From an uncultured Chitinophagales bacterium (GTDB taxonomy: Bacteria; Bacteroidota; Bacteroidia; Chitinophagales; JAHDHT01), in NCBI GenBank assembly GCA_938023075.1, contig CALHDG010000027.1, forward strand, positions 1 to 64,000: DNA of 64,000 bases, written 5' to 3'. The notes under the pieces were generated by a model, which was not told the origin of the DNA, did not search any database, and was given only the letters and a program-made list of their open reading frames with translations. A program made the position numbers and the translations under genes. This document shows positions 1 to 64,000 of this stretch, piece by piece; position 1 is the first letter of the stretch; each line of letters starts with the position of its first letter.

Positions 1-1276
1 AATCGAGATCAGCCACGATTTTTATCTCAAAAAATTTCAATTGTCCAATCCGGTGTTGCGTTACGATTATATTTTGTTTGATGAAGGACAAGATGCCTCA
101 CCAACCATGCTGGATATATTTTTAAAACAAAAGGCTACTAAATTAATTGTGGGCGATGCGCATCAACAAATTTATGGTTGGCGGCATGCCATCAACTCCT
201 TAGAAAAAGTAGATTTTAAAAACTATCCACTCTCTACCAGTTTCCGGTTTAGTCAAGCGATTGCTAATTTAAGTATGGAGGTGTTGCAATGGAAAAAGCA
301 TTTATCCGATCAGGCACCCTTTCCTATACAAGGTATTGGTAAAAATCATCTTAAAAAAACTAAAGCCGTATTGGCAAGAACCAATTTGGGTTTGCTACTA
401 AAAGCCATTGAATTTGTAATGGAAAAAGACGACATACAACACCTTTACTTTGAAGGCAACATTAATTCTTACACCTATGCTTCCGAAGGGGCTTCTTTGT
501 ACGATGTTTTAAATTTGTAGAATGGTAAGTTGCAATACATCAGAAACAAAATGATTAAGCAAATGAAGGATTTTAACGATTTGGAAGAGTACGTAAAAAA
601 AACCGAAGATGTAGAATTGGGTTTAATGATGGAAATTGTGTTGGAATATGGCAATGATATTCCTGATATAATTGACGAGATAAAATTGAAACACGTAGAT
701 AATGACGAGAAAGCAAAAGCACAAATGATTTTTTCTACCGTACACCGGTGCAAAGGTTTGGAGTATGATGTGGTTCACTTAGTCAACGATTTTATTAATG
801 AAGAAAAGGTGATTAAAAATAAATTGGAGACAGACCTGAATCCGGCACTGTTGCCAAAAGTTAATGAAGAGATTAACTTATTATATGTTGCCATTACCCG
901 AACCCGGAATCGTTTGCATATTCCCGACGACTTAATGCCTAACAACTTTCCGCCGTCTCCTCATATACAAATATTAAATACCGGTTTAGATGATACGGAA
1001 GGTTTTGATGGCGCGCCCTTAACAATTTCATCCTCGAAAAAAGATACGGTTAGAGAAAAAATTGAGGAAGCAGAAAAAGCCTACACCTACGAAGAAGTTA
1101 GAAAAGAACATCAATCCGCTTACCTGCCATGGACACAGGGTTTAGATGATGAACTAACCATCATGTATTGCGAAGGTATTCCGGTAGCTGACTTAGCCAA
1201 ACATTTTGGAAGAACGAGAGGCGCCATCCAATCCAGAATAAAAAGGTTGGAGTTGGATGAGCTTTATGATTTGTAA
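1..1276 (+). pseudogene. UvrD/FBH1-like DNA helicase, 5' truncated by the window edge and interrupted by an in-frame TAG (518-520)
   Basis: ORFs 41-520 and 530-1276 share a frame, separated by one TAG. Motifs: YDYILFDEGQDASPTMLDIF (Walker B/DExx-like), GDAHQQIYGWRHA, TVHRCKGLEYDVVHL, NLLYVAITRTRNRL. The frame is open upstream to base 2. Confidence 0.75.
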
Positions 1277-1296
1277 TTAACATAAAATTTTAATAG

Positions 1297-1878
1297 ATGA
1301 TGAACAATACAAAAATAAGATGCAGTTGGTGCAAGCAAAGTGAATTATATCAACGCTATCACGACGAAGAATGGGGCGTACCGGTTTATGATGACGATCA
1401 GTTATTTGAAATGCTAATTTTAGAAGGAGCACAAGCCGGCTTGAGTTGGATCACCATTTTAAACAAACGCGAAAATTACCGAAAAGCATTTGACCAGTTT
1501 AACGCCAAAAAGATTGCCCGTTATACCGACAAACGAAGAGAAAAATTGTTGCAAAATGCAGGCATTGTAAGAAACAAATTAAAAGTGAATGCCGCTATAG
1601 TAAATGCCCAACTCTTTTTACAGCTACAAAAAGAAAGCGGTAGCTTCTCCGATTACCTTTGGCAATTTGTGGATGGGAAACCAATTAAAAATGCCTTTGC
1701 CAGTCTCGATGAAGTTCCGGCAACTACACCTGAAAGCGATGCGATGTCAAAAGATTTGAAAAAGCGAGGCTTTAAATTTGTGGGTTCCACTATTTGCTAT
1801 GCCTTTATGCAAGCCGTTGGTATGGTTAACGATCACGTAACAGATTGTTTTCGTTTTAAGGTGATTGATAAAATTTAA
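1297..1878 (+). CDS. tag: DNA-3-methyladenine glycosylase I
   Basis: RCSWCKQSELYQRYHDEEWGVPVYDDDQLFEMLILEGAQAGLSWITILNKR is typical of Tag. Confidence 0.93.
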   Translation: MMNNTKIRCSWCKQSELYQRYHDEEWGVPVYDDDQLFEMLILEGAQAGLSWITILNKRENYRKAFDQFNAKKIARYTDKRREKLLQNAGIVRNKLKVNAAIVNAQLFLQLQKESGSFSDYLWQFVDGKPIKNAFASLDEVPATTPESDAMSKDLKKRGFKFVGSTICYAFMQAVGMVNDHVTDCFRFKVIDKI

Positions 1879-2285
1879 ATCAATACCAATAGCTTCATTA
1901 TATTGTGGTTCACTATTCTTTTTTTATGATACAGGAACAGTCTATTTCATATAAAAATATTTAAATTTGTAACATTTTCTGAAACTTTACGAAAATTAAT
2001 ACTAAAGTTAAATAAATTCATCTTTTCTACTTTTTTAAATAGAGCAATCATAGCATTTCATCTTTTCTCTAAAACATTTACTTTATATCAATCACACCTT
2101 TAAGCCTATAATTAACAGGTTTATTATAGCCTATTTGTCTTTATATAATTGTTTATCAATTTTTTACGTATAAAAATTATAATATTTATCTAAAAATAGA
2201 CGGATTTTTCTTTAAGTAAAAACGCATCAAAAGCAATGGTTTTGCAGTAAACCCTATTGTACAATAAAATTAAGTACTCCCAATC

Positions 2286-2543
2286 ATGAAGAAATATTTA
2301 ATTGAAATTGAGATTCCTTTAAGCATTCATATTGAAAAAAAAGTGCAGGAATTGGTTACTTATGGTTTTGATATTGACAATAATTTCAAACCAAAAAAAC
2401 TAAAAGTAAGTTTAAATCAAAATACACACCACACTTTTATAATTAAAGCTCTTGTGAAAGAGCGAGATGTAAGCAAGTGTAAAGTGATACCCTACGTTAA
2501 AAATTGTTGGTCTTTGTATGATATTATTCCTTTTAAAAAATAA
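2286..2543 (+). CDS. hypothetical protein (85 aa)
   Basis: Intact ORF in an otherwise low-coding gap; no recognised motif. Confidence 0.45.
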   Translation: MKKYLIEIEIPLSIHIEKKVQELVTYGFDIDNNFKPKKLKVSLNQNTHHTFIIKALVKERDVSKCKVIPYVKNCWSLYDIIPFKK

Positions 2544-2567
2544 CACTCCCTAAACAATACAATCAAA

Positions 2568-3740
2568 ATGAAAACTATAATATACGCTTTAATTTTAATG
2601 CTTTTTTGTAAAAATTCCATTGCTCTTTCAGGCGAATGCATTGATACTATAGCCATTGGAGAGACCGCTTACTACAATAGCGTTTCAATGAATATCTGCA
2701 AAATTGACAATCAATATTTTCTAAAAAATGAATTCCTGCAAATTTACGTTTGGGATCAAGCAGACAGAACTTCTTGTTCTGATCCTTTTAACAAGATACC
2801 TGCTCAATACAATACTACTTTTGAAAATCTTGAAATACAAAGTACCACTTTTTGGGTAGCAGAACAAACCTACCACTACTTTGCACAAAACTTTAATTGG
2901 TTTGGCTTAGATGGAATAGGCTCAGCCATAAATTTATTGATTTTAAATCGGGATGATTTTGGATACTGTCCGGAATATAAAAGAATTTTTATAGGTAAAG
3001 ACAGCCAGGCAACCATCGACATAATTGCCCATGAAATTTTTCATGGCATAAGTCACGCGGCAGTTGGTTTAGATAATTCAATGGAATCATCTGCCATAAA
3101 AGAATCCTTTTCCGATATTTTTGGTGAAGTAATGGAAAACCAACTATTGTCAACTAACGATTGGTTGGTTAATGCTTTACCCGGCGATAGCACCACTGCC
3201 CTTAGAAGCTTGAAAGCACCACATCAATTTGAAGGTGCCAAATTTTATAAGGAAGATCCTTATTGGGAAGACGACTATGGAGGGCAATATCAGAATGCCG
3301 GCGTTCAAAATCATTGGTTTTATCTGTTATCAACAGGTAATGAATATATGGAAGGCATTGGTATTCATCAAGCAGCACAAATTGTTTTTAAAACTATAAG
3401 GCATTATTTACTGCCTAAGGCCAGCTATAAAGATGTGCGAGACGGAACAATTCAAGCAGCTAAAGATATTTTTGGAACGAACAGTACAGAGCAGGCAAAA
3501 GTAGCCTTAGCATGGAATGAAGTTGGCGTGTTTGATTTAAACAATTGTGTTGACTCTTACATCATCACCGGTACAGATGATTTCAATTTTATGCCCCTAA
3601 TATGCAACTTTATTAATACAAGTGGAGATATTATAGTTCCTCAACATGCACAAATTAGTTTAACTGCCGGCAATTGGATTGGCATTAATTCAGGTTTTGA
3701 AATACCCAAAACCGCTTTGTTTACCTTAAAAATAAATTAG
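2568..3740 (+). CDS. secreted M4 (thermolysin)-like metallopeptidase, divergent
   Basis: N-terminal signal peptide; HEIFHGISHAAVGLDNSMESSAIKESFSDIFGEVME (HExxH plus ESFSDIFG); C-terminal NAGVQNHWFYLLSTG. Confidence 0.75.
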   Translation: MKTIIYALILMLFCKNSIALSGECIDTIAIGETAYYNSVSMNICKIDNQYFLKNEFLQIYVWDQADRTSCSDPFNKIPAQYNTTFENLEIQSTTFWVAEQTYHYFAQNFNWFGLDGIGSAINLLILNRDDFGYCPEYKRIFIGKDSQATIDIIAHEIFHGISHAAVGLDNSMESSAIKESFSDIFGEVMENQLLSTNDWLVNALPGDSTTALRSLKAPHQFEGAKFYKEDPYWEDDYGGQYQNAGVQNHWFYLLSTGNEYMEGIGIHQAAQIVFKTIRHYLLPKASYKDVRDGTIQAAKDIFGTNSTEQAKVALAWNEVGVFDLNNCVDSYIITGTDDFNFMPLICNFINTSGDIIVPQHAQISLTAGNWIGINSGFEIPKTALFTLKIN

Positions 3741-3799
3741 ATATGATTGCAACTTTTAACAGTTTAATAACGTACCAAACACTAACCAAAAATTATCTC

Positions 3800-6700
3800 A
3801 TGCTTTTCAAACGCTTTTTCATAGCACTTTTTTGCGTGCTAATTATTAGTCAAGTTTATTGTATTCCATCAAAATTTAGAGTAGTTGGTATAGGTGATTT
3901 AAGCACCGAAATGACTATTGTTTTCGACAGTTCATTTAGTGGAAATTACCAGGTAGAAACCAACCCAAAAGTATACTATGGTACAAACTATAGCCAGGTC
4001 AATAACTTGTCCAGTACTTTTATTGTACCAAGTTCGGTAAACACCAATAGCCAAATGCGTAACAACATTTGCCGTTTAAACAATTTAACACCCCATACCA
4101 CCTATTACTTTAAAGTAACCGATGATAAGGGGAGTAGTCAAGTATATCATTTTGAAACCTTACCCAATGATACTTCTCCGCTATCTATTATAGCTGGTGG
4201 AGATTCAAGAAGTAACCGAAGTGTTAGAGTAAATGCTAATAAAATGGTTGCCAAGTTAAAGCCACACGCTATTTTATTTACGGGTGATTTTACAGATAAT
4301 GGTGTCCCTATACAATGGCAATGGTGGTTTGAAGATTGGCAATATACCATTGATGCTCAAAATCGTATAATTCCAATTATACCTACCAGAGGAAATCACG
4401 AAAGTAATGATAATTTTTTGATCGATTTGTTTGGTGCCCCTCAATATGTTTATTACACATCAACTAATAACAGCTTGTTAACTGTGGTAACCCTCAATAC
4501 AGAAAAAGCAGTTAATGCGTATGGTACACAAACCACTTGGTTGCAAAACTCTTTGTCTCAAATAAATACAACATATACCATTGCACAATACCATAAACCT
4601 ATGAAACCTCATGTAAATTCAAAATTAGAAGGGGTAGCCCAATTCGCCTATTGGGCAGAAATTTTAGAAGACCACAAAGTAGATTTAGTAGTAGAATCAG
4701 ATGCGCACACTTCAAAAACCACCTGGCCCGTTGTGGTTTGTACCGGTGGATTAAATTGTGATGAAGGTTTTAAAAGAGATGATGAAAACGGCGTAGTATA
4801 TACCGGAGAAGGTTGCTGGGGAGCTCCGCTTAGAAACAGTAATGATAATAAGTCGTGGACCCGTTCATCGGGCATGTTTAACCAATTTAAATTGCTACTA
4901 ATTGACGAAAATGAAATGGAATTAAGAACCGTATTAGTAGACAATGAGGGGCAGGTAAGCGAAGTAAATATTAACAATCGCTTTAACTTACCACCTAACC
5001 AAAATGTTTGGACTACTGGCGAGGTGGTATCTATCCGTAACAAAAACAACAATACCTTTCCAACTGCCACTTTAGTTTATCCGCCAGACAATACCATCTT
5101 ATACAACAACAACCCAATAACTTTAAGAGCAACTGCCAAAGACAGCAATGGTAGTATTAGCCGGGTAAGTTTTTACATCAATGGCAATTTGATTAACGAA
5201 GATTTTAACTTTCCATATCAATATAATTATAATCCGCCAACTTATGGACAATACTTAGTTCATATAATTGCAACGGATAACGAGGGTTTAACTTCGTGTA
5301 TAGATTTAGCTGCCTTTAGTGTAGTTAATAGTACCACAACATTATCAAACTGGACCAAATTAAATTCAACTACCGATGATGCTGAACAATACAGCAATGG
5401 TTTTATGGATTTATTTAATTGGGATATCGATTTAGGGTATAATGGCTATACTTGTGGTTTCCGGTTTCTTAATGTAAACATACCGCCCGGTGCCACAGTT
5501 ACCAATGCCTATATTCAATTTACAGCTGATGAAGAAAAATTTAATCCAACCAATCTTACAATTTATGGTGAAAAAAATGCTGACGCTAAAACTTTTTTTA
5601 TTGAGAGCTACAATATGAGTAATCGCATAAAAACGGATAACATTGTGCCATGGGATGTAAATATATGGCCAGAGATTGGGGAAAGTAATTTAGCACAACG
5701 AACACCCGACCTTTCAAACATACTCAACGAAATAATTACCCTACCCAATTACAGCTTAGAAAGCCCCTTTTTATTTATTATTGAAGGAAGTGGTCACCGG
5801 GCTACTGAAACCGTTGACGGAGATTCAATAAAAGCTCCGGTTTTGCATTATTCTTATCAGTTAGGCGAGGTGGTTGATAACTTAATTGATGTTTGGCCCG
5901 GCGATACCGATAATAACGGCGTAGTAAATAGTAAAGATGTGTTGTATGTTTGCCTTAGCTATAATAATACGGGACCATCAAGGTTAAATGCTAGCACCAA
6001 TTGGATTCCTCAACCGGTTATGCCTTGGAATAGTTTAATTGACCATGTAAACTTTGCCCACCAAGATGCCGATGGAAATGGTAGCATTAATTTAAATGAT
6101 ATTGAGGTAGTGGTATCTAATTATGGTGCAGAAACCCCATGGTATATTAGCCCTCTAACTAGTCAAACCAAAGTATTAAAGTTAAGGCAAAGCTCAGCCC
6201 CTGATAGAATTACTGAGTATGAGTTGTATTTAGAATCTGATCTTCCTGTGTTGGCTCATGGTATTCATGGCAGTATTGATTTGAGTGAGTTTTTAAAGAG
6301 TGATTTAGATAAGGTACAAGTTGATTCTACTTTAAATAGTGCCTTAGGAGAAGATGTGCTGTTTACAAAATATCATGAAGATACTAAAATATTAGATTTT
6401 GCCATAAGCCGAACCGACCAGCAAAACCAGGCTATTCAAAATACAAGTTTGCTTCGGGTGATAATTATAATTGATGACTTAATTGATGGTGGAAAACCCA
6501 AAAAAGCTATCATAAACTCAAGTGGAATAGTTTTATCAGAGGGTAAATATGAAAGTTTAAGAGGGTCCACTTTCTATTCTAATCTTGCAGAGAGGTTATC
6601 AGTTGATCAATACATGTCTGACTTCAATTTTAATCTAATTACCACAAATGTTGACTGTGATGATAACGGTAGTGCAGAGGTTCAAATTTTCAATGAGAAC

Positions 6701-6982
6701 CTTAGTTCATTCGAGTTTGAGTGGAGTAACGGAACAATGGGTCATCAGGTTGATAATTTAGCAGAAGGCAGTTATATGTTAACTATCAAAAAAGATAACG
6801 TTCAATTAAAAACAGTTGATTTTTCAATTGACCCGCGTATGCAAGAAGTAATTTTAATAGAAAATGTTATTGAAGAAAATACTGTTTACAGCGCATCCAA
6901 AGAAATTTCAATTGGGATGGGTATTGAACTTACAAAAAATTATACTGTTGGATTGATTATAGAAGATTGCTATGCTGACTAA
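3800..6982 (+). CDS. secreted metallophosphoesterase with N-terminal FN3/PAP-like domain, Ig-like domain and dockerin-like EF-hand pair
   Basis: Signal peptide MLFKRFFIALFCVLIISQVYC; IAGGDSRSNR...LFTGDFTDNG...PTRGNHES...VVESDAHT; GDTDNNGVVNSKDVLYVCLSY and DADGNGSINLNDIEVVVSNYG. The ORF track start 3743 is probably too long. Confidence 0.8.
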   Translation: MLFKRFFIALFCVLIISQVYCIPSKFRVVGIGDLSTEMTIVFDSSFSGNYQVETNPKVYYGTNYSQVNNLSSTFIVPSSVNTNSQMRNNICRLNNLTPHTTYYFKVTDDKGSSQVYHFETLPNDTSPLSIIAGGDSRSNRSVRVNANKMVAKLKPHAILFTGDFTDNGVPIQWQWWFEDWQYTIDAQNRIIPIIPTRGNHESNDNFLIDLFGAPQYVYYTSTNNSLLTVVTLNTEKAVNAYGTQTTWLQNSLSQINTTYTIAQYHKPMKPHVNSKLEGVAQFAYWAEILEDHKVDLVVESDAHTSKTTWPVVVCTGGLNCDEGFKRDDENGVVYTGEGCWGAPLRNSNDNKSWTRSSGMFNQFKLLLIDENEMELRTVLVDNEGQVSEVNINNRFNLPPNQNVWTTGEVVSIRNKNNNTFPTATLVYPPDNTILYNNNPITLRATAKDSNGSISRVSFYINGNLINEDFNFPYQYNYNPPTYGQYLVHIIATDNEGLTSCIDLAAFSVVNSTTTLSNWTKLNSTTDDAEQYSNGFMDLFNWDIDLGYNGYTCGFRFLNVNIPPGATVTNAYIQFTADEEKFNPTNLTIYGEKNADAKTFFIESYNMSNRIKTDNIVPWDVNIWPEIGESNLAQRTPDLSNILNEIITLPNYSLESPFLFIIEGSGHRATETVDGDSIKAPVLHYSYQLGEVVDNLIDVWPGDTDNNGVVNSKDVLYVCLSYNNTGPSRLNASTNWIPQPVMPWNSLIDHVNFAHQDADGNGSINLNDIEVVVSNYGAETPWYISPLTSQTKVLKLRQSSAPDRITEYELYLESDLPVLAHGIHGSIDLSEFLKSDLDKVQVDSTLNSALGEDVLFTKYHEDTKILDFAISRTDQQNQAIQNTSLLRVIIIIDDLIDGGKPKKAIINSSGIVLSEGKYESLRGSTFYSNLAERLSVDQYMSDFNFNLITTNVDCDDNGSAEVQIFNENLSSFEFEWSNGTMGHQVDNLAEGSYMLTIKKDNVQLKTVDFSIDPRMQEVILIENVIEENTVYSASKEISIGMGIELTKNYTVGLIIEDCYAD

Positions 6983-8457
6983 TTCTTTTTTAATTCATCA
7001 ATTTTTTCAATAAGCCATATTTTGTCGTTAAAAAGAATTTGTTGTTTTAATTTGGACTCAACGTCTTCTAATTTCCGTTTGCCTTTTTTGTATTTTATAT
7101 GATAAAGTTGCAATAAAGATTTTGCAAAGTTAAGATACCCCTGCTTAGTTTTCGGTGGTATCTTTTTTTGCTTTCTTAAATACTCCTTTAGCGATCTTAC
7201 CGACTGAACAAAATAATGAGAGTGTATCTCTGATTTTTCGTACACACATTTTAATATATATATTCTTGCATTTAAATCTAATGGTGTACTTGTATCACTA
7301 CAACTTAAAAAGTAGCTATGAGCCTCGTCAAACTTTTTTTCAAAGAAACTAATTACTCCTTTGTTGTAATTAAATACACTTCTTCTTATAGCCTTATCGA
7401 TACATTCGATATATATATTGTTCATCATAGTAGCCCAATTATACTGACCAACAATACAAGCTGCAATTGTTATATTGGCTATCACAACAGCTTGTATTTT
7501 TTTATTAATTGCCAGTAGATTTTTTTGATGCATTTTAAGATGTATCGAAAAAGAATGATCATAAAATTTAAGATTACCCTTTCTAATTTCTGAAGTGCAG
7601 TAATTTAATGCTAAGCGATAAAGTCCTGCTAAATCTTTTTTTGATAAATTTTCTTCATGCTTTTCAATAAAAGACAATAGGCTATAGTAGCTTTCAATCG
7701 TATTGTTTTTTAAAAGGTCAATATTTACTAAGGCTAATTTAATTTGATTATTACGAATATATTGGGGTAGAGCCAATAATTTATCGATCGCTTTATAAGA
7801 ACTTACATCATATTCTTTTTTGGTATAGTGCCCTAATGACATTAAAGTAATTTGGGTATTCAGTTTTTTTAAAAGATAAGACAAATCATTGTATCCAATT
7901 AACTCATTGATGTTTTCATCTTCAATCAGTTTTCTAGTAGCCGATAAATATTCTAAGTTTAACCAGTGAATTTTGTAAGCATTTTCATAGTAAGCAATGT
8001 CTTTTATTTTTTCTGCTTCTATCCTTTTTACATCTTTATTAAAGTGTCGTTTATACAAATGGTATTGATTTCTCTTTAACAACTCAGTATATAGATAATC
8101 TAACTTCGACCATTGATCATTTTGTAAACCCTCTACAGCAATAAATTTTTCGGCTAAGCGGAGTAAAGCATTTAGTTTTAAACTTAAGGCATTCTTGTGT
8201 TTTTTTTCTAAAGGTCCTTTAGCATCTGGTAAATTACTAAACACATTTTGGTAAACTCTGCGTTGAACGTGGTTATCAAAAAAGGTAATATTTAATACCC
8301 ATTTTTTTAAGGCGGCTAACAATTTTACCACTAGTTTATCGGTGTTAAAATACTCACTCGATATAAACTTGTTGAATTCTGTTAATTCCTTATCGCTAAA
8401 AGTATTCAACAGTTCTATGCAGAGTGTTGGTCTTTTCTTTGTGTCTTTATTTTCCAA
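6979..8457 (-). CDS. hypothetical protein (492 aa), mostly helical
   Basis: Long intact ORF, convergent with and overlapping the 3' end of the phosphoesterase by 4 nt. Confidence 0.75.
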   Translation of the reverse strand: MENKDTKKRPTLCIELLNTFSDKELTEFNKFISSEYFNTDKLVVKLLAALKKWVLNITFFDNHVQRRVYQNVFSNLPDAKGPLEKKHKNALSLKLNALLRLAEKFIAVEGLQNDQWSKLDYLYTELLKRNQYHLYKRHFNKDVKRIEAEKIKDIAYYENAYKIHWLNLEYLSATRKLIEDENINELIGYNDLSYLLKKLNTQITLMSLGHYTKKEYDVSSYKAIDKLLALPQYIRNNQIKLALVNIDLLKNNTIESYYSLLSFIEKHEENLSKKDLAGLYRLALNYCTSEIRKGNLKFYDHSFSIHLKMHQKNLLAINKKIQAVVIANITIAACIVGQYNWATMMNNIYIECIDKAIRRSVFNYNKGVISFFEKKFDEAHSYFLSCSDTSTPLDLNARIYILKCVYEKSEIHSHYFVQSVRSLKEYLRKQKKIPPKTKQGYLNFAKSLLQLYHIKYKKGKRKLEDVESKLKQQILFNDKIWLIEKIDELKKN

Positions 8458-8701
8458 AAAAATCGTTTTTACATGTTTAATCGGCAGGTTTTAACGCAAC
8501 TATTAATTGGCTGAAAAGGAAAATATAAATCAAAAATAACTAAAAAATTTTTAGCAGTTTTACTTTGCTTTTATTTAAAATATAAAAATGACCATTGTGG
8601 TGTTAAATTACAGTCCATTATGGTTGATGAATATTTCACCAAAAAGGAGATAGCTTTCTAATCCATAAAATTATCCCTATTTTTGGGAACATATTTTACC
8701 A

Positions 8702-8709
8702 TACTTTTG
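8702..8709 (+). promoter_or_regulatory. possible Bacteroidota sigma-ABfr-type -7 element (TACTTTTG)
   Basis: Matches TAnnTTTG; TTTG at 8682-8685 upstream with a rather short spacer; precedes the 8773 CDS. Confidence 0.35.
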
Positions 8710-8772
8710 TAGTATAAGATGGTAATGCCACTCAACGATCTATTTTTATTAAACTTAAAATTAAATAGTTAA

Positions 8773-9198
8773 ATGTCTACCAATCAAAAGTCTCCAATTG
8801 ATATTAATATGATTATCAGTACCGTAAAAAAGGTAATTGATTCTGTAAAATCATCTAACCAAACCAACCCTGACGAAGCCACTGCCCCCGAAAGTGTGTT
8901 TGATTCCATTTACCGGAAAGTAGAAGATACGATGAAGCAAATAAACCTGAACAAAACAGCCAACACCGCACCCGAAGATGAGTTGGGTTCGGATAGTGGT
9001 TTTTTAAATGATATGGGTACGGAAACCATTCATCCGAAGCAGGCAGAAATGGATAAAGTAAAAGCCGAATTTAAAAGCCAGGAAAGTGTAATTAAAGGAG
9101 AATTTCAAGCTAAGTTAGATGAGTTGAAAAAAGAATTTAAAACCAAGCACGATGGCTTAAAAGCCGAATTTCAAACTAAGTTAGATGCTTTAAAGTAG
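8773..9198 (+). CDS. hypothetical coiled-coil protein (141 aa)
   Basis: C-terminal repeated AEFKSQ/GEFQAKLDELKKEFKTKHDGLKAEFQTKLDALK. Confidence 0.6.
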   Translation: MSTNQKSPIDINMIISTVKKVIDSVKSSNQTNPDEATAPESVFDSIYRKVEDTMKQINLNKTANTAPEDELGSDSGFLNDMGTETIHPKQAEMDKVKAEFKSQESVIKGEFQAKLDELKKEFKTKHDGLKAEFQTKLDALK

Positions 9199-9219
9199 CC
9201 CGAAAATTCAATCAGCTGC

Positions 9220-9252
9220 AAAAATGACATTTCTTGGAGAGATGTCATTTTT
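9220..9252. terminator. bidirectional Rho-independent terminator between convergent genes
   Basis: Perfect 11-bp inverted repeat AAAAATGACAT / ATGTCATTTTT with A/T tracts on both sides. Confidence 0.7.
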
Positions 9253-10483
9253 CAGTAGAACCCAAATTGTCTCTGCGAAAATGGCTTACTGGCTTTTCAA
9301 AAGCTCCTAAACTTAAGGCACCAAAATTCATTAATAGTAAGGTAAAAATAATCAACCCCCATTGTCCTAAAGTAGGAACGGTATTACCTTCATCTGCGGT
9401 ACAATTAGCATTGGTATTGGTCGCTTCGCCTGCTGTAATACAAGCGAATGAAGATTCACCTGACTGTGTAGCATCTTCTACTGAACATTGTTGATAGCCC
9501 GATCCGTTACAAGTTATTTGGCTTGTATTTGGATCAATACTGATGGATACCCAACCATTATGAGTTTCAAAAATACCATCGCCGTCTGCATCGCCTTCAA
9601 ATTGTATGCCGATGTATTGTGCAGGATTAGTATTAGGATTGTCATTTGTGTTATTACTATAATAGGGGCCAGTCACAGAAGAGTAATCACCACTCATTGT
9701 ACCACCAAACAAAGTGTATAAACCTATCTGTTCTCCATTACAAGTTGCCATAGCAGCAGGATCATATGTTATACCATAAAAAAAATTGCTAACCACCAAA
9801 AAATTGTAGTAATAGTAAGACTGGCGGATGGTGTAGTTATTGCCTAAACTAACATTGTTGTTATTTAAAGATGCAGCACAAATATTTACAGGTGTTGACA
9901 AACCTACAATAGCATTACCTGCGCCAGGCACTGCATAAGCACTTCCATAATACAATCTTGTATTACTTCTTTGACTGTACTCTCCGAAACCTGTTCCTAC
10001 AAACAAACTGGCATAAGAGATATCAGCGGTTGCAACCGCTCCTGTTGGACATCCTGGCTGAAAAATTGGAGATCCGGCAGGAACAATAGTAGGATTAGGG
10101 TAAATTACATAAGCTGAATATGAGGTATAAGTATAAGGGTTAAAGTTGTTTAACGTATTCACTCCGTTCATTGAACCAATTGTAATACTAATGGACATAG
10201 AAAAATTAAAAAAACTAGCATAACCAGTTGTAAACGGATATTGCATAATTGTTCCGAAACCACCGCTATTTTCAGTTTGAGAATAAAGTCGGAAGGTAGT
10301 ATTTTGTACAAAAGTAACATCAACTGTACCATCCCCATCAATATCAATTTCTAAGGGGCTGCCGGGTTCGGTGTTTCCACATTGGCTAAATACCTCTGCT
10401 GAAGAAGTGGTTAAAAATGCAGTAGCAAGTGCACTGTAGCTTAATAATTTATTGCTGTAATTTTTAAAATTGATTGATTGCAC
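9245..10483 (-). CDS. secreted protein with IPTL-CTERM-like C-terminal sorting signal
   Basis: N-terminal signal peptide; Tyr/Asn-rich body; C-terminal VPTLGQWGLIIFTLLLMNFGALSLG. Confidence 0.75.
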   Translation of the reverse strand: MQSINFKNYSNKLLSYSALATAFLTTSSAEVFSQCGNTEPGSPLEIDIDGDGTVDVTFVQNTTFRLYSQTENSGGFGTIMQYPFTTGYASFFNFSMSISITIGSMNGVNTLNNFNPYTYTSYSAYVIYPNPTIVPAGSPIFQPGCPTGAVATADISYASLFVGTGFGEYSQRSNTRLYYGSAYAVPGAGNAIVGLSTPVNICAASLNNNNVSLGNNYTIRQSYYYYNFLVVSNFFYGITYDPAAMATCNGEQIGLYTLFGGTMSGDYSSVTGPYYSNNTNDNPNTNPAQYIGIQFEGDADGDGIFETHNGWVSISIDPNTSQITCNGSGYQQCSVEDATQSGESSFACITAGEATNTNANCTADEGNTVPTLGQWGLIIFTLLLMNFGALSLGAFEKPVSHFRRDNLGSTEK

Positions 10484-10586
10484 GTATAATAATTTAGCTC
10501 ATAAATATACTAATTGCTATTATATTATTTAGAAATTAACTTTTTTTTTATAATTGATTAACTTTGCTTTAGTATCTACGAAAAAC

Positions 10587-10944
10587 TGAAGCCTGCAAAC
10601 TAGCCCCGATTTCCAAGCCAACAAAACTAAAGTGCATTGGGTTGTTTAGCAGCTAAGTGTTGTTTTTCGAATGGAAAAATTCGTCATTCAAAATTGGGTG
10701 TTCGATGTTCGATATTCGATATTTTTTTGGATGACCATTTAATGAACAACGAATATCTATTAACGAATAATGAATCTCGATTGATTATTAATGTATAAAT
10801 AACTGATATTCTAAATAATGAAAGACAATTAGATAGAATTGCAGTGGTTATGCTGCCTGAAGCGATGGCTTTTGTGCGTTGGCGTAACATTTGAACGGAA
10901 AGCGGAACCAAAACTTACCACGAGTTGATAGGTTTCGCCTCTAC
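10587..10944 (+). repeat. dispersed non-coding repeat, long form (copy R1)
   Basis: Shares AAACTAGCCCCGAT...TTCCAAGCCAACA...GGTTGTTTAGCAGCTAAGTGTTGTTTTTCGAA...GGTTATGCTGCCTGAAGC...TTTGAACGGAAAGCGGAACC with copies at ~39.1 kb (inverted) and ~58.1 kb. Confidence 0.85.
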
Positions 10945-10971
10945 ATTTATTATTTACAACTCATCAAAGCG

Positions 10972-12735
10972 TTAATGCGGCACCAAATAAACCTCCGTCA
11001 TATCTCTGTACTCCATAGCGTTTTGTGGGTAGTTACGCACATAGGGTTGGAGCAAGCGAATATCTTTATAATAAAACAACGGTATGATGGCGGCATCGTC
11101 GGTGGCAATTTGGTCGGCTTGGCGGTAGAGCTTGTTTCGTTCGGCGTCATCAACGGTAGCTAAACCTTTGCTAAAGGCGGCATCGTATTGCGGCGAGGCA
11201 TAACGCATCGAATTGATGTAACTTTTATCACTCATTTTCGGCGGAATATGAACACTATATAGAAGGTTCAAAAAGTTTTCCGGGTCGGGATAATCGGCTA
11301 CCCAACCGGCACGCCAAAAGTCGGCTTTCCCGGTTTCTAAATTTTCTAAGTGTTGGGCAAACGGCATTTTAATAATTTCTACATCTATATTTAAATTTTC
11401 TTTGAGCATCTTTTGTGTGGCTTCGGCAACTTGTTCGTTTCGTCCACCACCCGAGTTAATGTTGTGAATTAATTTTGGAAAACCTTTACCATTCGGATAA
11501 CCGGCTTCCGCTAATAGTTGTCGTGCTTTTTCAGGATTAAAAGTATAGCCTTTAATGGCAGCAGCATCGTAAGCTGGAAATGCCGGTGGCACAATACCAT
11601 TATATGCTGGTAAACCCTGTCCCTTTAAAGTATACTGAACAATAGCATCGCGGTCAATCGCATAGTTAAAAGCCTGGCGTAATTTTTTATTGGCAAACAA
11701 TTCTTTTTTATGCTGAAAACCGTAATAGTAAACCGACATTGTTACCATATCTTGATAAACAAAATTGGTATACTTACCCAACAAGTTGCCTTGCCGGTCA
11801 ACCACTTCATCGGCTAACTCTAAAGGCAAGCGATACTTCATTTCTAACTTACCTTCTTCAAACGCCAATAAGGTGGCTTTGTCTTGTTTCATAAAAGAAT
11901 ACTTTACTCCATCTAAATAAGGCAGTTGGTTACCGTGTTCGTCTTTGCCCCAATAATTATTGTTGCGCACCATAATAACGGCTTCATCTTCTTTCACGGC
12001 TTTTAATTTAAACGGACCAGAGCCAACGGCATTTAAACGCATATCGGTTCCATACTTTTCAATGGCTTCTTGTGGAAAGGCATAGCAAAAAGGCATTGCC
12101 AACAATTGTAAGAAACTGCCAAAAGGTTGTTCTAACTCAATTTCAAAGGTATAGTCATCAATTACCCGGGCACCCGGCACACCGCCGGCTGGTTTTTCGC
12201 CTTTTTTAAGTGCCGCGTCGTAAGCATTGGCTCCTTTTATTCTATCTCTAAAAAAATTAAAGCCTTGATTGTTAACATCAGAGGTACAAAGCAAATCAAA
12301 AACATACTTAAAATCTTTAGCAGTAATTAGCCTGCCTTTGCCATCTTTAAAACAATCATTATCGTGGTAATACACGCCTTCGCGCAAGGTAAAGCGATAG
12401 GTTTTGGCATCGTCGCTTACCGTCCAACTTTTGGCAATAGCGGCAACGGGCGTTAAGGTTTCATCATCTAATTTCACCAAGCCTTCATAAATAGAATTGG
12501 CAATTCTGTGACCAGCCACTTCCGTAATATTTAAGGGATACAAACTGCGTAAAAATTCCGATTCATTAATTCGAAAAACCCCTCCGTAATATTTGCCGCC
12601 TTTGGCTTCTGCAATTTCTCCACGTTTGCGTTCGCCGTTTTGGGTGGTGTTCTTGGTATTGGTCGACTCTCCTCCACAGGCGCAAAAGAGTATAATGAAT
12701 AGGTAGCTTATCAAGAGCTTGATGTATTGTGTCAT
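10972..12735 (-). CDS. ABC transporter substrate-binding lipoprotein, family 5 (peptide/oligopeptide)
   Basis: Lipobox LFCACGG; NITEVAGHRIANSIYEGLVKLD, YYHDNDCFKDGKGRLITAKDFKYVFDLL, KLRQAFNYAIDRDAIV. Confidence 0.9.
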   Translation of the reverse strand: MTQYIKLLISYLFIILFCACGGESTNTKNTTQNGERKRGEIAEAKGGKYYGGVFRINESEFLRSLYPLNITEVAGHRIANSIYEGLVKLDDETLTPVAAIAKSWTVSDDAKTYRFTLREGVYYHDNDCFKDGKGRLITAKDFKYVFDLLCTSDVNNQGFNFFRDRIKGANAYDAALKKGEKPAGGVPGARVIDDYTFEIELEQPFGSFLQLLAMPFCYAFPQEAIEKYGTDMRLNAVGSGPFKLKAVKEDEAVIMVRNNNYWGKDEHGNQLPYLDGVKYSFMKQDKATLLAFEEGKLEMKYRLPLELADEVVDRQGNLLGKYTNFVYQDMVTMSVYYYGFQHKKELFANKKLRQAFNYAIDRDAIVQYTLKGQGLPAYNGIVPPAFPAYDAAAIKGYTFNPEKARQLLAEAGYPNGKGFPKLIHNINSGGGRNEQVAEATQKMLKENLNIDVEIIKMPFAQHLENLETGKADFWRAGWVADYPDPENFLNLLYSVHIPPKMSDKSYINSMRYASPQYDAAFSKGLATVDDAERNKLYRQADQIATDDAAIIPLFYYKDIRLLQPYVRNYPQNAMEYRDMTEVYLVPH

Positions 12736-12959
12736 ATTTATCTTTTATTTTATAGCTTGGTAAAGGTACGGATTCTTTGGGTGTTTTTTGGATGGGAGTT
12801 CTATTTATACAAGTTAATTTTTGACCTATATTTTGCCACCGCTCCTGAAAAATAGGCTGCCTAAAAGTGCTCTTTAGCTAAAATAGAAATCAATAAAAAG
12901 AGGTATACTTACCATTGGTGAATTTTAAGTTCAACCTAAAACAGTTAATCAATACAATT

Positions 12960-13062
12960 CAATCTATTTTTGATGTGCATCTGAATAGTAATTTTATAAA
13001 TGAGGAATTCTCTATTTTTTAAAAAAATAGATCATGTGCTAACTGAATAGTTCAAAATAAAC
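12960..13062 (-). pseudogene. decayed remnant resembling the 5' part of the 136-aa membrane protein gene at 17066-17476
   Basis: TTTTTGATGTGCATCTGAATA...TATAAATGAGGAATTCTCTATTTTTTAAAAAAA...TGAATAGTTCAAA resembles TTTTTGATGCGCATTTAAATA...TATAAATGAGGCTTCCTCTATTTTTAAAAAAA...TGAATAGTCCAAA at ~17341-17430. Confidence 0.6.
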
Positions 13063-13284
13063 CGGCAACGAATGATGAGAAGCAGTATAATTTTTACATT
13101 CAATTATTCTTTTGACTCCTTAAAATTACAAAAACACAAATCACGCCTTAATTCAAGTATACAGTCATCACAAAGAGCAAAAACTTATGCTCCGTAAAGC
13201 ACGTATACCAAAAACAGGTTGTTCATCAATTAGACATCCATAAAAAAGGTGTTATATTTATCCTATCATAAAAAAAATGAACGG

Positions 13285-16200
13285 ATGAAAAACAAGTTAA
13301 TGACGATTTGGTTTGGCATAGCCACAATATATGCTATGGCACAAACGACTATCCCTACATCTGACTTTATAAAAATTGACCAATTTGGTTATTTACCGAA
13401 TGCTACAAAAGTAGCGGTAATCAGCAACCCTCAAACCGGGTTTAATGCCAACCTGAGTTTTAATGCCGGCAATACTTACGAGGTACGCAATTGGCAAACC
13501 GGCGCAGTCTTGTTTACCGGCAGTCCGCAGCAATGGAATGGCGGAGCTACACACACGCAGTCAGGAGATAAAGGTTGGTGGTTCGATTTTTCAACAGTAA
13601 CGGCTACCGGCAGCTATTATATTTACGACATAACCAACAATGTACGATCCCATCGTTTTGAGATAGATGAAAATGTGTACAGTCCGGTATTAAGAGCAGC
13701 CATGCGTATGTTTTATTACAATCGCTGCAATTTTGCTAAACAAGCCCCTTTTGCAGAACCCGGCTTTACCGACGGCTTGGCTTTTAGTAATAACTTGCAA
13801 GATGGCAACAGTCGCTTTGTTTGCGACAAAAATAATCCGGCAACTGAAAAAGATTTATCCGGTGGCTGGTTTGATGCCGGCGACTTTAACAAGTATGTTA
13901 CTTTTGCCGACCGTGCAATGCACGATTTGCTGTTAGCTTACGAAGAAAATACAAACATCTTTACCGACAATTTTAACATACCGGAATCGGGTAATGGAAT
14001 TCCCGATATATTGGATGAGCTAAAATGGGAGTTGGATTGGTTGATGAAAATGAATAACAGCGACGGTTCAACGCATATTAAAATTGGCAGCAGTAACCAT
14101 CAGGATAACAGTGCTGCGCCACCCAGTACCAATACCGACCCCCGTTATTATGGCTACACCTGCACCTCTGCCTCTATTTCGGTAGCCGGTGTTTTTGCAC
14201 ATGCTGCACGGGTGTTTAAAACCATTCCCGGCATGAGTAGTTATGCCCAACAATTGCAAAACAGGGCAGTCAACTCATGGAATTATGTGTTACCCTTTGT
14301 AAACAGCAATCAATTAGATACCAATTGCGATGACACCCCCACTGATAGACAAAATGGCAATCCGGTTTGTTGTAATTTTAATGGCAATACTTGTAATGAT
14401 AACCGAATTGTTTCGGGCGATGCCGATTGGGGAGCGGGTTTACAACAGAAAAAAGCGTTAAAAGCCGCTATTTATTTATTTGCTTTAACGGGCAATAATA
14501 CCTATCATCAATTCATCATAAACAATATTAACACTATAGCAGCAACTCAAATTGCCGGAGGCTATTGGGATGTATATGACGATGATAACAATAATGTTTC
14601 TTTTAATGATGCCACTTTAAACGATGCCATGTTAATGTACAGCACCTTGGCAAACGCAAATACCAATGTAGCCAATTCAATTATTAATAGTTTTTCTATT
14701 GCTGCCGGAAGCGATTATTTTGGTTTTTCTAATGCTGATTTATACCGTGCCTACATGGCGGATGGCGCCTATCATTGGGGTAGTAACTTTCCTAAAGCTG
14801 GTTATGGCGTTTTAAATACCTTATTACCCAAACATAATATTAACCCGGCAAATCATGCCTCTTACCATTTAAAAGCTGCCGAACAATTGCATTATTTTCA
14901 TGGGGTAAACCCACTTAACCTGGTTTATTTGAGTAATATGAATGATTTTGGAGCCGAAAATTCAGCCCCGGAAATGTTTCATCAATGGTTTGCAAACGGA
15001 AGTAGTTGGGATAATAGTTCAACCTCATTATATGGTCCGGCACCCGGTTTTATTACTGGTGGACCAAATGCAAATTTTTCATTAAGCAGTCCATCTCCTC
15101 CGGCAGGTCAACCACCTCAAAAAAGTTATGCAAGTTTTAACGACTTAAACAATTCGTGGGAGATTACCGAACCTGCCATTTACTACCAGGCTATTTACGT
15201 GCGTTTGTTAGCCAATTATGCCGGGCAGCAAGTGGTCTGTCCACCGGCAGGTACGCCTTGTAATGATGACAATCCGCTTACCCAAAATGATGTAGAAGAT
15301 GGAGCTTGTAATTGCAGTGGAAGTATTCAACCTCCGTCTGACTGTAATCAAATAGTCAATGGAAATTTTAATGCCAATACAGCTAATTGGGAACTCTGGA
15401 ATAGCAACCTAACTGCCAATGCCGGTTTGGGCAACATTGCCGGTATTACCGAAGAAGGTGTGAACCCTTGGGATGCCGGTATATTTCAAAGCAATTTAAT
15501 TTTTGAACAAGGCAGCACCTATCAAATTAGGTTTGATGCCCAAGCTACTGCCAACAGAACCATTACTGTAAAAGCTGGTTTAAGTGATGGCTCAAACATC
15601 ATTTACCAAAATGTAAACATTACGACCAGCATGAAAACCTACACTTTAAATTTTAATATGACAGCGTCTACTTCATTTGCTTGTAGTTTAGAATTTCATT
15701 TTGGCGCCAACGCTTCCGCTTTTGTGTTAGATAACATTTCTTTAAAAGATTTAGATTGTTGCTTACCCGAAGGCACCTCTTGTGATGATGGCAACCCGTT
15801 TACACAAAACGATGTAGAAGATGGAGCTTGCAACTGCAGTGGAAGTATTCCGCCTCCGCCTGACTGCAACCAAATAGTAAACGGAACTTTTGAGACCAAT
15901 GTAACCAATTGGACACCTTGGGCTTGTAACCTTGAAGCTGTTTCTGGCAGGTGCAGCGTGAGTAATCTTACCGCAGGTGCTAACACATGGGATGCCGGTA
16001 TAATGCAAGGCGATTTAATTTTTGAACAAGGCAAAGCGTATGAAATTCGTTTTGATGCCCGTGCATCTGCCAACAGAAGTATTAGTATAAAAGCCGGTTT
16101 GAGTGATGGTGCTAATATCATTTACCAAAATGTAAACATTACCACCACTATGCAAACGTACACGTTGAGTTTTACCATGAGCAACTCCACTACCTTTGCC

Positions 16201-16950
16201 GGTACTTTTGAAATCCATTTTGGTACAAATGCTTCCTCTTTTGTATTAGATAATATTTTGGTGCAAGAAGAAAATTGCTGCCCGGCTACTTTACTTCCTC
16301 CCGTTACCGGGCAAAATTGCAATCAAATAGCTAATGGTACTTTCGATGCCAATACAGCCGGTTGGTTTTCGTGGTTTAGTGATATTGCTGCCAGTTCAGG
16401 TAAGTTTAAGATAGATAATATTGTACCAAGTGAAAACGCCTATGATGCAGGTGTTACGCAACCGGATTTATTTATTGAGCAAGGTAAACAATACGAAATA
16501 AGCTTTGAAGCCCGCGCTGCTTCCCCCAGAACCTTAAGTGTGAAAACCGGTTTAGCCATCAGCCCGTACACTAATTATTTTTACCAAAATGTGCAAGTAA
16601 ATACGTACCAACAATGCTATACATTAAATTTTACGATGACGAATGCTTCAACATTTTCTGGTGCTTTAGAATTTCACTTTGCCAATAATACCAGCTCAAT
16701 TGAGTTAGATAATATTGCGCTTACGGAAGTGCCTTGTACTGAAACAGTGCGGACTTGTGCACCAACTTTAACTGTAAATGGATTTATTTCAAACCTGCTC
16801 TATCAAGCAGATAACAATGTTAACAGTAACGGAACCGTCATGCCAAATACAGAAGTGCATTTTCGCTCCAATACAAGTATAGATTTAAAAAGCGATTTCA
16901 ACGTACCGGCAAATACTAATTTTAATGCTGCCATACAACCGTGTGACTAA
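13285..16950 (+). CDS. secreted modular GH9 endoglucanase with three CBM4/9-like modules and a C-terminal 3-coathanger-stack-like domain
   Basis: CelD_N-like N-terminus (KIDQFGYLPNATKVAVI); GGWFDAGDFNKYVTFADRAMHDLLLAYEEN; HYFHGVNPLNLVYLS; three CNQI(V/A)NG(N/T)F... repeats. Confidence 0.88.
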   Translation: MKNKLMTIWFGIATIYAMAQTTIPTSDFIKIDQFGYLPNATKVAVISNPQTGFNANLSFNAGNTYEVRNWQTGAVLFTGSPQQWNGGATHTQSGDKGWWFDFSTVTATGSYYIYDITNNVRSHRFEIDENVYSPVLRAAMRMFYYNRCNFAKQAPFAEPGFTDGLAFSNNLQDGNSRFVCDKNNPATEKDLSGGWFDAGDFNKYVTFADRAMHDLLLAYEENTNIFTDNFNIPESGNGIPDILDELKWELDWLMKMNNSDGSTHIKIGSSNHQDNSAAPPSTNTDPRYYGYTCTSASISVAGVFAHAARVFKTIPGMSSYAQQLQNRAVNSWNYVLPFVNSNQLDTNCDDTPTDRQNGNPVCCNFNGNTCNDNRIVSGDADWGAGLQQKKALKAAIYLFALTGNNTYHQFIINNINTIAATQIAGGYWDVYDDDNNNVSFNDATLNDAMLMYSTLANANTNVANSIINSFSIAAGSDYFGFSNADLYRAYMADGAYHWGSNFPKAGYGVLNTLLPKHNINPANHASYHLKAAEQLHYFHGVNPLNLVYLSNMNDFGAENSAPEMFHQWFANGSSWDNSSTSLYGPAPGFITGGPNANFSLSSPSPPAGQPPQKSYASFNDLNNSWEITEPAIYYQAIYVRLLANYAGQQVVCPPAGTPCNDDNPLTQNDVEDGACNCSGSIQPPSDCNQIVNGNFNANTANWELWNSNLTANAGLGNIAGITEEGVNPWDAGIFQSNLIFEQGSTYQIRFDAQATANRTITVKAGLSDGSNIIYQNVNITTSMKTYTLNFNMTASTSFACSLEFHFGANASAFVLDNISLKDLDCCLPEGTSCDDGNPFTQNDVEDGACNCSGSIPPPPDCNQIVNGTFETNVTNWTPWACNLEAVSGRCSVSNLTAGANTWDAGIMQGDLIFEQGKAYEIRFDARASANRSISIKAGLSDGANIIYQNVNITTTMQTYTLSFTMSNSTTFAGTFEIHFGTNASSFVLDNILVQEENCCPATLLPPVTGQNCNQIANGTFDANTAGWFSWFSDIAASSGKFKIDNIVPSENAYDAGVTQPDLFIEQGKQYEISFEARAASPRTLSVKTGLAISPYTNYFYQNVQVNTYQQCYTLNFTMTNASTFSGALEFHFANNTSSIELDNIALTEVPCTETVRTCAPTLTVNGFISNLLYQADNNVNSNGTVMPNTEVHFRSNTSIDLKSDFNVPANTNFNAAIQPCD
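15340..16735 (+). repeat. three tandem coding modules (CBM4/9-like) with Cys-rich linkers
   Basis: Modules at ~15340-15760, 15864-16275 and 16318-16735; linker C..(A/E)GT(P/S)C(N/D)D(D/G)NP(L/F)TQNDVEDGACNCSG present twice. Confidence 0.85.
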
Positions 16951-17065
16951 TCACTGATGTATTACATAATACAATTGTTTTTATTTGTTTTTTTGATAGG
17001 ATCGTCAAATTCATTGCTGTATGCATTAGTTTATAATTAAAAATTTAACACCCAACGGTGCATTT

Positions 17066-17476
17066 TCAATGATAGATCAACAGCACCGCAGCTCTTAAAC
17101 TCCAGCAGATGGTTCTAAGCCAGTTAGAATCGATCAGTTTTTGACATGCTTTTTTATTATAAGCTTTAATCAATTTTTGATGTAGTGGAACTTGCACAAG
17201 AAATGTAGATAGCCATATAATTAATACTAAAAAAACTTGAATGATCGCAATAATTAGATGTGTTTTGAAAAGATGAAAGAAAAGCCAAATAGAGCAAAGC
17301 AGTTCAATAATCATTAAGGGTGCTACCAACGGGGTGATCTGTTTTTGATGCGCATTTAAATATTGTATAAATGAGGCTTCCTCTATTTTTAAAAAAAGTG
17401 GATAATGCACCAGTTGAATAGTCCAAATTAAGCCTGTTAAAAGTAAGCACACAATTAAATTGATGAGCAGCAACAT
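17066..17476 (-). CDS. hypothetical membrane protein (136 aa)
   Basis: Several predicted transmembrane stretches. Confidence 0.6.
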   Translation of the reverse strand: MLLLINLIVCLLLTGLIWTIQLVHYPLFLKIEEASFIQYLNAHQKQITPLVAPLMIIELLCSIWLFFHLFKTHLIIAIIQVFLVLIIWLSTFLVQVPLHQKLIKAYNKKACQKLIDSNWLRTICWSLRAAVLLIYH

Positions 17477-17544
17477 TATTTTACCTTCCAGTTAACATAA
17501 TTGAATCCTATTAAATCACTACAATTTTTATCGAATCGTATAAA

Positions 17545-17580
17545 CAAAAAAAGGAGTGTCACAGACAGCAACACCCCTTC
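17545..17580 (-). terminator. Rho-independent terminator of the ribosomal protein/alpha operon
   Basis: Minus strand AAGGGGTGT-TGCTGTCTGTG-ACACTCCTT followed by a T tract, ~30 nt after the rplQ stop. Confidence 0.8.
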
Positions 17581-17608
17581 TTAGATTTATCCTTAATCTA
17601 TGTTTTTG

Positions 17609-18292
17609 TTATGATTCTTCTTCTGTTGGCTCCTCTACATCTGCAGCAGGTGGTTCTTCTTCAGTTGTCGCATCCTTTGCTGGTTCTTCAACTTCTGCTG
17701 CGGTCTCTTCGCCAGTCTCTTCTGTTGTTTGTTGAACTTCTTCCACCGTTTCTTGAACTTCTTCTACTGCCTCGGTTGCCGTCTCCTGCACCTCTTCTAC
17801 CACAGTTTCCTCAACTGCTTCAGTAGCTGTTGCGGCTGCGGCGGTTGATGCGGCTGCAGCTTTAGAGCCTCCACCTCTTCTTCTTCTCGTTTTCTTTTTA
17901 CCTGTTGAAGCCTTTCTTTCGGTAGTATATACCTCATTATAATCAACCAATTCTATAATACACATTTCGGCATTATCTCCATACCGGGTTCCAATTCTAA
18001 CTATTCTGGTATACCCTCCTGGCCGGTCACCTACCTTTGCCGCTACATCGGTAAACAATTCGGCTACTGCTTCTTTTTGCTGTAAATTTCTAAAACACAT
18101 TCTTCTGTTGTGTGTTGAATTCACTTTGGCACGGGTTATTAAAGGCTCAATAAAACGACGTAAAGCCTTTGCTTTAGCTACCGTAGTTTTAATGCGCTTA
18201 TGCATTATTAATGAACTACCCATGTTACGCATCATTAAAACGCGGTGCTGGCTTTTTCTACCCAGATGGTTTACTTTCTTTCCGTGTCTCAT
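17609..18292 (-). CDS. rplQ: 50S ribosomal protein L17 with long acidic C-terminal extension
   Basis: [52 protein letters not shown]; gene order. Confidence 0.97.
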
Positions 18293-18295
18293 GGC

Positions 18296-19294
18296 TTAAT
18301 CGTCTAATTTGTATTTTGTAAGATCCATTCCGAAAGAAAGACCTTTTTCGTTAATTAATGCCTCAATTTCCATTAACGACTTTTTACCGAAGTTACGGAA
18401 TTTGATTAATGAATTAGTGTCGTAAGTAACCAATTCTTGTAAAGAATTGATTTTGGCAGCTTTTAAACAATTGTAGGCTCTTACCGACAAATCCAAATCT
18501 TCTAATGGAGTTTTCAATATTTTACGCATATGCAATACATGCTCATCTACTACATCTTCTTCCGGCGAATCGAAATCTTCAAACACCAATTGCTTATCAG
18601 ATATTAAACCGAGATGCTGCATCAAAATATTGGATGCTTCTTTCAAAGCATCTTCCGGGTGGATGGTTCCATCCGTTCGAATTTCAATATTCAATTGCTC
18701 ATAATCCGTTTTTTGCTCAACCCTCGTATTATCAACAAAGTAGCGTACATTTTTTATTGGCGTATAAATACTATCGATGGGTATTAAACCAACTACTGCT
18801 TCTTTCGGCGTATTTTCTTCTGCCGGAACATAGCCTCTGCCTTTACCTACCGTTAATTCCATTTCTATATTGGTACTTTTATTAGAAATGTTGCAAATGA
18901 CCATATCAGGATTGGTTACTTCAAAAGAAGCAGTATGTTTTTCAATGTCTGCAGCGGTAAATTTATCAGAGCCGCTAATTGACAAAAAGATACGCTCACC
19001 TGTAAAATCCGGATCATCTATTTTTCTCTTAAAACGAATTTGCTTTAAGTTTAAAATGATTTCCGGCACATCTTCTATTACCCCTTTTATAGTAGAAAAT
19101 TCATGATCTACTCCATCAATTTTAATTGACGTGATCGCATAACCTTCTAAAGAAGAAAGCATAACCCTGCGTAAAGCGTTACCAATAGTAACCCCAAAAC
19201 CAGGCTCAAGCGGTTTAAACTCAAACGTACCGTGAAAATCATCTGCTTTTTGCAGTTTTATTTTATCAGGTTTTTGAAATGCAAGTATTCCCAT
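18296..19294 (-). CDS. rpoA: DNA-directed RNA polymerase subunit alpha
   Basis: [26 protein letters not shown]-type motif and C-terminal [15 protein letters not shown]. Confidence 0.98.
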
Positions 19295-19335
19295 TAACCG
19301 TTTTTATTTTATTAGATGAAATAAATAAGTGGTAA

Positions 19336-19941
19336 TTATTTAGAGTAAAGCTCCACTATTAATTGATCATTGATGTTTTCGGGTATTAGCTCCCTGTCAG
19401 GATAATCAATAAACCGCCCGTGCAATTCAACTTTATCAAACTCTAACCAAGGAAATTCTTTTCCTTTCTTAGCTAACGAATCTTCTATTACAAACAACGA
19501 TTTTGATTTTTCTCTTACCTCAACTACATCACCTGGTTTTAATTGGTAAGATGGTATGTTAGTTAGCGTACCATTTACCATAATGTGCTTATGACTAACT
19601 AATTGTCGAGCCGCTCTTCTTGAAGGAGCAACGCCCATTCTGAACACGGTATTATCTAAACGTGCCTCTAACAGCTGCAAAAAGATTGTACCGGTAATGC
19701 CCGATCGACGAGCTGCTTCCTTGTATAAATTTAAGAATTGCCGCTCTAATAAGCCATACGTATATTTAGCTTTTTGTTTTTCTTTTAACTGAACTCCGTA
19801 TTCTGACTTTTGTCTTCTTCTACGAGAGTTTCCGTGCTGCCCTGGTGGATAATTTCTTTTTTCAAAAGACTTATCAAAGCCGAAAATCGATTCACCGAAC
19901 TTACGGGAAATTTTTGTTTTTGGTCCTCTATATCTTGCCAT
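19336..19941 (-). CDS. rpsD: 30S ribosomal protein S4
   Basis: [38 protein letters not shown]. Confidence 0.98.
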
Positions 19942-20015
19942 AAAAACTTTACTAGTTATATCAACAGCGCAAGTTTAAAACACTGCGATAATATTATATA
20001 TTTGATTTCTAAAAA

Positions 20016-20405
20016 TTAAACTCTTCTTTTCTTAGGTGGTCTGCATCCGTTATGCGGTAAAGGCGAAATGTCTCTAATAGTTGATACTTCAATACCCAAA
20101 CCGGCAATAGTTCTTATAGCAGATTCTCTACCACTACCCGGACCTTTAACGTAAACTTCTACCTTGCGCAAACCTAAATCGTAGGCTGTTTTACCCGCAT
20201 CGGTAGCAGCTACCTGTGCGGCATAAGGTGTGTTCTTTTTAGAACCTCTAAAACCACCTTTACCAGCAGAGCCCCATGATATTACCTGCCCTTGTTTATT
20301 GGTAAAAGAGATGATGATATTATTGAAACTTGCCTTAATGTACACGGTACCTTCTGGCGTAACTACCACCTTTCTTTTTTTTGCTTTTGCTCTGTTTGTT
20401 GCCAT
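20016..20405 (-). CDS. rpsK: 30S ribosomal protein S11
   Basis: [43 protein letters not shown]. Confidence 0.98.
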
Positions 20406-20469
20406 CTTATATCTTATTTAATTATTAATTACGTTTATTTATTCATAACTAATAATTGACAATTAATAA

Positions 20470-20847
20470 TTACTTGGTTGCCTTTTTCTTTCCGGCTACT
20501 GTTTTTTTACGACCTTTACGCGTACGTGCATTGGTTTGGGTTTTTTGCCCTCTTACCGGCAAGCCCTTTCTGTGGCGAATACCCCGGTAACTACCAATAT
20601 CTTGTAGTCGTTTAATATTTAATTGAATTTCTGACCGTAAAGCACCCTCTACCTTATACTCATCGGTAATTAATTGTCTGATGGCAGTAACCTCTTCATC
20701 CGACCAATCTTGAACTTTTGTATTTGGATCTACCTCAGCTCTTTTTAAAATTTCTAAAGCTCTGCTGTTACCTATACCAAAAATATAGGTTAAGCCAATA
20801 CAGCCTCTTTTATTTCTTGGTAAATCGTTTCCTGCTATACGTGCCAT
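20470..20847 (-). CDS. rpsM: 30S ribosomal protein S13
   Basis: [58 protein letters not shown]. Confidence 0.98.
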
Positions 20848-20849
20848 AA

Positions 20850-20966
20850 TTATCCTTGTCGTTGTTTAAATTTTGGATTCTTTTTGTTGATTACAAATAA
20901 TTTACCTTTTCGGCGTACTATTTTACAATCTACGCTTCTTTTTTTTACTGATGCTCTAACTTTCAT
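20850..20966 (-). CDS. rpmJ: 50S ribosomal protein L36 (38 aa, absent from ORF track)
   Basis: Manual translation: [38 protein letters not shown]. Confidence 0.95.
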
Positions 20967-21022
20967 CTTTATATATTTTTGATACAGACTATTGCTTCAT
21001 AAGTAAGCAACAATCCTTATTT

Positions 21023-21241
21023 TTATTTATATCTGTATGTTATTCTACCTTTCGTTAAATCGTAGGGAGACATTTCTACCGCAACCTTATCACCAGGTAA
21101 TATTTTAATGTAATGCATTCTCATTTTTCCTGAGATGTGCGTTACGATTTCGTGTCCGTTTTCTAACTGTACTCTAAAAGAGGCGTTTGATAAAGCTTCT
21201 TTTACGGTACCGTCTTGTTTTATTAATTCTTGTTTTGCCAT
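21023..21241 (-). CDS. infA: translation initiation factor IF-1
   Basis: [72 protein letters not shown]. Confidence 0.98.
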
Positions 21242-21271
21242 TTTAAATAATATATTTTATAATGGTTAAGG

Positions 21272-22072
21272 CTAATAACTGGCAGAAAGTTCCCTGTTTT
21301 TTTCTACCGCCTCTTCAATCATCGTAAAATCTACTAAAGATTCTGCTTGTCCCTTTCTTACAACCACAATTTTTTCAAAATGTGCTGAGGGTTTGCCATC
21401 TTTCGTTACAATGGTCCATCCATCATCCATTTTAATTACTTCTCTTTTTCCTAAATTAATCATTGGCTCAATGGCAATCACTAAACCTTCCTTTAATTTA
21501 GAACCTCTACCTCTTTTGCCAAAGTTAGGTACTTCCGGCTTTTCGTGTAGCGATTTTCCTACTCCATGTCCGGTTAATTCTCTAACTACCCCATAGCCGT
21601 TTACTTTTTCGGCATGATTTTGTACGGCATAACTAATATCTCCAATTCTTTTGCCTACAACCGCTTGTTCAATACCTAAGTCTAAACATTCGCGGGTTAC
21701 CTTCATCAATTTTTCAATTTCAGGTTCAATTTCTCCTACGGCATAAGTATAGGCAGAATCACCATAAAACTCGTTCATCAACACTCCACAATCAATAGAA
21801 ACAATATCGCCTTCTTTCAATTCATCTTCAGAGGGAAAACCATGTACTACCGCATCATTTACTGAAATGCATAACGAATATGGAAAACCCTGATAGTTTA
21901 AAAAACCGGGTACTGCTCCGTGATCAAAAATAAAATCGTGTCCAATTTTATCTAAATGAAGAGTAGTTACTCCTGGTTTTATATGTGCTGCCAATTCAGC
22001 CAAGGTTTTACAAACAAGCAAAGAACTTTCTCTACACAAATCAATTTCAGACGTCGTTTTATGATATACCAT
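21272..22072 (-). CDS. map: type I methionyl aminopeptidase
   Basis: SLCISVNDAVVHGFPSEDELKEGDIVSIDCG; GHGVGKSLHEKPEVPNFG. Start taken at MVYHK; the track extends to 22087. Confidence 0.95.
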   Translation of the reverse strand: MVYHKTTSEIDLCRESSLLVCKTLAELAAHIKPGVTTLHLDKIGHDFIFDHGAVPGFLNYQGFPYSLCISVNDAVVHGFPSEDELKEGDIVSIDCGVLMNEFYGDSAYTYAVGEIEPEIEKLMKVTRECLDLGIEQAVVGKRIGDISYAVQNHAEKVNGYGVVRELTGHGVGKSLHEKPEVPNFGKRGRGSKLKEGLVIAIEPMINLGKREVIKMDDGWTIVTKDGKPSAHFEKIVVVRKGQAESLVDFTMIEEAVEKNRELSASY

Positions 22073-22097
22073 TCTCCAGTCTCTCACTTTTCATTTT

Positions 22098-23444
22098 TTA
22101 ATAGCCAGATGAAACGCCTTGCGCCGCTCGTCCTTTTACTCTTCCTGATTTCATTAAACCATCATAATGGCGCATCAATAAATGCGATTCTATTTGTTGA
22201 AGGGTATCTAACACCACCCCAACCATAATCAACAAGGATGTACCTCCATAAAATTCGGCAAAGGACTGATTAACGCCCATTAATCTGCCAAAAAACGGTA
22301 AGATAGCTACTAAAGCTAAGAAAATGGAACCTGGTAAAGTTATTCTTGACAATACCGTATCTAAAAAATCGGTAGTCTTTTTACCGGGCTTCACTCCTGG
22401 TATAAAACCGCCATTCCGCTTCATATCTTCTGACATCTGTTGCGGATTTACCGTAATAGCTGTGTAAAAATACGTAAATACTACTACCATTAAAAAGAAC
22501 GCAATATTATAAGTCCAGGAATTATAAAACCCTGCGGAATTTACATTTTGCCAAAACGGTGACTCTGGAAAAAATTGTGCAAAAAATGAGGGTACAAACA
22601 TAATTGCCTGAGCAAAAATGATTGGCATTACCCCAGAAGCATTTACCCGTAATGGAATAAATTGTCGTGCTCCACCATATTGACGATTACCAATAATTCT
22701 TTTGGCATATTGAACCGGAATTCTTCGAACACCTTGTACCAGCATTACCACCAAGAAAACAACCGTAACCAATACTACTAACTCTATCAATAGAAGTACT
22801 AAGCCACCCGTAGGCTCATTTATTCTTGATGTAAATTCTTGAACCGTTGCACCTGGCAACATGGCAATAATACCAACAGTGATTAATAACGATATACCGT
22901 TTCCAATACCTCTGTCGGTAATTTTTTCACCCAACCACATACAGAAGACCGTACCCGCAACCAATACCACAACTGTGGATATAGCAAATAACCATTTAGG
23001 TATTAAAATAGCTTCCGGCGGTACAATACTTTGTAAAAATGTGATGTATCCAATAGCCTGAAAAGCTGTTACTACAACGGTTAAATACCGGGTAATCCGG
23101 GTTATTTTCTTTCTGCCACTTTCCCCTTCTTTCTGTAATTTTTGGAAATAGGGCACTGCCAAACCCAATAATTGGATAGCAATAGAGGCAGATATGTACG
23201 GCATAATACCTAATGCAAAAACAGATGCTCTAAAAAAAGAGCCTCCTGCAAACATATCTAACAAACCTAAAATATTACCTTCTCCTGAACCTCTAAATGC
23301 TTCTAAAGCACCAGGGTCAACACCTGGAATAACTACATAGGAACCTATGCGGTAAATTAAGATAAAAGACAAAGTAATAAAGATACGCTGTCTTAAATCA
23401 TCAATTTTCCAAATATTTTGTAAGGTTTCAATAAATTCTCTCAT
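22098..23444 (-). CDS. secY: preprotein translocase subunit SecY
   Basis: Multi-TM protein with RIPVQYAKRIIGNRQYGGARQFIPLRVNASGVMPIIFAQ. Confidence 0.98.
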   Translation of the reverse strand: MREFIETLQNIWKIDDLRQRIFITLSFILIYRIGSYVVIPGVDPGALEAFRGSGEGNILGLLDMFAGGSFFRASVFALGIMPYISASIAIQLLGLAVPYFQKLQKEGESGRKKITRITRYLTVVVTAFQAIGYITFLQSIVPPEAILIPKWLFAISTVVVLVAGTVFCMWLGEKITDRGIGNGISLLITVGIIAMLPGATVQEFTSRINEPTGGLVLLLIELVVLVTVVFLVVMLVQGVRRIPVQYAKRIIGNRQYGGARQFIPLRVNASGVMPIIFAQAIMFVPSFFAQFFPESPFWQNVNSAGFYNSWTYNIAFFLMVVVFTYFYTAITVNPQQMSEDMKRNGGFIPGVKPGKKTTDFLDTVLSRITLPGSIFLALVAILPFFGRLMGVNQSFAEFYGGTSLLIMVGVVLDTLQQIESHLLMRHYDGLMKSGRVKGRAAQGVSSGY

Positions 23445-23447
23445 CGT

Positions 23448-23900
23448 TTATGCTTCTATCAAGTTAACGGTTCCTCCAGCACTTTCTATAGCACTTTTGG
23501 CTGATTCACTTACTGCGTGTACAAACACCTCAACCTTAGCGGTTAATTCACCTCTACCCAAAATTTTTACTTTTTTGGATTTTCCTACTATCCGGTGCTC
23601 CACTAAAGTTTCCATATTAATGGCACTTAAATTATATTTTTCTACCAGCGCTTGTACTTTTTCTAAATTAATAGGTACGTACTCTACTCTGTTTACATTA
23701 TTGAAGCCTCTTTTGGGCATACGTCTGGCAAGCGGCATTTGACCACCTTCGTGCCCTCGTTTGCTTTTATAACCAGAGCGGGATTTAGCTCCTTTATGAC
23801 CTCTTGTTGAAGTACCACCTCTGCCTGAGCCTTGCCCTCTAGCAATACGCTTGCCCTTTTTTATTGAACCCGGAGCCGGTTTTAAATTACTTAAATCCAT
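23448..23900 (-). CDS. rplO: 50S ribosomal protein L15
   Basis: MDLSNLKPAPGSIKKGKRIARGQGSGRGGTSTRGHKGAKSRSG. Confidence 0.98.
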   Translation of the reverse strand: MDLSNLKPAPGSIKKGKRIARGQGSGRGGTSTRGHKGAKSRSGYKSKRGHEGGQMPLARRMPKRGFNNVNRVEYVPINLEKVQALVEKYNLSAINMETLVEHRIVGKSKKVKILGRGELTAKVEVFVHAVSESAKSAIESAGGTVNLIEA

Positions 23901-23905
23901 AATTG

Positions 23906-24085
23906 TTATGCTTCTTCAACTTTTATTAAATGTTTTACCTTATTGATCATACCGGTAATTTGTGGCGTTACCTCATGCTCAACCGTTGCATTGATTTTTC
24001 TCAAGCCCAAAGCTACCATCGTATTCTTTTGCCGCTTACTCCGGTCTATTACACTTTTTATTTGTGTCAGTTTTACTTTTGCCAT
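23906..24085 (-). CDS. rpmD: 50S ribosomal protein L30 (59 aa, absent from ORF track)
   Basis: Manual translation: [59 protein letters not shown]; gene order. Confidence 0.95.
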
Positions 24086-24089
24086 TGTA

Positions 24090-24614
24090 TTAACCGTTAA
24101 AAACTTTATCTAATGAGATGTTTCTGTTTTCCGCAACCGTAACCGGGTCGCGTAATAAAGTTAAGGCTTTAATAGTTGCCTTAATTACATTTTGCGGATT
24201 AGAAGAGCCTTGCGATTTTGCCAACACATCATTAACGCCCGCACTTTCTAACACTGCCCGCATGGAGCCTCCTGCCAGTACACCGGTACCAGGTGCAGCC
24301 GGTTTAATCATTACTTTTGCTGCACTATATTTTGCCCATTGTTCGTGTGGTATTGACCCATTACGAACCGGCACTTTAATTAAATTTTTCTTGGCATCAT
24401 CAATACCTTTAGAAATGGCTTCGGTTACCTCACGGGCTTTACCCAAACCATGACCTACAATACCATTACCATCGCCAACAACCACTATGGCAGCAAAACT
24501 AAAGGTACGCCCACCTTTGGTAACTTTGGCTACCCTGTTGATGTTCACCACTTTTTCTTTTAGTTCAAGCTCAGAGGCTTTCACTCTTTGTATATTACTT
24601 TTTCTTTCTGCCAT
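24090..24614 (-). CDS. rpsE: 30S ribosomal protein S5
   Basis: [42 protein letters not shown]. Confidence 0.98.
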
Positions 24615-24620
24615 AATCTT

Positions 24621-24962
24621 TTAAAACTTTAAACCTGCTTCGCGCGCACCTTCGGCAAGGGCTTTTACTCTACCATGATATAAATAACCGCCTCTGTCGA
24701 AAACAACCCCTTCAATGCCAGCAGCTTTGGCTACTTCAGCAATTTTTTGCCCAACTACCTTGGCTTGTTCGGTTTTGTTGCCCGATAAGCCTTTGGAGGA
24801 AGCAGCACATAAAGTATGTCCATTTAAATCATCAATTACCTGAGCGGAAATTGATTTATTGCTACGGAATACCGATAAGCGTGGCTTTTGTGCCGTACCT
24901 CTTATCTTTTTTCGAATACTGTACCGTATATTTCTTCTTCTAACTGTTTTTCTTGCTAACAT
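24621..24962 (-). CDS. rplR: 50S ribosomal protein L18
   Basis: [48 protein letters not shown]. Confidence 0.97.
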
Positions 24963-24972
24963 GTTTTCAAAT

Positions 24973-25527
24973 TTATGCTGCAGCAGTTTTACCTGCTTTT
25001 CTTCTAATTACTTCGCCTTTAAACTTAATTCCTTTTCCTTTGTAAGGCTCAGGTTTTCTATATGATCTTATTTTAGCTGCCATTTGACCAATCAGTTGCT
25101 TATCAATGCTTTCTAAGGTAACCAAAGGCGGCTTACCTTTAACGGTTTCGGTAGTTACTTTTACCGGTGGAGGCAACATCATCATAACCGGGTGAGAATA
25201 GCCTATCTGCATTTCTAGCAATTGCCCTTTATTGCTGGCTCTGTAACCTACCCCAACTAATTCTAATTCAATTTTATATCCATCAGAAACGCCAACTACC
25301 ATATTATTAATTAAAGCTCTGTACAAACCGTGCAATGCTTTATGTCTTTTTTGATCTGTTGGTCTTTTAACCGTTAGTGTTCCATCTTCAATACCTATCT
25401 CTATATCGCGATCAACTTTTTGAAAAAGCTCTCCTTTAGGACCTTTAACGCTAACCACATTGCCATTGCCTACTTTAATTTCAACGCCGGAGGGTATACT
25501 GATTGGTGCATTACCTATTCTTGACAT
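24973..25527 (-). CDS. rplF: 50S ribosomal protein L6
   Basis: [17 protein letters not shown]...; the track start at 25569 overlaps rpsH and is probably too long. Confidence 0.97.
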
Positions 25528-25553
25528 ATCTGATTCTTTTCTTATACAATTAA

Positions 25554-25955
25554 TTAATAAACTTGGCAAAGTACTTCACCACCTACATTATTTTTAACGG
25601 CGTCTTTATCCGTCATTACTCCTTTAGAGGTTGACAGTATAGTAATACCTAAACCGTTAATTGCCCGTGGAATTTCGGTAACTCCTTTATATTGCCTTAA
25701 ACCAGGGCGGCTAACGCGAATCAACTTTCTGATAGCCGGCGTTTTAGTTCTACCATCATATTTTAAGGCAACCTTTATTACCGCCTGACCTCTATCAACA
25801 TCTTCAAATTTATATTTTAAAATATAACCTTGATCGTACAAAATTTCGGTTATTCTTTTTTTCAATTTAGAAGATGGTATTTCCACTACTTTATGGTTTG
25901 CCATCTGCGCATTTCTAATTCGGGTTAAATAATCTGCTATTGAATCTGTCACCAT
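25554..25955 (-). CDS. rpsH: 30S ribosomal protein S8
   Basis: DSIADYLTRIRNAQMANHKVVEIPSSKLKK. Confidence 0.98.
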   Translation of the reverse strand: MVTDSIADYLTRIRNAQMANHKVVEIPSSKLKKRITEILYDQGYILKYKFEDVDRGQAVIKVALKYDGRTKTPAIRKLIRVSRPGLRQYKGVTEIPRAINGLGITILSTSKGVMTDKDAVKNNVGGEVLCQVY

Positions 25956-25979
25956 TTTCTTTTCAATTTTTAATTTAGT

Positions 25980-26249
25980 TTACCAACTGGCTTTGGTTAC
26001 ACCGGGTATTTTTCCTTCTAAGGCTAATTTTCTGAACTTCACTCTCGAAATTCCGAAAAAACGCATGTAGCCTCTTGGGCGACCAGTTAATTTACAACGG
26101 TTGTGTAAACGTACTTTCGAGCCATTTTTTGGCATCTTATCTAACTCATCCCATCTACCTTCAGCTTTTAATTTGGCTCTTTTTTCTGCGTGAAGGTCAA
26201 CCATTCTTTGACGTTTGCGCTCCCGCGCTTTCATAGATTCTTTTGACAT
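25980..26249 (-). CDS. rpsN: 30S ribosomal protein S14
   Basis: [43 protein letters not shown]. Confidence 0.98.
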
Positions 26250-26253
26250 AATT

Positions 26254-26826
26254 TTAATTCATTGAAGGGTTATTGACATTTTTAAACGGCATGCCCAATT
26301 GTTTTAATAATTCAAATGCTTCATTATCGTTTTGAGCAGAGGTAACAAAGGTGATGTCTAAACCAGTAATTTTCGGAACTTTATCTAAATCGATCTCTGC
26401 AAAAATAATTTGTTCGGTAATACCGAGCGAATAATTTCCTCTGCCATCAAAAGCTTTGTCTTTTATGCCTCTAAAATCTCTTACCCTTGGTAAAGCTACC
26501 GAAATTAAGCGATCTAAAAACTCCCACATCCGCTCGTTACGTAAAGTAACACGAGCACCAATTGGCATACCTTCTCTTAACTTAAAGTTCGATACCGATT
26601 TTTTCGCGATAGTAGGCACCGCCTTTTGTCCAGCAATAATAGTCATTTGCTCTAAGGCAACATCTACCATTTTTTTATCTTGCGTAGCTTGCCCAACACC
26701 TTGGTTGATACATATTTTTTTCAACTTAGGCACCTGCATAATGCTCTTGTAATTAAACTGTTCTTGCAGCTTAGGTACAATTTCTTCCTGGTATTTCTTT
26801 TTTAGTGTTGGTATATATTTTTCCAT
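26254..26826 (-). CDS. rplE: 50S ribosomal protein L5
   Basis: [35 protein letters not shown]. Confidence 0.98.
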
Positions 26827-27164
26827 TACAATACCTCCCCTGAACTTTTAGCGTAACGTACTACTTTTCCATCTTCTACTTTTCTACCCACCCGGGTAGT
26901 TTTGCCCGACGACGGATCGACTAACATTACGTTTGATAAATGAATGGATGATTCTTTTTTGATGATACCACCATCGGGGTTTTGGGTATTGGGTTTGGTA
27001 TGGCGAGACACCATATTGACTCCCTCTACTAAAACTCTGTTTTTAGATGCATGTACCTCAATTACTTTACCTTCGCTACCTTTATCAGCACCAGAGATAA
27101 CTTTAACGGTATCATCTTTTCTTATCTTAACTTTGGCTTTAAACCTTTTTTGTGTATGCTTCAT
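26826..27164 (-). CDS. rplX: 50S ribosomal protein L24
   Basis: [48 protein letters not shown]. Confidence 0.98.
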
Positions 27165-27167
27165 CCT

Positions 27168-27536
27168 TTATAATACTTCTGGTGCAAGTGAAATAATTTT
27201 CATATACTGCTTATCTCTAAGCTCTCTGGCAACTGGTCCGAAAATACGGGTTCCTCTTGGTTCTTCTGCTTCATTTAACAATACCACTGCATTATCACCA
27301 AAAGAAATGTACGAACCATCTCTACGTTTTAACTTGTGCTTGGTACGAACGACCACTGCTTTAGAAACCGCACCTTTTTTTATGTTTCCATTTGGCATAG
27401 CTTGTTTTACAGTAACTACTACCTTATCACCAATGGATGCATAGCGGGTGCCTGTGCCACCCAACACTCTAATTACGAGCACTTCTTTTGCTCCACTGTT
27501 ATCAGCTACTTTAAGCCTGCTTTCTTGTTGTACCAT
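27168..27536 (-). CDS. rplN: 50S ribosomal protein L14
   Basis: [44 protein letters not shown]. Confidence 0.98.
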
Positions 27537-27538
27537 TT

Positions 27539-27793
27539 TTATTTAGCTCTTTCAAGAATTTCAATTAATCGCCAACGCTTTAGTTTACTAAGCGGACGTG
27601 TTTCCATAATGCGAACCGTATCACCAATATTGCATTCGTCTTTTTCGTCGTGTGCAATAAATTTTTTCGATTTTTTAATGAACTTACCATAAATAGGGTG
27701 CTTTTCTCTACGCTCCACTATTACCGTAATACTTTTGTTCATTTTATTACTGGTCACCACACCGGTTCTTGATTTTCTTAAATTTCTTTCCAT
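27539..27793 (-). CDS. rpsQ: 30S ribosomal protein S17
   Basis: [45 protein letters not shown]. Confidence 0.98.
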
Positions 27794-27799
27794 GCTTCT

Positions 27800-28024
27800 T
27801 TAAGATTCTACTTGTTGTTCGGCTCGTATTTCTCTTGCTCTCAATTCGGTTTTCATACGGGCAATATTTTTACGTGTTTCTTTTAATATGCCTGGCTGTT
27901 CAAGCGGTGTTACTTCGTGATTAAACTTTAAGCGTTGCAACATATCCGTTTCATCGCTTAAACGTTCTTGCAATTCTTCTAAAGCTAAATCAGCCAATAT
28001 AGTATCGTCTTTTTTCTTTGCCAT
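27800..28024 (-). CDS. rpmC: 50S ribosomal protein L29
   Basis: Position between rpsQ and rplP; LALEELQERLSDETDMLQRLKFNHEVTPLEQPGILKETRKNIARMKTELRARE. Confidence 0.95.
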   Translation of the reverse strand: MAKKKDDTILADLALEELQERLSDETDMLQRLKFNHEVTPLEQPGILKETRKNIARMKTELRAREIRAEQQVES

Positions 28025-28045
28025 AACTTACATCTTTTTAAATGA

Positions 28046-28465
28046 CTATTCTGCGTAATCTCTACGAACCACAAATTTAGTTTTACATGGTAGTTTTTGA
28101 GCGGCCAAACGCAAGGCTTCTTCTGCTACTTCTCTTGGCACTCCTTCAATTTCAAACATAATTCTACCTGGCTTAACAATGGCAACAAAATGACTTGGTG
28201 CCCCTTTACCTTTACCCATCCTTACTTCGGCTGGTTTTGCGGTTATCGGCTTGTCAGGAAAAATACGTATCCAAACATTACCTTCCCTTTTCATATATCT
28301 GGTTAATGCAACCCTTGCAGATTCAATTTGTCGAGCGGTAATCCAAACGGCATCCATCGACTTCAATCCAAAAGTTCCAAAAGCGATAGCACTGCCTCTC
28401 ATGGCATTACCTTTCATTCTGCCTTTGTGCATTTTCCGGAATTTCGTTCTTTTCGGTTGTAACAT
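28046..28465 (-). CDS. rplP: 50S ribosomal protein L16
   Basis: [38 protein letters not shown]. Confidence 0.98.
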
Positions 28466-28517
28466 TTAACTTGAATTATTAATTATGAATTATTAATATG
28501 GCTGTTTAATTAGGTAA

Positions 28518-29294
28518 TTAATTTCTGCGGTTTCCGCCACCGCCGCTTCTGCGGTTTCCGCCACCGCCGCTGCGATTACCTCCACCACGATTATCTCTAC
28601 GATCTCTTCCTCCGCGTTTTCCGCCACCTTTCTTTTCAACTCCAATATTAGGCGACAGATCTCGTTTACCAAACACTTCACCTTTCATAATCCATACTTT
28701 CACGCCAATTTTACCATAAATGGTTTGCGCTTCCACTAAGGCATAATCAATATCTGCTCTAAAAGTATGTAAGGGTGTTCTTCCGTCTTTATATTCTTCT
28801 GAACGAGCCATCTCCGCACCACTCAGTCTTCCGCTCACTCTAATTTTTATGCCTTCTGCCCCCATTCTCATAGTAGAAGCAATAGACATTTTAACTGCGC
28901 GACGATAGTTAATTCTAGCTTCTAATTGCTTCGCTACACTTTCGCCAACAATACGTGCATCTAACTCAGGTCTTCTAATTTCAATAATGTTAATTTGAAC
29001 ATCTTTACCGGTTAGCTTTTTCATCTCCTCTTTAATCCGGTCTACCTCGCTACCGCCTTTACCAATAATAATACCTGGTCTACTGGTATGGATGGTAATG
29101 GTAATTCTTCTATGCGTGCGCTCAATTACTATTTTTGAAATGCCGCCTTTAGATATTCTGGCATTTAGATATTCTCTAATTTTTTCATCTTCTACTAATT
29201 TAGCAGCAAAGGTATGTTGGTCGCCATACCAATTAGAATCCCATCCTTTAATGATGCCTAGTCTATTACCTATTGGATTTGTCTTCTGTCCCAT
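28518..29294 (-). CDS. rpsC: 30S ribosomal protein S3 with RGG/Gly-Asn-Arg-rich C-terminal tail
   Basis: [26 protein letters not shown] domain [19 protein letters not shown]. Confidence 0.98.
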
Positions 29295-29297
29295 ATT

Positions 29298-29672
29298 TTA
29301 TGCTTCCTGATTTTGAGGCTCTTCAGCTTGTTGTTTACTATCAATTATTATGGTTACGTGGTTCGATCTTTTTCTAACCCGGTACGCTCTTCCAAAGGGT
29401 GCTGGACGTATTCTTCTTATAATTTTACCACTATCTACAAAAGCTTGCTTAATGTACAGATCGCTTTCATCAATTCTTGCTCCTTCATTAATTTGCTCCC
29501 AATTACTAACGGCACTTAACACCAACTTTTCTAATGGTCGTGCACAATGCTTATTAGTAAATTTTAAAACATTTAATGCCTTTTCAACATTTAAGCCTCT
29601 AATATTATCAACTACCAAGCGCATTTTACGGGGCGAGGTAGGATATTTGTTGAGTTTAGCTACTGCTTCCAT
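29298..29672 (-). CDS. rplV: 50S ribosomal protein L22
   Basis: KYPTSPRKMRLVVDNIRGLNVEKALNVLKFTNK. Confidence 0.97.
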   Translation of the reverse strand: MEAVAKLNKYPTSPRKMRLVVDNIRGLNVEKALNVLKFTNKHCARPLEKLVLSAVSNWEQINEGARIDESDLYIKQAFVDSGKIIRRIRPAPFGRAYRVRKRSNHVTIIIDSKQQAEEPQNQEA

Positions 29673-29680
29673 GGTTCTAA

Positions 29681-29947
29681 TTATTTACGGTTACCGCTAT
29701 GTCCTTTAAAATTACGAGTAGGTGAAAATTCACCCAGTTTATGACCCACCATATTTTCGGTAATATACACCGGAATAAACTTGTTGCCATTATGCACTGC
29801 AAAAGTATGTCCAACAAATTCTGGTATAATCATAGATGCTCTTGACCAAGTTTTGATCACACCTTTTTTACTACTTGCGTTCATCCTGTCTACCTTGCGC
29901 ATCAACTTGAAGCCTACATATGGTCCCTTTTTAACTGATCTTGCCAT
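29681..29947 (-). CDS. rpsS: 30S ribosomal protein S19
   Basis: [57 protein letters not shown]. Confidence 0.98.
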
Positions 29948-29967
29948 AGCGTTTGTCTATTCTAAAA

Positions 29968-30789
29968 TTATTTTCTTCTTGAAATGATTAATTTATTAGA
30001 TGCTTTATTTTTGTTTCTGGTTTTATAGCCTTTAGCCGGCAAACCTTTTTTAGAACGTGGATGACCACCGGAAGCTCTACCTTCACCACCACCCATAGGA
30101 TGGTCGACCGGGTTTTTAACCACCGCTCTGGTTCTTGGTCTTTTACCGAGCCAACGGCTTCTACCGGCTTTACCAGAAGATTGCAAGTTATGCTCAGAGT
30201 TAGAAACCGAACCCACCGTTGCCATACACTCAATTAATATTTTACGGGTTTCGCCCGATGGCATTTTTAAGATGGCATATTTACCTTCTTTGGCAGTTAT
30301 TTGCGCATACGAACCGGCACTTCTGGCGATAACGCCTCCTTTGCCTGGCTGCATTTCCACATTATGAATAACCGTACCCAAAGGAATATTTTTAAGTTTT
30401 AAGGTATTACCAACATCTGGTGAAACCTTATTACCTGAAACCAACACCTGATCTACACTAATACCTTCTGGAGCAATGATGTATCGTTTTTCGCCATCTT
30501 CATATTGCAACAAGGCAATAAAGGCAGAACGATTGGGATCATACTCTATGGTTTTAACCGTAGCTTTTACGTTGTGCTTTTCTCTTTTAAAATCAACTAT
30601 TCTATATCTACGTTTATGTCCACCACCGCGGTTAGGTACCGTCATTTTTCCATGATGGTTTCTACCGCCCGATTTTTTTAAGGGTGCCAATAAACTCTTT
30701 TCTGGCTTTGAAGTGGTAATTTCAGCAAAGGCATTACCCACTCTGAAACGTGTGCCTGGTGTTACCGGATTATATTTTTTTACTGCCAT
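29968..30789 (-). CDS. rplB: 50S ribosomal protein L2
   Basis: [55 protein letters not shown]. Confidence 0.98.
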
Positions 30790-30800
30790 GCTTTCTCTTC

Positions 30801-31091
30801 TTAAATATTACTGTAAAAATCAATACTGTCTCCTTCTGCAATTTGCACAATTGCTTTTTTGTAAGAGACCGTTCTGCCTTTTAACATGCCGGCTTTGGTA
30901 AACCGTTGTTTGTTTTTAGCCGGCACAATAATGGTACGGATAGATTCTACTTCAACACCGTAAGTATCGGCAACGGCTTCACGAATTTGCAGCTTGTTCG
31001 CTCTTTTATTTACAATGAAAGTATACACATTTTTGTTTTCACTTTCTTTCGTTGTTTTTTCGGTGATATGTGGCTTTACTAAAATCTCCAT
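30801..31091 (-). CDS. rplW: 50S ribosomal protein L23
   Basis: [51 protein letters not shown]. Confidence 0.97.
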
Positions 31092-31098
31092 TTTATTT

Positions 31099-31719
31099 TT
31101 ATTCTCCGCAAATAGCTTTTATGGCGTCTTCGCTGATTAATAAAGCTTCTGCATTTACGATATTGTAGGTATTTAAACCGTGAGCAGAAGTAACTTTTGC
31201 TTTCTTTAAATTACGCGCTGATAGTATTACATTTCTGTTTGACCCATCAGTTATAAACAAACTTTTCAAATCTTTGCATCCAAAAGCATTCATTACCTCA
31301 ACATAATCTTTTGTTTTTGGCGCATCAAATTCGAAGTTCTCCACTATGCGTAATTGATCGTTTTTAACTTTATCACTTAAAGCTGAGGCTCTTGCGAGTG
31401 CTTTCACTTTTTTGTTCAATTTTTGCGTGTATTTTCTCGGACGCGGACCAAACACCCGACCACCACCTTTAAACAAGGGGTTTTTAATACTACCAAAACG
31501 TGCTGTACCGGTACCTTTTTGCTTTTTAATTTTTCGGGTAGATCCTTTAATTTCGCCACGCTCTTTAGCCTTGTGTGTACCTTGACGTTGATGCGCCAAA
31601 TATTGCTTTACCGATAAGTATACTGCATGCTCATTGGGTTCTATATTGAACATATCATCGGGCAAATCGACCGATCTGCCTGTTGAATTACCGCTTTTAT
31701 CTAATACGTCAACTTTCAT
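31099..31719 (-). CDS. rplD: 50S ribosomal protein L4
   Basis: QGTHKAKERGEIKGSTRKIKKQKGTGTARFGSIKNPLFKGGGRVFGPRPR. Confidence 0.98.
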   Translation of the reverse strand: MKVDVLDKSGNSTGRSVDLPDDMFNIEPNEHAVYLSVKQYLAHQRQGTHKAKERGEIKGSTRKIKKQKGTGTARFGSIKNPLFKGGGRVFGPRPRKYTQKLNKKVKALARASALSDKVKNDQLRIVENFEFDAPKTKDYVEVMNAFGCKDLKSLFITDGSNRNVILSARNLKKAKVTSAHGLNTYNIVNAEALLISEDAIKAICGE

Positions 31720-31726
31720 TTACCAA

Positions 31727-32344
31727 TTATTTTTCTACTATTACCATAGACCCTTTTGATCCGGGTACTGAACCCCTAATCATTAGGATATTTTTATCTT
31801 CTAAAATTTTTACGATCTCTAAGTTTTTGGTCTTCACTCGTTCGCCACCAGTTCTACCTGCCATACGCATGCCTTTGAAAACCTTTGCCGGATAGGAGGC
31901 TGCACCAATAGAACCCGGAGCACGCTGCCGGTTATGCTGACCGTGCGTAGCATCGTTAACCCCTTTAAAGTTATGCCGCTTAACTACACCTTGAAAGCCT
32001 TTACCTTTAGAAATACCCACAACACTTACTCGTTCGCCTTCTTCAAACAGTGTACAATCTAACTCATCGCCTAAGTTCGCTTCAAAATCAAAGTTTTTAA
32101 TTTCTTTTAATTTTCGCTTAGGACTAACACCCGACTTTGCAAAATGCCCCTTCATACCAGCAGGAGTATTTTTTTCTTTCTTATCTCCGTAGGCAATTTG
32201 TATAGCATCGTAGCCATCGGCTTCTTCCGTTTTAATTTGTGTAACGAAACAAGGTCCAACTTCTACTACTGTTACCGGAATAGACCTGCCTTCTTCTGTA
32301 AAGAAACTGGTATTCCCTATTTTTGTACCTATTATTGCTTTCAT
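31727..32344 (-). CDS. rplC: 50S ribosomal protein L3
   Basis: [51 protein letters not shown]. Confidence 0.98.
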
Positions 32345-32384
32345 TCTTTTCTACTTTATAACAATGGAATAAATTCCATTGGAC

Positions 32385-32690
32385 TTACACTTTAATTTCT
32401 ACATCTACCCCACTTGGTAATTCTAACCGCATTAAAGCATCAACCGTTTTGGTTGACGAGCTATAAATATCTATCAACCTTTTATAGGTGCACAATTGAA
32501 ATTGCTCCCTGGCTGTTTTATTTACGTGTGGCGATTTTAAAACCGTAAATTTTCGTTTGTTGGTAGGCAAGGGAATTGGTCCGGTTACTACCGCATTAGT
32601 GCTACGCACCGTTTTCACAATTTTTTCTGCTGACTTATCTACCAAGTTATGGTCGTAAGATTTTAATTTTATTCTGATTCGCTGTGTCAT
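32385..32690 (-). CDS. rpsJ: 30S ribosomal protein S10
   Basis: [45 protein letters not shown]. Confidence 0.98.
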
Positions 32691-32694
32691 GAGC

Positions 32695-34806
32695 TTATGC
32701 TACTTCTAATTTACCGGTTGCTTTTGCAATAACTTCTTCTGCTACATCTTTTGGTGCGGCATCATAATGCGAGAACTCCATAATGGAAGTTGCTCTGCCC
32801 GAAGTAATCGTTCTTAAAGCGGTTACATATCCAAACATTTTTGAGAGAGGCACTTTGGCTTTTACTACCTGTGCATTACCTTTCATTTCCATGCCTTCCA
32901 TAATACCTCTTCTTCTGTTTAAATCGGCTACTACGTCTCCTGTATATTCTTCTGGAGTAACTACTTCTAATTTCATTATAGGCTCTAACAAAACCGCACC
33001 GGCTTTACCGGCTGTGTGGCGGAAACCCATTTTACCGGCTAATTCAAAAGATAATTGATCGGAATCTACATCGTGGAAAGAGCCATCAAACAAACGCACC
33101 TTTAAAGAATCTAATTCGTAACCGGCTAACACGCCTGTTTTCATGGCCTCTTTAAATCCTTTTTCTACAGAAGGAATATATTCTCTTGGAATGTTACCAC
33201 CTTTTATTTCATTAACGAAAACTAAACCTTTGTTCTCATCGCCTTTATCAACAGGGCCAATTTCAAACTTGATATCGGCAAACTTACCTCTACCACCTGA
33301 TTGTTTTTTGTAAACTTCACGGTGTTCGTAATTTTTGGTAACCGCTTCTTTATAGTTAACCATTGGTTGACCCTGGTTACACTCTACTTTAAATTCACGC
33401 TTTAAACGATCTACAATAATTTCTAAGTGCAACTCGCCCATACCACTTATGATGGTTTGTCCTGTATTTTCATCAAAAGACACTTTGAAAGTTGGATCTT
33501 CTTCTGATAATTTTGACAAGCCTATACCGAGTTTATCTAAATCTTTTTGAGATTTTGGCTCAATGGCTAACTGAATTACCGGATCAGGAAAATCTATGCT
33601 TTCAAGAATAATTGGATTTTTCTCATCGGTTAAAGTATCACCTGTTCTGATATCTTTAAAACCTACACCAGCACCTATATCGCCTGCTTCAATAAATTCA
33701 ATTGGATTTTGCTTGTTAGAGTGCATTTGATACAAACGGGAAATACGTTCTTTTTTGCCTGAACGACTGTTATGTACATATGAACCCGCATCTAACTTGC
33801 CGGAATACACTCTAAAAAAACAAAGACGACCTACATATGGATCGGTTGCAATTTTAAAAGCCAAGGCCGCAAACGGTTGAGTTGCATCCGGCTTTCTCAA
33901 TTCTGTTTCTTCTGTTTTAGGATTAACGCCTTCAATCGCATCAATATCTAAAGGAGAAGGTAAAAACGTACAAACCGCATCTAAAACTGCTTGCACTCCT
34001 TTATTTTTAAAGGCAGAACCACACATCATAGGAATAATAGAAAGATCAATTACAGCCTTTCTGATGGCCTCTAACATTTCCGCTTCTGTAATAGAATTAG
34101 GATCTTCAAAGTACTTTTCTAACAGTGCGTCATCATATTCTGCTACTGCTTCAACTAACTTACCTCTCCATTCTTCTACTTCATCTTTCATATCATCAGG
34201 AATAGGTACTTCTTCATAAGTCATACCCATGTCATTCTCGTTCCACACAATTCCTTTATTGGTAATTAAATCGACCACACCTTTAAAATCATCTTCTGCA
34301 CCAATTGGCAATTGCAACGGAATAGGATTAGCACCGAGCTTTTCTTTTACCTGGTTAACTACATCTAAAAAATCTGCACCTGTACGATCCATTTTATTTA
34401 CAAAACCGATACGCGGTACTTTATAACGATTGGCTTGTCTCCATACGGTTTCTGACTGAGGTTCTACACCACCAACGGCACAAAACAAAGCGACTACACC
34501 ATCTAACACTCTTAACGACCGCTCTACCTCAACGGTAAAGTCAACGTGTCCTGGTGTATCAATAATATTAATTTTATAATCTTGGTCTCTATACTTCCAA
34601 CTGGTGGTAGTTGCCGCAGAGGTAATGGTAATGCCTCTTTCTTTTTCCTGCTCCATCCAATCCATTGTTGCTCCACCGTCGTGCACTTCTCCTATTTTGT
34701 GAGAAATTCCGGTGTAGTATAAAATTCTTTCAGACGTGGTGGTTTTACCGGCGTCAATATGCGCCGCAATCCCTATGTTTCTGGTAAACTGAAGTCCTTT
34801 TGCCAT
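32695..34806 (-). CDS. fusA: elongation factor G
   Basis: [59 protein letters not shown]. Confidence 0.99.
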
Positions 34807-34844
34807 GTTTATTCTAAATCTAAACTATTATTATTCAATATTTT

Positions 34845-35312
34845 TTATGCTCTAAAATGCGAAAACGCTTTATTGGCTTCCGCCATACGGTGGGTATCCT
34901 CTTTCTTTTTGATTGCTGCTCCCTCATTTTTATAAGCTGCCTGAATTTCTGCCGATAATTTAGCTGCCATTGACCGCCCGCTTCTTTTGCGAGAAAACCC
35001 AATTAACCACGACATACCGGTTACAATTCTTTTTGCCGGACGGATTTCTATTGGAATTTGGAAAGTGGAACCACCAACCCGCTTACTTTTTACTTCAACA
35101 GAAGGCATTACATTAGCGAGTGCTTTTTTCCATACTTCATAACCATCTTCTTTGGTTGCTTCACTCACCATATCTATTGCATCATAAAAAATACGAAAAG
35201 AAGTGCTTTTTTTACCACTCCACATCATATTATTTACAAATTGCGTCACCATCGGATCGTTATACTTGGTATCGGGCAATAACGCTCTTTTTTTCGCTGC
35301 TGATTTTCTCAT
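34845..35312 (-). CDS. rpsG: 30S ribosomal protein S7
   Basis: MRKSAAKKRALLPDTKYNDPMVTQFVNNMMWSGKKSTSFRIFYDA. Confidence 0.98.
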   Translation of the reverse strand: MRKSAAKKRALLPDTKYNDPMVTQFVNNMMWSGKKSTSFRIFYDAIDMVSEATKEDGYEVWKKALANVMPSVEVKSKRVGGSTFQIPIEIRPAKRIVTGMSWLIGFSRKRSGRSMAAKLSAEIQAAYKNEGAAIKKKEDTHRMAEANKAFSHFRA

Positions 35313-35436
35313 TATTTAATTTCATTAACACACAATACAATAAGCATAAAACATATTGTGTTTATAATTACAAGCAATATTTAAATTATTGCCAACTATT
35401 ATATTATAAGATAAGAAAGTATAGTGAACTGACTGC

Positions 35437-35811
35437 CTATTTTTTAGGGATTTTAGTTCCGTACTTTGATCGACTTTGCTTGCGGTCGCTCACGCCGGCA
35501 GTATCTAACGAACCGCGCACAATGTGATAACGAACGCCTGGTAAATCTTTTACTCTGCCGCCGCGTATTAAAACGATACTGTGTTCTTGAAGGTTGTGAC
35601 CTTCTCCAGGAATATATGCTATCACTTCAATACCGTTAGTCAATCTAACTTTGGCAACCTTTCGAAGCGCAGAATTCGGCTTCTTTGGTGTGGTAGTATA
35701 TACCCTTGTACAAACACCCCGTCTTTGCGGACAAGCATCTAACGCTCTCGATTTACTTTTCGACTTTATGACTTTACGTCCTTTCCTTACAAGTTGTTGT
35801 ATAGTTGGCAT
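35437..35811 (-). CDS. rpsL: 30S ribosomal protein S12
   Basis: [55 protein letters not shown]. Confidence 0.99.
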
Positions 35812-35954
35812 ACAAATTCTTAAAATTGGACGGCAAAGGTATTGGTTTTATTTTTAATTACCAACACTTTGTGGAAAGTTTTTTTTGCTAATCAATTGCT
35901 TCGTTTAAACTTTAGGATTAAGAAAAAAAAATCTTTACTTGCTGACATTGTAAA

Positions 35955-36271
35955 CTTTCTGATATACTATGTTGAAAAGCTTTGTCTTAGCCCTACTTAG
36001 CCTGTATTTTTCGCCTCTTCTATCATAAAAACTGTTTTATTATAGATGGTAAATGTATTTTCTCATCATTCGACAAGTTTATCTATGTGGTTGATACTTT
36101 CTTGTTTTCGAGTGCGATCGTTTTTTTACGATACGAAGAACCGAAGTTTGCAAACTAGCCCCGATTGCAGCGGTTATGCCATTTTGAGTGGCTTTTGCAG
36201 CGTTGGCAAATGGCATTTGAGCGGAAAGCGGGACGGGTGTTCTTATAATGCTAAAATGTTTCGCTTCAAAA
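35955..36271 (+). repeat. composite dispersed non-coding repeat: ~77-bp leader (B1, 35955-36030) plus short-form 3' module (S1, 36128-36271)
   Basis: B1 resembles 56392-56468 and 56514-56591; S1 contains CTAGCCCCGATTGCAGCGGTTATGCCATTT...AAATGGCATTTGAGCGGAAAGCGGG, shared with the 10.6, 39.1, 56.7 and 58.1 kb copies. Confidence 0.8.
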
Positions 36272-36544
36272 TATATCAAAAAAATGTAACGTACTTCAAT
36301 GTTTAGTTGTCCATCATATTTAAGAAAAGTGATACATTTGTTATTTAAGAAAGTATGCGCTTTGCCCATGAAAGGAATTACCTTTATAGAGCAATTTATC
36401 ACAGAACTATCAAACTTATTTGATTTTTTTACGATTAACAGTTGAAAAAACTAACTTTTAGAAAAATAAAATGATGCAATGCTAAGAAATAAGAAAAAAT
36501 ACTTTATTTAAATATTTAATTACTATGTAAATATTTTTAGCGAA

Positions 36545-37162
36545 ATGAGTGGTTCAAAAAATAAGTACAAGCTTACAAAATTTGATTTTAAACCTTTAAA
36601 GATTGAAGATGAAAAAATAGGTGAAGATTTGTGGAAATTATTAGAAGACCTTAGATGCCATCTAACCATAGACAATCGGTCTTTTATCTACACTTTAAGA
36701 AAAGGATTTAAAACTAATTACAGATCTGGACCGAGATGGATAGATGAATTTGCTCCAAAAATTGGATCCCCAAAAATTCAGGTAAGTTGGATGATTCATG
36801 ATGCCAATTATGAGGGATATTTAACTCAACAAATGGCAGACAACTTACTTTTTCATATGTTAGTGGCAGGCGAATTACCCAATTTTAATGCGAGAATCAT
36901 TTATTTAGGGCTTCAAATATTTGGAGGATTTAGATACAAAAACTCGGCAGATAGCCCGTATATAGAATTTGAGCAAAAAATTATTCCACCGGTTGATCCG
37001 GTATCTGGCGAAAAAAGAACGGCGACCTTAGGTTCATCAATAGAAACTCCTATTACTTTTGAACACGACGACAAAAAAACCTGCGAGAAGCAATTGATAA
37101 AAATAGCCAAAGAGCATAACTTTGATTATCATCAAAAAGATCTGGATGCTTATTTTGATTAA
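36545..37162 (+). CDS. hypothetical protein (205 aa)
   Basis: Intact ORF, no recognised family. Confidence 0.65.
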   Translation: MSGSKNKYKLTKFDFKPLKIEDEKIGEDLWKLLEDLRCHLTIDNRSFIYTLRKGFKTNYRSGPRWIDEFAPKIGSPKIQVSWMIHDANYEGYLTQQMADNLLFHMLVAGELPNFNARIIYLGLQIFGGFRYKNSADSPYIEFEQKIIPPVDPVSGEKRTATLGSSIETPITFEHDDKKTCEKQLIKIAKEHNFDYHQKDLDAYFD

Positions 37163-37184
37163 AAAGGAGCACATCAGCTAAAGA

Positions 37185-37583
37185 ATGAAAAATACAAACA
37201 ATTTTAAGTATATGAAATTAGGTGCATTTTCAATTAGTCTTGCCGTAAAAGATATTCAACAATCGAAAGCCTTTTATGAAAAACTGGGCTTTACGGTTTT
37301 TGCCGGAGACTTAGCTAAAAATTATTTAATTATGAAAAACGAAGATTCTTTAATTGGGCTGTTTCAAGGCATGTTTGAAAACAATATTTTAACCTTTAAC
37401 CCTGGTTGGGATGCTGATGCAAAACCCCTGATTGATTTTGATGATGTGCGGAAAATTCAACAACGTTTAAAGCAACATGATATTCACTTAGAAAGTGAAG
37501 CCGATGAAAGTACAACTGGTCCGGCAAGTTTTATGGTACTTGATCCTGATGGGAATGCTATTTTAATTGATCAACACATATAG
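37185..37583 (+). CDS. VOC (glyoxalase/bleomycin resistance-like) family protein
   Basis: FSISLAVKDIQQSKAFYEKLGFTVFAGD...SFMVLDPDGNAILIDQH. Confidence 0.85.
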   Translation: MKNTNNFKYMKLGAFSISLAVKDIQQSKAFYEKLGFTVFAGDLAKNYLIMKNEDSLIGLFQGMFENNILTFNPGWDADAKPLIDFDDVRKIQQRLKQHDIHLESEADESTTGPASFMVLDPDGNAILIDQHI

Positions 37584-37607
37584 AAGTTTTTAATTGTAAA
37601 TTTCCAG

Positions 37608-38006
37608 CTAACTTCCGAGCAATAGAAAAGGTACCATAATTGCCACCAAACCAGTAAAAACTACAGCAAACATAAAGAGCTTATACCGGGTTGAATAGGC
37701 TTGTAAAATGCTTTCATCGTAATATTGATTAACTTGATGATCTTTATACATTTGTAGTAAACCGTTCAGCAATTTTTCGCGGGTTTGCATCCCTTTTAGT
37801 AAAGCAATTTCAACAATAATATTTACAATAATGACTAAGGCAATAAATACAAACATTACCAATAAGTTGCTTCCTGAGCCTGCAATACCTGAATTGATGG
37901 CTAGGGATAGAAAGTTAAGGGCTATGGCAATTATCATAAAAACCATATCGTTTCGGGTATTGGTTTTTAACTCTTCAATAATGTGGTTATGTACTTTTTC
38001 TACCAT
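37608..38006 (-). CDS. hypothetical membrane protein (132 aa)
   Basis: Several hydrophobic segments; 12 nt from the next upstream gene. Confidence 0.6.
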   Translation of the reverse strand: MVEKVHNHIIEELKTNTRNDMVFMIIAIALNFLSLAINSGIAGSGSNLLVMFVFIALVIIVNIIVEIALLKGMQTREKLLNGLLQMYKDHQVNQYYDESILQAYSTRYKLFMFAVVFTGLVAIMVPFLLLGS

Positions 38007-38018
38007 TGATTTTACAAT

Positions 38019-38492
38019 TTATCCTTTACTAAACTTATAATAAACGCCTCCAAATAATACAAGGCTACCAAACAGAACGACTAAGCCATAAAGTAACCAT
38101 CTCTTTTTGCACAACTTTGTTATTATTAAAATATTGTGGTCAATTATTGTACTATTATTGGTTGACTGAATATTGAAGTAAAAGGTTTTTGGAAGCCATA
38201 ATTTGGGCGTAATTACATCAAAGCGAACGGAGTAGTAGTGTGCTCGCTTTTTTGTTTTAATCAACGATGAAGATATGATTTGAACCTGAATTGGGCTATC
38301 GTTTTGTATAAGATAAGTGTTTTCATTTTCGCCATCTAAATTAAAATCTCTTAGCTCAAATGTTTTAGTGCTGTTGGCTTCCATATGATACCGGTTATAA
38401 ACGGTTTTGGCTTCAGTTAAAGTAGGTAGTAAACAAATGGCTACTAAATTTATGTAACTTATCACCTTAAATATTGTATTTTTCGGAACCAA
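38019..38492 (-). CDS. hypothetical secreted/membrane protein (157 aa)
   Basis: N-terminal signal-like segment and C-terminal TM helix. Confidence 0.6.
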   Translation of the reverse strand: MVPKNTIFKVISYINLVAICLLPTLTEAKTVYNRYHMEANSTKTFELRDFNLDGENENTYLIQNDSPIQVQIISSSLIKTKKRAHYYSVRFDVITPKLWLPKTFYFNIQSTNNSTIIDHNILIITKLCKKRWLLYGLVVLFGSLVLFGGVYYKFSKG

Positions 38493-38527
38493 TTGTACTT
38501 GCCAATTTTTATAAAGGTAATAAAATT

Positions 38528-39043
38528 ATGTGGAATATATACATAGTGGGTTATATGGGTAGTGGCAAAACTTCGTTGGGCAGGCAGCTTGCTCAACAAT
38601 TGCAGATACCGTGTATTGATTTGGACTGTCAAATTGAACAAGTACAAAACCAATCGATTAGTGCTATTTTTGAACAGCATGGCGAAATCTATTTTAGAGA
38701 GTTAGAAAGAGCTGCTTTGTTACAATCTTTTGAAACAGACCGAACCATTATTTCAACCGGAGGAGGCGCGCCAATTTATAAAAACAATATGCAATTGATG
38801 AATGAAGAAGGCATCACCATCTATTTAAATGCTGATACGCAAACTTTGTTTAATCGTTTAAAGTATGGCAAAGCTAAACGACCGATACTGGCAAACTTAA
38901 ATGACGAGGAGCTCCTTCAATTTATTGACAAACACCTAAACCCCCGCAAACCTATATATGAAACTGCTCAATTGCAATTAGATGCTAGTTTGCCTTTGCC
39001 TTTGCTTTGTGTTAAGGTTAATGCTTTTTTATGTGCGATGTAA
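38528..39043 (+). CDS. aroK: shikimate kinase
   Basis: MWNIYIVGYMGSGKTSLGRQLAQQLQIPCIDLDCQIEQ...FRELERAALLQ...STGGGAPIY. Start at 38528 rather than 38474. Confidence 0.9.
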   Translation: MWNIYIVGYMGSGKTSLGRQLAQQLQIPCIDLDCQIEQVQNQSISAIFEQHGEIYFRELERAALLQSFETDRTIISTGGGAPIYKNNMQLMNEEGITIYLNADTQTLFNRLKYGKAKRPILANLNDEELLQFIDKHLNPRKPIYETAQLQLDASLPLPLLCVKVNAFLCAM

Positions 39044-39081
39044 GTTTTATTAAATTTGCAATTAAATAATTGAATTTTTTT

Positions 39082-39424
39082 AGAAGCGAATCGATAAACC
39101 AACTTGGAAACGGGCTCCCCGTTTTCCGTTCAAATACTGCCAAACACCCCAACGCTTCATGATCAACGCTTCAGGTAGTATAACCACTGCAATTCTATCT
39201 AAGTGTCTTTCGGAAATTTGAATGTCATTTATTTATACATTAAAAATAATTCAACATTCATTATTCGTTAATCGATATTCGTTATTCATTAAATAGCCAT
39301 CCGAAAAATATCGAATATCGAACACCGAATTTTGAATGACGAATTTTTCGATTCGAAAAACAACACTTAGCTGCTAAACAACCCAATGCACTTTAGTGCT
39401 GTTGGCTTGGAAATCGGGGATAGT
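39082..39424 (-). repeat. dispersed non-coding repeat, long form (copy R2, inverted)
   Basis: Reverse complement of the R1/R3 sequence: ...CCGTTTTCCGTTCAAATACTGCC...GGTAGTATAACCACTGCAATTCTATCTA...AACAACACTTAGCTGCTAAACAACCC...TTGGCTTGGAAATCGGGGATAG. Confidence 0.85.
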
Positions 39425-39479
39425 CTTCCAACTTCACTCATTCTAAAAGGCAATTCAAATAAAATCATCTGGTTAATAG

Positions 39480-39700
39480 CTTAAGTTTCGGTAGTAAAAT
39501 AATTGCTGTTCCAATGGAACCTGTTCCTTTGTGTTTACAAAAGCATGGACACTTTACTACAACAAGTGAACAGGTTCACTTGGATGATTTGATGCTTTAT
39601 ATGTTGAATTAAGTTAACTTAAGCTTATTGTGTACTTCAATTTCCATAAATAATTTATATTCAAGTTATTATGAAATAAATACTACTACCGAAACTTAAG
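39480..39700 (+). mobile_element. 221-bp MITE-like element, copy 1
   Basis: 17-bp terminal inverted repeats CTTAAGTTTCGGTAGTA/TACTACCGAAACTTAAG; 7-bp flanking direct repeat TTAATAG on both sides; near-identical inverted copy at 62056-62276; no ORF. Confidence 0.85.
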
Positions 39701-39735
39701 TTAATAGTAGCAATTTGATATTATTTCAAAAATCA

Positions 39736-40443
39736 TTATTCTTTCAAGTCTCTCCTGTCTTTGTTCCGTTTAGAAACTCGACTATCTTTACGTTCCTTTA
39801 TTCGTATCGATCTTTTGTAGTACTGAAACAAATTCAAATCTAACATGGCTACTTCTTCCGGGTCAAGCAAATCGCCTCCTCTATTAATTACCCTACGGGG
39901 AAAAGGCTTGTCTAATTGTACAAAATCTTTATCCATCAATACTAAAGATGGATAACCAAAAGTGCTGGATACGGCTTTTCTAACCGTCTCGTTTTCGCCA
40001 ACAAATTGAATCTCGTGTATATAATCTAAAGCAGCAATTAAGTATCCTTTTGTTATGAAAGAATTATCGGCTACTGGTTGAAGTTTGCTATTATATAAAG
40101 TAAGTTTATCGTGTTCTTCATTGCGCAAAAACTTAGCTTCGTTGGCGTAGAAAAAATACAAGTCGCAAAATTTAAAATTGTCTTTAAAGGCATTGATGAT
40201 AGCCGTGTTTTGCTTCAACAGTTCATTTTTGGTTCTAACTATTGCTGCTTGTTGATTTCTTTTTTGCAGGGCTGCTATCTTTTTATCTTCCGATTTTAAA
40301 CGCACCAGCAACACATTTTCACGCAACATCTCAATATTTTGGAGCGCATTTGTTCGCCTGGCTTGATACTTTGAGCAACTGTTTAAAATTAATAATAAAC
40401 AGATGCATGCTAACAGGCTATAAATCTGATGTAATTTTATCAT
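39736..40443 (-). CDS. hypothetical lipoprotein (235 aa)
   Basis: Lipobox LLILNSCSK. Confidence 0.65.
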   Translation of the reverse strand: MIKLHQIYSLLACICLLLILNSCSKYQARRTNALQNIEMLRENVLLVRLKSEDKKIAALQKRNQQAAIVRTKNELLKQNTAIINAFKDNFKFCDLYFFYANEAKFLRNEEHDKLTLYNSKLQPVADNSFITKGYLIAALDYIHEIQFVGENETVRKAVSSTFGYPSLVLMDKDFVQLDKPFPRRVINRGGDLLDPEEVAMLDLNLFQYYKRSIRIKERKDSRVSKRNKDRRDLKE

Positions 40444-40476
40444 ATAAAAACAATCAATAATTATTAATTGAATAAT

Positions 40477-41793
40477 TTAATCAATTACTAACTCCCCATA
40501 CAAATCAAAGTCACTGGCATCGGTTATGGTTACCTTGGCAAAATCACCAATGCGTACATAGTTTGTTGCCGCATCTACAATTACTTCATTGTCTACTTCT
40601 GGCGAGTCGTATTCTGTTCTGCCAATAAATTGATCGCCTTCTTTTCTATTAAATAATACTTTAAAAGTTTTACCAATTTTAGCTTGGTTCAATTCATCAG
40701 AAATTTCTTGCTGTACTTCCATTACTTCGGCGGCTCTTTGTTGTTTCACTTCTTCTGGCACATCATCAACCAAATCATATCCACTCGTACCTTCTTCGTG
40801 AGAGTAGGTAAACACCCCTAAGCGTTCAAAGCGTTGTTGCTCAATAAAAGTTTTCAATTCGTCTACATCTTTTTCGGTTTCTCCCGGAAAGCCGACTAAC
40901 ATGGTTGTTCTAATAGCAATTTCTGGAAGAATGTTTCTAATGTTTGAAATGAGTTCGATGGTATCTTCCCGGGTAATTTGTCGTTTCATATTATGCAACA
41001 CAGCATTGCTGGCATGCTGCAAAGGCATATCTAAATAATTACAAATATTATCGTGTTGTTTAATCGCCTCAATAATATCAATAGGAAATTTACTGGGATA
41101 AGCATAATGCAAACGAATCCATTCTAAACCTTCCACGGCGGCTAATTGATTTAACAATTCAGGCAAACTTCTTTTTTTGTAAATATCTAAACCATAATAC
41201 GTCAACTCTTGTGCAATTAGCATAATTTCTTTCACCCCTTTCTTCACTAAATTTTTAGCTTCAAAAACCAAATCTTCAATTGGGCGAGAAATGTGTTTGC
41301 CGCGCATTAAAGGGATGGCACAAAAAGCGCAAGTTCGGTTGCAACCTTCCGAAATTTTTAAGTAAGCATAATGTTTTGGAGTAGTTAAACCTTGCCGTTC
41401 GCCAATGAGTTCGTGTTTGTAATCGGCACCTAATTCTTTTAGTAGAAAGGGCAAATCCATGGTGCCAAACCAAGCGTTTACTTCGGGTATTTCTTGTTTC
41501 AAATCATCTTTATAGCGTTGCGATAAGCAGCCGGTTACGTATAATTTTTCAATGTCGCCTTTTGTTTTGGCATCGGCATAATTTAAAATGGTATCAATAC
41601 TTTCTTGCTTTGCCATATCAATAAAGCCGCAAGTGTTGACTACTACAATGTTAGCATTGTCATTGCTTTCGTGAACTACCTTTATGTCGTTGCCCTTCAA
41701 TTGACCAATTAAATTTTCGGAGTCTACTAAATTTTTAGAGCAACCTAAGGTGATGACGTTTACTTTATCTGTATTTGTTGTTTTGGTTTTCAA
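40477..41793 (-). CDS. rimO: ribosomal protein S12 methylthiotransferase RimO (TTG start)
   Basis: VITLGCSKNLVDSENLIGQL; KISEGCNRTCAFCAIPLMRGKHISRPIEDLV; C-terminal TRAM-like segment. Confidence 0.96.
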   Translation of the reverse strand: MKTKTTNTDKVNVITLGCSKNLVDSENLIGQLKGNDIKVVHESNDNANIVVVNTCGFIDMAKQESIDTILNYADAKTKGDIEKLYVTGCLSQRYKDDLKQEIPEVNAWFGTMDLPFLLKELGADYKHELIGERQGLTTPKHYAYLKISEGCNRTCAFCAIPLMRGKHISRPIEDLVFEAKNLVKKGVKEIMLIAQELTYYGLDIYKKRSLPELLNQLAAVEGLEWIRLHYAYPSKFPIDIIEAIKQHDNICNYLDMPLQHASNAVLHNMKRQITREDTIELISNIRNILPEIAIRTTMLVGFPGETEKDVDELKTFIEQQRFERLGVFTYSHEEGTSGYDLVDDVPEEVKQQRAAEVMEVQQEISDELNQAKIGKTFKVLFNRKEGDQFIGRTEYDSPEVDNEVIVDAATNYVRIGDFAKVTITDASDFDLYGELVID

Positions 41794-41796
41794 TGC

Positions 41797-42225
41797 TTAT
41801 GATACTTTGATAAAATTTTTATAGGGAACAAATTTAAATTTTGAGTGATAGTTATTTTTAAACTTAGCTATTTTATTTAAAATATTGGCTTGCCCCTTAC
41901 CAACTTTATTACACACAATGTAACTATATTTTAAAGCACTTTTATTTTGCGATAACATTTTTATGCTGTTTGATAATTGGTCTATGCCTTTTGAAAAATC
42001 GTGATTACTTTTAAACTCAATAAAATGCTCGTTTACATCTGCCAACAATAATTTGTCACATTGTTTGCCATCTTGTTCTTTCAATAAGCATTTATCAACT
42101 TTGTATTCTTCGCATTTCAACATTTTTTCATTAATTATTTCAACTGATTTATTGCTATCATCAGAATACACTCTAAATGATTTTTCACTTGTAGTTTGCA
42201 CTAAGCATTCATTTTTCAAACTCAT
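41797..42225 (-). CDS. small cassette protein A (142 aa), possible PD-(D/E)XK-like fold
   Basis: CDKLLLADVNEHFIEFKSNHDFSKGIDQL; overlaps the upstream ATPase stop by 4 nt. Confidence 0.7.
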   Translation of the reverse strand: MSLKNECLVQTTSEKSFRVYSDDSNKSVEIINEKMLKCEEYKVDKCLLKEQDGKQCDKLLLADVNEHFIEFKSNHDFSKGIDQLSNSIKMLSQNKSALKYSYIVCNKVGKGQANILNKIAKFKNNYHSKFKFVPYKNFIKVS

Positions 42226-43487
42226 TTAGTTGTTAATATTAAGTCGGAAAGTTCATCAAAAAGTTTGTAATCCATTTCGGAAACATTATCAATTAAGTTT
42301 TCGCCTATCAAATTAGTTTCCGGATCATTCAGATTTTCAACTTTTCCATTTGAAATTTGGTAAGCCAACATATCATCAGGTTTAACCATTGCATTTTCTG
42401 GACAATCTCCTACAAGTGTATCGGAATTTCTTAAAACTTCAATCACTTCTTTTTCTAAAGTATATTTACCATTTGCTAAATCGCCTGCTTGTGTAAATGT
42501 TGACATTGCTGAAAGTATATACGGACTGTGCGTAGTAATAAACAACCGCACATTACACTCATTAAACACAAACATCAGCAACTGCATTAGAGTAAACTGA
42601 AATTTTGGGAAAATATGTAGTTCCGGTTCTTCAAAAAACAAGTAGGTTTTTAGTTTGGATTTTCCTTTTTGATGCAACTTTTTCAAATAGGCTAAAACAG
42701 GTATTAATGCCTGCTCACCTGAGGAGGCATTGGTTAAAGCAACTCTTCTTCCATCATCATATACTAAATAATCTTCATCATTAATAAACTCTACATTGGC
42801 ATTGATGAGGGCTTTGGTAAAGGCATCGAAACTATTCGTTTCTTTTGAAAGTAGTGTTTCGTCTTCGTATTTAAATTGTTGGCGATGTTGTTGGTAAACC
42901 GATGAAAACTTTAGTAAAAAACGGTCAATAGCGGCTGGTACTTCATGGTTTTCTACCAATAATTTGATGTTCTTAATTAAGCTCGTAAATGAACGGGATG
43001 CTGGGATGAAAAAATTTGCGTTATGCACATCAACCCCTATCGCTTCTCCCATTTTTGAGAAATTTTCTTTATAAAATTCACCAATGTTAATTGATGGATT
43101 TAATTGCTGTAAAGGTTTTAAAGCACCTTTCAAGTTGTTTAAAAGTTGAGTTGCTTCAATAGCATCAGCTTCCACATGTAGTTTTTCATTTTGATTAATG
43201 ATAGCTTTAAAGTTGTGTCGCTCGTATTTTATTGTAAATTTATTTTTTATAAGATTGAGGTTAAATGTCTTTTTAAATTCTTGCTTAATAAATTCGGGGA
43301 AGTTTGAATTGTCATCAAACAGAGATGTTCTTATATAATTTAAAACAACCTCATTAAAAAAATAAACCAACTTAGCCACCACACTCTTACCACTCGCCTG
43401 CGGACCAATCAGCACAGTAATGCGGTTCAACTCCATTTCAAAGTTGCGTAAACCGGCAAAACCGTCGATGTAAATTTTTTCTGGCAT
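42222..43487 (-). CDS. ABC/OLD-like (AAA_15/21-type) ATPase A (421 aa)
   Basis: Walker A LIGPQASGKSVVAKLVYFF; signature ASSGEQALIPVLAYL; Walker B YLFFEEPELHIFPKFQ; LFITTHSPYILSA. Confidence 0.85.
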   Translation of the reverse strand: MPEKIYIDGFAGLRNFEMELNRITVLIGPQASGKSVVAKLVYFFNEVVLNYIRTSLFDDNSNFPEFIKQEFKKTFNLNLIKNKFTIKYERHNFKAIINQNEKLHVEADAIEATQLLNNLKGALKPLQQLNPSINIGEFYKENFSKMGEAIGVDVHNANFFIPASRSFTSLIKNIKLLVENHEVPAAIDRFLLKFSSVYQQHRQQFKYEDETLLSKETNSFDAFTKALINANVEFINDEDYLVYDDGRRVALTNASSGEQALIPVLAYLKKLHQKGKSKLKTYLFFEEPELHIFPKFQFTLMQLLMFVFNECNVRLFITTHSPYILSAMSTFTQAGDLANGKYTLEKEVIEVLRNSDTLVGDCPENAMVKPDDMLAYQISNGKVENLNDPETNLIGENLIDNVSEMDYKLFDELSDLILTTK

Positions 43488-43511
43488 ATTTAATCTTAAA
43501 GATAATAGTAT

Positions 43512-44003
43512 TTAGTTTAGTATGATTTTATTGGTTGACTTTTTTATTTGGAACAAAATTTTGCCTTTTTGTGCTTTATTGTATTTCTTTAAATTATCCT
43601 GCGCTTTGGCGTATAATTTCCTTTTCGGATTTCTAACTACGTAACCAAAATTGAATTTGTCTTTAACATTAAAATTTTGAACAGTGGAGATAATTTGAGT
43701 GAATGCTCCAGATATATCTCCTGATTTAAATTCCATAAAATGCATTTGTTGGATATCCCCATTATCAATAGCTTTTAGCTTCTTCTTATTTTTTGTATTA
43801 AAAACGACCAAAAGTGAATCGCAACTTTTTATACTTCCTTTTTTATCTATTAGTTGACAACTAATATCTACATCTAAACACAAGTATTGTTTAGCGTTAT
43901 CGAAGCTAAGTTTACCAACAAATTCATTAGGGTTTTCTTTTTTGTTTTTAACAACTATGTTTTTCTGATTTTTCAACTCACAGCAATCAGTTTTCCACTC
44001 CAT
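43512..44003 (-). CDS. small cassette protein B (163 aa), possible PD-(D/E)XK-like fold, paralogue of 41797-42225
   Basis: CDSLLVVFNTKNKKK...MHFMEFKSGDISGAFTQI; overlaps the upstream ATPase by 17 nt. Confidence 0.7.
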   Translation of the reverse strand: MEWKTDCCELKNQKNIVVKNKKENPNEFVGKLSFDNAKQYLCLDVDISCQLIDKKGSIKSCDSLLVVFNTKNKKKLKAIDNGDIQQMHFMEFKSGDISGAFTQIISTVQNFNVKDKFNFGYVVRNPKRKLYAKAQDNLKKYNKAQKGKILFQIKKSTNKIILN

Positions 44004-45228
44004 ATTGTATCTCCATTAGTTTATTAAATAGGTCAAAATCTTTATCACTTACTTCGTCAATAATATTTTCAGAGATTAAGCCAGTATCTTCATCATTGAT
44101 TTTTTTAGGTTTTCCGTTGGTAATTTGAAAAGCACTAAATTCTTTTGGATTAATTCTGCATTCTTTCGCAACCAACTCATCTAAGGCTTTCAATTTTTCT
44201 TTATTAAGATGTTTTTCCATTTCGCCCGCCTGTAATAAATTATTTAAATAAGTTAAAATATATGGACTATGGGTTGTAATGAAAAGCATACCATCCGAAC
44301 CAATTTTATTGAATACTGTTAATAGAAGTTTCAAAAGCAAATTTTGGAACTTTGGGAAAATATGTAATTCTGGTTCTTCAAATATGATACTTGCTCCATT
44401 TAGAGGTGATGTTTCATATAAAAATTTTAATTCCAATAAAACAGGCACCAACGCTTGTTCACCCGATGAAGCTTGCGTTAAAGCATTTCTTCTACCATCC
44501 TTATAAATTAGATAATCTTCATTATTAATGAATTCAATATCTGCCTTTAAAATTTTATCAATCAGAAGACTTACAATATTTCCTCCATTTGTAGTTAAAC
44601 TTTTATTTTGTTTTATATAATTATCTCTAATTTGATGATAAGTGGCAACAAATCGAGCCAAAAAAGTATCAATTGAAGATTGAATACCTTCATCAAATAC
44701 TTTCAACCTAATTTGTCTTACTTGGGTTAACAAAGCTCTTGATGCAGGTATAAATTTTACTTTATTAAGCAGACTAAGCATAGTGAAATGGTCTTTATAG
44801 TTTACACCTTTAAAACCAAATTGTTCTTTTAATAAATTGTAGAGACCGTCTTTCATCTTATTATAATCTGAATCTTTGTCATTCAAATTTTTTTCTACAC
44901 CATATAATTGTAAAGTTTTATTAAAGCCTGTGTTTTTTATTACATATTCAAATAATGAACTTTGGTATTTTATCTCAAAATCTTGATTAAAAACATTGGT
45001 ATGAAAAATTTTACTTAGTTCCTCTTGCGCCAACCGGTTAACTTCGGTACTTCCATATTTATCAAATTGCATTTCAAAGTGAAAAGGAAAGGTTCTACAA
45101 AAATAAACCAACTTAGCCACCACACTTTTACCACTCGCCTGCGGACCTATCAGCACCGTAACACAATTCAACTCCATTTCGAAGTGGTGTAAACCGGCAA
45201 AACCGTTGATGTAAATTTTTTCTGGCAT
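43987..45228 (-). CDS. ABC/OLD-like (AAA_15/21-type) ATPase B (413 aa), paralogue of 42222-43487
   Basis: Same motif set: LIGPQASGKS, ASSGEQALVPVLLEL, IIFEEPELHIFPKFQ, LFITTHSPYILTYL. Confidence 0.85.
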   Translation of the reverse strand: MPEKIYINGFAGLHHFEMELNCVTVLIGPQASGKSVVAKLVYFCRTFPFHFEMQFDKYGSTEVNRLAQEELSKIFHTNVFNQDFEIKYQSSLFEYVIKNTGFNKTLQLYGVEKNLNDKDSDYNKMKDGLYNLLKEQFGFKGVNYKDHFTMLSLLNKVKFIPASRALLTQVRQIRLKVFDEGIQSSIDTFLARFVATYHQIRDNYIKQNKSLTTNGGNIVSLLIDKILKADIEFINNEDYLIYKDGRRNALTQASSGEQALVPVLLELKFLYETSPLNGASIIFEEPELHIFPKFQNLLLKLLLTVFNKIGSDGMLFITTHSPYILTYLNNLLQAGEMEKHLNKEKLKALDELVAKECRINPKEFSAFQITNGKPKKINDEDTGLISENIIDEVSDKDFDLFNKLMEIQYGVEN

Positions 45229-45315
45229 ATTCAGTGATAAAGGTAAAAGTAATTTCAGTTAATTATCATAATATGTGCGCGAATTATAGTATTTTACCTC
45301 TTTAAAATTTTACTT

Positions 45316-46443
45316 ATGAATACAAGTTCAAAATATTGTATATTTTTATTAATGATATTGTTGTTGCCAAGCATAATCTGTGCTCAATCGTTAAATTTAT
45401 TTGGGCTATGGTTTGATGTAGATGAAAACGCAATAGACACAACAATTATATATGATTATTACTACGGAAATGATACTGTTTTTGAACCCAACTTAGCTGT
45501 AGGCACGCAAAATTTCGTGCAATTAAATACAGAAACCGGAACAATTGAAACCGTGAGTATTTTAGAGGAGGTCTCCTCAATTTTATTCAACAGTTCAACT
45601 TTTAATCAACGGAGTAGGGAGTATTCTTTTTTGGGCAGAAACACCAATAATGACGATAGAATATTTACAGTAGATGTTTCTACCGGTGACTATATAAATT
45701 ATCCGGTTGTTGCCGATTTGCCTACTGAATTAAATTTTGATTTACGCAATGGCATTAATTATGGCTTTGAAAGAATAGCTAATGAAATTGGTATAGATGA
45801 ATATACGAATGAACCTATTGTAGACTGGCAAATTTCATTAGCGGCTTTCGATGCGGTTACAGGAAGTACCACAATTATCGGAGAAGTGGACAGTTTAGCA
45901 GCCTTATTTATTGACGGTTCTGCCGTCAATTCTAATGAAGGCTTGTTTTATGTTATTGGTAAAGATGTAACGCAAACTACTTATTTATATACCTTGCTTT
46001 TAGAAGATGCTTCAATTGTACAAAAAGCAATGATAAGCAACGATGTAAATTATTTAGGTTTGGCTTATGATAATCAACATGAAAAACTAATTGCTATTCA
46101 TCAAAACGATACTCAATTAGTTGAAATAGAGCCAACCACAGCCACGCATACCACTATTACCGGCTTTACTTTTCCTAATGGAACGGTTGATGTTTTTCTG
46201 GGTGGCACAGCTTTGTTTGACCAAGCTTCGAGTACCTATTTGTTTGTAGCGAGATATGAAAACTCCCCAGAATTCAGATTGGTATCAATCAATACCACAA
46301 CAGGCAATTTAATTTATGATCCAATATTGAATTTAACCGTCATTGAATTGCAGGTAGATAATTCGACCTTTGCCCGGCGGTTTTATGAGAATCCGGATGA
46401 TTGTGAACAAGCACCGGCAGTTGGCGCGTTTAATTGCGAGTAA
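45316..46443 (+). CDS. hypothetical secreted protein (375 aa), beta-propeller-like
   Basis: N-terminal signal peptide; repeated short segments of the type LxxFDAVTGSTTIIG / LVSINTTTGNLIYD. Confidence 0.65.
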   Translation: MNTSSKYCIFLLMILLLPSIICAQSLNLFGLWFDVDENAIDTTIIYDYYYGNDTVFEPNLAVGTQNFVQLNTETGTIETVSILEEVSSILFNSSTFNQRSREYSFLGRNTNNDDRIFTVDVSTGDYINYPVVADLPTELNFDLRNGINYGFERIANEIGIDEYTNEPIVDWQISLAAFDAVTGSTTIIGEVDSLAALFIDGSAVNSNEGLFYVIGKDVTQTTYLYTLLLEDASIVQKAMISNDVNYLGLAYDNQHEKLIAIHQNDTQLVEIEPTTATHTTITGFTFPNGTVDVFLGGTALFDQASSTYLFVARYENSPEFRLVSINTTTGNLIYDPILNLTVIELQVDNSTFARRFYENPDDCEQAPAVGAFNCE

Positions 46444-46464
46444 TTAACCATTACTTATTTGTAG

Positions 46465-46636
46465 ATGAGAATCATATTAGTAACTATTATTTGTTTATCT
46501 TTTTTTGAATTGAAGGCACAGTATCAAACGATGTTTCCGGTTGATTCGATTACTTGGGATATTGTTTCATTCAGACGATAATTGTTTGACTGATTATTAT
46601 ATCCATCATTTTACCGGCAAAATCTTAAAACAATAA
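46465..46636 (+). pseudogene. remnant of a short secreted-protein gene
   Basis: Signal-peptide ORF MRIILVTIICLSFFELKAQYQTMFPVDSITWDIVSFRR* followed in another frame by DNCLTDYYIHHFTGKILKQ*. Confidence 0.45.
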
Positions 46637-46642
46637 ATTTTT

Positions 46643-47053
46643 GTGATTCAACAATATTCCATCAACTTAAAACCCTACCCCAGAGGCTTTCATTTAATCA
46701 CTAATGAAGTGCTACAGCATCTTCAACCTTTGCCCGAAAAAGGAATTGTACATGTGTTTATTAAACATACTTCTGCCGGTTTAACCATTAACGAAAATGC
46801 CGACCCAACCGTTCGCTTGGATTTTGAAAGCAGCTTCAATCAATTAGTACCTGAAAATGCGCCTTATTATAAACACACTTATGAAGGTGCTGATGATATG
46901 CCGGCACACATCAAATCGAGCTTAGTGGGTAGTTCGATCACTATACCCATTAGCAAGCACCAATTAAATTTAGGTACTTGGCAAGGTATTTATTTATGCG
47001 AATTTCGAAACCGCGGTGGTAGTCGTGCATTAGTTGTCAGCGTGTATAGCTAA
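46643..47053 (+). CDS. YjbQ family protein (UPF0047)
   Basis: GIVHVFIKHTSAGLTINENADPTVRLDFE; GTWQGIYLCEFRNRGGSRALVVSVY. GTG start. Confidence 0.9.
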   Translation: MIQQYSINLKPYPRGFHLITNEVLQHLQPLPEKGIVHVFIKHTSAGLTINENADPTVRLDFESSFNQLVPENAPYYKHTYEGADDMPAHIKSSLVGSSITIPISKHQLNLGTWQGIYLCEFRNRGGSRALVVSVYS

Positions 47054-47137
47054 CTCAATTTGGTATAATAATGATCTTTTATTTTTAGGGTAGAAATGCT
47101 ACTCCCAATAATTGTAGATTAATGGTTGGAGTTTAAA

Positions 47138-47884
47138 CTATGCGTAAGCCATTTCATTATCTACCAGCACTCTGCCGCAGTGTTCACAAACTAAAATCTT
47201 TTTGCGCTGCTTTAATTCTAACTGTCGTTGAGGCGGTATTTTGGCAAAACATCCGCCGCAGGCATTACGCTCAACGGTTACTACTGCCATTCTATTTTTA
47301 TACGCGTTTCTAATACGGTCGTATGCAGATAACAAACGGTCTTCAATCTTATTTTTTGCCGTTGTTAATTTTTTATTTAAAGCCTTTTCTTCTTTATCGG
47401 TATCAGCAGTAATTACTTCTAACTCTTTTTTCTTTGCTACTAACTCTTTTTCTTTGCTTTTTAAAACCGCTTTCGATTTTTTTAGATATTCTTCTTTCGA
47501 TACAATATCCCTTTCCGCTTCATTGTTTTTCTTGTTGAGTAACTGAATATCTAAATCTTGGTTTTCAATTTCTTTAGTTAAGGCATCATATTCACGATTG
47601 TTTTTTACATTGCCTGTTTGCTTTTCGTACTTCTTCTTTAATTCCTCCGCCTCTTTCATTTTTATTTTATTGTCAGAAATTAAATCAGTAATACTACTAA
47701 TGTCGTCTTTTAAATTATTAGCACGCGTGTTTAAGCCTTCAATTTCATCTTCCAAATCCTTCACTTCTAAAGGTAATTCGCCGCGCAATTTATGTAATTC
47801 ATCAATTTTTTTGTGGATGGTTTGCATATCGAATAAAGCTTGAAGCCTTTCTTCTACAGTTAATTCTTTTGCTTTTGTTGCCAT
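47138..47884 (-). CDS. C4-type zinc ribbon coiled-coil protein
   Basis: Long coiled coil then ACGGCFAKIPPQRQLELKQRKKILVCEHCGRVLVD. Confidence 0.88.
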   Translation of the reverse strand: MATKAKELTVEERLQALFDMQTIHKKIDELHKLRGELPLEVKDLEDEIEGLNTRANNLKDDISSITDLISDNKIKMKEAEELKKKYEKQTGNVKNNREYDALTKEIENQDLDIQLLNKKNNEAERDIVSKEEYLKKSKAVLKSKEKELVAKKKELEVITADTDKEEKALNKKLTTAKNKIEDRLLSAYDRIRNAYKNRMAVVTVERNACGGCFAKIPPQRQLELKQRKKILVCEHCGRVLVDNEMAYA

Positions 47885-47910
47885 ATATAAAATAGTATAA
47901 CTAAATATTC

Positions 47911-49017
47911 TTATAAATAATTAACAGGATTGGTATTCTGCTCCGAAATAAAGACGGCAAAATTACTAAATTTTTGTGTTAAAATGTTATATAATAATTG
48001 CATCGTAAATTGTTCACTCTCAAAATGCCCAATATCGGCTATAACTATTTGATTATCAGCATCAAAAAATTGATGATATTTATAATCTGCCGTAATAAAT
48101 ATATCAGCCTTATGGGCTTTTGCTGCCTTTAACAAAAAACTACCTGCACCACCACATAAAGCCACTGTTCCAATCATCTCTTTGTGCGGTTTCGTATACC
48201 GTACACTTCCGCAGTTAAACGTTTGCTTTATCTGCTGTAAAAACGACAATATTTCAACCGGCTTTTCTAAAACACCAAGCATACCTGAACCTACCTGCGG
48301 ATGTTCATTTTCTAACAACACCACATCGTAAGCTACCGTTTCGTAAGGGTGCGCTTGGTGCAAAGCAGCTACCACTTTACCTTGTAAATGAGTTGTAAAA
48401 ATCACTTCAATTTTAGTTTCTTTTTCTCGATGCAATTCGCCGGTTTTGCCTACATAGGGTTGTGCCCCTTCATTGGCTTTAAAGGTACCGGTGCCTTCTA
48501 AGTTAAAACTACATTCGTTGTAATTACCCAATTGTCCGGCGCCTGCATTAAACAAAGCTTGTCGTACTTCCTCTGCTTTTTCTGTAGGGCAAAAGGTATA
48601 TAGTTTTTTTAAGAGTTGTTTTTTCGGCAACAATATTTGCTGATTGTACAATTGAAGTTTATCCGCCATCATCGCATTTACCCCTTGTTGCACATTATCT
48701 AAATTGGTATGAATAGCATAAATCGCAATGTCATGTTTTATGGCTTTTATTAAAGTTCGTTCAATATAGTTTTTGCCGGTAATTGATTTTAACCCACTAA
48801 ACACAATAGGATGATGGGCTACAATTAAATTGCATTTTTTTTCGATGGCTTCCTCAACTATACATTCAATACAGTCTAAGGTAGTTAATACGCCTGTGCA
48901 CTGCCAATTTGAGTTGCCGGTAATTAAGCGTGCATTATCATAAGGCTCTTGATAAGCTGTTGGTGCAATACTTTCTACATGTTGTAAAATGTCTTTAATT
49001 TTCATTTGGGTAAGATA
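47911..49017 (-). CDS. Nif3-like dinuclear metal center hexameric protein (start approximate)
   Basis: NLIVAHHPIVFSGLKSITGKNYIERTLIKAIKHDIAIYAIHTNLDNV; probable start at MKIKDILQHVESIAP. Confidence 0.9.
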   Translation of the reverse strand, partial: YLTQMKIKDILQHVESIAPTAYQEPYDNARLITGNSNWQCTGVLTTLDCIECIVEEAIEKKCNLIVAHHPIVFSGLKSITGKNYIERTLIKAIKHDIAIYAIHTNLDNVQQGVNAMMADKLQLYNQQILLPKKQLLKKLYTFCPTEKAEEVRQALFNAGAGQLGNYNECSFNLEGTGTFKANEGAQPYVGKTGELHREKETKIEVIFTTHLQGKVVAALHQAHPYETVAYDVVLLENEHPQVGSGMLGVLEKPVEILSFLQQIKQTFNCGSVRYTKPHKEMIGTVALCGGAGSFLLKAAKAHKADIFITADYKYHQFFDADNQIVIADIGHFESEQFTMQLLYNILTQKFSNFAVFISEQNTNPVNYL

Positions 49018-49066
49018 AAAAAGAATTGCTAACCAATACAAGCTAAAAAAGGTAAAGTAGAGCATT

Positions 49067-49144
49067 AGAATTTGGGTTTTGGAATTTGAATCTTTGGAAT
49101 ATGGGTTTTGAGTTTTGGAATTTGGAATTTGGAATTTGGAATTT
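49067..49144. repeat. short degenerate tandem repeat of TTTGGAA-type heptamers
   Basis: ...GTTTTGGAATTTGGAATTTGGAATTTGGAATTT..., immediately upstream of the DtxR-like gene. Confidence 0.8.
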
Positions 49145-49171
49145 AAAAAATATTTGTAGTAATTTAACTGA

Positions 49172-49837
49172 ATGGGATTAACACAAACGGAAGAAAACTA
49201 CATCAAAGAAATATTTAAACTGTCAGAAAAAACTGAAGGCTGCATTGCCACCAATGCCATTGCCGATGCCAAAGAAACCACTGCTGCTTCGGTAACTGAT
49301 ATGGTAAAGAAATTAGCCCAAAAAGGCTATGTACAATATATACGCTACAAAGGTTCGCAATTAACAGAAAGCGGCAACGAAGTAGCCAAAGCCTTAATCC
49401 GTAAACACCGGCTATGGGAAGTATTTTTGGTAAAGCAACTCAATTTTAATTGGGATGAAGTACATGAAATTGCCGAACAGTTAGAGCACATACAATCTGA
49501 GGCTTTAACCGAACGCTTAGATGCCTACCTCGACTTCCCCAAATTAGATCCGCACGGCGATCCCATACCAGATGCTAAAGGAAACATCACTTACACACCT
49601 GCCATCAGTTTAACTGAGTTACATGCCGGGCAAATGGCTGTTATTGTAGGAGTAAACGACCACAGTAATCCTTTTTTGCATTATTTAGATAAATTGGAAA
49701 TTGCGCTTGGAGTACGCGTTCAAGTATTAGAAATTTATAGTTTCGATAGCTCTCGCCACATTATGATTAACGATACTAAAGAAGTGGTGATCTCCAAGCA
49801 AATTGCGCAGAATTTGCAGGTGAAACCATCTAATTAA
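49172..49837 (+). CDS. DtxR/MntR family metal-dependent transcriptional regulator
   Basis: MGLTQTEENYIKEIFKLSEK...AASVTDMVKKLAQKGYVQY...LIRKHRLWEVFLVKQL. Confidence 0.9.
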   Translation: MGLTQTEENYIKEIFKLSEKTEGCIATNAIADAKETTAASVTDMVKKLAQKGYVQYIRYKGSQLTESGNEVAKALIRKHRLWEVFLVKQLNFNWDEVHEIAEQLEHIQSEALTERLDAYLDFPKLDPHGDPIPDAKGNITYTPAISLTELHAGQMAVIVGVNDHSNPFLHYLDKLEIALGVRVQVLEIYSFDSSRHIMINDTKEVVISKQIAQNLQVKPSN

Positions 49838-49847
49838 ACGATGAGGC

Positions 49848-50081
49848 TTATGTCAACAAAGCATCAATAGCCGCTGCCAGCTTGTGATCTTTTTCTGTCA
49901 CCACGTTACCGGCATCATGCGTGTTTAAATAGATGTCTACTTTGTTCCAAACATTGGTCCAATAGGGATGGTGATTATGCTTTTCTGCCAATATTGCCAC
50001 TTGCGTCATAAAGGCGAAGGCTGCCGAAAAATTTTTAAATTCAAATTGTTGGTGTAAGCGATTATCTTGTTCTTTCCACAT
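49848..50081 (-). CDS. 4a-hydroxytetrahydrobiopterin dehydratase
   Basis: [57 protein letters not shown]. Start at MWKEQDN, shorter than the track ORF. Confidence 0.88.
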
Positions 50082-50091
50082 AATTATATAA

Positions 50092-50283
50092 TTGTTGTAT
50101 TTATTTTTGGTTTTGAAGCAGAGCAAAAGTAGAAAAGAATTTATTAGATTCGATATTCCAGAACGGAATGCTGCAATGGCATCGCGTATTATTAGAGATA
50201 CCATACAAGCTAACTTAATAAAAGATGATGACCCCACCACCAAATCAAGGAAATATGCTAAATATGTTCCTTTTTGGGCTTAA
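50092..50283 (+). pseudogene. C-terminal fragment, possibly of an AlbA_2/ATP-binding regulator-type protein
   Basis: [46 protein letters not shown] reads like a protein C-terminus, with no N-terminal domain upstream. Family assigned from memory. Confidence 0.4.
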
Positions 50284-50513
50284 TCTTATTTGACTGTTAA
50301 CCTGCATCATCTTTTTGTGCTTAACTAATTGATTATCAACAACTTATTACTGGACGGTTATTTGATTGTTGTACTTAAATGTTGCTTGATTTTACCTGAA
50401 TAAGGCGTACGTTTCAAGAATTCTTATTTGATTGCTAACCTGAACCATGGGGCATTTTGCGTATAACTAATTGATTATCAATAACTTATTATTTGACGGT
50501 TATTTGATTGTTG
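50284..50513. repeat. imperfect direct repeat, two ~90-bp units (50284-50371 and 50422-50513)
   Basis: Both contain TCTTATTTGA.TG.TAACCTG...TAACTAATTGATTATCAA.AACTTATTA...GACGGTTATTTGATTGTTG. Confidence 0.8.
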
Positions 50514-50640
50514 CTTATAACCGAATACTCACTTTTCACACATAAAAAAGACAAATCATCTACTTTCGTTTTAAAATAATAAATGATGCATAAATCGATT
50601 TTAGTATTATTATTTGTTGTTGGAATAAGCATTTAATAAA

Positions 50641-51270
50641 CTATAAGCCTCCTGCTACCTTTTCTAATTTATACATCATGGTGGCAGGTCCTTTAGGAAA
50701 CCATGTATTCAACATCCATTTTGGTGCATTAATAACGGGCTGAAACTTCACCCAAATGGTGATTTTAACCGTGTTATCTGCTAAAGCCTCAAAGGTGTAT
50801 TTGGCATCATTTAACACCATTCGTTCTACCTCTTTTTGCTCAAAATCATTAGGGGTACTAATGCTGGTAAAAGAAACGGTCTTTTCATTTTCTTGTTTAT
50901 AAATTACTTTGGCAACGCAATCGGTATCGGGTAGAGGCCAAATGGAGTTAATGTAATAATACACACTCCAGGTATCTTCACTAAGGTCTTTAATTTTATA
51001 ACTTTGTTCGGTATCTTGTAAAAAATCTTTGTGTAAAGCTACATTTTTCATCAGCGCAATGCATTGCGGCAAGTTAACTGCCTCACTAATCATGGTCGAT
51101 TCATATTCTACTATCTGCACCTTATCTCCAGCACTGTTTTCTACTGTTTTAATTAGAGAGTTTACCTCAACGCGTCCATCTTTAGAGCGTTCGGTTTTCC
51201 AATTATCTGTTTGAGCTTGAATAGACATATGAACACAAAAGCATCCAACCAAAAAAAATAGAAAGCGCAT
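50641..51270 (-). CDS. secreted START/SRPBCC-like protein
   Basis: Signal peptide; KTERSKDGRVEV...DTWSVYYYINSIWPLPDTDCVAKV...KWMLNTWFPKGP. Confidence 0.75.
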   Translation of the reverse strand: MRFLFFLVGCFCVHMSIQAQTDNWKTERSKDGRVEVNSLIKTVENSAGDKVQIVEYESTMISEAVNLPQCIALMKNVALHKDFLQDTEQSYKIKDLSEDTWSVYYYINSIWPLPDTDCVAKVIYKQENEKTVSFTSISTPNDFEQKEVERMVLNDAKYTFEALADNTVKITIWVKFQPVINAPKWMLNTWFPKGPATMMYKLEKVAGGL

Positions 51271-51286
51271 AGAATAACAATTAAAT

Positions 51287-51721
51287 TTAAAAGTTTTGAA
51301 AATGCCAACGTTTTAACAAAATCGATCGCAACAACAAATAAGTTAACAAACCAACCGGACCTAACATCAACGTTAATATTAGACAGGGAATGATGTACCC
51401 ATGTTTAATGCCCAGCTTTTTGGCGTTATAGGTTTCCCACAAACCGACCCATTGATCAAAAACTAAATAATGCACCCAACCAGCTAATAAGGCGTAATCA
51501 TTTTCAAACAAACTTCTAAGCCCTTCAATAGATGAAAAATCACCTTCAGCAGCACCAAAGTTAAACAAGGCAACAAACAAATAAACCAGCGCTAAGGCTG
51601 CTGGAATAATTCCCAATCGCACAAAATTATTAGTGATACGATAATGTGGTACAAAGAAAATGAAACCCCAACCAATAAGCGCAGTTAAATTGGAAATTTT
51701 GAAAAGAAGTTCAGCATCCAT
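51287..51721 (-). CDS. ABA4-like (DUF4281) membrane protein
   Basis: LFENDYALLAGWVHYLVFDQWVGLWETYNAKKLGIKHGYIIPCLILTLMLGPVGLLTYLLLR. Confidence 0.8.
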   Translation of the reverse strand: MDAELLFKISNLTALIGWGFIFFVPHYRITNNFVRLGIIPAALALVYLFVALFNFGAAEGDFSSIEGLRSLFENDYALLAGWVHYLVFDQWVGLWETYNAKKLGIKHGYIIPCLILTLMLGPVGLLTYLLLRSILLKRWHFQNF

Positions 51722-51735
51722 AGTAAAATAAAATT

Positions 51736-52125
51736 TTAATCTTTATGCTTACTTTTTGTTCTAAAATGGAATGCTGCGATTATTTGAGCAATACTACCAC
51801 ATATAATAGATGCACCTGCTGTTGGGTGACCCAAGTGTATAGCATAAGCTCCAACACCAGCAATTACTATTGTACTTAAAAAAGCAGAAATACTACCAAA
51901 TATAGAACTGAAACTAAACGTATTAACTAATCTTCGTTCATTTTTGTGTCTTTCTCTAATTTCTTCTTCGGCTAATTTTTGCCACCTTTCTGTAATGCCA
52001 GGACAATATTGTTCTAACTTTTCTAACGATTCTGGATCAGGAGTTAAACCTTCAAACGAAGTGATTTCGGCAGTTTCTTTTGTTACTACCCCTTTCTTTT
52101 TCTTATGGTAAGAATTATTGCTCAA
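51736..52125 (-). CDS. DUF2335-like membrane protein
   Basis: PDPESLEKLEQYCPGITERWQKLAEEEIRERHKNE followed by two TM segments. Confidence 0.7.
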   Translation of the reverse strand: MSNNSYHKKKKGVVTKETAEITSFEGLTPDPESLEKLEQYCPGITERWQKLAEEEIRERHKNERRLVNTFSFSSIFGSISAFLSTIVIAGVGAYAIHLGHPTAGASIICGSIAQIIAAFHFRTKSKHKD

Positions 52126-52333
52126 ACAATTGAACCTCTTTTTTTAATCGAGTAAACGATTTCTTATAATTCTTTCGAATTTTATTTAAATCGTTTTTTA
52201 TTGCCTTTTGAGGTGAGCTATAAACAGATTTTTGAGCTTTTTCTAAAGCAGGATTGTCTTCAATTCCAAACCAATAAAAAATACCTTTAAAGAAATACTT
52301 ATTATTTAGTGTAATAAAATTTGACATATCCAC
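52115..52333 (-). CDS. hypothetical protein (72 aa)
   Basis: Overlaps the DUF2335-like start by 11 nt; likely translationally coupled. Confidence 0.5.
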   Translation of the reverse strand: MDMSNFITLNNKYFFKGIFYWFGIEDNPALEKAQKSVYSSPQKAIKNDLNKIRKNYKKSFTRLKKEVQLFEQ

Positions 52334-52509
52334 ATGCTGTTATTTCTATTCATAGCAAAATTAGCTAATAAATCTTATAAAAACAAGTTATTAACAATTA
52401 GTGGAAACTACTTCCGGTGTAAAAAAGTAGAGCGTACCAAAAGTGCACATCTTTCAACTTTATAAAATCCAACCAAATTCTCGAATAAATAATTTGTTGG
52501 TATTATTTT

Positions 52510-55500
52510 CTAATCTACATAAATCTTTTCAACCGGAGCATTTTTACCCATCTTTAAAAAATAAATACCTTGCAAAGGTTGAGTTGGTATTATTTCAACC
52601 TGTTGCTTACCCCTAAGCATTGGTAAAATAGCTTGATATAAAATTCTGCCTTGAACATCAAACAAACTAATGGGCTTAGGTCCTTCTTGCAAAACGTCGG
52701 CTTCAATAATAATTTTAGGTTCAATAGTACCCAACTGATAGGTAACAAAATTGAAAGATATTTGAGCCACCAAAATATTTTCTGAAGTCGAACTGACACA
52801 TCCACTACCGTCGTCAAGTGTATACGTTATGGTATACAAACCCGGCACCAGCAATGATGGATTGAAGACACTAAAGGTAACACCTTCGCCACTAAAAGTT
52901 CCCCCTGCTGGCGAGCCCGTTAAGTTAATAGGTGTTCCATCAGAAACAACGTTTGGATTTGGTATACCACTTATACTTACATTGGTGCCACTGCCGCTAC
53001 CCACATTAATAGTTACTTGATTAGTGTTGATATTGCCATTGTTATCCATGCCGGTAACGGTGTAAGTGGTGGTGCTTTGTGGTGTGGCAATAACTTCTGC
53101 TCCAGTTATAGTATTTAACCCATCGGGTGGCGACCAGATATAATTTTGCGCTCCACTAGCATTAAGAGTAGCCGTAGCTCCGTCACAAATGTTTTGGGAA
53201 CTGGCAGTGGCTAATACTTCTAAATTGCCCGCAACATCGGTACATAAATTAATACCCCAGCTATTTAGTTCCCCGCCATCTTGCGAATAATTATCGGTAA
53301 TACTTAATGTCCAGGTACCATTGGCATCTTCACCTGTAAAGCTATTAAAGGTGCCACCAAGTGGTATATAGCTATTGCCATCAGTTGGTGGGCAAGGTAT
53401 AGCATTGTATGGGCTGCCAGTATTGCTAAAATCAATATTAAAATTATCTTCACTATTACATAAACCAGAAAATAAAAGTAGCGTAGTGCCTTCCGGGCTG
53501 GTTAGTCTGGCTTCTAAATCGCGAATCCATGTATGGGTGCCGGCTATGCTATATAACGAAATAGAATTGACTGTACCGGCATTACTTACCTCAATAGTTG
53601 ACGTAACGGTTGGTGTGCCAACTCCTGAAATATTAAAATTGGAGGTATTACTGAGTGATATACATTTTTGAGTGGTGTATTGATAAATGTTTGACCATTC
53701 ACTTTCACCACAGGAATTAGAAGCGACTACCCGCCAATAATAAGTACTACTTTCTAAAACGGCTTGCGTTGGCTCATAGGTTTGAAAACTGGTGGTTTCG
53801 CTTTCTATAATATTATTAAAATTAGGATCTGTAGCAATGTCAATTTGATAAAAATCTAAGGGTTGCGAAAAATCACCTTGCCATGTTAAAGCAGACCCAC
53901 TTTGAAAATTAAGAGTCCCATTAGAAGGGTTAGTTAATGCTGGGGCAGGCAACACATCTCCAACCGTAACTAAATCTAAGTATATATTTTCTGTTTGTGT
54001 TCCGGCAGTTGCGTTAATGGTAAGCCCATAATAGTTATTATCAGCAAGTGAACTGGTATTGCTTACAGTTACCACTACGGTACTGCCTGGCAAGGCAGGA
54101 TTAACATCAAAACTAACTTGAGCAGAACCAGGTAAATAATCGGGACTTAAGTTAACTGGAGTTGAAAAGCCTTGTACTTGACCAATTTCAATGGGAAAAC
54201 TTGCGGTTTCACCAGTACAAACTTTAATTTCATTTTGTGCACTTAGGGTAAAGGAAGGCAAGCCAGGTGGATTAATTTTAAAATTATCATTAGAAATGTC
54301 GAAGAAAATATTGTCGCTACAAACCACTTTAATACGGGCTACCGTAGTGAGGTTATTAGGTACAGTTAAGTTATAAGAACCCGTATTAGGTACGCCATTA
54401 GCTAGTGTTAATGGAAAGGTGTTGCCACCATCCGTAGATAATAAAATATCAACATTGGCACATTCAACTGGTGCTTGATCGGTATTGGCAACATCCCAGG
54501 TTACCGTTTCTATATCTAAGGCTTTCCAATCCTCATTTCCATTGGGGCTGTTTACTACAAAAGGTCCGGCATCGCCGTCAACCACTATGGTCATATCGTC
54601 AAAATTAGTACAAGCCCCTCCAGGGTGGTTATCTCTTACCGTTAATCGAAATCTCAACATTCTATCGGTAAATGGCAAGGTTTCTCCTGCCGGCGTATTG
54701 TTGTTTAACAAGTTAAACAAGCGTGGAAAAATTCGGTAATTTTGTGTGGTTGGTGACCAGCTTCTAAACAACACGGATGTTGGTGCGGGGTTATTTATTG
54801 GCGCATTAGTACCACCTTGAAATTGCTCCCAACAATAGCTAAGTGCATCACCGTCAACATCGGTGGCGCTGCCGGTTAGTTGAAAAGGGGTGTTAGCAGG
54901 TATATTATAATTGTCGCCGGCTTCTACTTCAGGCGCGGTATTATTAATTGGTATTAAGTTAGCACACGAACTACCAAAATCGGTTTGATTATAATCGGTT
55001 ATTTGCAATATAGAATAGCTGTGAAAATATTCATTAGAAGAACTTTGAATATTTTGGGCTCCACAAACACCGGCATATCCCATAATGGTTGAACCGCTGC
55101 CTGGTTCCATACCGCTGGCTCCATTGCCTTCAAAACTTCCACCAATATTACAATAATCCCAAGTGTGTTGCGCATTAAACTGATGCCCAAATTCGTGTGC
55201 TACATAATCAACATCAAAAGCATCTCCAATTGGTGGCGACACACCGGTTAAGCCATAGCCCTTTAAATTATTTCTACAGGTAGAGCCAAGATTTGCTAAA
55301 CCAGCACCCATAGTTCCAAATACGTGTCCAACATCATAATTTGATGCACCTATAGTTAAGTTTAAATTAGCATGTGAATCAGCAATCATTTGATCGGCAT
55401 TACCCGGTTGTGTAAAAGGATCGGTATTGGGGTTGGTATATATTACCAAATCGTTATTGGCTACTAAGGTTAACCGAAAAGCCAAGTCTCGTTCAAAAAT

Positions 55501-56205
55501 TAAGTTTACCCGGTTTAGCGTAGTAGTAATGGCAGACAAACCATCAACAACAGTGCCACCGTGATATTGCGTGTACTCACCAGTAGCATTAATGGCAACC
55601 CGGTATTCTCTTAAAGCACATTGAGGTAATGCTTTTTGAAAACTTTGGTTAGTACCAGCTTGTTTAAAGTTTTTAGTATGATCTTTATTTAAACATTCAA
55701 AAGCATCCGAATTTCTTTGATAGTCTTTTTTATCGTACACTACATAAAAGTTGGTGGTTTTATCGTGATACGGATCTATACTGTAAGTATAGTTTGGACC
55801 AACAATGTAAGCGTGAAAACCTTTGTAGGTAACATCCATTTTTAAAATGATTGAAGCATTGTGAACGGCATAACCGGTATAGGCTTTTATGTCAGGATAT
55901 TTATCTGCCAACGCTTTTTCCATAATGTTGGTTTGTACGATATTAAAAACCATTTCGCTACCATCGGGTAAAGGCAGTTGAAGTTGTAAGGGTTGCCTGC
56001 CCGTAAATTCTAATGGGGCATTTATTAGCTGAATTTTTAAATCAGCTTTGTTTACTTCAATAGTTTTATATTGTTGGGGAACAATCCACCGGGTGCCATT
56101 TAAGGGTATTCGATTTTCATCAACCCAGTTGTAAAAATTTTGTGCATTACTATTGAATACGATCAATAAAAATAGACTTTGAATGAAGTATTTAAAAGAG
56201 CTCAT
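52510..56205 (-). CDS. secreted reprolysin-like (M12B-type) metalloprotease with FN3, P-domain-like region and T9SS C-terminal sorting domain
   Basis: VAHEFGHQFNAQHTWDYC; NEDWKALDIETVTWDVANTD; ATPQSTTTYTVTG; C-terminal LFDVQGRILYQ...QPLQGIYFLKMGKNAPVEKIYVD. Confidence 0.88.
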   Translation of the reverse strand: MSSFKYFIQSLFLLIVFNSNAQNFYNWVDENRIPLNGTRWIVPQQYKTIEVNKADLKIQLINAPLEFTGRQPLQLQLPLPDGSEMVFNIVQTNIMEKALADKYPDIKAYTGYAVHNASIILKMDVTYKGFHAYIVGPNYTYSIDPYHDKTTNFYVVYDKKDYQRNSDAFECLNKDHTKNFKQAGTNQSFQKALPQCALREYRVAINATGEYTQYHGGTVVDGLSAITTTLNRVNLIFERDLAFRLTLVANNDLVIYTNPNTDPFTQPGNADQMIADSHANLNLTIGASNYDVGHVFGTMGAGLANLGSTCRNNLKGYGLTGVSPPIGDAFDVDYVAHEFGHQFNAQHTWDYCNIGGSFEGNGASGMEPGSGSTIMGYAGVCGAQNIQSSSNEYFHSYSILQITDYNQTDFGSSCANLIPINNTAPEVEAGDNYNIPANTPFQLTGSATDVDGDALSYCWEQFQGGTNAPINNPAPTSVLFRSWSPTTQNYRIFPRLFNLLNNNTPAGETLPFTDRMLRFRLTVRDNHPGGACTNFDDMTIVVDGDAGPFVVNSPNGNEDWKALDIETVTWDVANTDQAPVECANVDILLSTDGGNTFPLTLANGVPNTGSYNLTVPNNLTTVARIKVVCSDNIFFDISNDNFKINPPGLPSFTLSAQNEIKVCTGETASFPIEIGQVQGFSTPVNLSPDYLPGSAQVSFDVNPALPGSTVVVTVSNTSSLADNNYYGLTINATAGTQTENIYLDLVTVGDVLPAPALTNPSNGTLNFQSGSALTWQGDFSQPLDFYQIDIATDPNFNNIIESETTSFQTYEPTQAVLESSTYYWRVVASNSCGESEWSNIYQYTTQKCISLSNTSNFNISGVGTPTVTSTIEVSNAGTVNSISLYSIAGTHTWIRDLEARLTSPEGTTLLLFSGLCNSEDNFNIDFSNTGSPYNAIPCPPTDGNSYIPLGGTFNSFTGEDANGTWTLSITDNYSQDGGELNSWGINLCTDVAGNLEVLATASSQNICDGATATLNASGAQNYIWSPPDGLNTITGAEVIATPQSTTTYTVTGMDNNGNINTNQVTINVGSGSGTNVSISGIPNPNVVSDGTPINLTGSPAGGTFSGEGVTFSVFNPSLLVPGLYTITYTLDDGSGCVSSTSENILVAQISFNFVTYQLGTIEPKIIIEADVLQEGPKPISLFDVQGRILYQAILPMLRGKQQVEIIPTQPLQGIYFLKMGKNAPVEKIYVD

Positions 56206-56391
56206 TGTATAATATATTTAATGATAAAAATAAAAGGATTTATAGTTAAAAGCTAATTCTTAAAAAGAATGTGGCATTTTATAATAGGATTGTTTGATAC
56301 ATGACATTTTATGAACCATCACATTACAATAAGCCCGTATATTAGCTTCTAAAAAATGAGAAAAAAATAAATTCACCATCTTAGGTTGCCA

Positions 56392-56591
56392 TTTTCCGAT
56401 ATACTTCTTTGAAAAGCCTTGTCTCATGCCCACTAAGCCTGTATTTTTCAACTCGTCTATCAAAAAATGGCTATGGAATAATTCAAAAATAACGGTCCAT
56501 TTTTACCTTTGAGATTTTCCGATCTACTTCATTAAAAATACTCGTCTTAACACCACTAAGCCTGCGTTTTTTAACTTGTATATCAAAAAAT
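56392..56591 (+). repeat. two ~77-bp units (B2 56392-56468, B3 56514-56591) related to 35955-36030
   Basis: TTTTCCGAT.TACTTC.TT...CGTCT..AC.CCACTAAGCCTG.(G/T)TTTTT.AACT.GT.TATCAAAAAAT. Confidence 0.8.
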
Positions 56592-56716
56592 CTCTTTGCT
56601 AAAATTTGAACATTTATTTTTTCATCATTCCTATGTCAGAGTTGGAAAATTTATTTACTCCGCATTCTTAACTGATAAAGTTAGTGCTTTTTTAAGAATT
56701 TTTTCATTTTTGTGCT

Positions 56717-56855
56717 GAAAATGAAAGCTTGCTATGGGTATGATGGGCAGAAACTTAACCCCAATAATAGCAGTTATACTATTCACCAAGTAATGGCATT
56801 TGAGCGGATAACGGCACTGCCCTTTCTGCAAACCAAGTGCTATCGCTTCAAAAAA
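56717..56855 (+). repeat. dispersed repeat, degenerate short form (copy S2)
   Basis: CTTAACCCCAATAATAGCAGTTATACTATT...AATGGCATTTGAGCGGATAACGG...TATCGCTTCAAAAA aligns with S1 (36128-36271). Confidence 0.65.
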
Positions 56856-56911
56856 TACCGGTATAATTATTTTTTCTTTTTCCGCTTGCTCCACTGTTGG
56901 TTAAATGGTTT

Positions 56912-56942
56912 TTTGCACTTTGGGTAATTTGATGTAAATTTG
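56912..56942 (+). promoter_or_regulatory. candidate Bacteroidota promoter TTTG-N19-TAAATTTG
   Basis: TTTG 56912-56915, 19-nt spacer, TAAATTTG 56935-56942; 20 nt upstream of the ATG at 56963. Confidence 0.55.
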
Positions 56943-56962
56943 CTTATCTTATTTAAACAACA

Positions 56963-57247
56963 ATGAAAAAAATTAGCTTTTTTTTACTGGCATTTGCTCT
57001 ATTTGTCGTGGCGTGTACTATATCAACTCCAACAAACCACATGAGTTTTTTTGGAGAAGAGTGGTTTCCTGCTTCTGAAATATTGTGCAATGGCAGCGGT
57101 TTTGGTTTTGGTACTTGTATCGCTAAACAAATGAAAGACAGCACCTGTATTGGTATAGCTAAATTTAACGGCTCGCATATTGCCGTTGAAATACCTTGCC
57201 AAGTCATGTTTCAAACCGCTACCGATACCATAGAGCTATCTAATTAA
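56963..57247 (+). CDS. hypothetical lipoprotein (94 aa)
   Basis: MKKISFFLLAFALFVVACTIS signal/lipobox; good upstream promoter match. Confidence 0.65.
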   Translation: MKKISFFLLAFALFVVACTISTPTNHMSFFGEEWFPASEILCNGSGFGFGTCIAKQMKDSTCIGIAKFNGSHIAVEIPCQVMFQTATDTIELSN

Positions 57248-57364
57248 TGATGAAATTGAAAACCCCAAATCTCAAATTTTTTACATTCTATTTTATTTAT
57301 TGGACTTTGCTTTTTGATGCTAACAATTTGAATAGAACTTATTTTATCTTTGCGGCTTCTATAC

Positions 57365-57646
57365 ATGAACATTAACATCAATATCTTAGAAGCGAAAGCT
57401 GAAATTTTAAGAGCCGCTGCCCATCCACTTCGTCTTGCCATTTTACTGTTGCTCCAAAAAGAAAAAGAATGTACGGTATCTCAAATTTATAAAACACTGC
57501 AAATTGAACAAGCCGTTGCTTCTCATCATTTACGTATTTTAAAAACACACCAATTAGTGGTGTTGCGCAAGTCGGGTAAAAATGCGTTTTATTCATTAAA
57601 TCAAGCTACCGCTAAGGCTTTGTTGAAGGCTATTGATAAGATTTGA
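57365..57646 (+). CDS. ArsR-family HTH transcriptional regulator
   Basis: ILRAAAHPLRLAILLLLQKEKECTVSQIYKTLQIEQAVASHHLRILKTHQLVVLRKSGKNAFYSLN. Confidence 0.88.
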   Translation: MNININILEAKAEILRAAAHPLRLAILLLLQKEKECTVSQIYKTLQIEQAVASHHLRILKTHQLVVLRKSGKNAFYSLNQATAKALLKAIDKI

Positions 57647-57773
57647 TTGTTGTTAAGTTTACCTTGTTTTGGTTATATAAAATTTTCAGCGTCCAATCAC
57701 TTAAACATGAAACTGTTTAATCTGGAACTAAACTTCTTATACAACTGTTAAATAGATAACTAAATTAAATATC

Positions 57774-58019
57774 ATGGCAGGAACATCTCATAGTTCTAAA
57801 AACAATCTACAATTATTAAAAAAATCATCACACAAAGGGCATAAATTTTTAAATGCTGAACTATCAAAGTTTTCAAGAACAAAGTACAACAAAAATTTCA
57901 GTATGTCGGATACAAAAGATGTACATACAGACAGAGCAGATAAACAAGCTTTATTGATTGTCATTTTCTGCCTTGTACCATTCTCCTTTTTTGTACTGTA
58001 TTTATTGGGAATGTTTTAA
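57774..58019 (+). CDS. hypothetical small protein with C-terminal TM helix
   Basis: 81-aa ORF ending ALLIVIFCLVPFSFFVLYLLGMF. Confidence 0.45.
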   Translation: MAGTSHSSKNNLQLLKKSSHKGHKFLNAELSKFSRTKYNKNFSMSDTKDVHTDRADKQALLIVIFCLVPFSFFVLYLLGMF

Positions 58020-58122
58020 TAATGATTGATTGTCACTCCTAGCTGATCCTCGTTTGCAATGAAGATACTCGAGGAGTGCATTTGTAACACACAAAAAATA
58101 GCCGGCTAACGAAGGAGCGAAT

Positions 58123-58484
58123 TGACTAATCTATCCCCAATTTCCAAGCCAACAGCACTAAAGAGCATCGGGTTGTTTAGCAGCTAAGTGTTGTTTTTCG
58201 AATAGAAAAATTCATCATTCAAAATTGGGTATTCGTTGTTTGATATTCGAAATTTTTTAGTTGACCATTTAATGAATAACGTATATCGATTAACGAATAA
58301 TAAATGTTAAATTATTTTCAATGTATAAATAAACGACATTTAATATGTCGAAAGACACTAAGATAGAATTGTAGCAGTTGTGCTGCCTGAAGCACAAGAT
58401 TTTGAAGGGTTGGGGGTGTTTGGCAGCATTTGAGCGGAAAGCGGAACCTAAGTTATTTAAACACCACAAAGTTTCGCTTCCAAA
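58123..58484 (+). repeat. dispersed non-coding repeat, long form (copy R3)
   Basis: CTATCCCCAATTTCCAAGCCAACAGCACTAAAG...GGGTTGTTTAGCAGCTAAGTGTTGTTTTTCGAA...TGCTGCCTGAAGCAC...GGCAGCATTTGAGCGGAAAGCGGAACC. Confidence 0.85.
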
Positions 58485-58627
58485 AAAAAAATTAAAAAAG
58501 AAAGTGTCAACTACTTAATGGTTTAGATAAAATTGTCTAAAATACCGATCCTTTTTTTGTAGAAAGCACAAATAAAATTCAGCCTGTTTACGTAGGTATT
58601 CCGCTAAAATCGGTTAAAGGTATTCAT

Positions 58628-58996
58628 CTATTTCTCCAACAATTGCTTTACCTTCATTAGTAATTCATCGTTATCAAAAGGTTTGGTTAAATAATGATCC
58701 GCTCCGGAAGCGTAACCAGCAAAGCGATCCTTTTCCGAAATTTTTGCTGTTAAAAACAATATTTTTAGCTTAGCAAATTGTGTATTCTCCCGCAGTTTAA
58801 GCGCAACCGTTAAACCGTCCATTTCGGGCATCATAACATCCAACACCATTAAATCGGGTTTAAATTGTGCGGCTTTTTGTAAAGCTTCCAAGCCGTTTTC
58901 TGCGGTTTCGGTAAGGTAGTTCGATTGGCTTAGTAAATGATTAATAGCCAACACTATGCTTGGTTCATCATCTACTATTAATATTTTATTTTGCAT
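58628..58996 (-). CDS. single-domain response regulator (receiver only)
   Basis: KILIVDDEPSIVLAINHLL...DLMVLDVMMPEMDGLTVALKLR...ADHYLTKPFDNDELL. Confidence 0.92.
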   Translation of the reverse strand: MQNKILIVDDEPSIVLAINHLLSQSNYLTETAENGLEALQKAAQFKPDLMVLDVMMPEMDGLTVALKLRENTQFAKLKILFLTAKISEKDRFAGYASGADHYLTKPFDNDELLMKVKQLLEK

Positions 58997-59017
58997 ATTA
59001 TCACGCTTCCAAAAAAT

Positions 59018-61741
59018 TTAAATATACGGAATTTCAACTGAAAAAACTGAACCTTTATTCAATTCGCTTTTTACTTTTATTTTGCCCTGATGTTCTTCAA
59101 TTATTTTTTTGGAGATGCTTAAGCCTAATCCACTGCCGGTCGGTTTGGTTTTTTTTAGTTCACCAAACTGAGTAAAACGATCAAAAATGTGTTGTTGGTC
59201 ATTTGCTGAAATACCTATGCCATTGTCTTTAATTTTTAGCAAAGCATAAGGAGGCATTTTTTCTAAAGAAACATCTATTTTTCCGCGAAAATCCGGGCAA
59301 AACTTTATGGCATTAGATAACAAATTAAGCAGCACTTGTTTTAAACGATCGTGATCTGCTTTTAACCATATATCTTCTATAGCTATACTTAAGTTGAGTT
59401 GAAGGTTCTTTTTAGAGATTTCGGGCTTTAGCGTTTCAATAGAGGCTTCAATAATTGTATTGAAATTTACCTTGCCAAAACTCCAAATGGCTTTGCCGGT
59501 TTCCATCTTTTCTAAATCCAACACATCGCTCACTAACCGGGCAATACGGTCGCTTTCATTTATTATTACACTTAAAAATTTATTACGTTTATGTTCGTTT
59601 AGTTCCTCTTCATCATATATTATTTTAGATAAAGATTTAATAGCCGTGATAGGTGTTCTCAACTCGTGGGTAACAGTGGTAATAAAATCATCTTTTAGTT
59701 GATCTAATTCGGTTAAGCGTTTATTGGCATTTTGTAATTGATGCGTTACGCGCTGCAGTTCTGCCGATTTTTGCTCCAACTGTTTATTGTAGCTGATAAT
59801 TTGTTGCGTTTCATCTATAACATGAATTACTTCTTGCAGGCTTAAGTTTTCTGTTTTTATCGAAGAGTTGATGACAATGCGAGCCGCAGCACTACCAATT
59901 ACGCCCGACAATAATTTTTCAGAAAAAGTAATCAGTTGAGAATCTGCCGCTTCAATTTTCTTTAACTGAATATTATTTTTTTGAGCATAACCTTGCAATT
60001 GTTGATCTGTTTTTTCTGCCCCTAAAAAGCGGTACAGCATTACTTTTATACCTTCAAAATCTGCCGATCTGTTCCAAATAGGTTTGGTTGATTTTTGGTT
60101 ACTTTGTTTGCCGGCATCCACAAAAATATCGGCTTGAGTAACTTCAATAGCCGATTGTTTGGTAAGCAGAGAAATGGCGCAAAACAACGTGGTGTTAATT
60201 AAAATACTCCAGAAAAAGGCTTGCGAAATAGTACCCATTCCACTTATGCCAAACAAGGCATAAGGTTTTAAAAGCGCGTAATTAAATAAACCATGTTCTA
60301 TCCATTGGCTACCAATAATTCCATTTTCTGCCAAATTTGGAATGGGCAAAGTATATGCCCACACCAAAAAACCAGCCAGCAAACCAGTTATCGCACCTTT
60401 GTAGTTAGCAAATTTCCAAAACAACCCACCAATTACTGCCGGTGCAAATTGAGCAATAGCCGTAAACGAAATTAAGCCAATAGAAACCAACGAATATTGC
60501 GTACCAACAATTTTATAATAAACATAAGCCATCATAATAATACAAGCAATAATTAGTCGCCTAAAATGAATGAGGCTCTTTTGTAAATCGTATTCATCTT
60601 TAGGATGAATAAGTTTTGCCCGCAATAGCAAAGGCATTAAAATACTGTTGCTGAACATAATGGTTAAAGCAATGGTGGCAACAATTACCATACTGGTTGC
60701 TGCCGAAAAGCCACCGATAAAAACAAACATTGCTAACAAATGGTTGCCTTGCGAAAGTGGAATACTCAACACAAAAGTATCGGGATTAACACTGCCCGAG
60801 GGAAACAACATTAAGCCACTCAAAGCAATGGGAATTACAAAAATATTTATAATAAACAAATACAAAGGAAACAACCAAATAGCTTTATCCACATAAGCCA
60901 CTTTGGTATTTTCAACTACGCTTAAATGAAATTGACGAGGCAACAACAAAACGGCAAACATCGACAATACGGTTAGCACCAACCAATCGGTACCAGTAAT
61001 GGTTTGCTCGCTAAAAGTAAATAGTTTACGAAGGCTTTCTATTTGATAAGCTTTTGAGAAGATATCGGCAAAGCCATTAAACACAAACCATGTTACAAAA
61101 ATGCCTGCCGATAAAAACGCAATGAGTTTAATGACAGACTCGATAGTTACGGCAGCTACCAAGCCTTCGTTTTGTTCGGTGGTTTCGGCGTGGCGTGTGC
61201 CAAATAAAATGGTGAACAAGATTAAAATACAAGCAATGTAAAATGCAGTGTCAGATAAAATGGGCGTGTTTTCAGGGTAAAAACCAAAGGCACTGAAATT
61301 TTTAACCAACACTTCAAAACTGGTTGCTATAGCTTTCAACTGCAAACTTATATATGGAATAATGCCTAATATAGCAATTATAGTTACCAATGCACCGATA
61401 GAAGCTCGTTTGCCGTAGCGGCTCGAAATAAAATCAGCAATTGAGGTTAAGCGTTGTTCTTTACAAATTAAAATTATTTTTTTTAAGATGATGTACCAAA
61501 GGGGCGCCATTAAAGTGGGTCCTAAATAAATGGGCAAAAAACCAATACCCGTTGTGGCGGCTCTGCCAACGCTGCCATAATAAGTCCAGGCTGTGCAATA
61601 GGCAGCAAGCGACAAGGCATATACATAAGGACTGTTTCGCACTAACTCACTTAACCGTGCATTGCGTTCGCACCAAAAAGCTGCTCCAAACAAAACCAAT
61701 AAGTAAGCCAGCGAAAGCAATATGACAGCTGCTGCACTCAT
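59018..61741 (-). CDS. sodium:solute symporter-like sensor histidine kinase
   Basis: N-terminal ~12-TM SSF-like domain; HisKA DDFITTVTHELRTPITAIKSLSKII; HATPase DRLKQVLLNLLSNAIKFCP...GSGLGLSISKKIIEEHQGKI. Confidence 0.93.
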   Translation of the reverse strand: MSAAAVILLSLAYLLVLFGAAFWCERNARLSELVRNSPYVYALSLAAYCTAWTYYGSVGRAATTGIGFLPIYLGPTLMAPLWYIILKKIILICKEQRLTSIADFISSRYGKRASIGALVTIIAILGIIPYISLQLKAIATSFEVLVKNFSAFGFYPENTPILSDTAFYIACILILFTILFGTRHAETTEQNEGLVAAVTIESVIKLIAFLSAGIFVTWFVFNGFADIFSKAYQIESLRKLFTFSEQTITGTDWLVLTVLSMFAVLLLPRQFHLSVVENTKVAYVDKAIWLFPLYLFIINIFVIPIALSGLMLFPSGSVNPDTFVLSIPLSQGNHLLAMFVFIGGFSAATSMVIVATIALTIMFSNSILMPLLLRAKLIHPKDEYDLQKSLIHFRRLIIACIIMMAYVYYKIVGTQYSLVSIGLISFTAIAQFAPAVIGGLFWKFANYKGAITGLLAGFLVWAYTLPIPNLAENGIIGSQWIEHGLFNYALLKPYALFGISGMGTISQAFFWSILINTTLFCAISLLTKQSAIEVTQADIFVDAGKQSNQKSTKPIWNRSADFEGIKVMLYRFLGAEKTDQQLQGYAQKNNIQLKKIEAADSQLITFSEKLLSGVIGSAAARIVINSSIKTENLSLQEVIHVIDETQQIISYNKQLEQKSAELQRVTHQLQNANKRLTELDQLKDDFITTVTHELRTPITAIKSLSKIIYDEEELNEHKRNKFLSVIINESDRIARLVSDVLDLEKMETGKAIWSFGKVNFNTIIEASIETLKPEISKKNLQLNLSIAIEDIWLKADHDRLKQVLLNLLSNAIKFCPDFRGKIDVSLEKMPPYALLKIKDNGIGISANDQQHIFDRFTQFGELKKTKPTGSGLGLSISKKIIEEHQGKIKVKSELNKGSVFSVEIPYI

Positions 61742-61956
61742 TTATTTTTCTTTACTTCCGATAAATAAAAAAAGCAGGCGATAATTAACAACCAAACAAC
61801 AAATATAGTAAACACCAGCAGGGGGTAGCTACCCAATATCAAATCAGGAAAATTGAACAAGCCAATAACAGGAAAGTTGATACTAATTAACAAGATCAAA
61901 AAGAAAAAAATGTATTTGTGCTTCAGTTTATTTTTCATCATTCCTAAGGGCATCAA
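61738..61956 (-). CDS. small membrane protein (72 aa) coupled to the SSF-histidine kinase
   Basis: Two TM segments; 4-nt overlap with the start of 59018-61741. Confidence 0.6.
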   Translation of the reverse strand: MMPLGMMKNKLKHKYIFFFLILLISINFPVIGLFNFPDLILGSYPLLVFTIFVVWLLIIACFFYLSEVKKNK

Positions 61957-62055
61957 TTTAAGAATAAATAAGTTATGTTTGAATAAGCTGATTTAAATAT
62001 TACAGGCAAGATGTTAGAAGTATAACATCTGCTTAATTGTTACAAGTTATATTAA

Positions 62056-62276
62056 CTTAAGTTTCGGTAGTAGTATTTATTTCATAATAACTTGAATATA
62101 AATTATTTATGGAAATTGAAGTACGCAATAAGGTTAAGTTAACTTAATTCAACATATAAAGCATAAAATCATCCAAGTGAACCTGTTCACTTGTTGTAGT
62201 AAAGTGGTTAAGCTTTTGTAAACACAATGGAACAGGTTCCATTGGAACAACATTTATTTTACTACCGAAACTTAAG
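62056..62276 (-). mobile_element. 221-bp MITE-like element, copy 2 (inverted relative to copy 1)
   Basis: Same 17-bp TIRs; 9-bp flanking direct repeat TTATATTAA on both sides; interior is the near-identical reverse complement of 39480-39700. Confidence 0.85.
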
Positions 62277-62517
62277 TTATATTAAATAGGCACTGTTCAA
62301 CAGACTTCTAAATTTACCCAATCAATTAATTTGAGTGAGTTTAGCAGATATTATCACAATTTTTTTTGCACAAAATACATATAGTTATCTATATATTTAT
62401 ATATTTGTTTGGATTTACAAAACCACCAGTTGCTGCTTTCGTGTTTTTAAGTAGACGGTTTCCATACTATTAACACTAAAAATGCAGCGCAACAACTGGA
62501 TTAAAAAGTATAAGTAT

Positions 62518-63810
62518 ATGAAAAAGTTAAGCATTTGGCTCTTCTTTTTAATAGCTTGTTTGTTTGTTTTACCAACACCAGCAAATGCACAAGAAGTTGA
62601 TGAAGATTTGCACAAGTACAAACCACTCAAACTCAGTTTAAATGAAGATGGCAGTAAGTATGTCCGCTTTATTATGTGGCACCAAGTATGGGCTACTACC
62701 AGTAATTTGTCGGCAGAAAATGCCAAACCACAATTAAATTTTAGTATGCGGCGTTCCCGCTTTTTGGCATTTGCACAAATTTCTCCGCGCTTTTTATTTT
62801 TAACGCACATTGGCTTAAACAGCCTTTCAGCAGGCAATCAAACTTCGTTGGGTAATAATGGAGATTCGCCACAGTTTTTTTTACACGATGCTTGGGGTGA
62901 ATTAAAAATTACGGATGATATTTATGTTGGGGCAGGTTTGCATTACTGGAAAGGCTTAACCCGGCAATCGAATACCAGTACCTTAAATTTAATGACTTTA
63001 GATCAGGCACGTCCATTTGTGCATTGGCATTCTTTGGGTATAACCGATCAATTTGCCCGGCATTTAGGGGTTTATTTTAAAGGTGCTCCCGGTAAATTAG
63101 AGTATCGTTTGGCTTTTAATAATCCAGGAAGGGCACCTTTAGGTTCGGGCATTGATTATAGTGCCAACTTCGATACTACGGGCGTAGCCAAAAGTAACCT
63201 AACCTATACGGGGGTTAGCAGCCGCAATGCCGATGGTGACCCAATGGGCAATTTGGTGATGGAAGGTTATGTAAAGTATAATATTTGGGATAACGAATCG
63301 ACCAAACTGCCTTTTTATCCGGGTACTTATTTGGGTAAGAAAAAAATATTGTCTATTGGAGCTGGTTTTTTCTTGCATCCTAATGGCATGTATGATAACT
63401 TTTTAGATGAGCATCAAAGTGTTTCTCATTTAGCTTTAGATGCTATGCTCGAATTACCGATGGATGCAGGTTCGTTAAATGCCTATGCTTCTTTTATTAA
63501 TTTTAATTATGGCGATAATTATATTAGTCGTTGGGGAGGCACCGGTAACTCTTTATATACACAGGTAGGCTACCTAATTAAAGAAGCAAAAGTAATGCCC
63601 TATGTATCTTTCAATAGTTCGTCTTTTGAAGCTGCCGATGACCCCATAACCGAATTGAACGCAGGGGTGAATTATTTTGTCAATGGACATCATGCCAAAA
63701 TTACGGCAGAGTATCATTTGATTAGCAAAGATTACCGGGAAAGTGCTATTATGCTGAATAGTCAAGAGAATCTTTCTCAATTCCGTTTACAATTACACAT
63801 TTTCTTATAA
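62518..63810 (+). CDS. outer-membrane porin-like protein
   Basis: Signal peptide MKKLSIWLFFLIACLFVLPTPANAQ; beta-rich body; terminal ...QFRLQLHIFL. Start likely 62518, not 62482. Confidence 0.75.
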   Translation: MKKLSIWLFFLIACLFVLPTPANAQEVDEDLHKYKPLKLSLNEDGSKYVRFIMWHQVWATTSNLSAENAKPQLNFSMRRSRFLAFAQISPRFLFLTHIGLNSLSAGNQTSLGNNGDSPQFFLHDAWGELKITDDIYVGAGLHYWKGLTRQSNTSTLNLMTLDQARPFVHWHSLGITDQFARHLGVYFKGAPGKLEYRLAFNNPGRAPLGSGIDYSANFDTTGVAKSNLTYTGVSSRNADGDPMGNLVMEGYVKYNIWDNESTKLPFYPGTYLGKKKILSIGAGFFLHPNGMYDNFLDEHQSVSHLALDAMLELPMDAGSLNAYASFINFNYGDNYISRWGGTGNSLYTQVGYLIKEAKVMPYVSFNSSSFEAADDPITELNAGVNYFVNGHHAKITAEYHLISKDYRESAIMLNSQENLSQFRLQLHIFL

Positions 63811-63828
63811 TCAAAACCAATAATAATT

Positions 63829-64000
63829 ATGTCGAATAAAGATTTAAATCAATATTGGAAAACCAACTTAAAGTATCTCATTATTTTATTGAGTATTTGG
63901 TTTACGGTTTCCTATGGTTGCGGTATTCTGTTTGCCGATGCCTTAAATGGTATAAAAATAGGTGGTTTTCCCTTAGGCTTTTGGTTTGCCCAACAAGGCT
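63829..64000 (+). CDS. DUF4212-type symporter small subunit, truncated by window edge
   Basis: MSNKDLNQYWKTNLKYLIILLSIWFTVSYGCGILFADALNGIKIGGFPLGFWFAQQG; open to the window end. Confidence 0.85.
   Translation, partial: MSNKDLNQYWKTNLKYLIILLSIWFTVSYGCGILFADALNGIKIGGFPLGFWFAQQG

What the first reader, a model, noticed from the sequence alone, without database searches (positions are those of the whole stretch)
41797..45228. Tandem duplicated ATPase + small ExK-protein cassette: candidate undescribed defence-type system
Seen: four minus-strand ORFs arranged as (ATPase, small protein) twice. In each unit the ATPase end overlaps the small gene start (17 nt and 4 nt); the units are 24 nt apart. 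Both ATPases (413 and 421 aa) have Walker A GPQASGKS, signature SGEQAL, Walker B FEEPELHIFPKFQ and a THSPYIL motif, but they end ~90 aa later with no visible TOPRIM domain, unlike classical OLD proteins. Both small partners share CDxLL...hF(I/M)EFKS...Q, compatible with a minimal PD-(D/E)XK D...ExK core. Established: ABC/OLD-like ATPases paired with a nuclease occur in Septu, Gabija, PARIS and OLD-type immunity. Inference: a compact ATPase plus nuclease-like partner not matching those I can name, possibly with two units of different specificity.
Basis: partly seen in the sequence, partly recalled or inferred. Interest (0 to 1): 0.75.

Follow-up and report, generated by a model that had tools for sequence, protein, structure and literature searches.

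The report
Widespread ATPase–mini-nuclease defence pair, duplicated
Two adjacent copies of a two-gene module, an OLD/PtuA-like ATPase plus a very small DNA-cutting-type (PD-(D/E)XK) nuclease, are present; the same pair occurs across at least ten bacterial phyla and at a proven anti-phage hotspot of P2-like prophages, so it is very probably a widespread, still untested anti-phage system.

Summary
In detail: four minus-strand genes form two tandem ATPase–small-protein units (41797-45228). Each ATPase is ABC/OLD/PtuA-type without Toprim. The small proteins are true homologues despite ~28% local identity: a profile built without window sequences finds both and nothing else in the window. Across 118 family sequences D44, C56-D57, E70-x-K72 and Q83 are near-invariant. 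AlphaFold2 of one (pLDDT 91.9) shows a restriction-endonuclease-like topology, BspD6I nickase first in Foldseek (E 0.01). Pairing is essentially obligate: of 80 loci fetched by ATPase similarity alone, all 77 with downstream DNA carry the small gene, in at least ten phyla. This genome holds six intact units. Copies in 10 E. coli genomes (>=99% identical to a P2-prophage pair) lie, in the two examined, between replication gene A and portal gene Q, the published anti-phage hotspot where P2 carries old and tin. The family is partly catalogued as PADLOC candidate PDC-M29, which I found in no paper; both window units lie outside that clade and PADLOC misses one small protein. Best reading: ATPase sensor/scaffold controlling a minimal nuclease, like Septu or PARIS with another nuclease fold. 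Not shown: defence activity, substrate, trigger. 'Undescribed' is only partly right.

The parts
43987..45228 (-). Unit 1 gene A: ABC/OLD/PtuA-type ATPase, 413 aa, no Toprim
   Evidence: AAA_15 E 3e-18, AAA_21; PDC-M29A E 9e-29, AriA E 1e-23
43512..44003 (-). Unit 1 gene B: small PD-(D/E)XK-like protein, 163 aa, 17-nt overlap with gene A
   Evidence: Family profile without window sequences E 2e-11; C-C-CD-FMEFK-Q pattern in alignment A1; no PADLOC or significant Pfam family
42222..43487 (-). Unit 2 gene A: ABC/OLD/PtuA-type ATPase, 421 aa, no Toprim
   Evidence: AAA_15 E 4e-22; PDC-M29A E 6e-28; AlphaFold2 pLDDT 88.6, pTM 0.90; Foldseek best Septu PtuA, retron PtuA, Rad50, OLD
41797..42225 (-). 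Unit 2 gene B: small PD-(D/E)XK-like protein, 142 aa, 4-nt ATGA overlap with gene A
   Evidence: PDC-M29B E 8e-9; family profile E 1e-24; AlphaFold2 pLDDT 91.9, pTM 0.88; Foldseek Nt.BspD6I nickase prob 1.0
45099..45228 (-). 5' block of unit 1 ATPase gene, 92% identical in DNA to the 5' block of unit 2 ATPase gene
43356..43487 (-). Matching 5' block of unit 2 ATPase gene; beyond it amino-acid identity drops to about 10-40% per 20-codon block

Best explanation
Two tandem, diverged copies of a two-gene anti-phage system. Protein A is an ABC/OLD/PtuA-family ATPase (Walker A, signature, Walker B, THSP switch) that probably forms dimers or higher assemblies and acts as sensor and scaffold; protein B is a minimal (120-221 aa) PD-(D/E)XK-type nuclease whose D57...E70-x-K72 core is the predicted metal-dependent active site. 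The genes overlap and are probably translationally coupled so that B is made together with A and held in check or positioned by it. On infection A is thought to sense a trigger or a change in nucleotide or DNA state and license B to cut nucleic acid (most likely DNA, since most PD-(D/E)XK enzymes cut DNA), destroying the phage genome or killing the cell. Shown here: gene pairing, conserved catalytic pattern, predicted fold, patchy distribution, presence at a known prophage anti-phage hotspot. Inferred: physical complex, trigger, nucleic-acid target, abortive outcome.
For: Obligate pairing: of 80 loci fetched by the ATPase alone, 76 have B by the first-round profile and one more by the iterated profile; the other three end at or within about 150 nt of the A stop. 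86 of 117 pairs overlap, 44 by exactly 4 nt. A and B distances are correlated (Mantel r 0.70, best of 2000 permutations 0.06). B conservation in 118 rows: E70 118, K72 116, D57 114 (E in the rest), Q83 113, D44 109, C7 109, C56 108. Fold; Foldseek hits include many PD-(D/E)XK enzymes (BspD6I nickase and R.BspD6I2, NucS, Mus81, RecU, a Holliday junction resolvase, Avs4). ATPase fold closest to PtuA of Septu and retrons, then Rad50 and OLD. A pair of the family is present at >=99% identity in 10 of 5426 E. coli genomes, all chromosomal; in IMG/VR contig L224 and the two annotated E. coli genomes examined it lies between P2 replication gene A and portal gene Q, the hotspot where P2 carries old and tin and where cloned systems gave phage resistance (PMC9122126). 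Another copy lies next to a prophage portal gene (L221). Patchy: 20 of 395 class genomes; the ATPase tree mixes phyla.
Against: No defence activity is known for any member as far as the held library shows. Foldseek matches of B are modest (E about 0.01, TM 0.43) and are mixed with clamp-loader hits of lower probability. Among the neighbours of chromosomal relatives the recurrent Pfam families are mostly housekeeping ones and each PADLOC family recurs in at most 5 of 132, so defence-island linkage is weak. The neighbours of the window cassette are not recognisable defence genes and no tRNA is near. A B. finegoldii plasmid copy lies in a glycan locus.
Confidence: 0.75

Rival explanations
1. Direct immunity: A binds invading or aberrant DNA ends like Rad50 or SbcC, and B is its nuclease, cutting phage or plasmid DNA only, without cell suicide and without a sequestered toxin.
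For: Foldseek also finds Rad50 and Mre11-Rad50; B belongs to a fold class of mostly DNA enzymes.
Against: Structural matches rank PtuA of Septu and retrons above Rad50; the secondary structure of the ATPase model shows no long coiled-coil arm.
Confidence: 0.3
2. B is a PARIS/Septu-like RNase or tRNase effector that stops translation when A releases it; the PD-(D/E)XK-like fold is used on RNA.
For: The closest working analogues cut tRNA: AriB of PARIS (PMC12409363) and Septu (PMC13096335, abstract). AriA models are among the best PADLOC matches of A.
Against: PD-(D/E)XK enzymes cut DNA in nearly all known cases (established knowledge); no RNA-binding feature was found or tested.
Confidence: 0.12
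3. Not immunity: a DNA-repair or genome-maintenance ATPase-nuclease pair, or a mobile toxin-antitoxin-like addiction module maintained by its own spread.
For: Relatives often sit alone among housekeeping genes; an archaeal OLD ATPase (Cran1) works in the cell cycle (PMC12796447).
Against: Patchy presence (20 of 395 class genomes), tree topology that mixes phyla, six intact divergent units in one genome, carriage in the P2 anti-phage hotspot.
Confidence: 0.12
4. The window units have lost function (relics), and the small proteins are only vestigial nucleases.
For: Unit 1 gene B is very divergent and carries an insertion between CD and ExK; a truncated solo gene B relic exists on contig C233.
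Against: All four window frames are open, overlaps are kept, and the catalytic residues and Walker motifs are intact.
Confidence: 0.05

Closest known systems
PADLOC-DB phage defence candidate PDC-M29 (PDC-M29A + PDC-M29B)
   Same: Same two-gene order, homologous ATPase and homologous small protein; best PADLOC match of both window ATPases; one pair in this genome (contig C55) matches strongly (A E 3e-127, B E 3e-38)
   Different: Window ATPases score 96-99 bits against 423 for the C55 copy, unit 2 B 34 bits, unit 1 B none; the clade holding C55 is separated by a long branch with support 100; PDC-M29 is a computational candidate for which I found no paper naming it
Septu (PtuA + PtuB) and the PtuAB effectors of retrons
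   Same: ABC/OLD-type ATPase plus a small separate nuclease; closest solved structures to the ATPase (8eea, 8sux, 9n69 and others)
   Different: PtuB is an HNH-type nuclease; here the partner is PD-(D/E)XK-like; PtuA profile matches are weak
PARIS (AriA + AriB)
   Same: AAA_15/AAA_21 ATPase plus a separate effector gene; AriA profiles are among the best ATPase matches
   Different: AriB is a Toprim/DUF4435 protein (PMC9122126, PMC12409363); the small proteins here have no Pfam match and a different fold
OLD nucleases, including P2 Old and Gabija GajA
   Same: ABC ATPase of the same superfamily; the E. coli P2-prophage copies of this family occupy the old/tin locus
   Different: Toprim domain absent; nuclease is a separate small PD-(D/E)XK-like protein
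PADLOC candidates HEC-02, PDC-M47, PDC-M56
   Same: ATPases match their A models and a few B proteins weakly match their B models
   Different: Matches are weak (B E 8e-5 or worse); relation not resolved here

Membership tests
PDC-M29 (PADLOC candidate) | ATPase matches PDC-M29A | tested here: inconclusive
   E 6e-28 and 9e-29, 96-99 bits against 423 for the C55 copy; PADLOC's own thresholds not available
PDC-M29 (PADLOC candidate) | adjacent protein matches PDC-M29B | tested here: inconclusive
   unit 2 B E 8e-9 (34 bits); unit 1 B no match up to E 1
PDC-M29 (PADLOC candidate) | same clade as the strong PDC-M29 matches | tested here: not met
   the 20-row clade holding the strongly matching C55 pair excludes both window ATPases, support 100
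ABC/OLD-type ATPase superfamily (AAA_15/AAA_21) | Walker A, signature, Walker B, H-switch and family profile | tested here: met
   Pfam above cut-offs; motifs invariant or near-invariant in 60 sequences; fold
OLD nuclease (classes 1-3) | fused C-terminal Toprim domain | tested here: not met
   no Toprim match; about 90-95 aa tail after THSP
PARIS / OLD class 4 | partner gene with Toprim/DUF4435 | tested here: not met
   no significant Pfam match for either small protein or for 64 relatives
Septu | HNH nuclease partner PtuB | tested here: not met
   partner has PD-(D/E)XK-like fold and D..ExK..Q pattern, no HNH or PtuB match
PD-(D/E)XK nuclease superfamily | D...(D/E)xK motif conserved | tested here: met
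   E 118/118, K 116/118, D57 114/118
PD-(D/E)XK nuclease superfamily | restriction-endonuclease-like core fold | tested here: met
   AlphaFold2 pLDDT 91.9; Foldseek BspD6I nickase prob 1.0, E 0.01, TM 0.43; modest score, model only
PD-(D/E)XK nuclease superfamily | metal-dependent nucleic-acid cleavage | not testable with these tools
   needs biochemistry
Anti-phage system | protects against phage | not testable with these tools
   needs plaque assays; indirect support from the P2 hotspot

The most novel reading that the evidence does not exclude
A distinct, widespread class of OLD/PtuA-like ATPase immunity, found in at least ten phyla, whose effector is a minimal PD-(D/E)XK nuclease with a conserved three-cysteine pattern (C7, C46, C56) that may bind metal or act as a redox or structural switch; PADLOC sees only part of it, and some bacteria stockpile diverged units (six intact here, two in tandem with a homogenised ATPase 5' end) as a repertoire of different specificities.
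Probability: 0.4. Interest if true: 0.65.

Novelty: new variant of a known kind. Interest (0 to 1): 0.52.

Why it matters
If confirmed, it adds a small two-gene defence system of broad range, gives PADLOC's PDC-M29 candidate an effector identity (PD-(D/E)XK nuclease), shows that detection models miss much of the family (including P2-prophage pairs of E. coli), and offers a compact E. coli example (about 1.8 kb) on which the open question of how OLD-type ATPases control separate nucleases can be tested directly.

Tried and rejected
Viral-contig search with unit 2 ATPase alone found nothing; the alignment query did. No plasmid match for the small protein. Paper searches for PDC-M29, PDC-M2x and the E. 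coli accessions found nothing. Defence-island context was expected, but the neighbours of relatives show few recurrent defence families. Considered and rejected: PARIS or OLD (no Toprim), Septu (no HNH), chance resemblance of the small proteins (leave-out profile), A-B fusions (none among the hits). Empty-site test: in five order relatives ftsY (named by eye from its sequence) lies directly upstream of rimO, where the cassette lies here; the one same-family genome ends at that point, so insertion is suggested, not shown.

Full report
OBSERVATION. Unit 1: ATPase 43987-45228, small protein 43512-44003 (17-nt overlap). Unit 2: ATPase 42222-43487, small protein 41797-42225 (ATGA, 4-nt overlap). 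The ATPases match Pfam AAA_15 and AAA_21 above the curated cut-offs and nothing Toprim-like; they are 41% identical. The small proteins match no Pfam family significantly and are only about 28% identical over 79 residues.

IS THE SMALL PROTEIN REAL AND THE SAME IN BOTH? Yes. I collected 118 sequences of the family (some near-duplicates), built a profile without the window sequences, and searched 151 window ORFs: only the two small proteins are hit, E 1e-24 and 2e-11. The residues conserved through the family (numbering of unit 2 B) are C7 (109 of 118 rows), N32 (104), D44 (109), C46 (96), C56 (108), D57 (114, otherwise E), E70 (118), K72 (116), Q83 (113).

FOLD. AlphaFold2 of unit 2 B (22-sequence alignment) gives mean pLDDT 91.9, pTM 0.88, with core order strand-strand-helix-strand-helix-strand; strands 58-62 and 65-71 carry E70 and are flanked by D57 and K72. 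Foldseek against the PDB places the nickase Nt.BspD6I first (probability 1.00, E 0.01, TM 0.43), with R.BspD6I2, a Pyrococcus repair endonuclease (NucS), Mus81, RecU, an archaeal Holliday-junction resolvase and Avs4 further down; clamp-loader subunits appear between them with lower probability and large rmsd. The viral library gives phage restriction endonucleases and VRR-Nuc or RecU proteins among weak hits. I read this as a minimal PD-(D/E)XK-type nuclease, supported by motif and model together; each alone would be modest. The ATPase model (pLDDT 88.6, pTM 0.90) is closest to PtuA of Septu and of retrons, then Rad50 and OLD.

PAIRING. I fetched 80 loci with the ATPase alignment alone. 76 have the small gene downstream by the first-round profile, one more (L153) by the iterated profile; the remaining three (L149, L189, L194) are cut by the contig end at or within about 150 nt of the ATPase stop. 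86 of 117 pairs overlap, 44 of them by exactly 4 nt; no fusion was seen. Distances of A and B are correlated (Mantel r 0.70, highest of 2000 permutations 0.06); shared phylogeny explains part of this. The loci come from Bacteroidota, Cyanobacteriota, Pseudomonadota, Campylobacterota, Bacillota, Planctomycetota, Verrucomicrobiota, Nitrospirota, Spirochaetota, Thermodesulfobacteriota and Armatimonadota, with the usual doubt about single metagenome bins.

DISTRIBUTION. 20 of 395 genomes of the class have a match, but this genome has six intact pairs: two in the window and one each on contigs C16, C82, C55 and C273. They sit in different parts of the ATPase tree, while the two window copies are sisters (support 100). 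A decayed solo B relic lies on C233, with no ATPase remnant found. The tandem arrangement was seen only in this window among the loci held.

RECOMBINATION. The first 43 codons of the two window ATPases are about 90% identical in DNA with 28 of 33 identical synonymous choices, then identity drops abruptly to about 10-40% in amino acids per 20-codon block for some 180 codons. The block occurs only twice in the genome. Recent gene conversion at the 5' end is the simplest reading.

CONTEXT. Housekeeping families dominate the recurrent Pfam hits among neighbours of relatives, and no PADLOC family recurs in more than 5 of 132 neighbours; the exact number of defence genes among them could not be read from the output. 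The strong functional clue comes from prophages. Two IMG/VR contigs (L222, L224) carry a pair; in L224 it lies downstream of a protein matching phrog_91 (nicking at origin of replication; P2 gpA) and next to oppositely oriented portal and terminase genes. The L224 pair is present at >=99% identity in 10 of 5426 complete E. coli genomes, all chromosomal, and in the two examined it lies between the replication endonuclease and portal genes of a P2-like prophage. Rousset et al. (PMC9122126) define the gpA-gpQ interval as a hotspot of anti-phage systems, holding old and tin in P2, with several cloned systems active against phages; they also note that other cargo occurs there, so location is strong but not decisive evidence. 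A third kind of IMG/VR copy (L221) lies beside a prophage portal gene.

WHAT IT IS CALLED. PADLOC-DB 2.0 holds phage-defence candidate PDC-M29 with A and B models. The window ATPases match PDC-M29A best (E 6e-28, 9e-29), unit 2 B matches PDC-M29B (E 8e-9), unit 1 B does not. All 60 ATPases of one alignment match PDC-M29A at 1e-10 or better, but only 47 of 64 B proteins match the main PDC-M29B model at 1e-3, and the B proteins of the E. coli, B. finegoldii and L221 pairs match none at 1e-5. The clade holding the strong PDC-M29 match of this genome (C55) excludes the window units (support 100). So the window units are divergent relatives of a named but, as far as the held library shows, untested candidate. 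That they are anti-phage is inference.

MECHANISM. Best reading (0.75 for the general statement): A is the sensor/scaffold, B the nuclease effector, as in Septu (PtuA + HNH PtuB) and PARIS (the AriA hexamer sequesters AriB and releases it on sensing a phage protein, PMC12409363). Whether B is restrained or activated by A, and whether it cuts phage DNA, all DNA, or RNA, is open; DNA is favoured only because of the fold class. The rival mechanisms listed (direct DNA immunity, tRNase effector) are partly sub-cases of the general statement and their probabilities overlap with it.

VERDICT. Real, conserved and probably a defence system; new variant of a known kind (OLD/PtuA-type ATPase plus separate nuclease) with a different effector fold; partly catalogued already.

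Noticed in passing
window 45099-45228 and 43356-43487: 5' 130 bp of the two ATPase genes nearly identical including synonymous sites, then an abrupt drop: recent gene conversion or a recombination breakpoint.
   Followed up: partly
L055 6959-7316 (own genome, contig C233): Degenerate solo gene B relic of the PDC-M29 type, with broken frame and no ATPase remnant in the 15-kb stretch.
   Followed up: partly
own genome contigs C16, C82, C55, C273: Four further intact units of the family from different tree branches; the genome has 43 AAA_15 matches in all.
   Followed up: partly
L224 5998-7745; E. coli NZ_CP031833 and NC_009801: E. coli P2-like prophages carry a pair of this family in the old/tin hotspot; the PADLOC models miss its B protein.
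   Followed up: yes
L218 5806-7369 (NZ_OY725969, Bacteroides finegoldii plasmid): A pair of this family inside a glycosyltransferase / O-antigen gene cluster on a plasmid.
   Followed up: no
alignment A1, columns of C7, C46, C56 of P0001 (window 41797-42225): Three conserved cysteines in the small protein, role unknown (metal site or redox switch).
   Followed up: no
L144 and L148: Nearly identical ATPases in a Sulfurovum bin and a Patescibacteria bin: probable binning contamination.
   Followed up: no
window 40477-41793: rimO starts 3 bp after the stop of unit 2 gene B; in several order relatives ftsY precedes rimO instead, suggesting insertion between them.
   Followed up: partly
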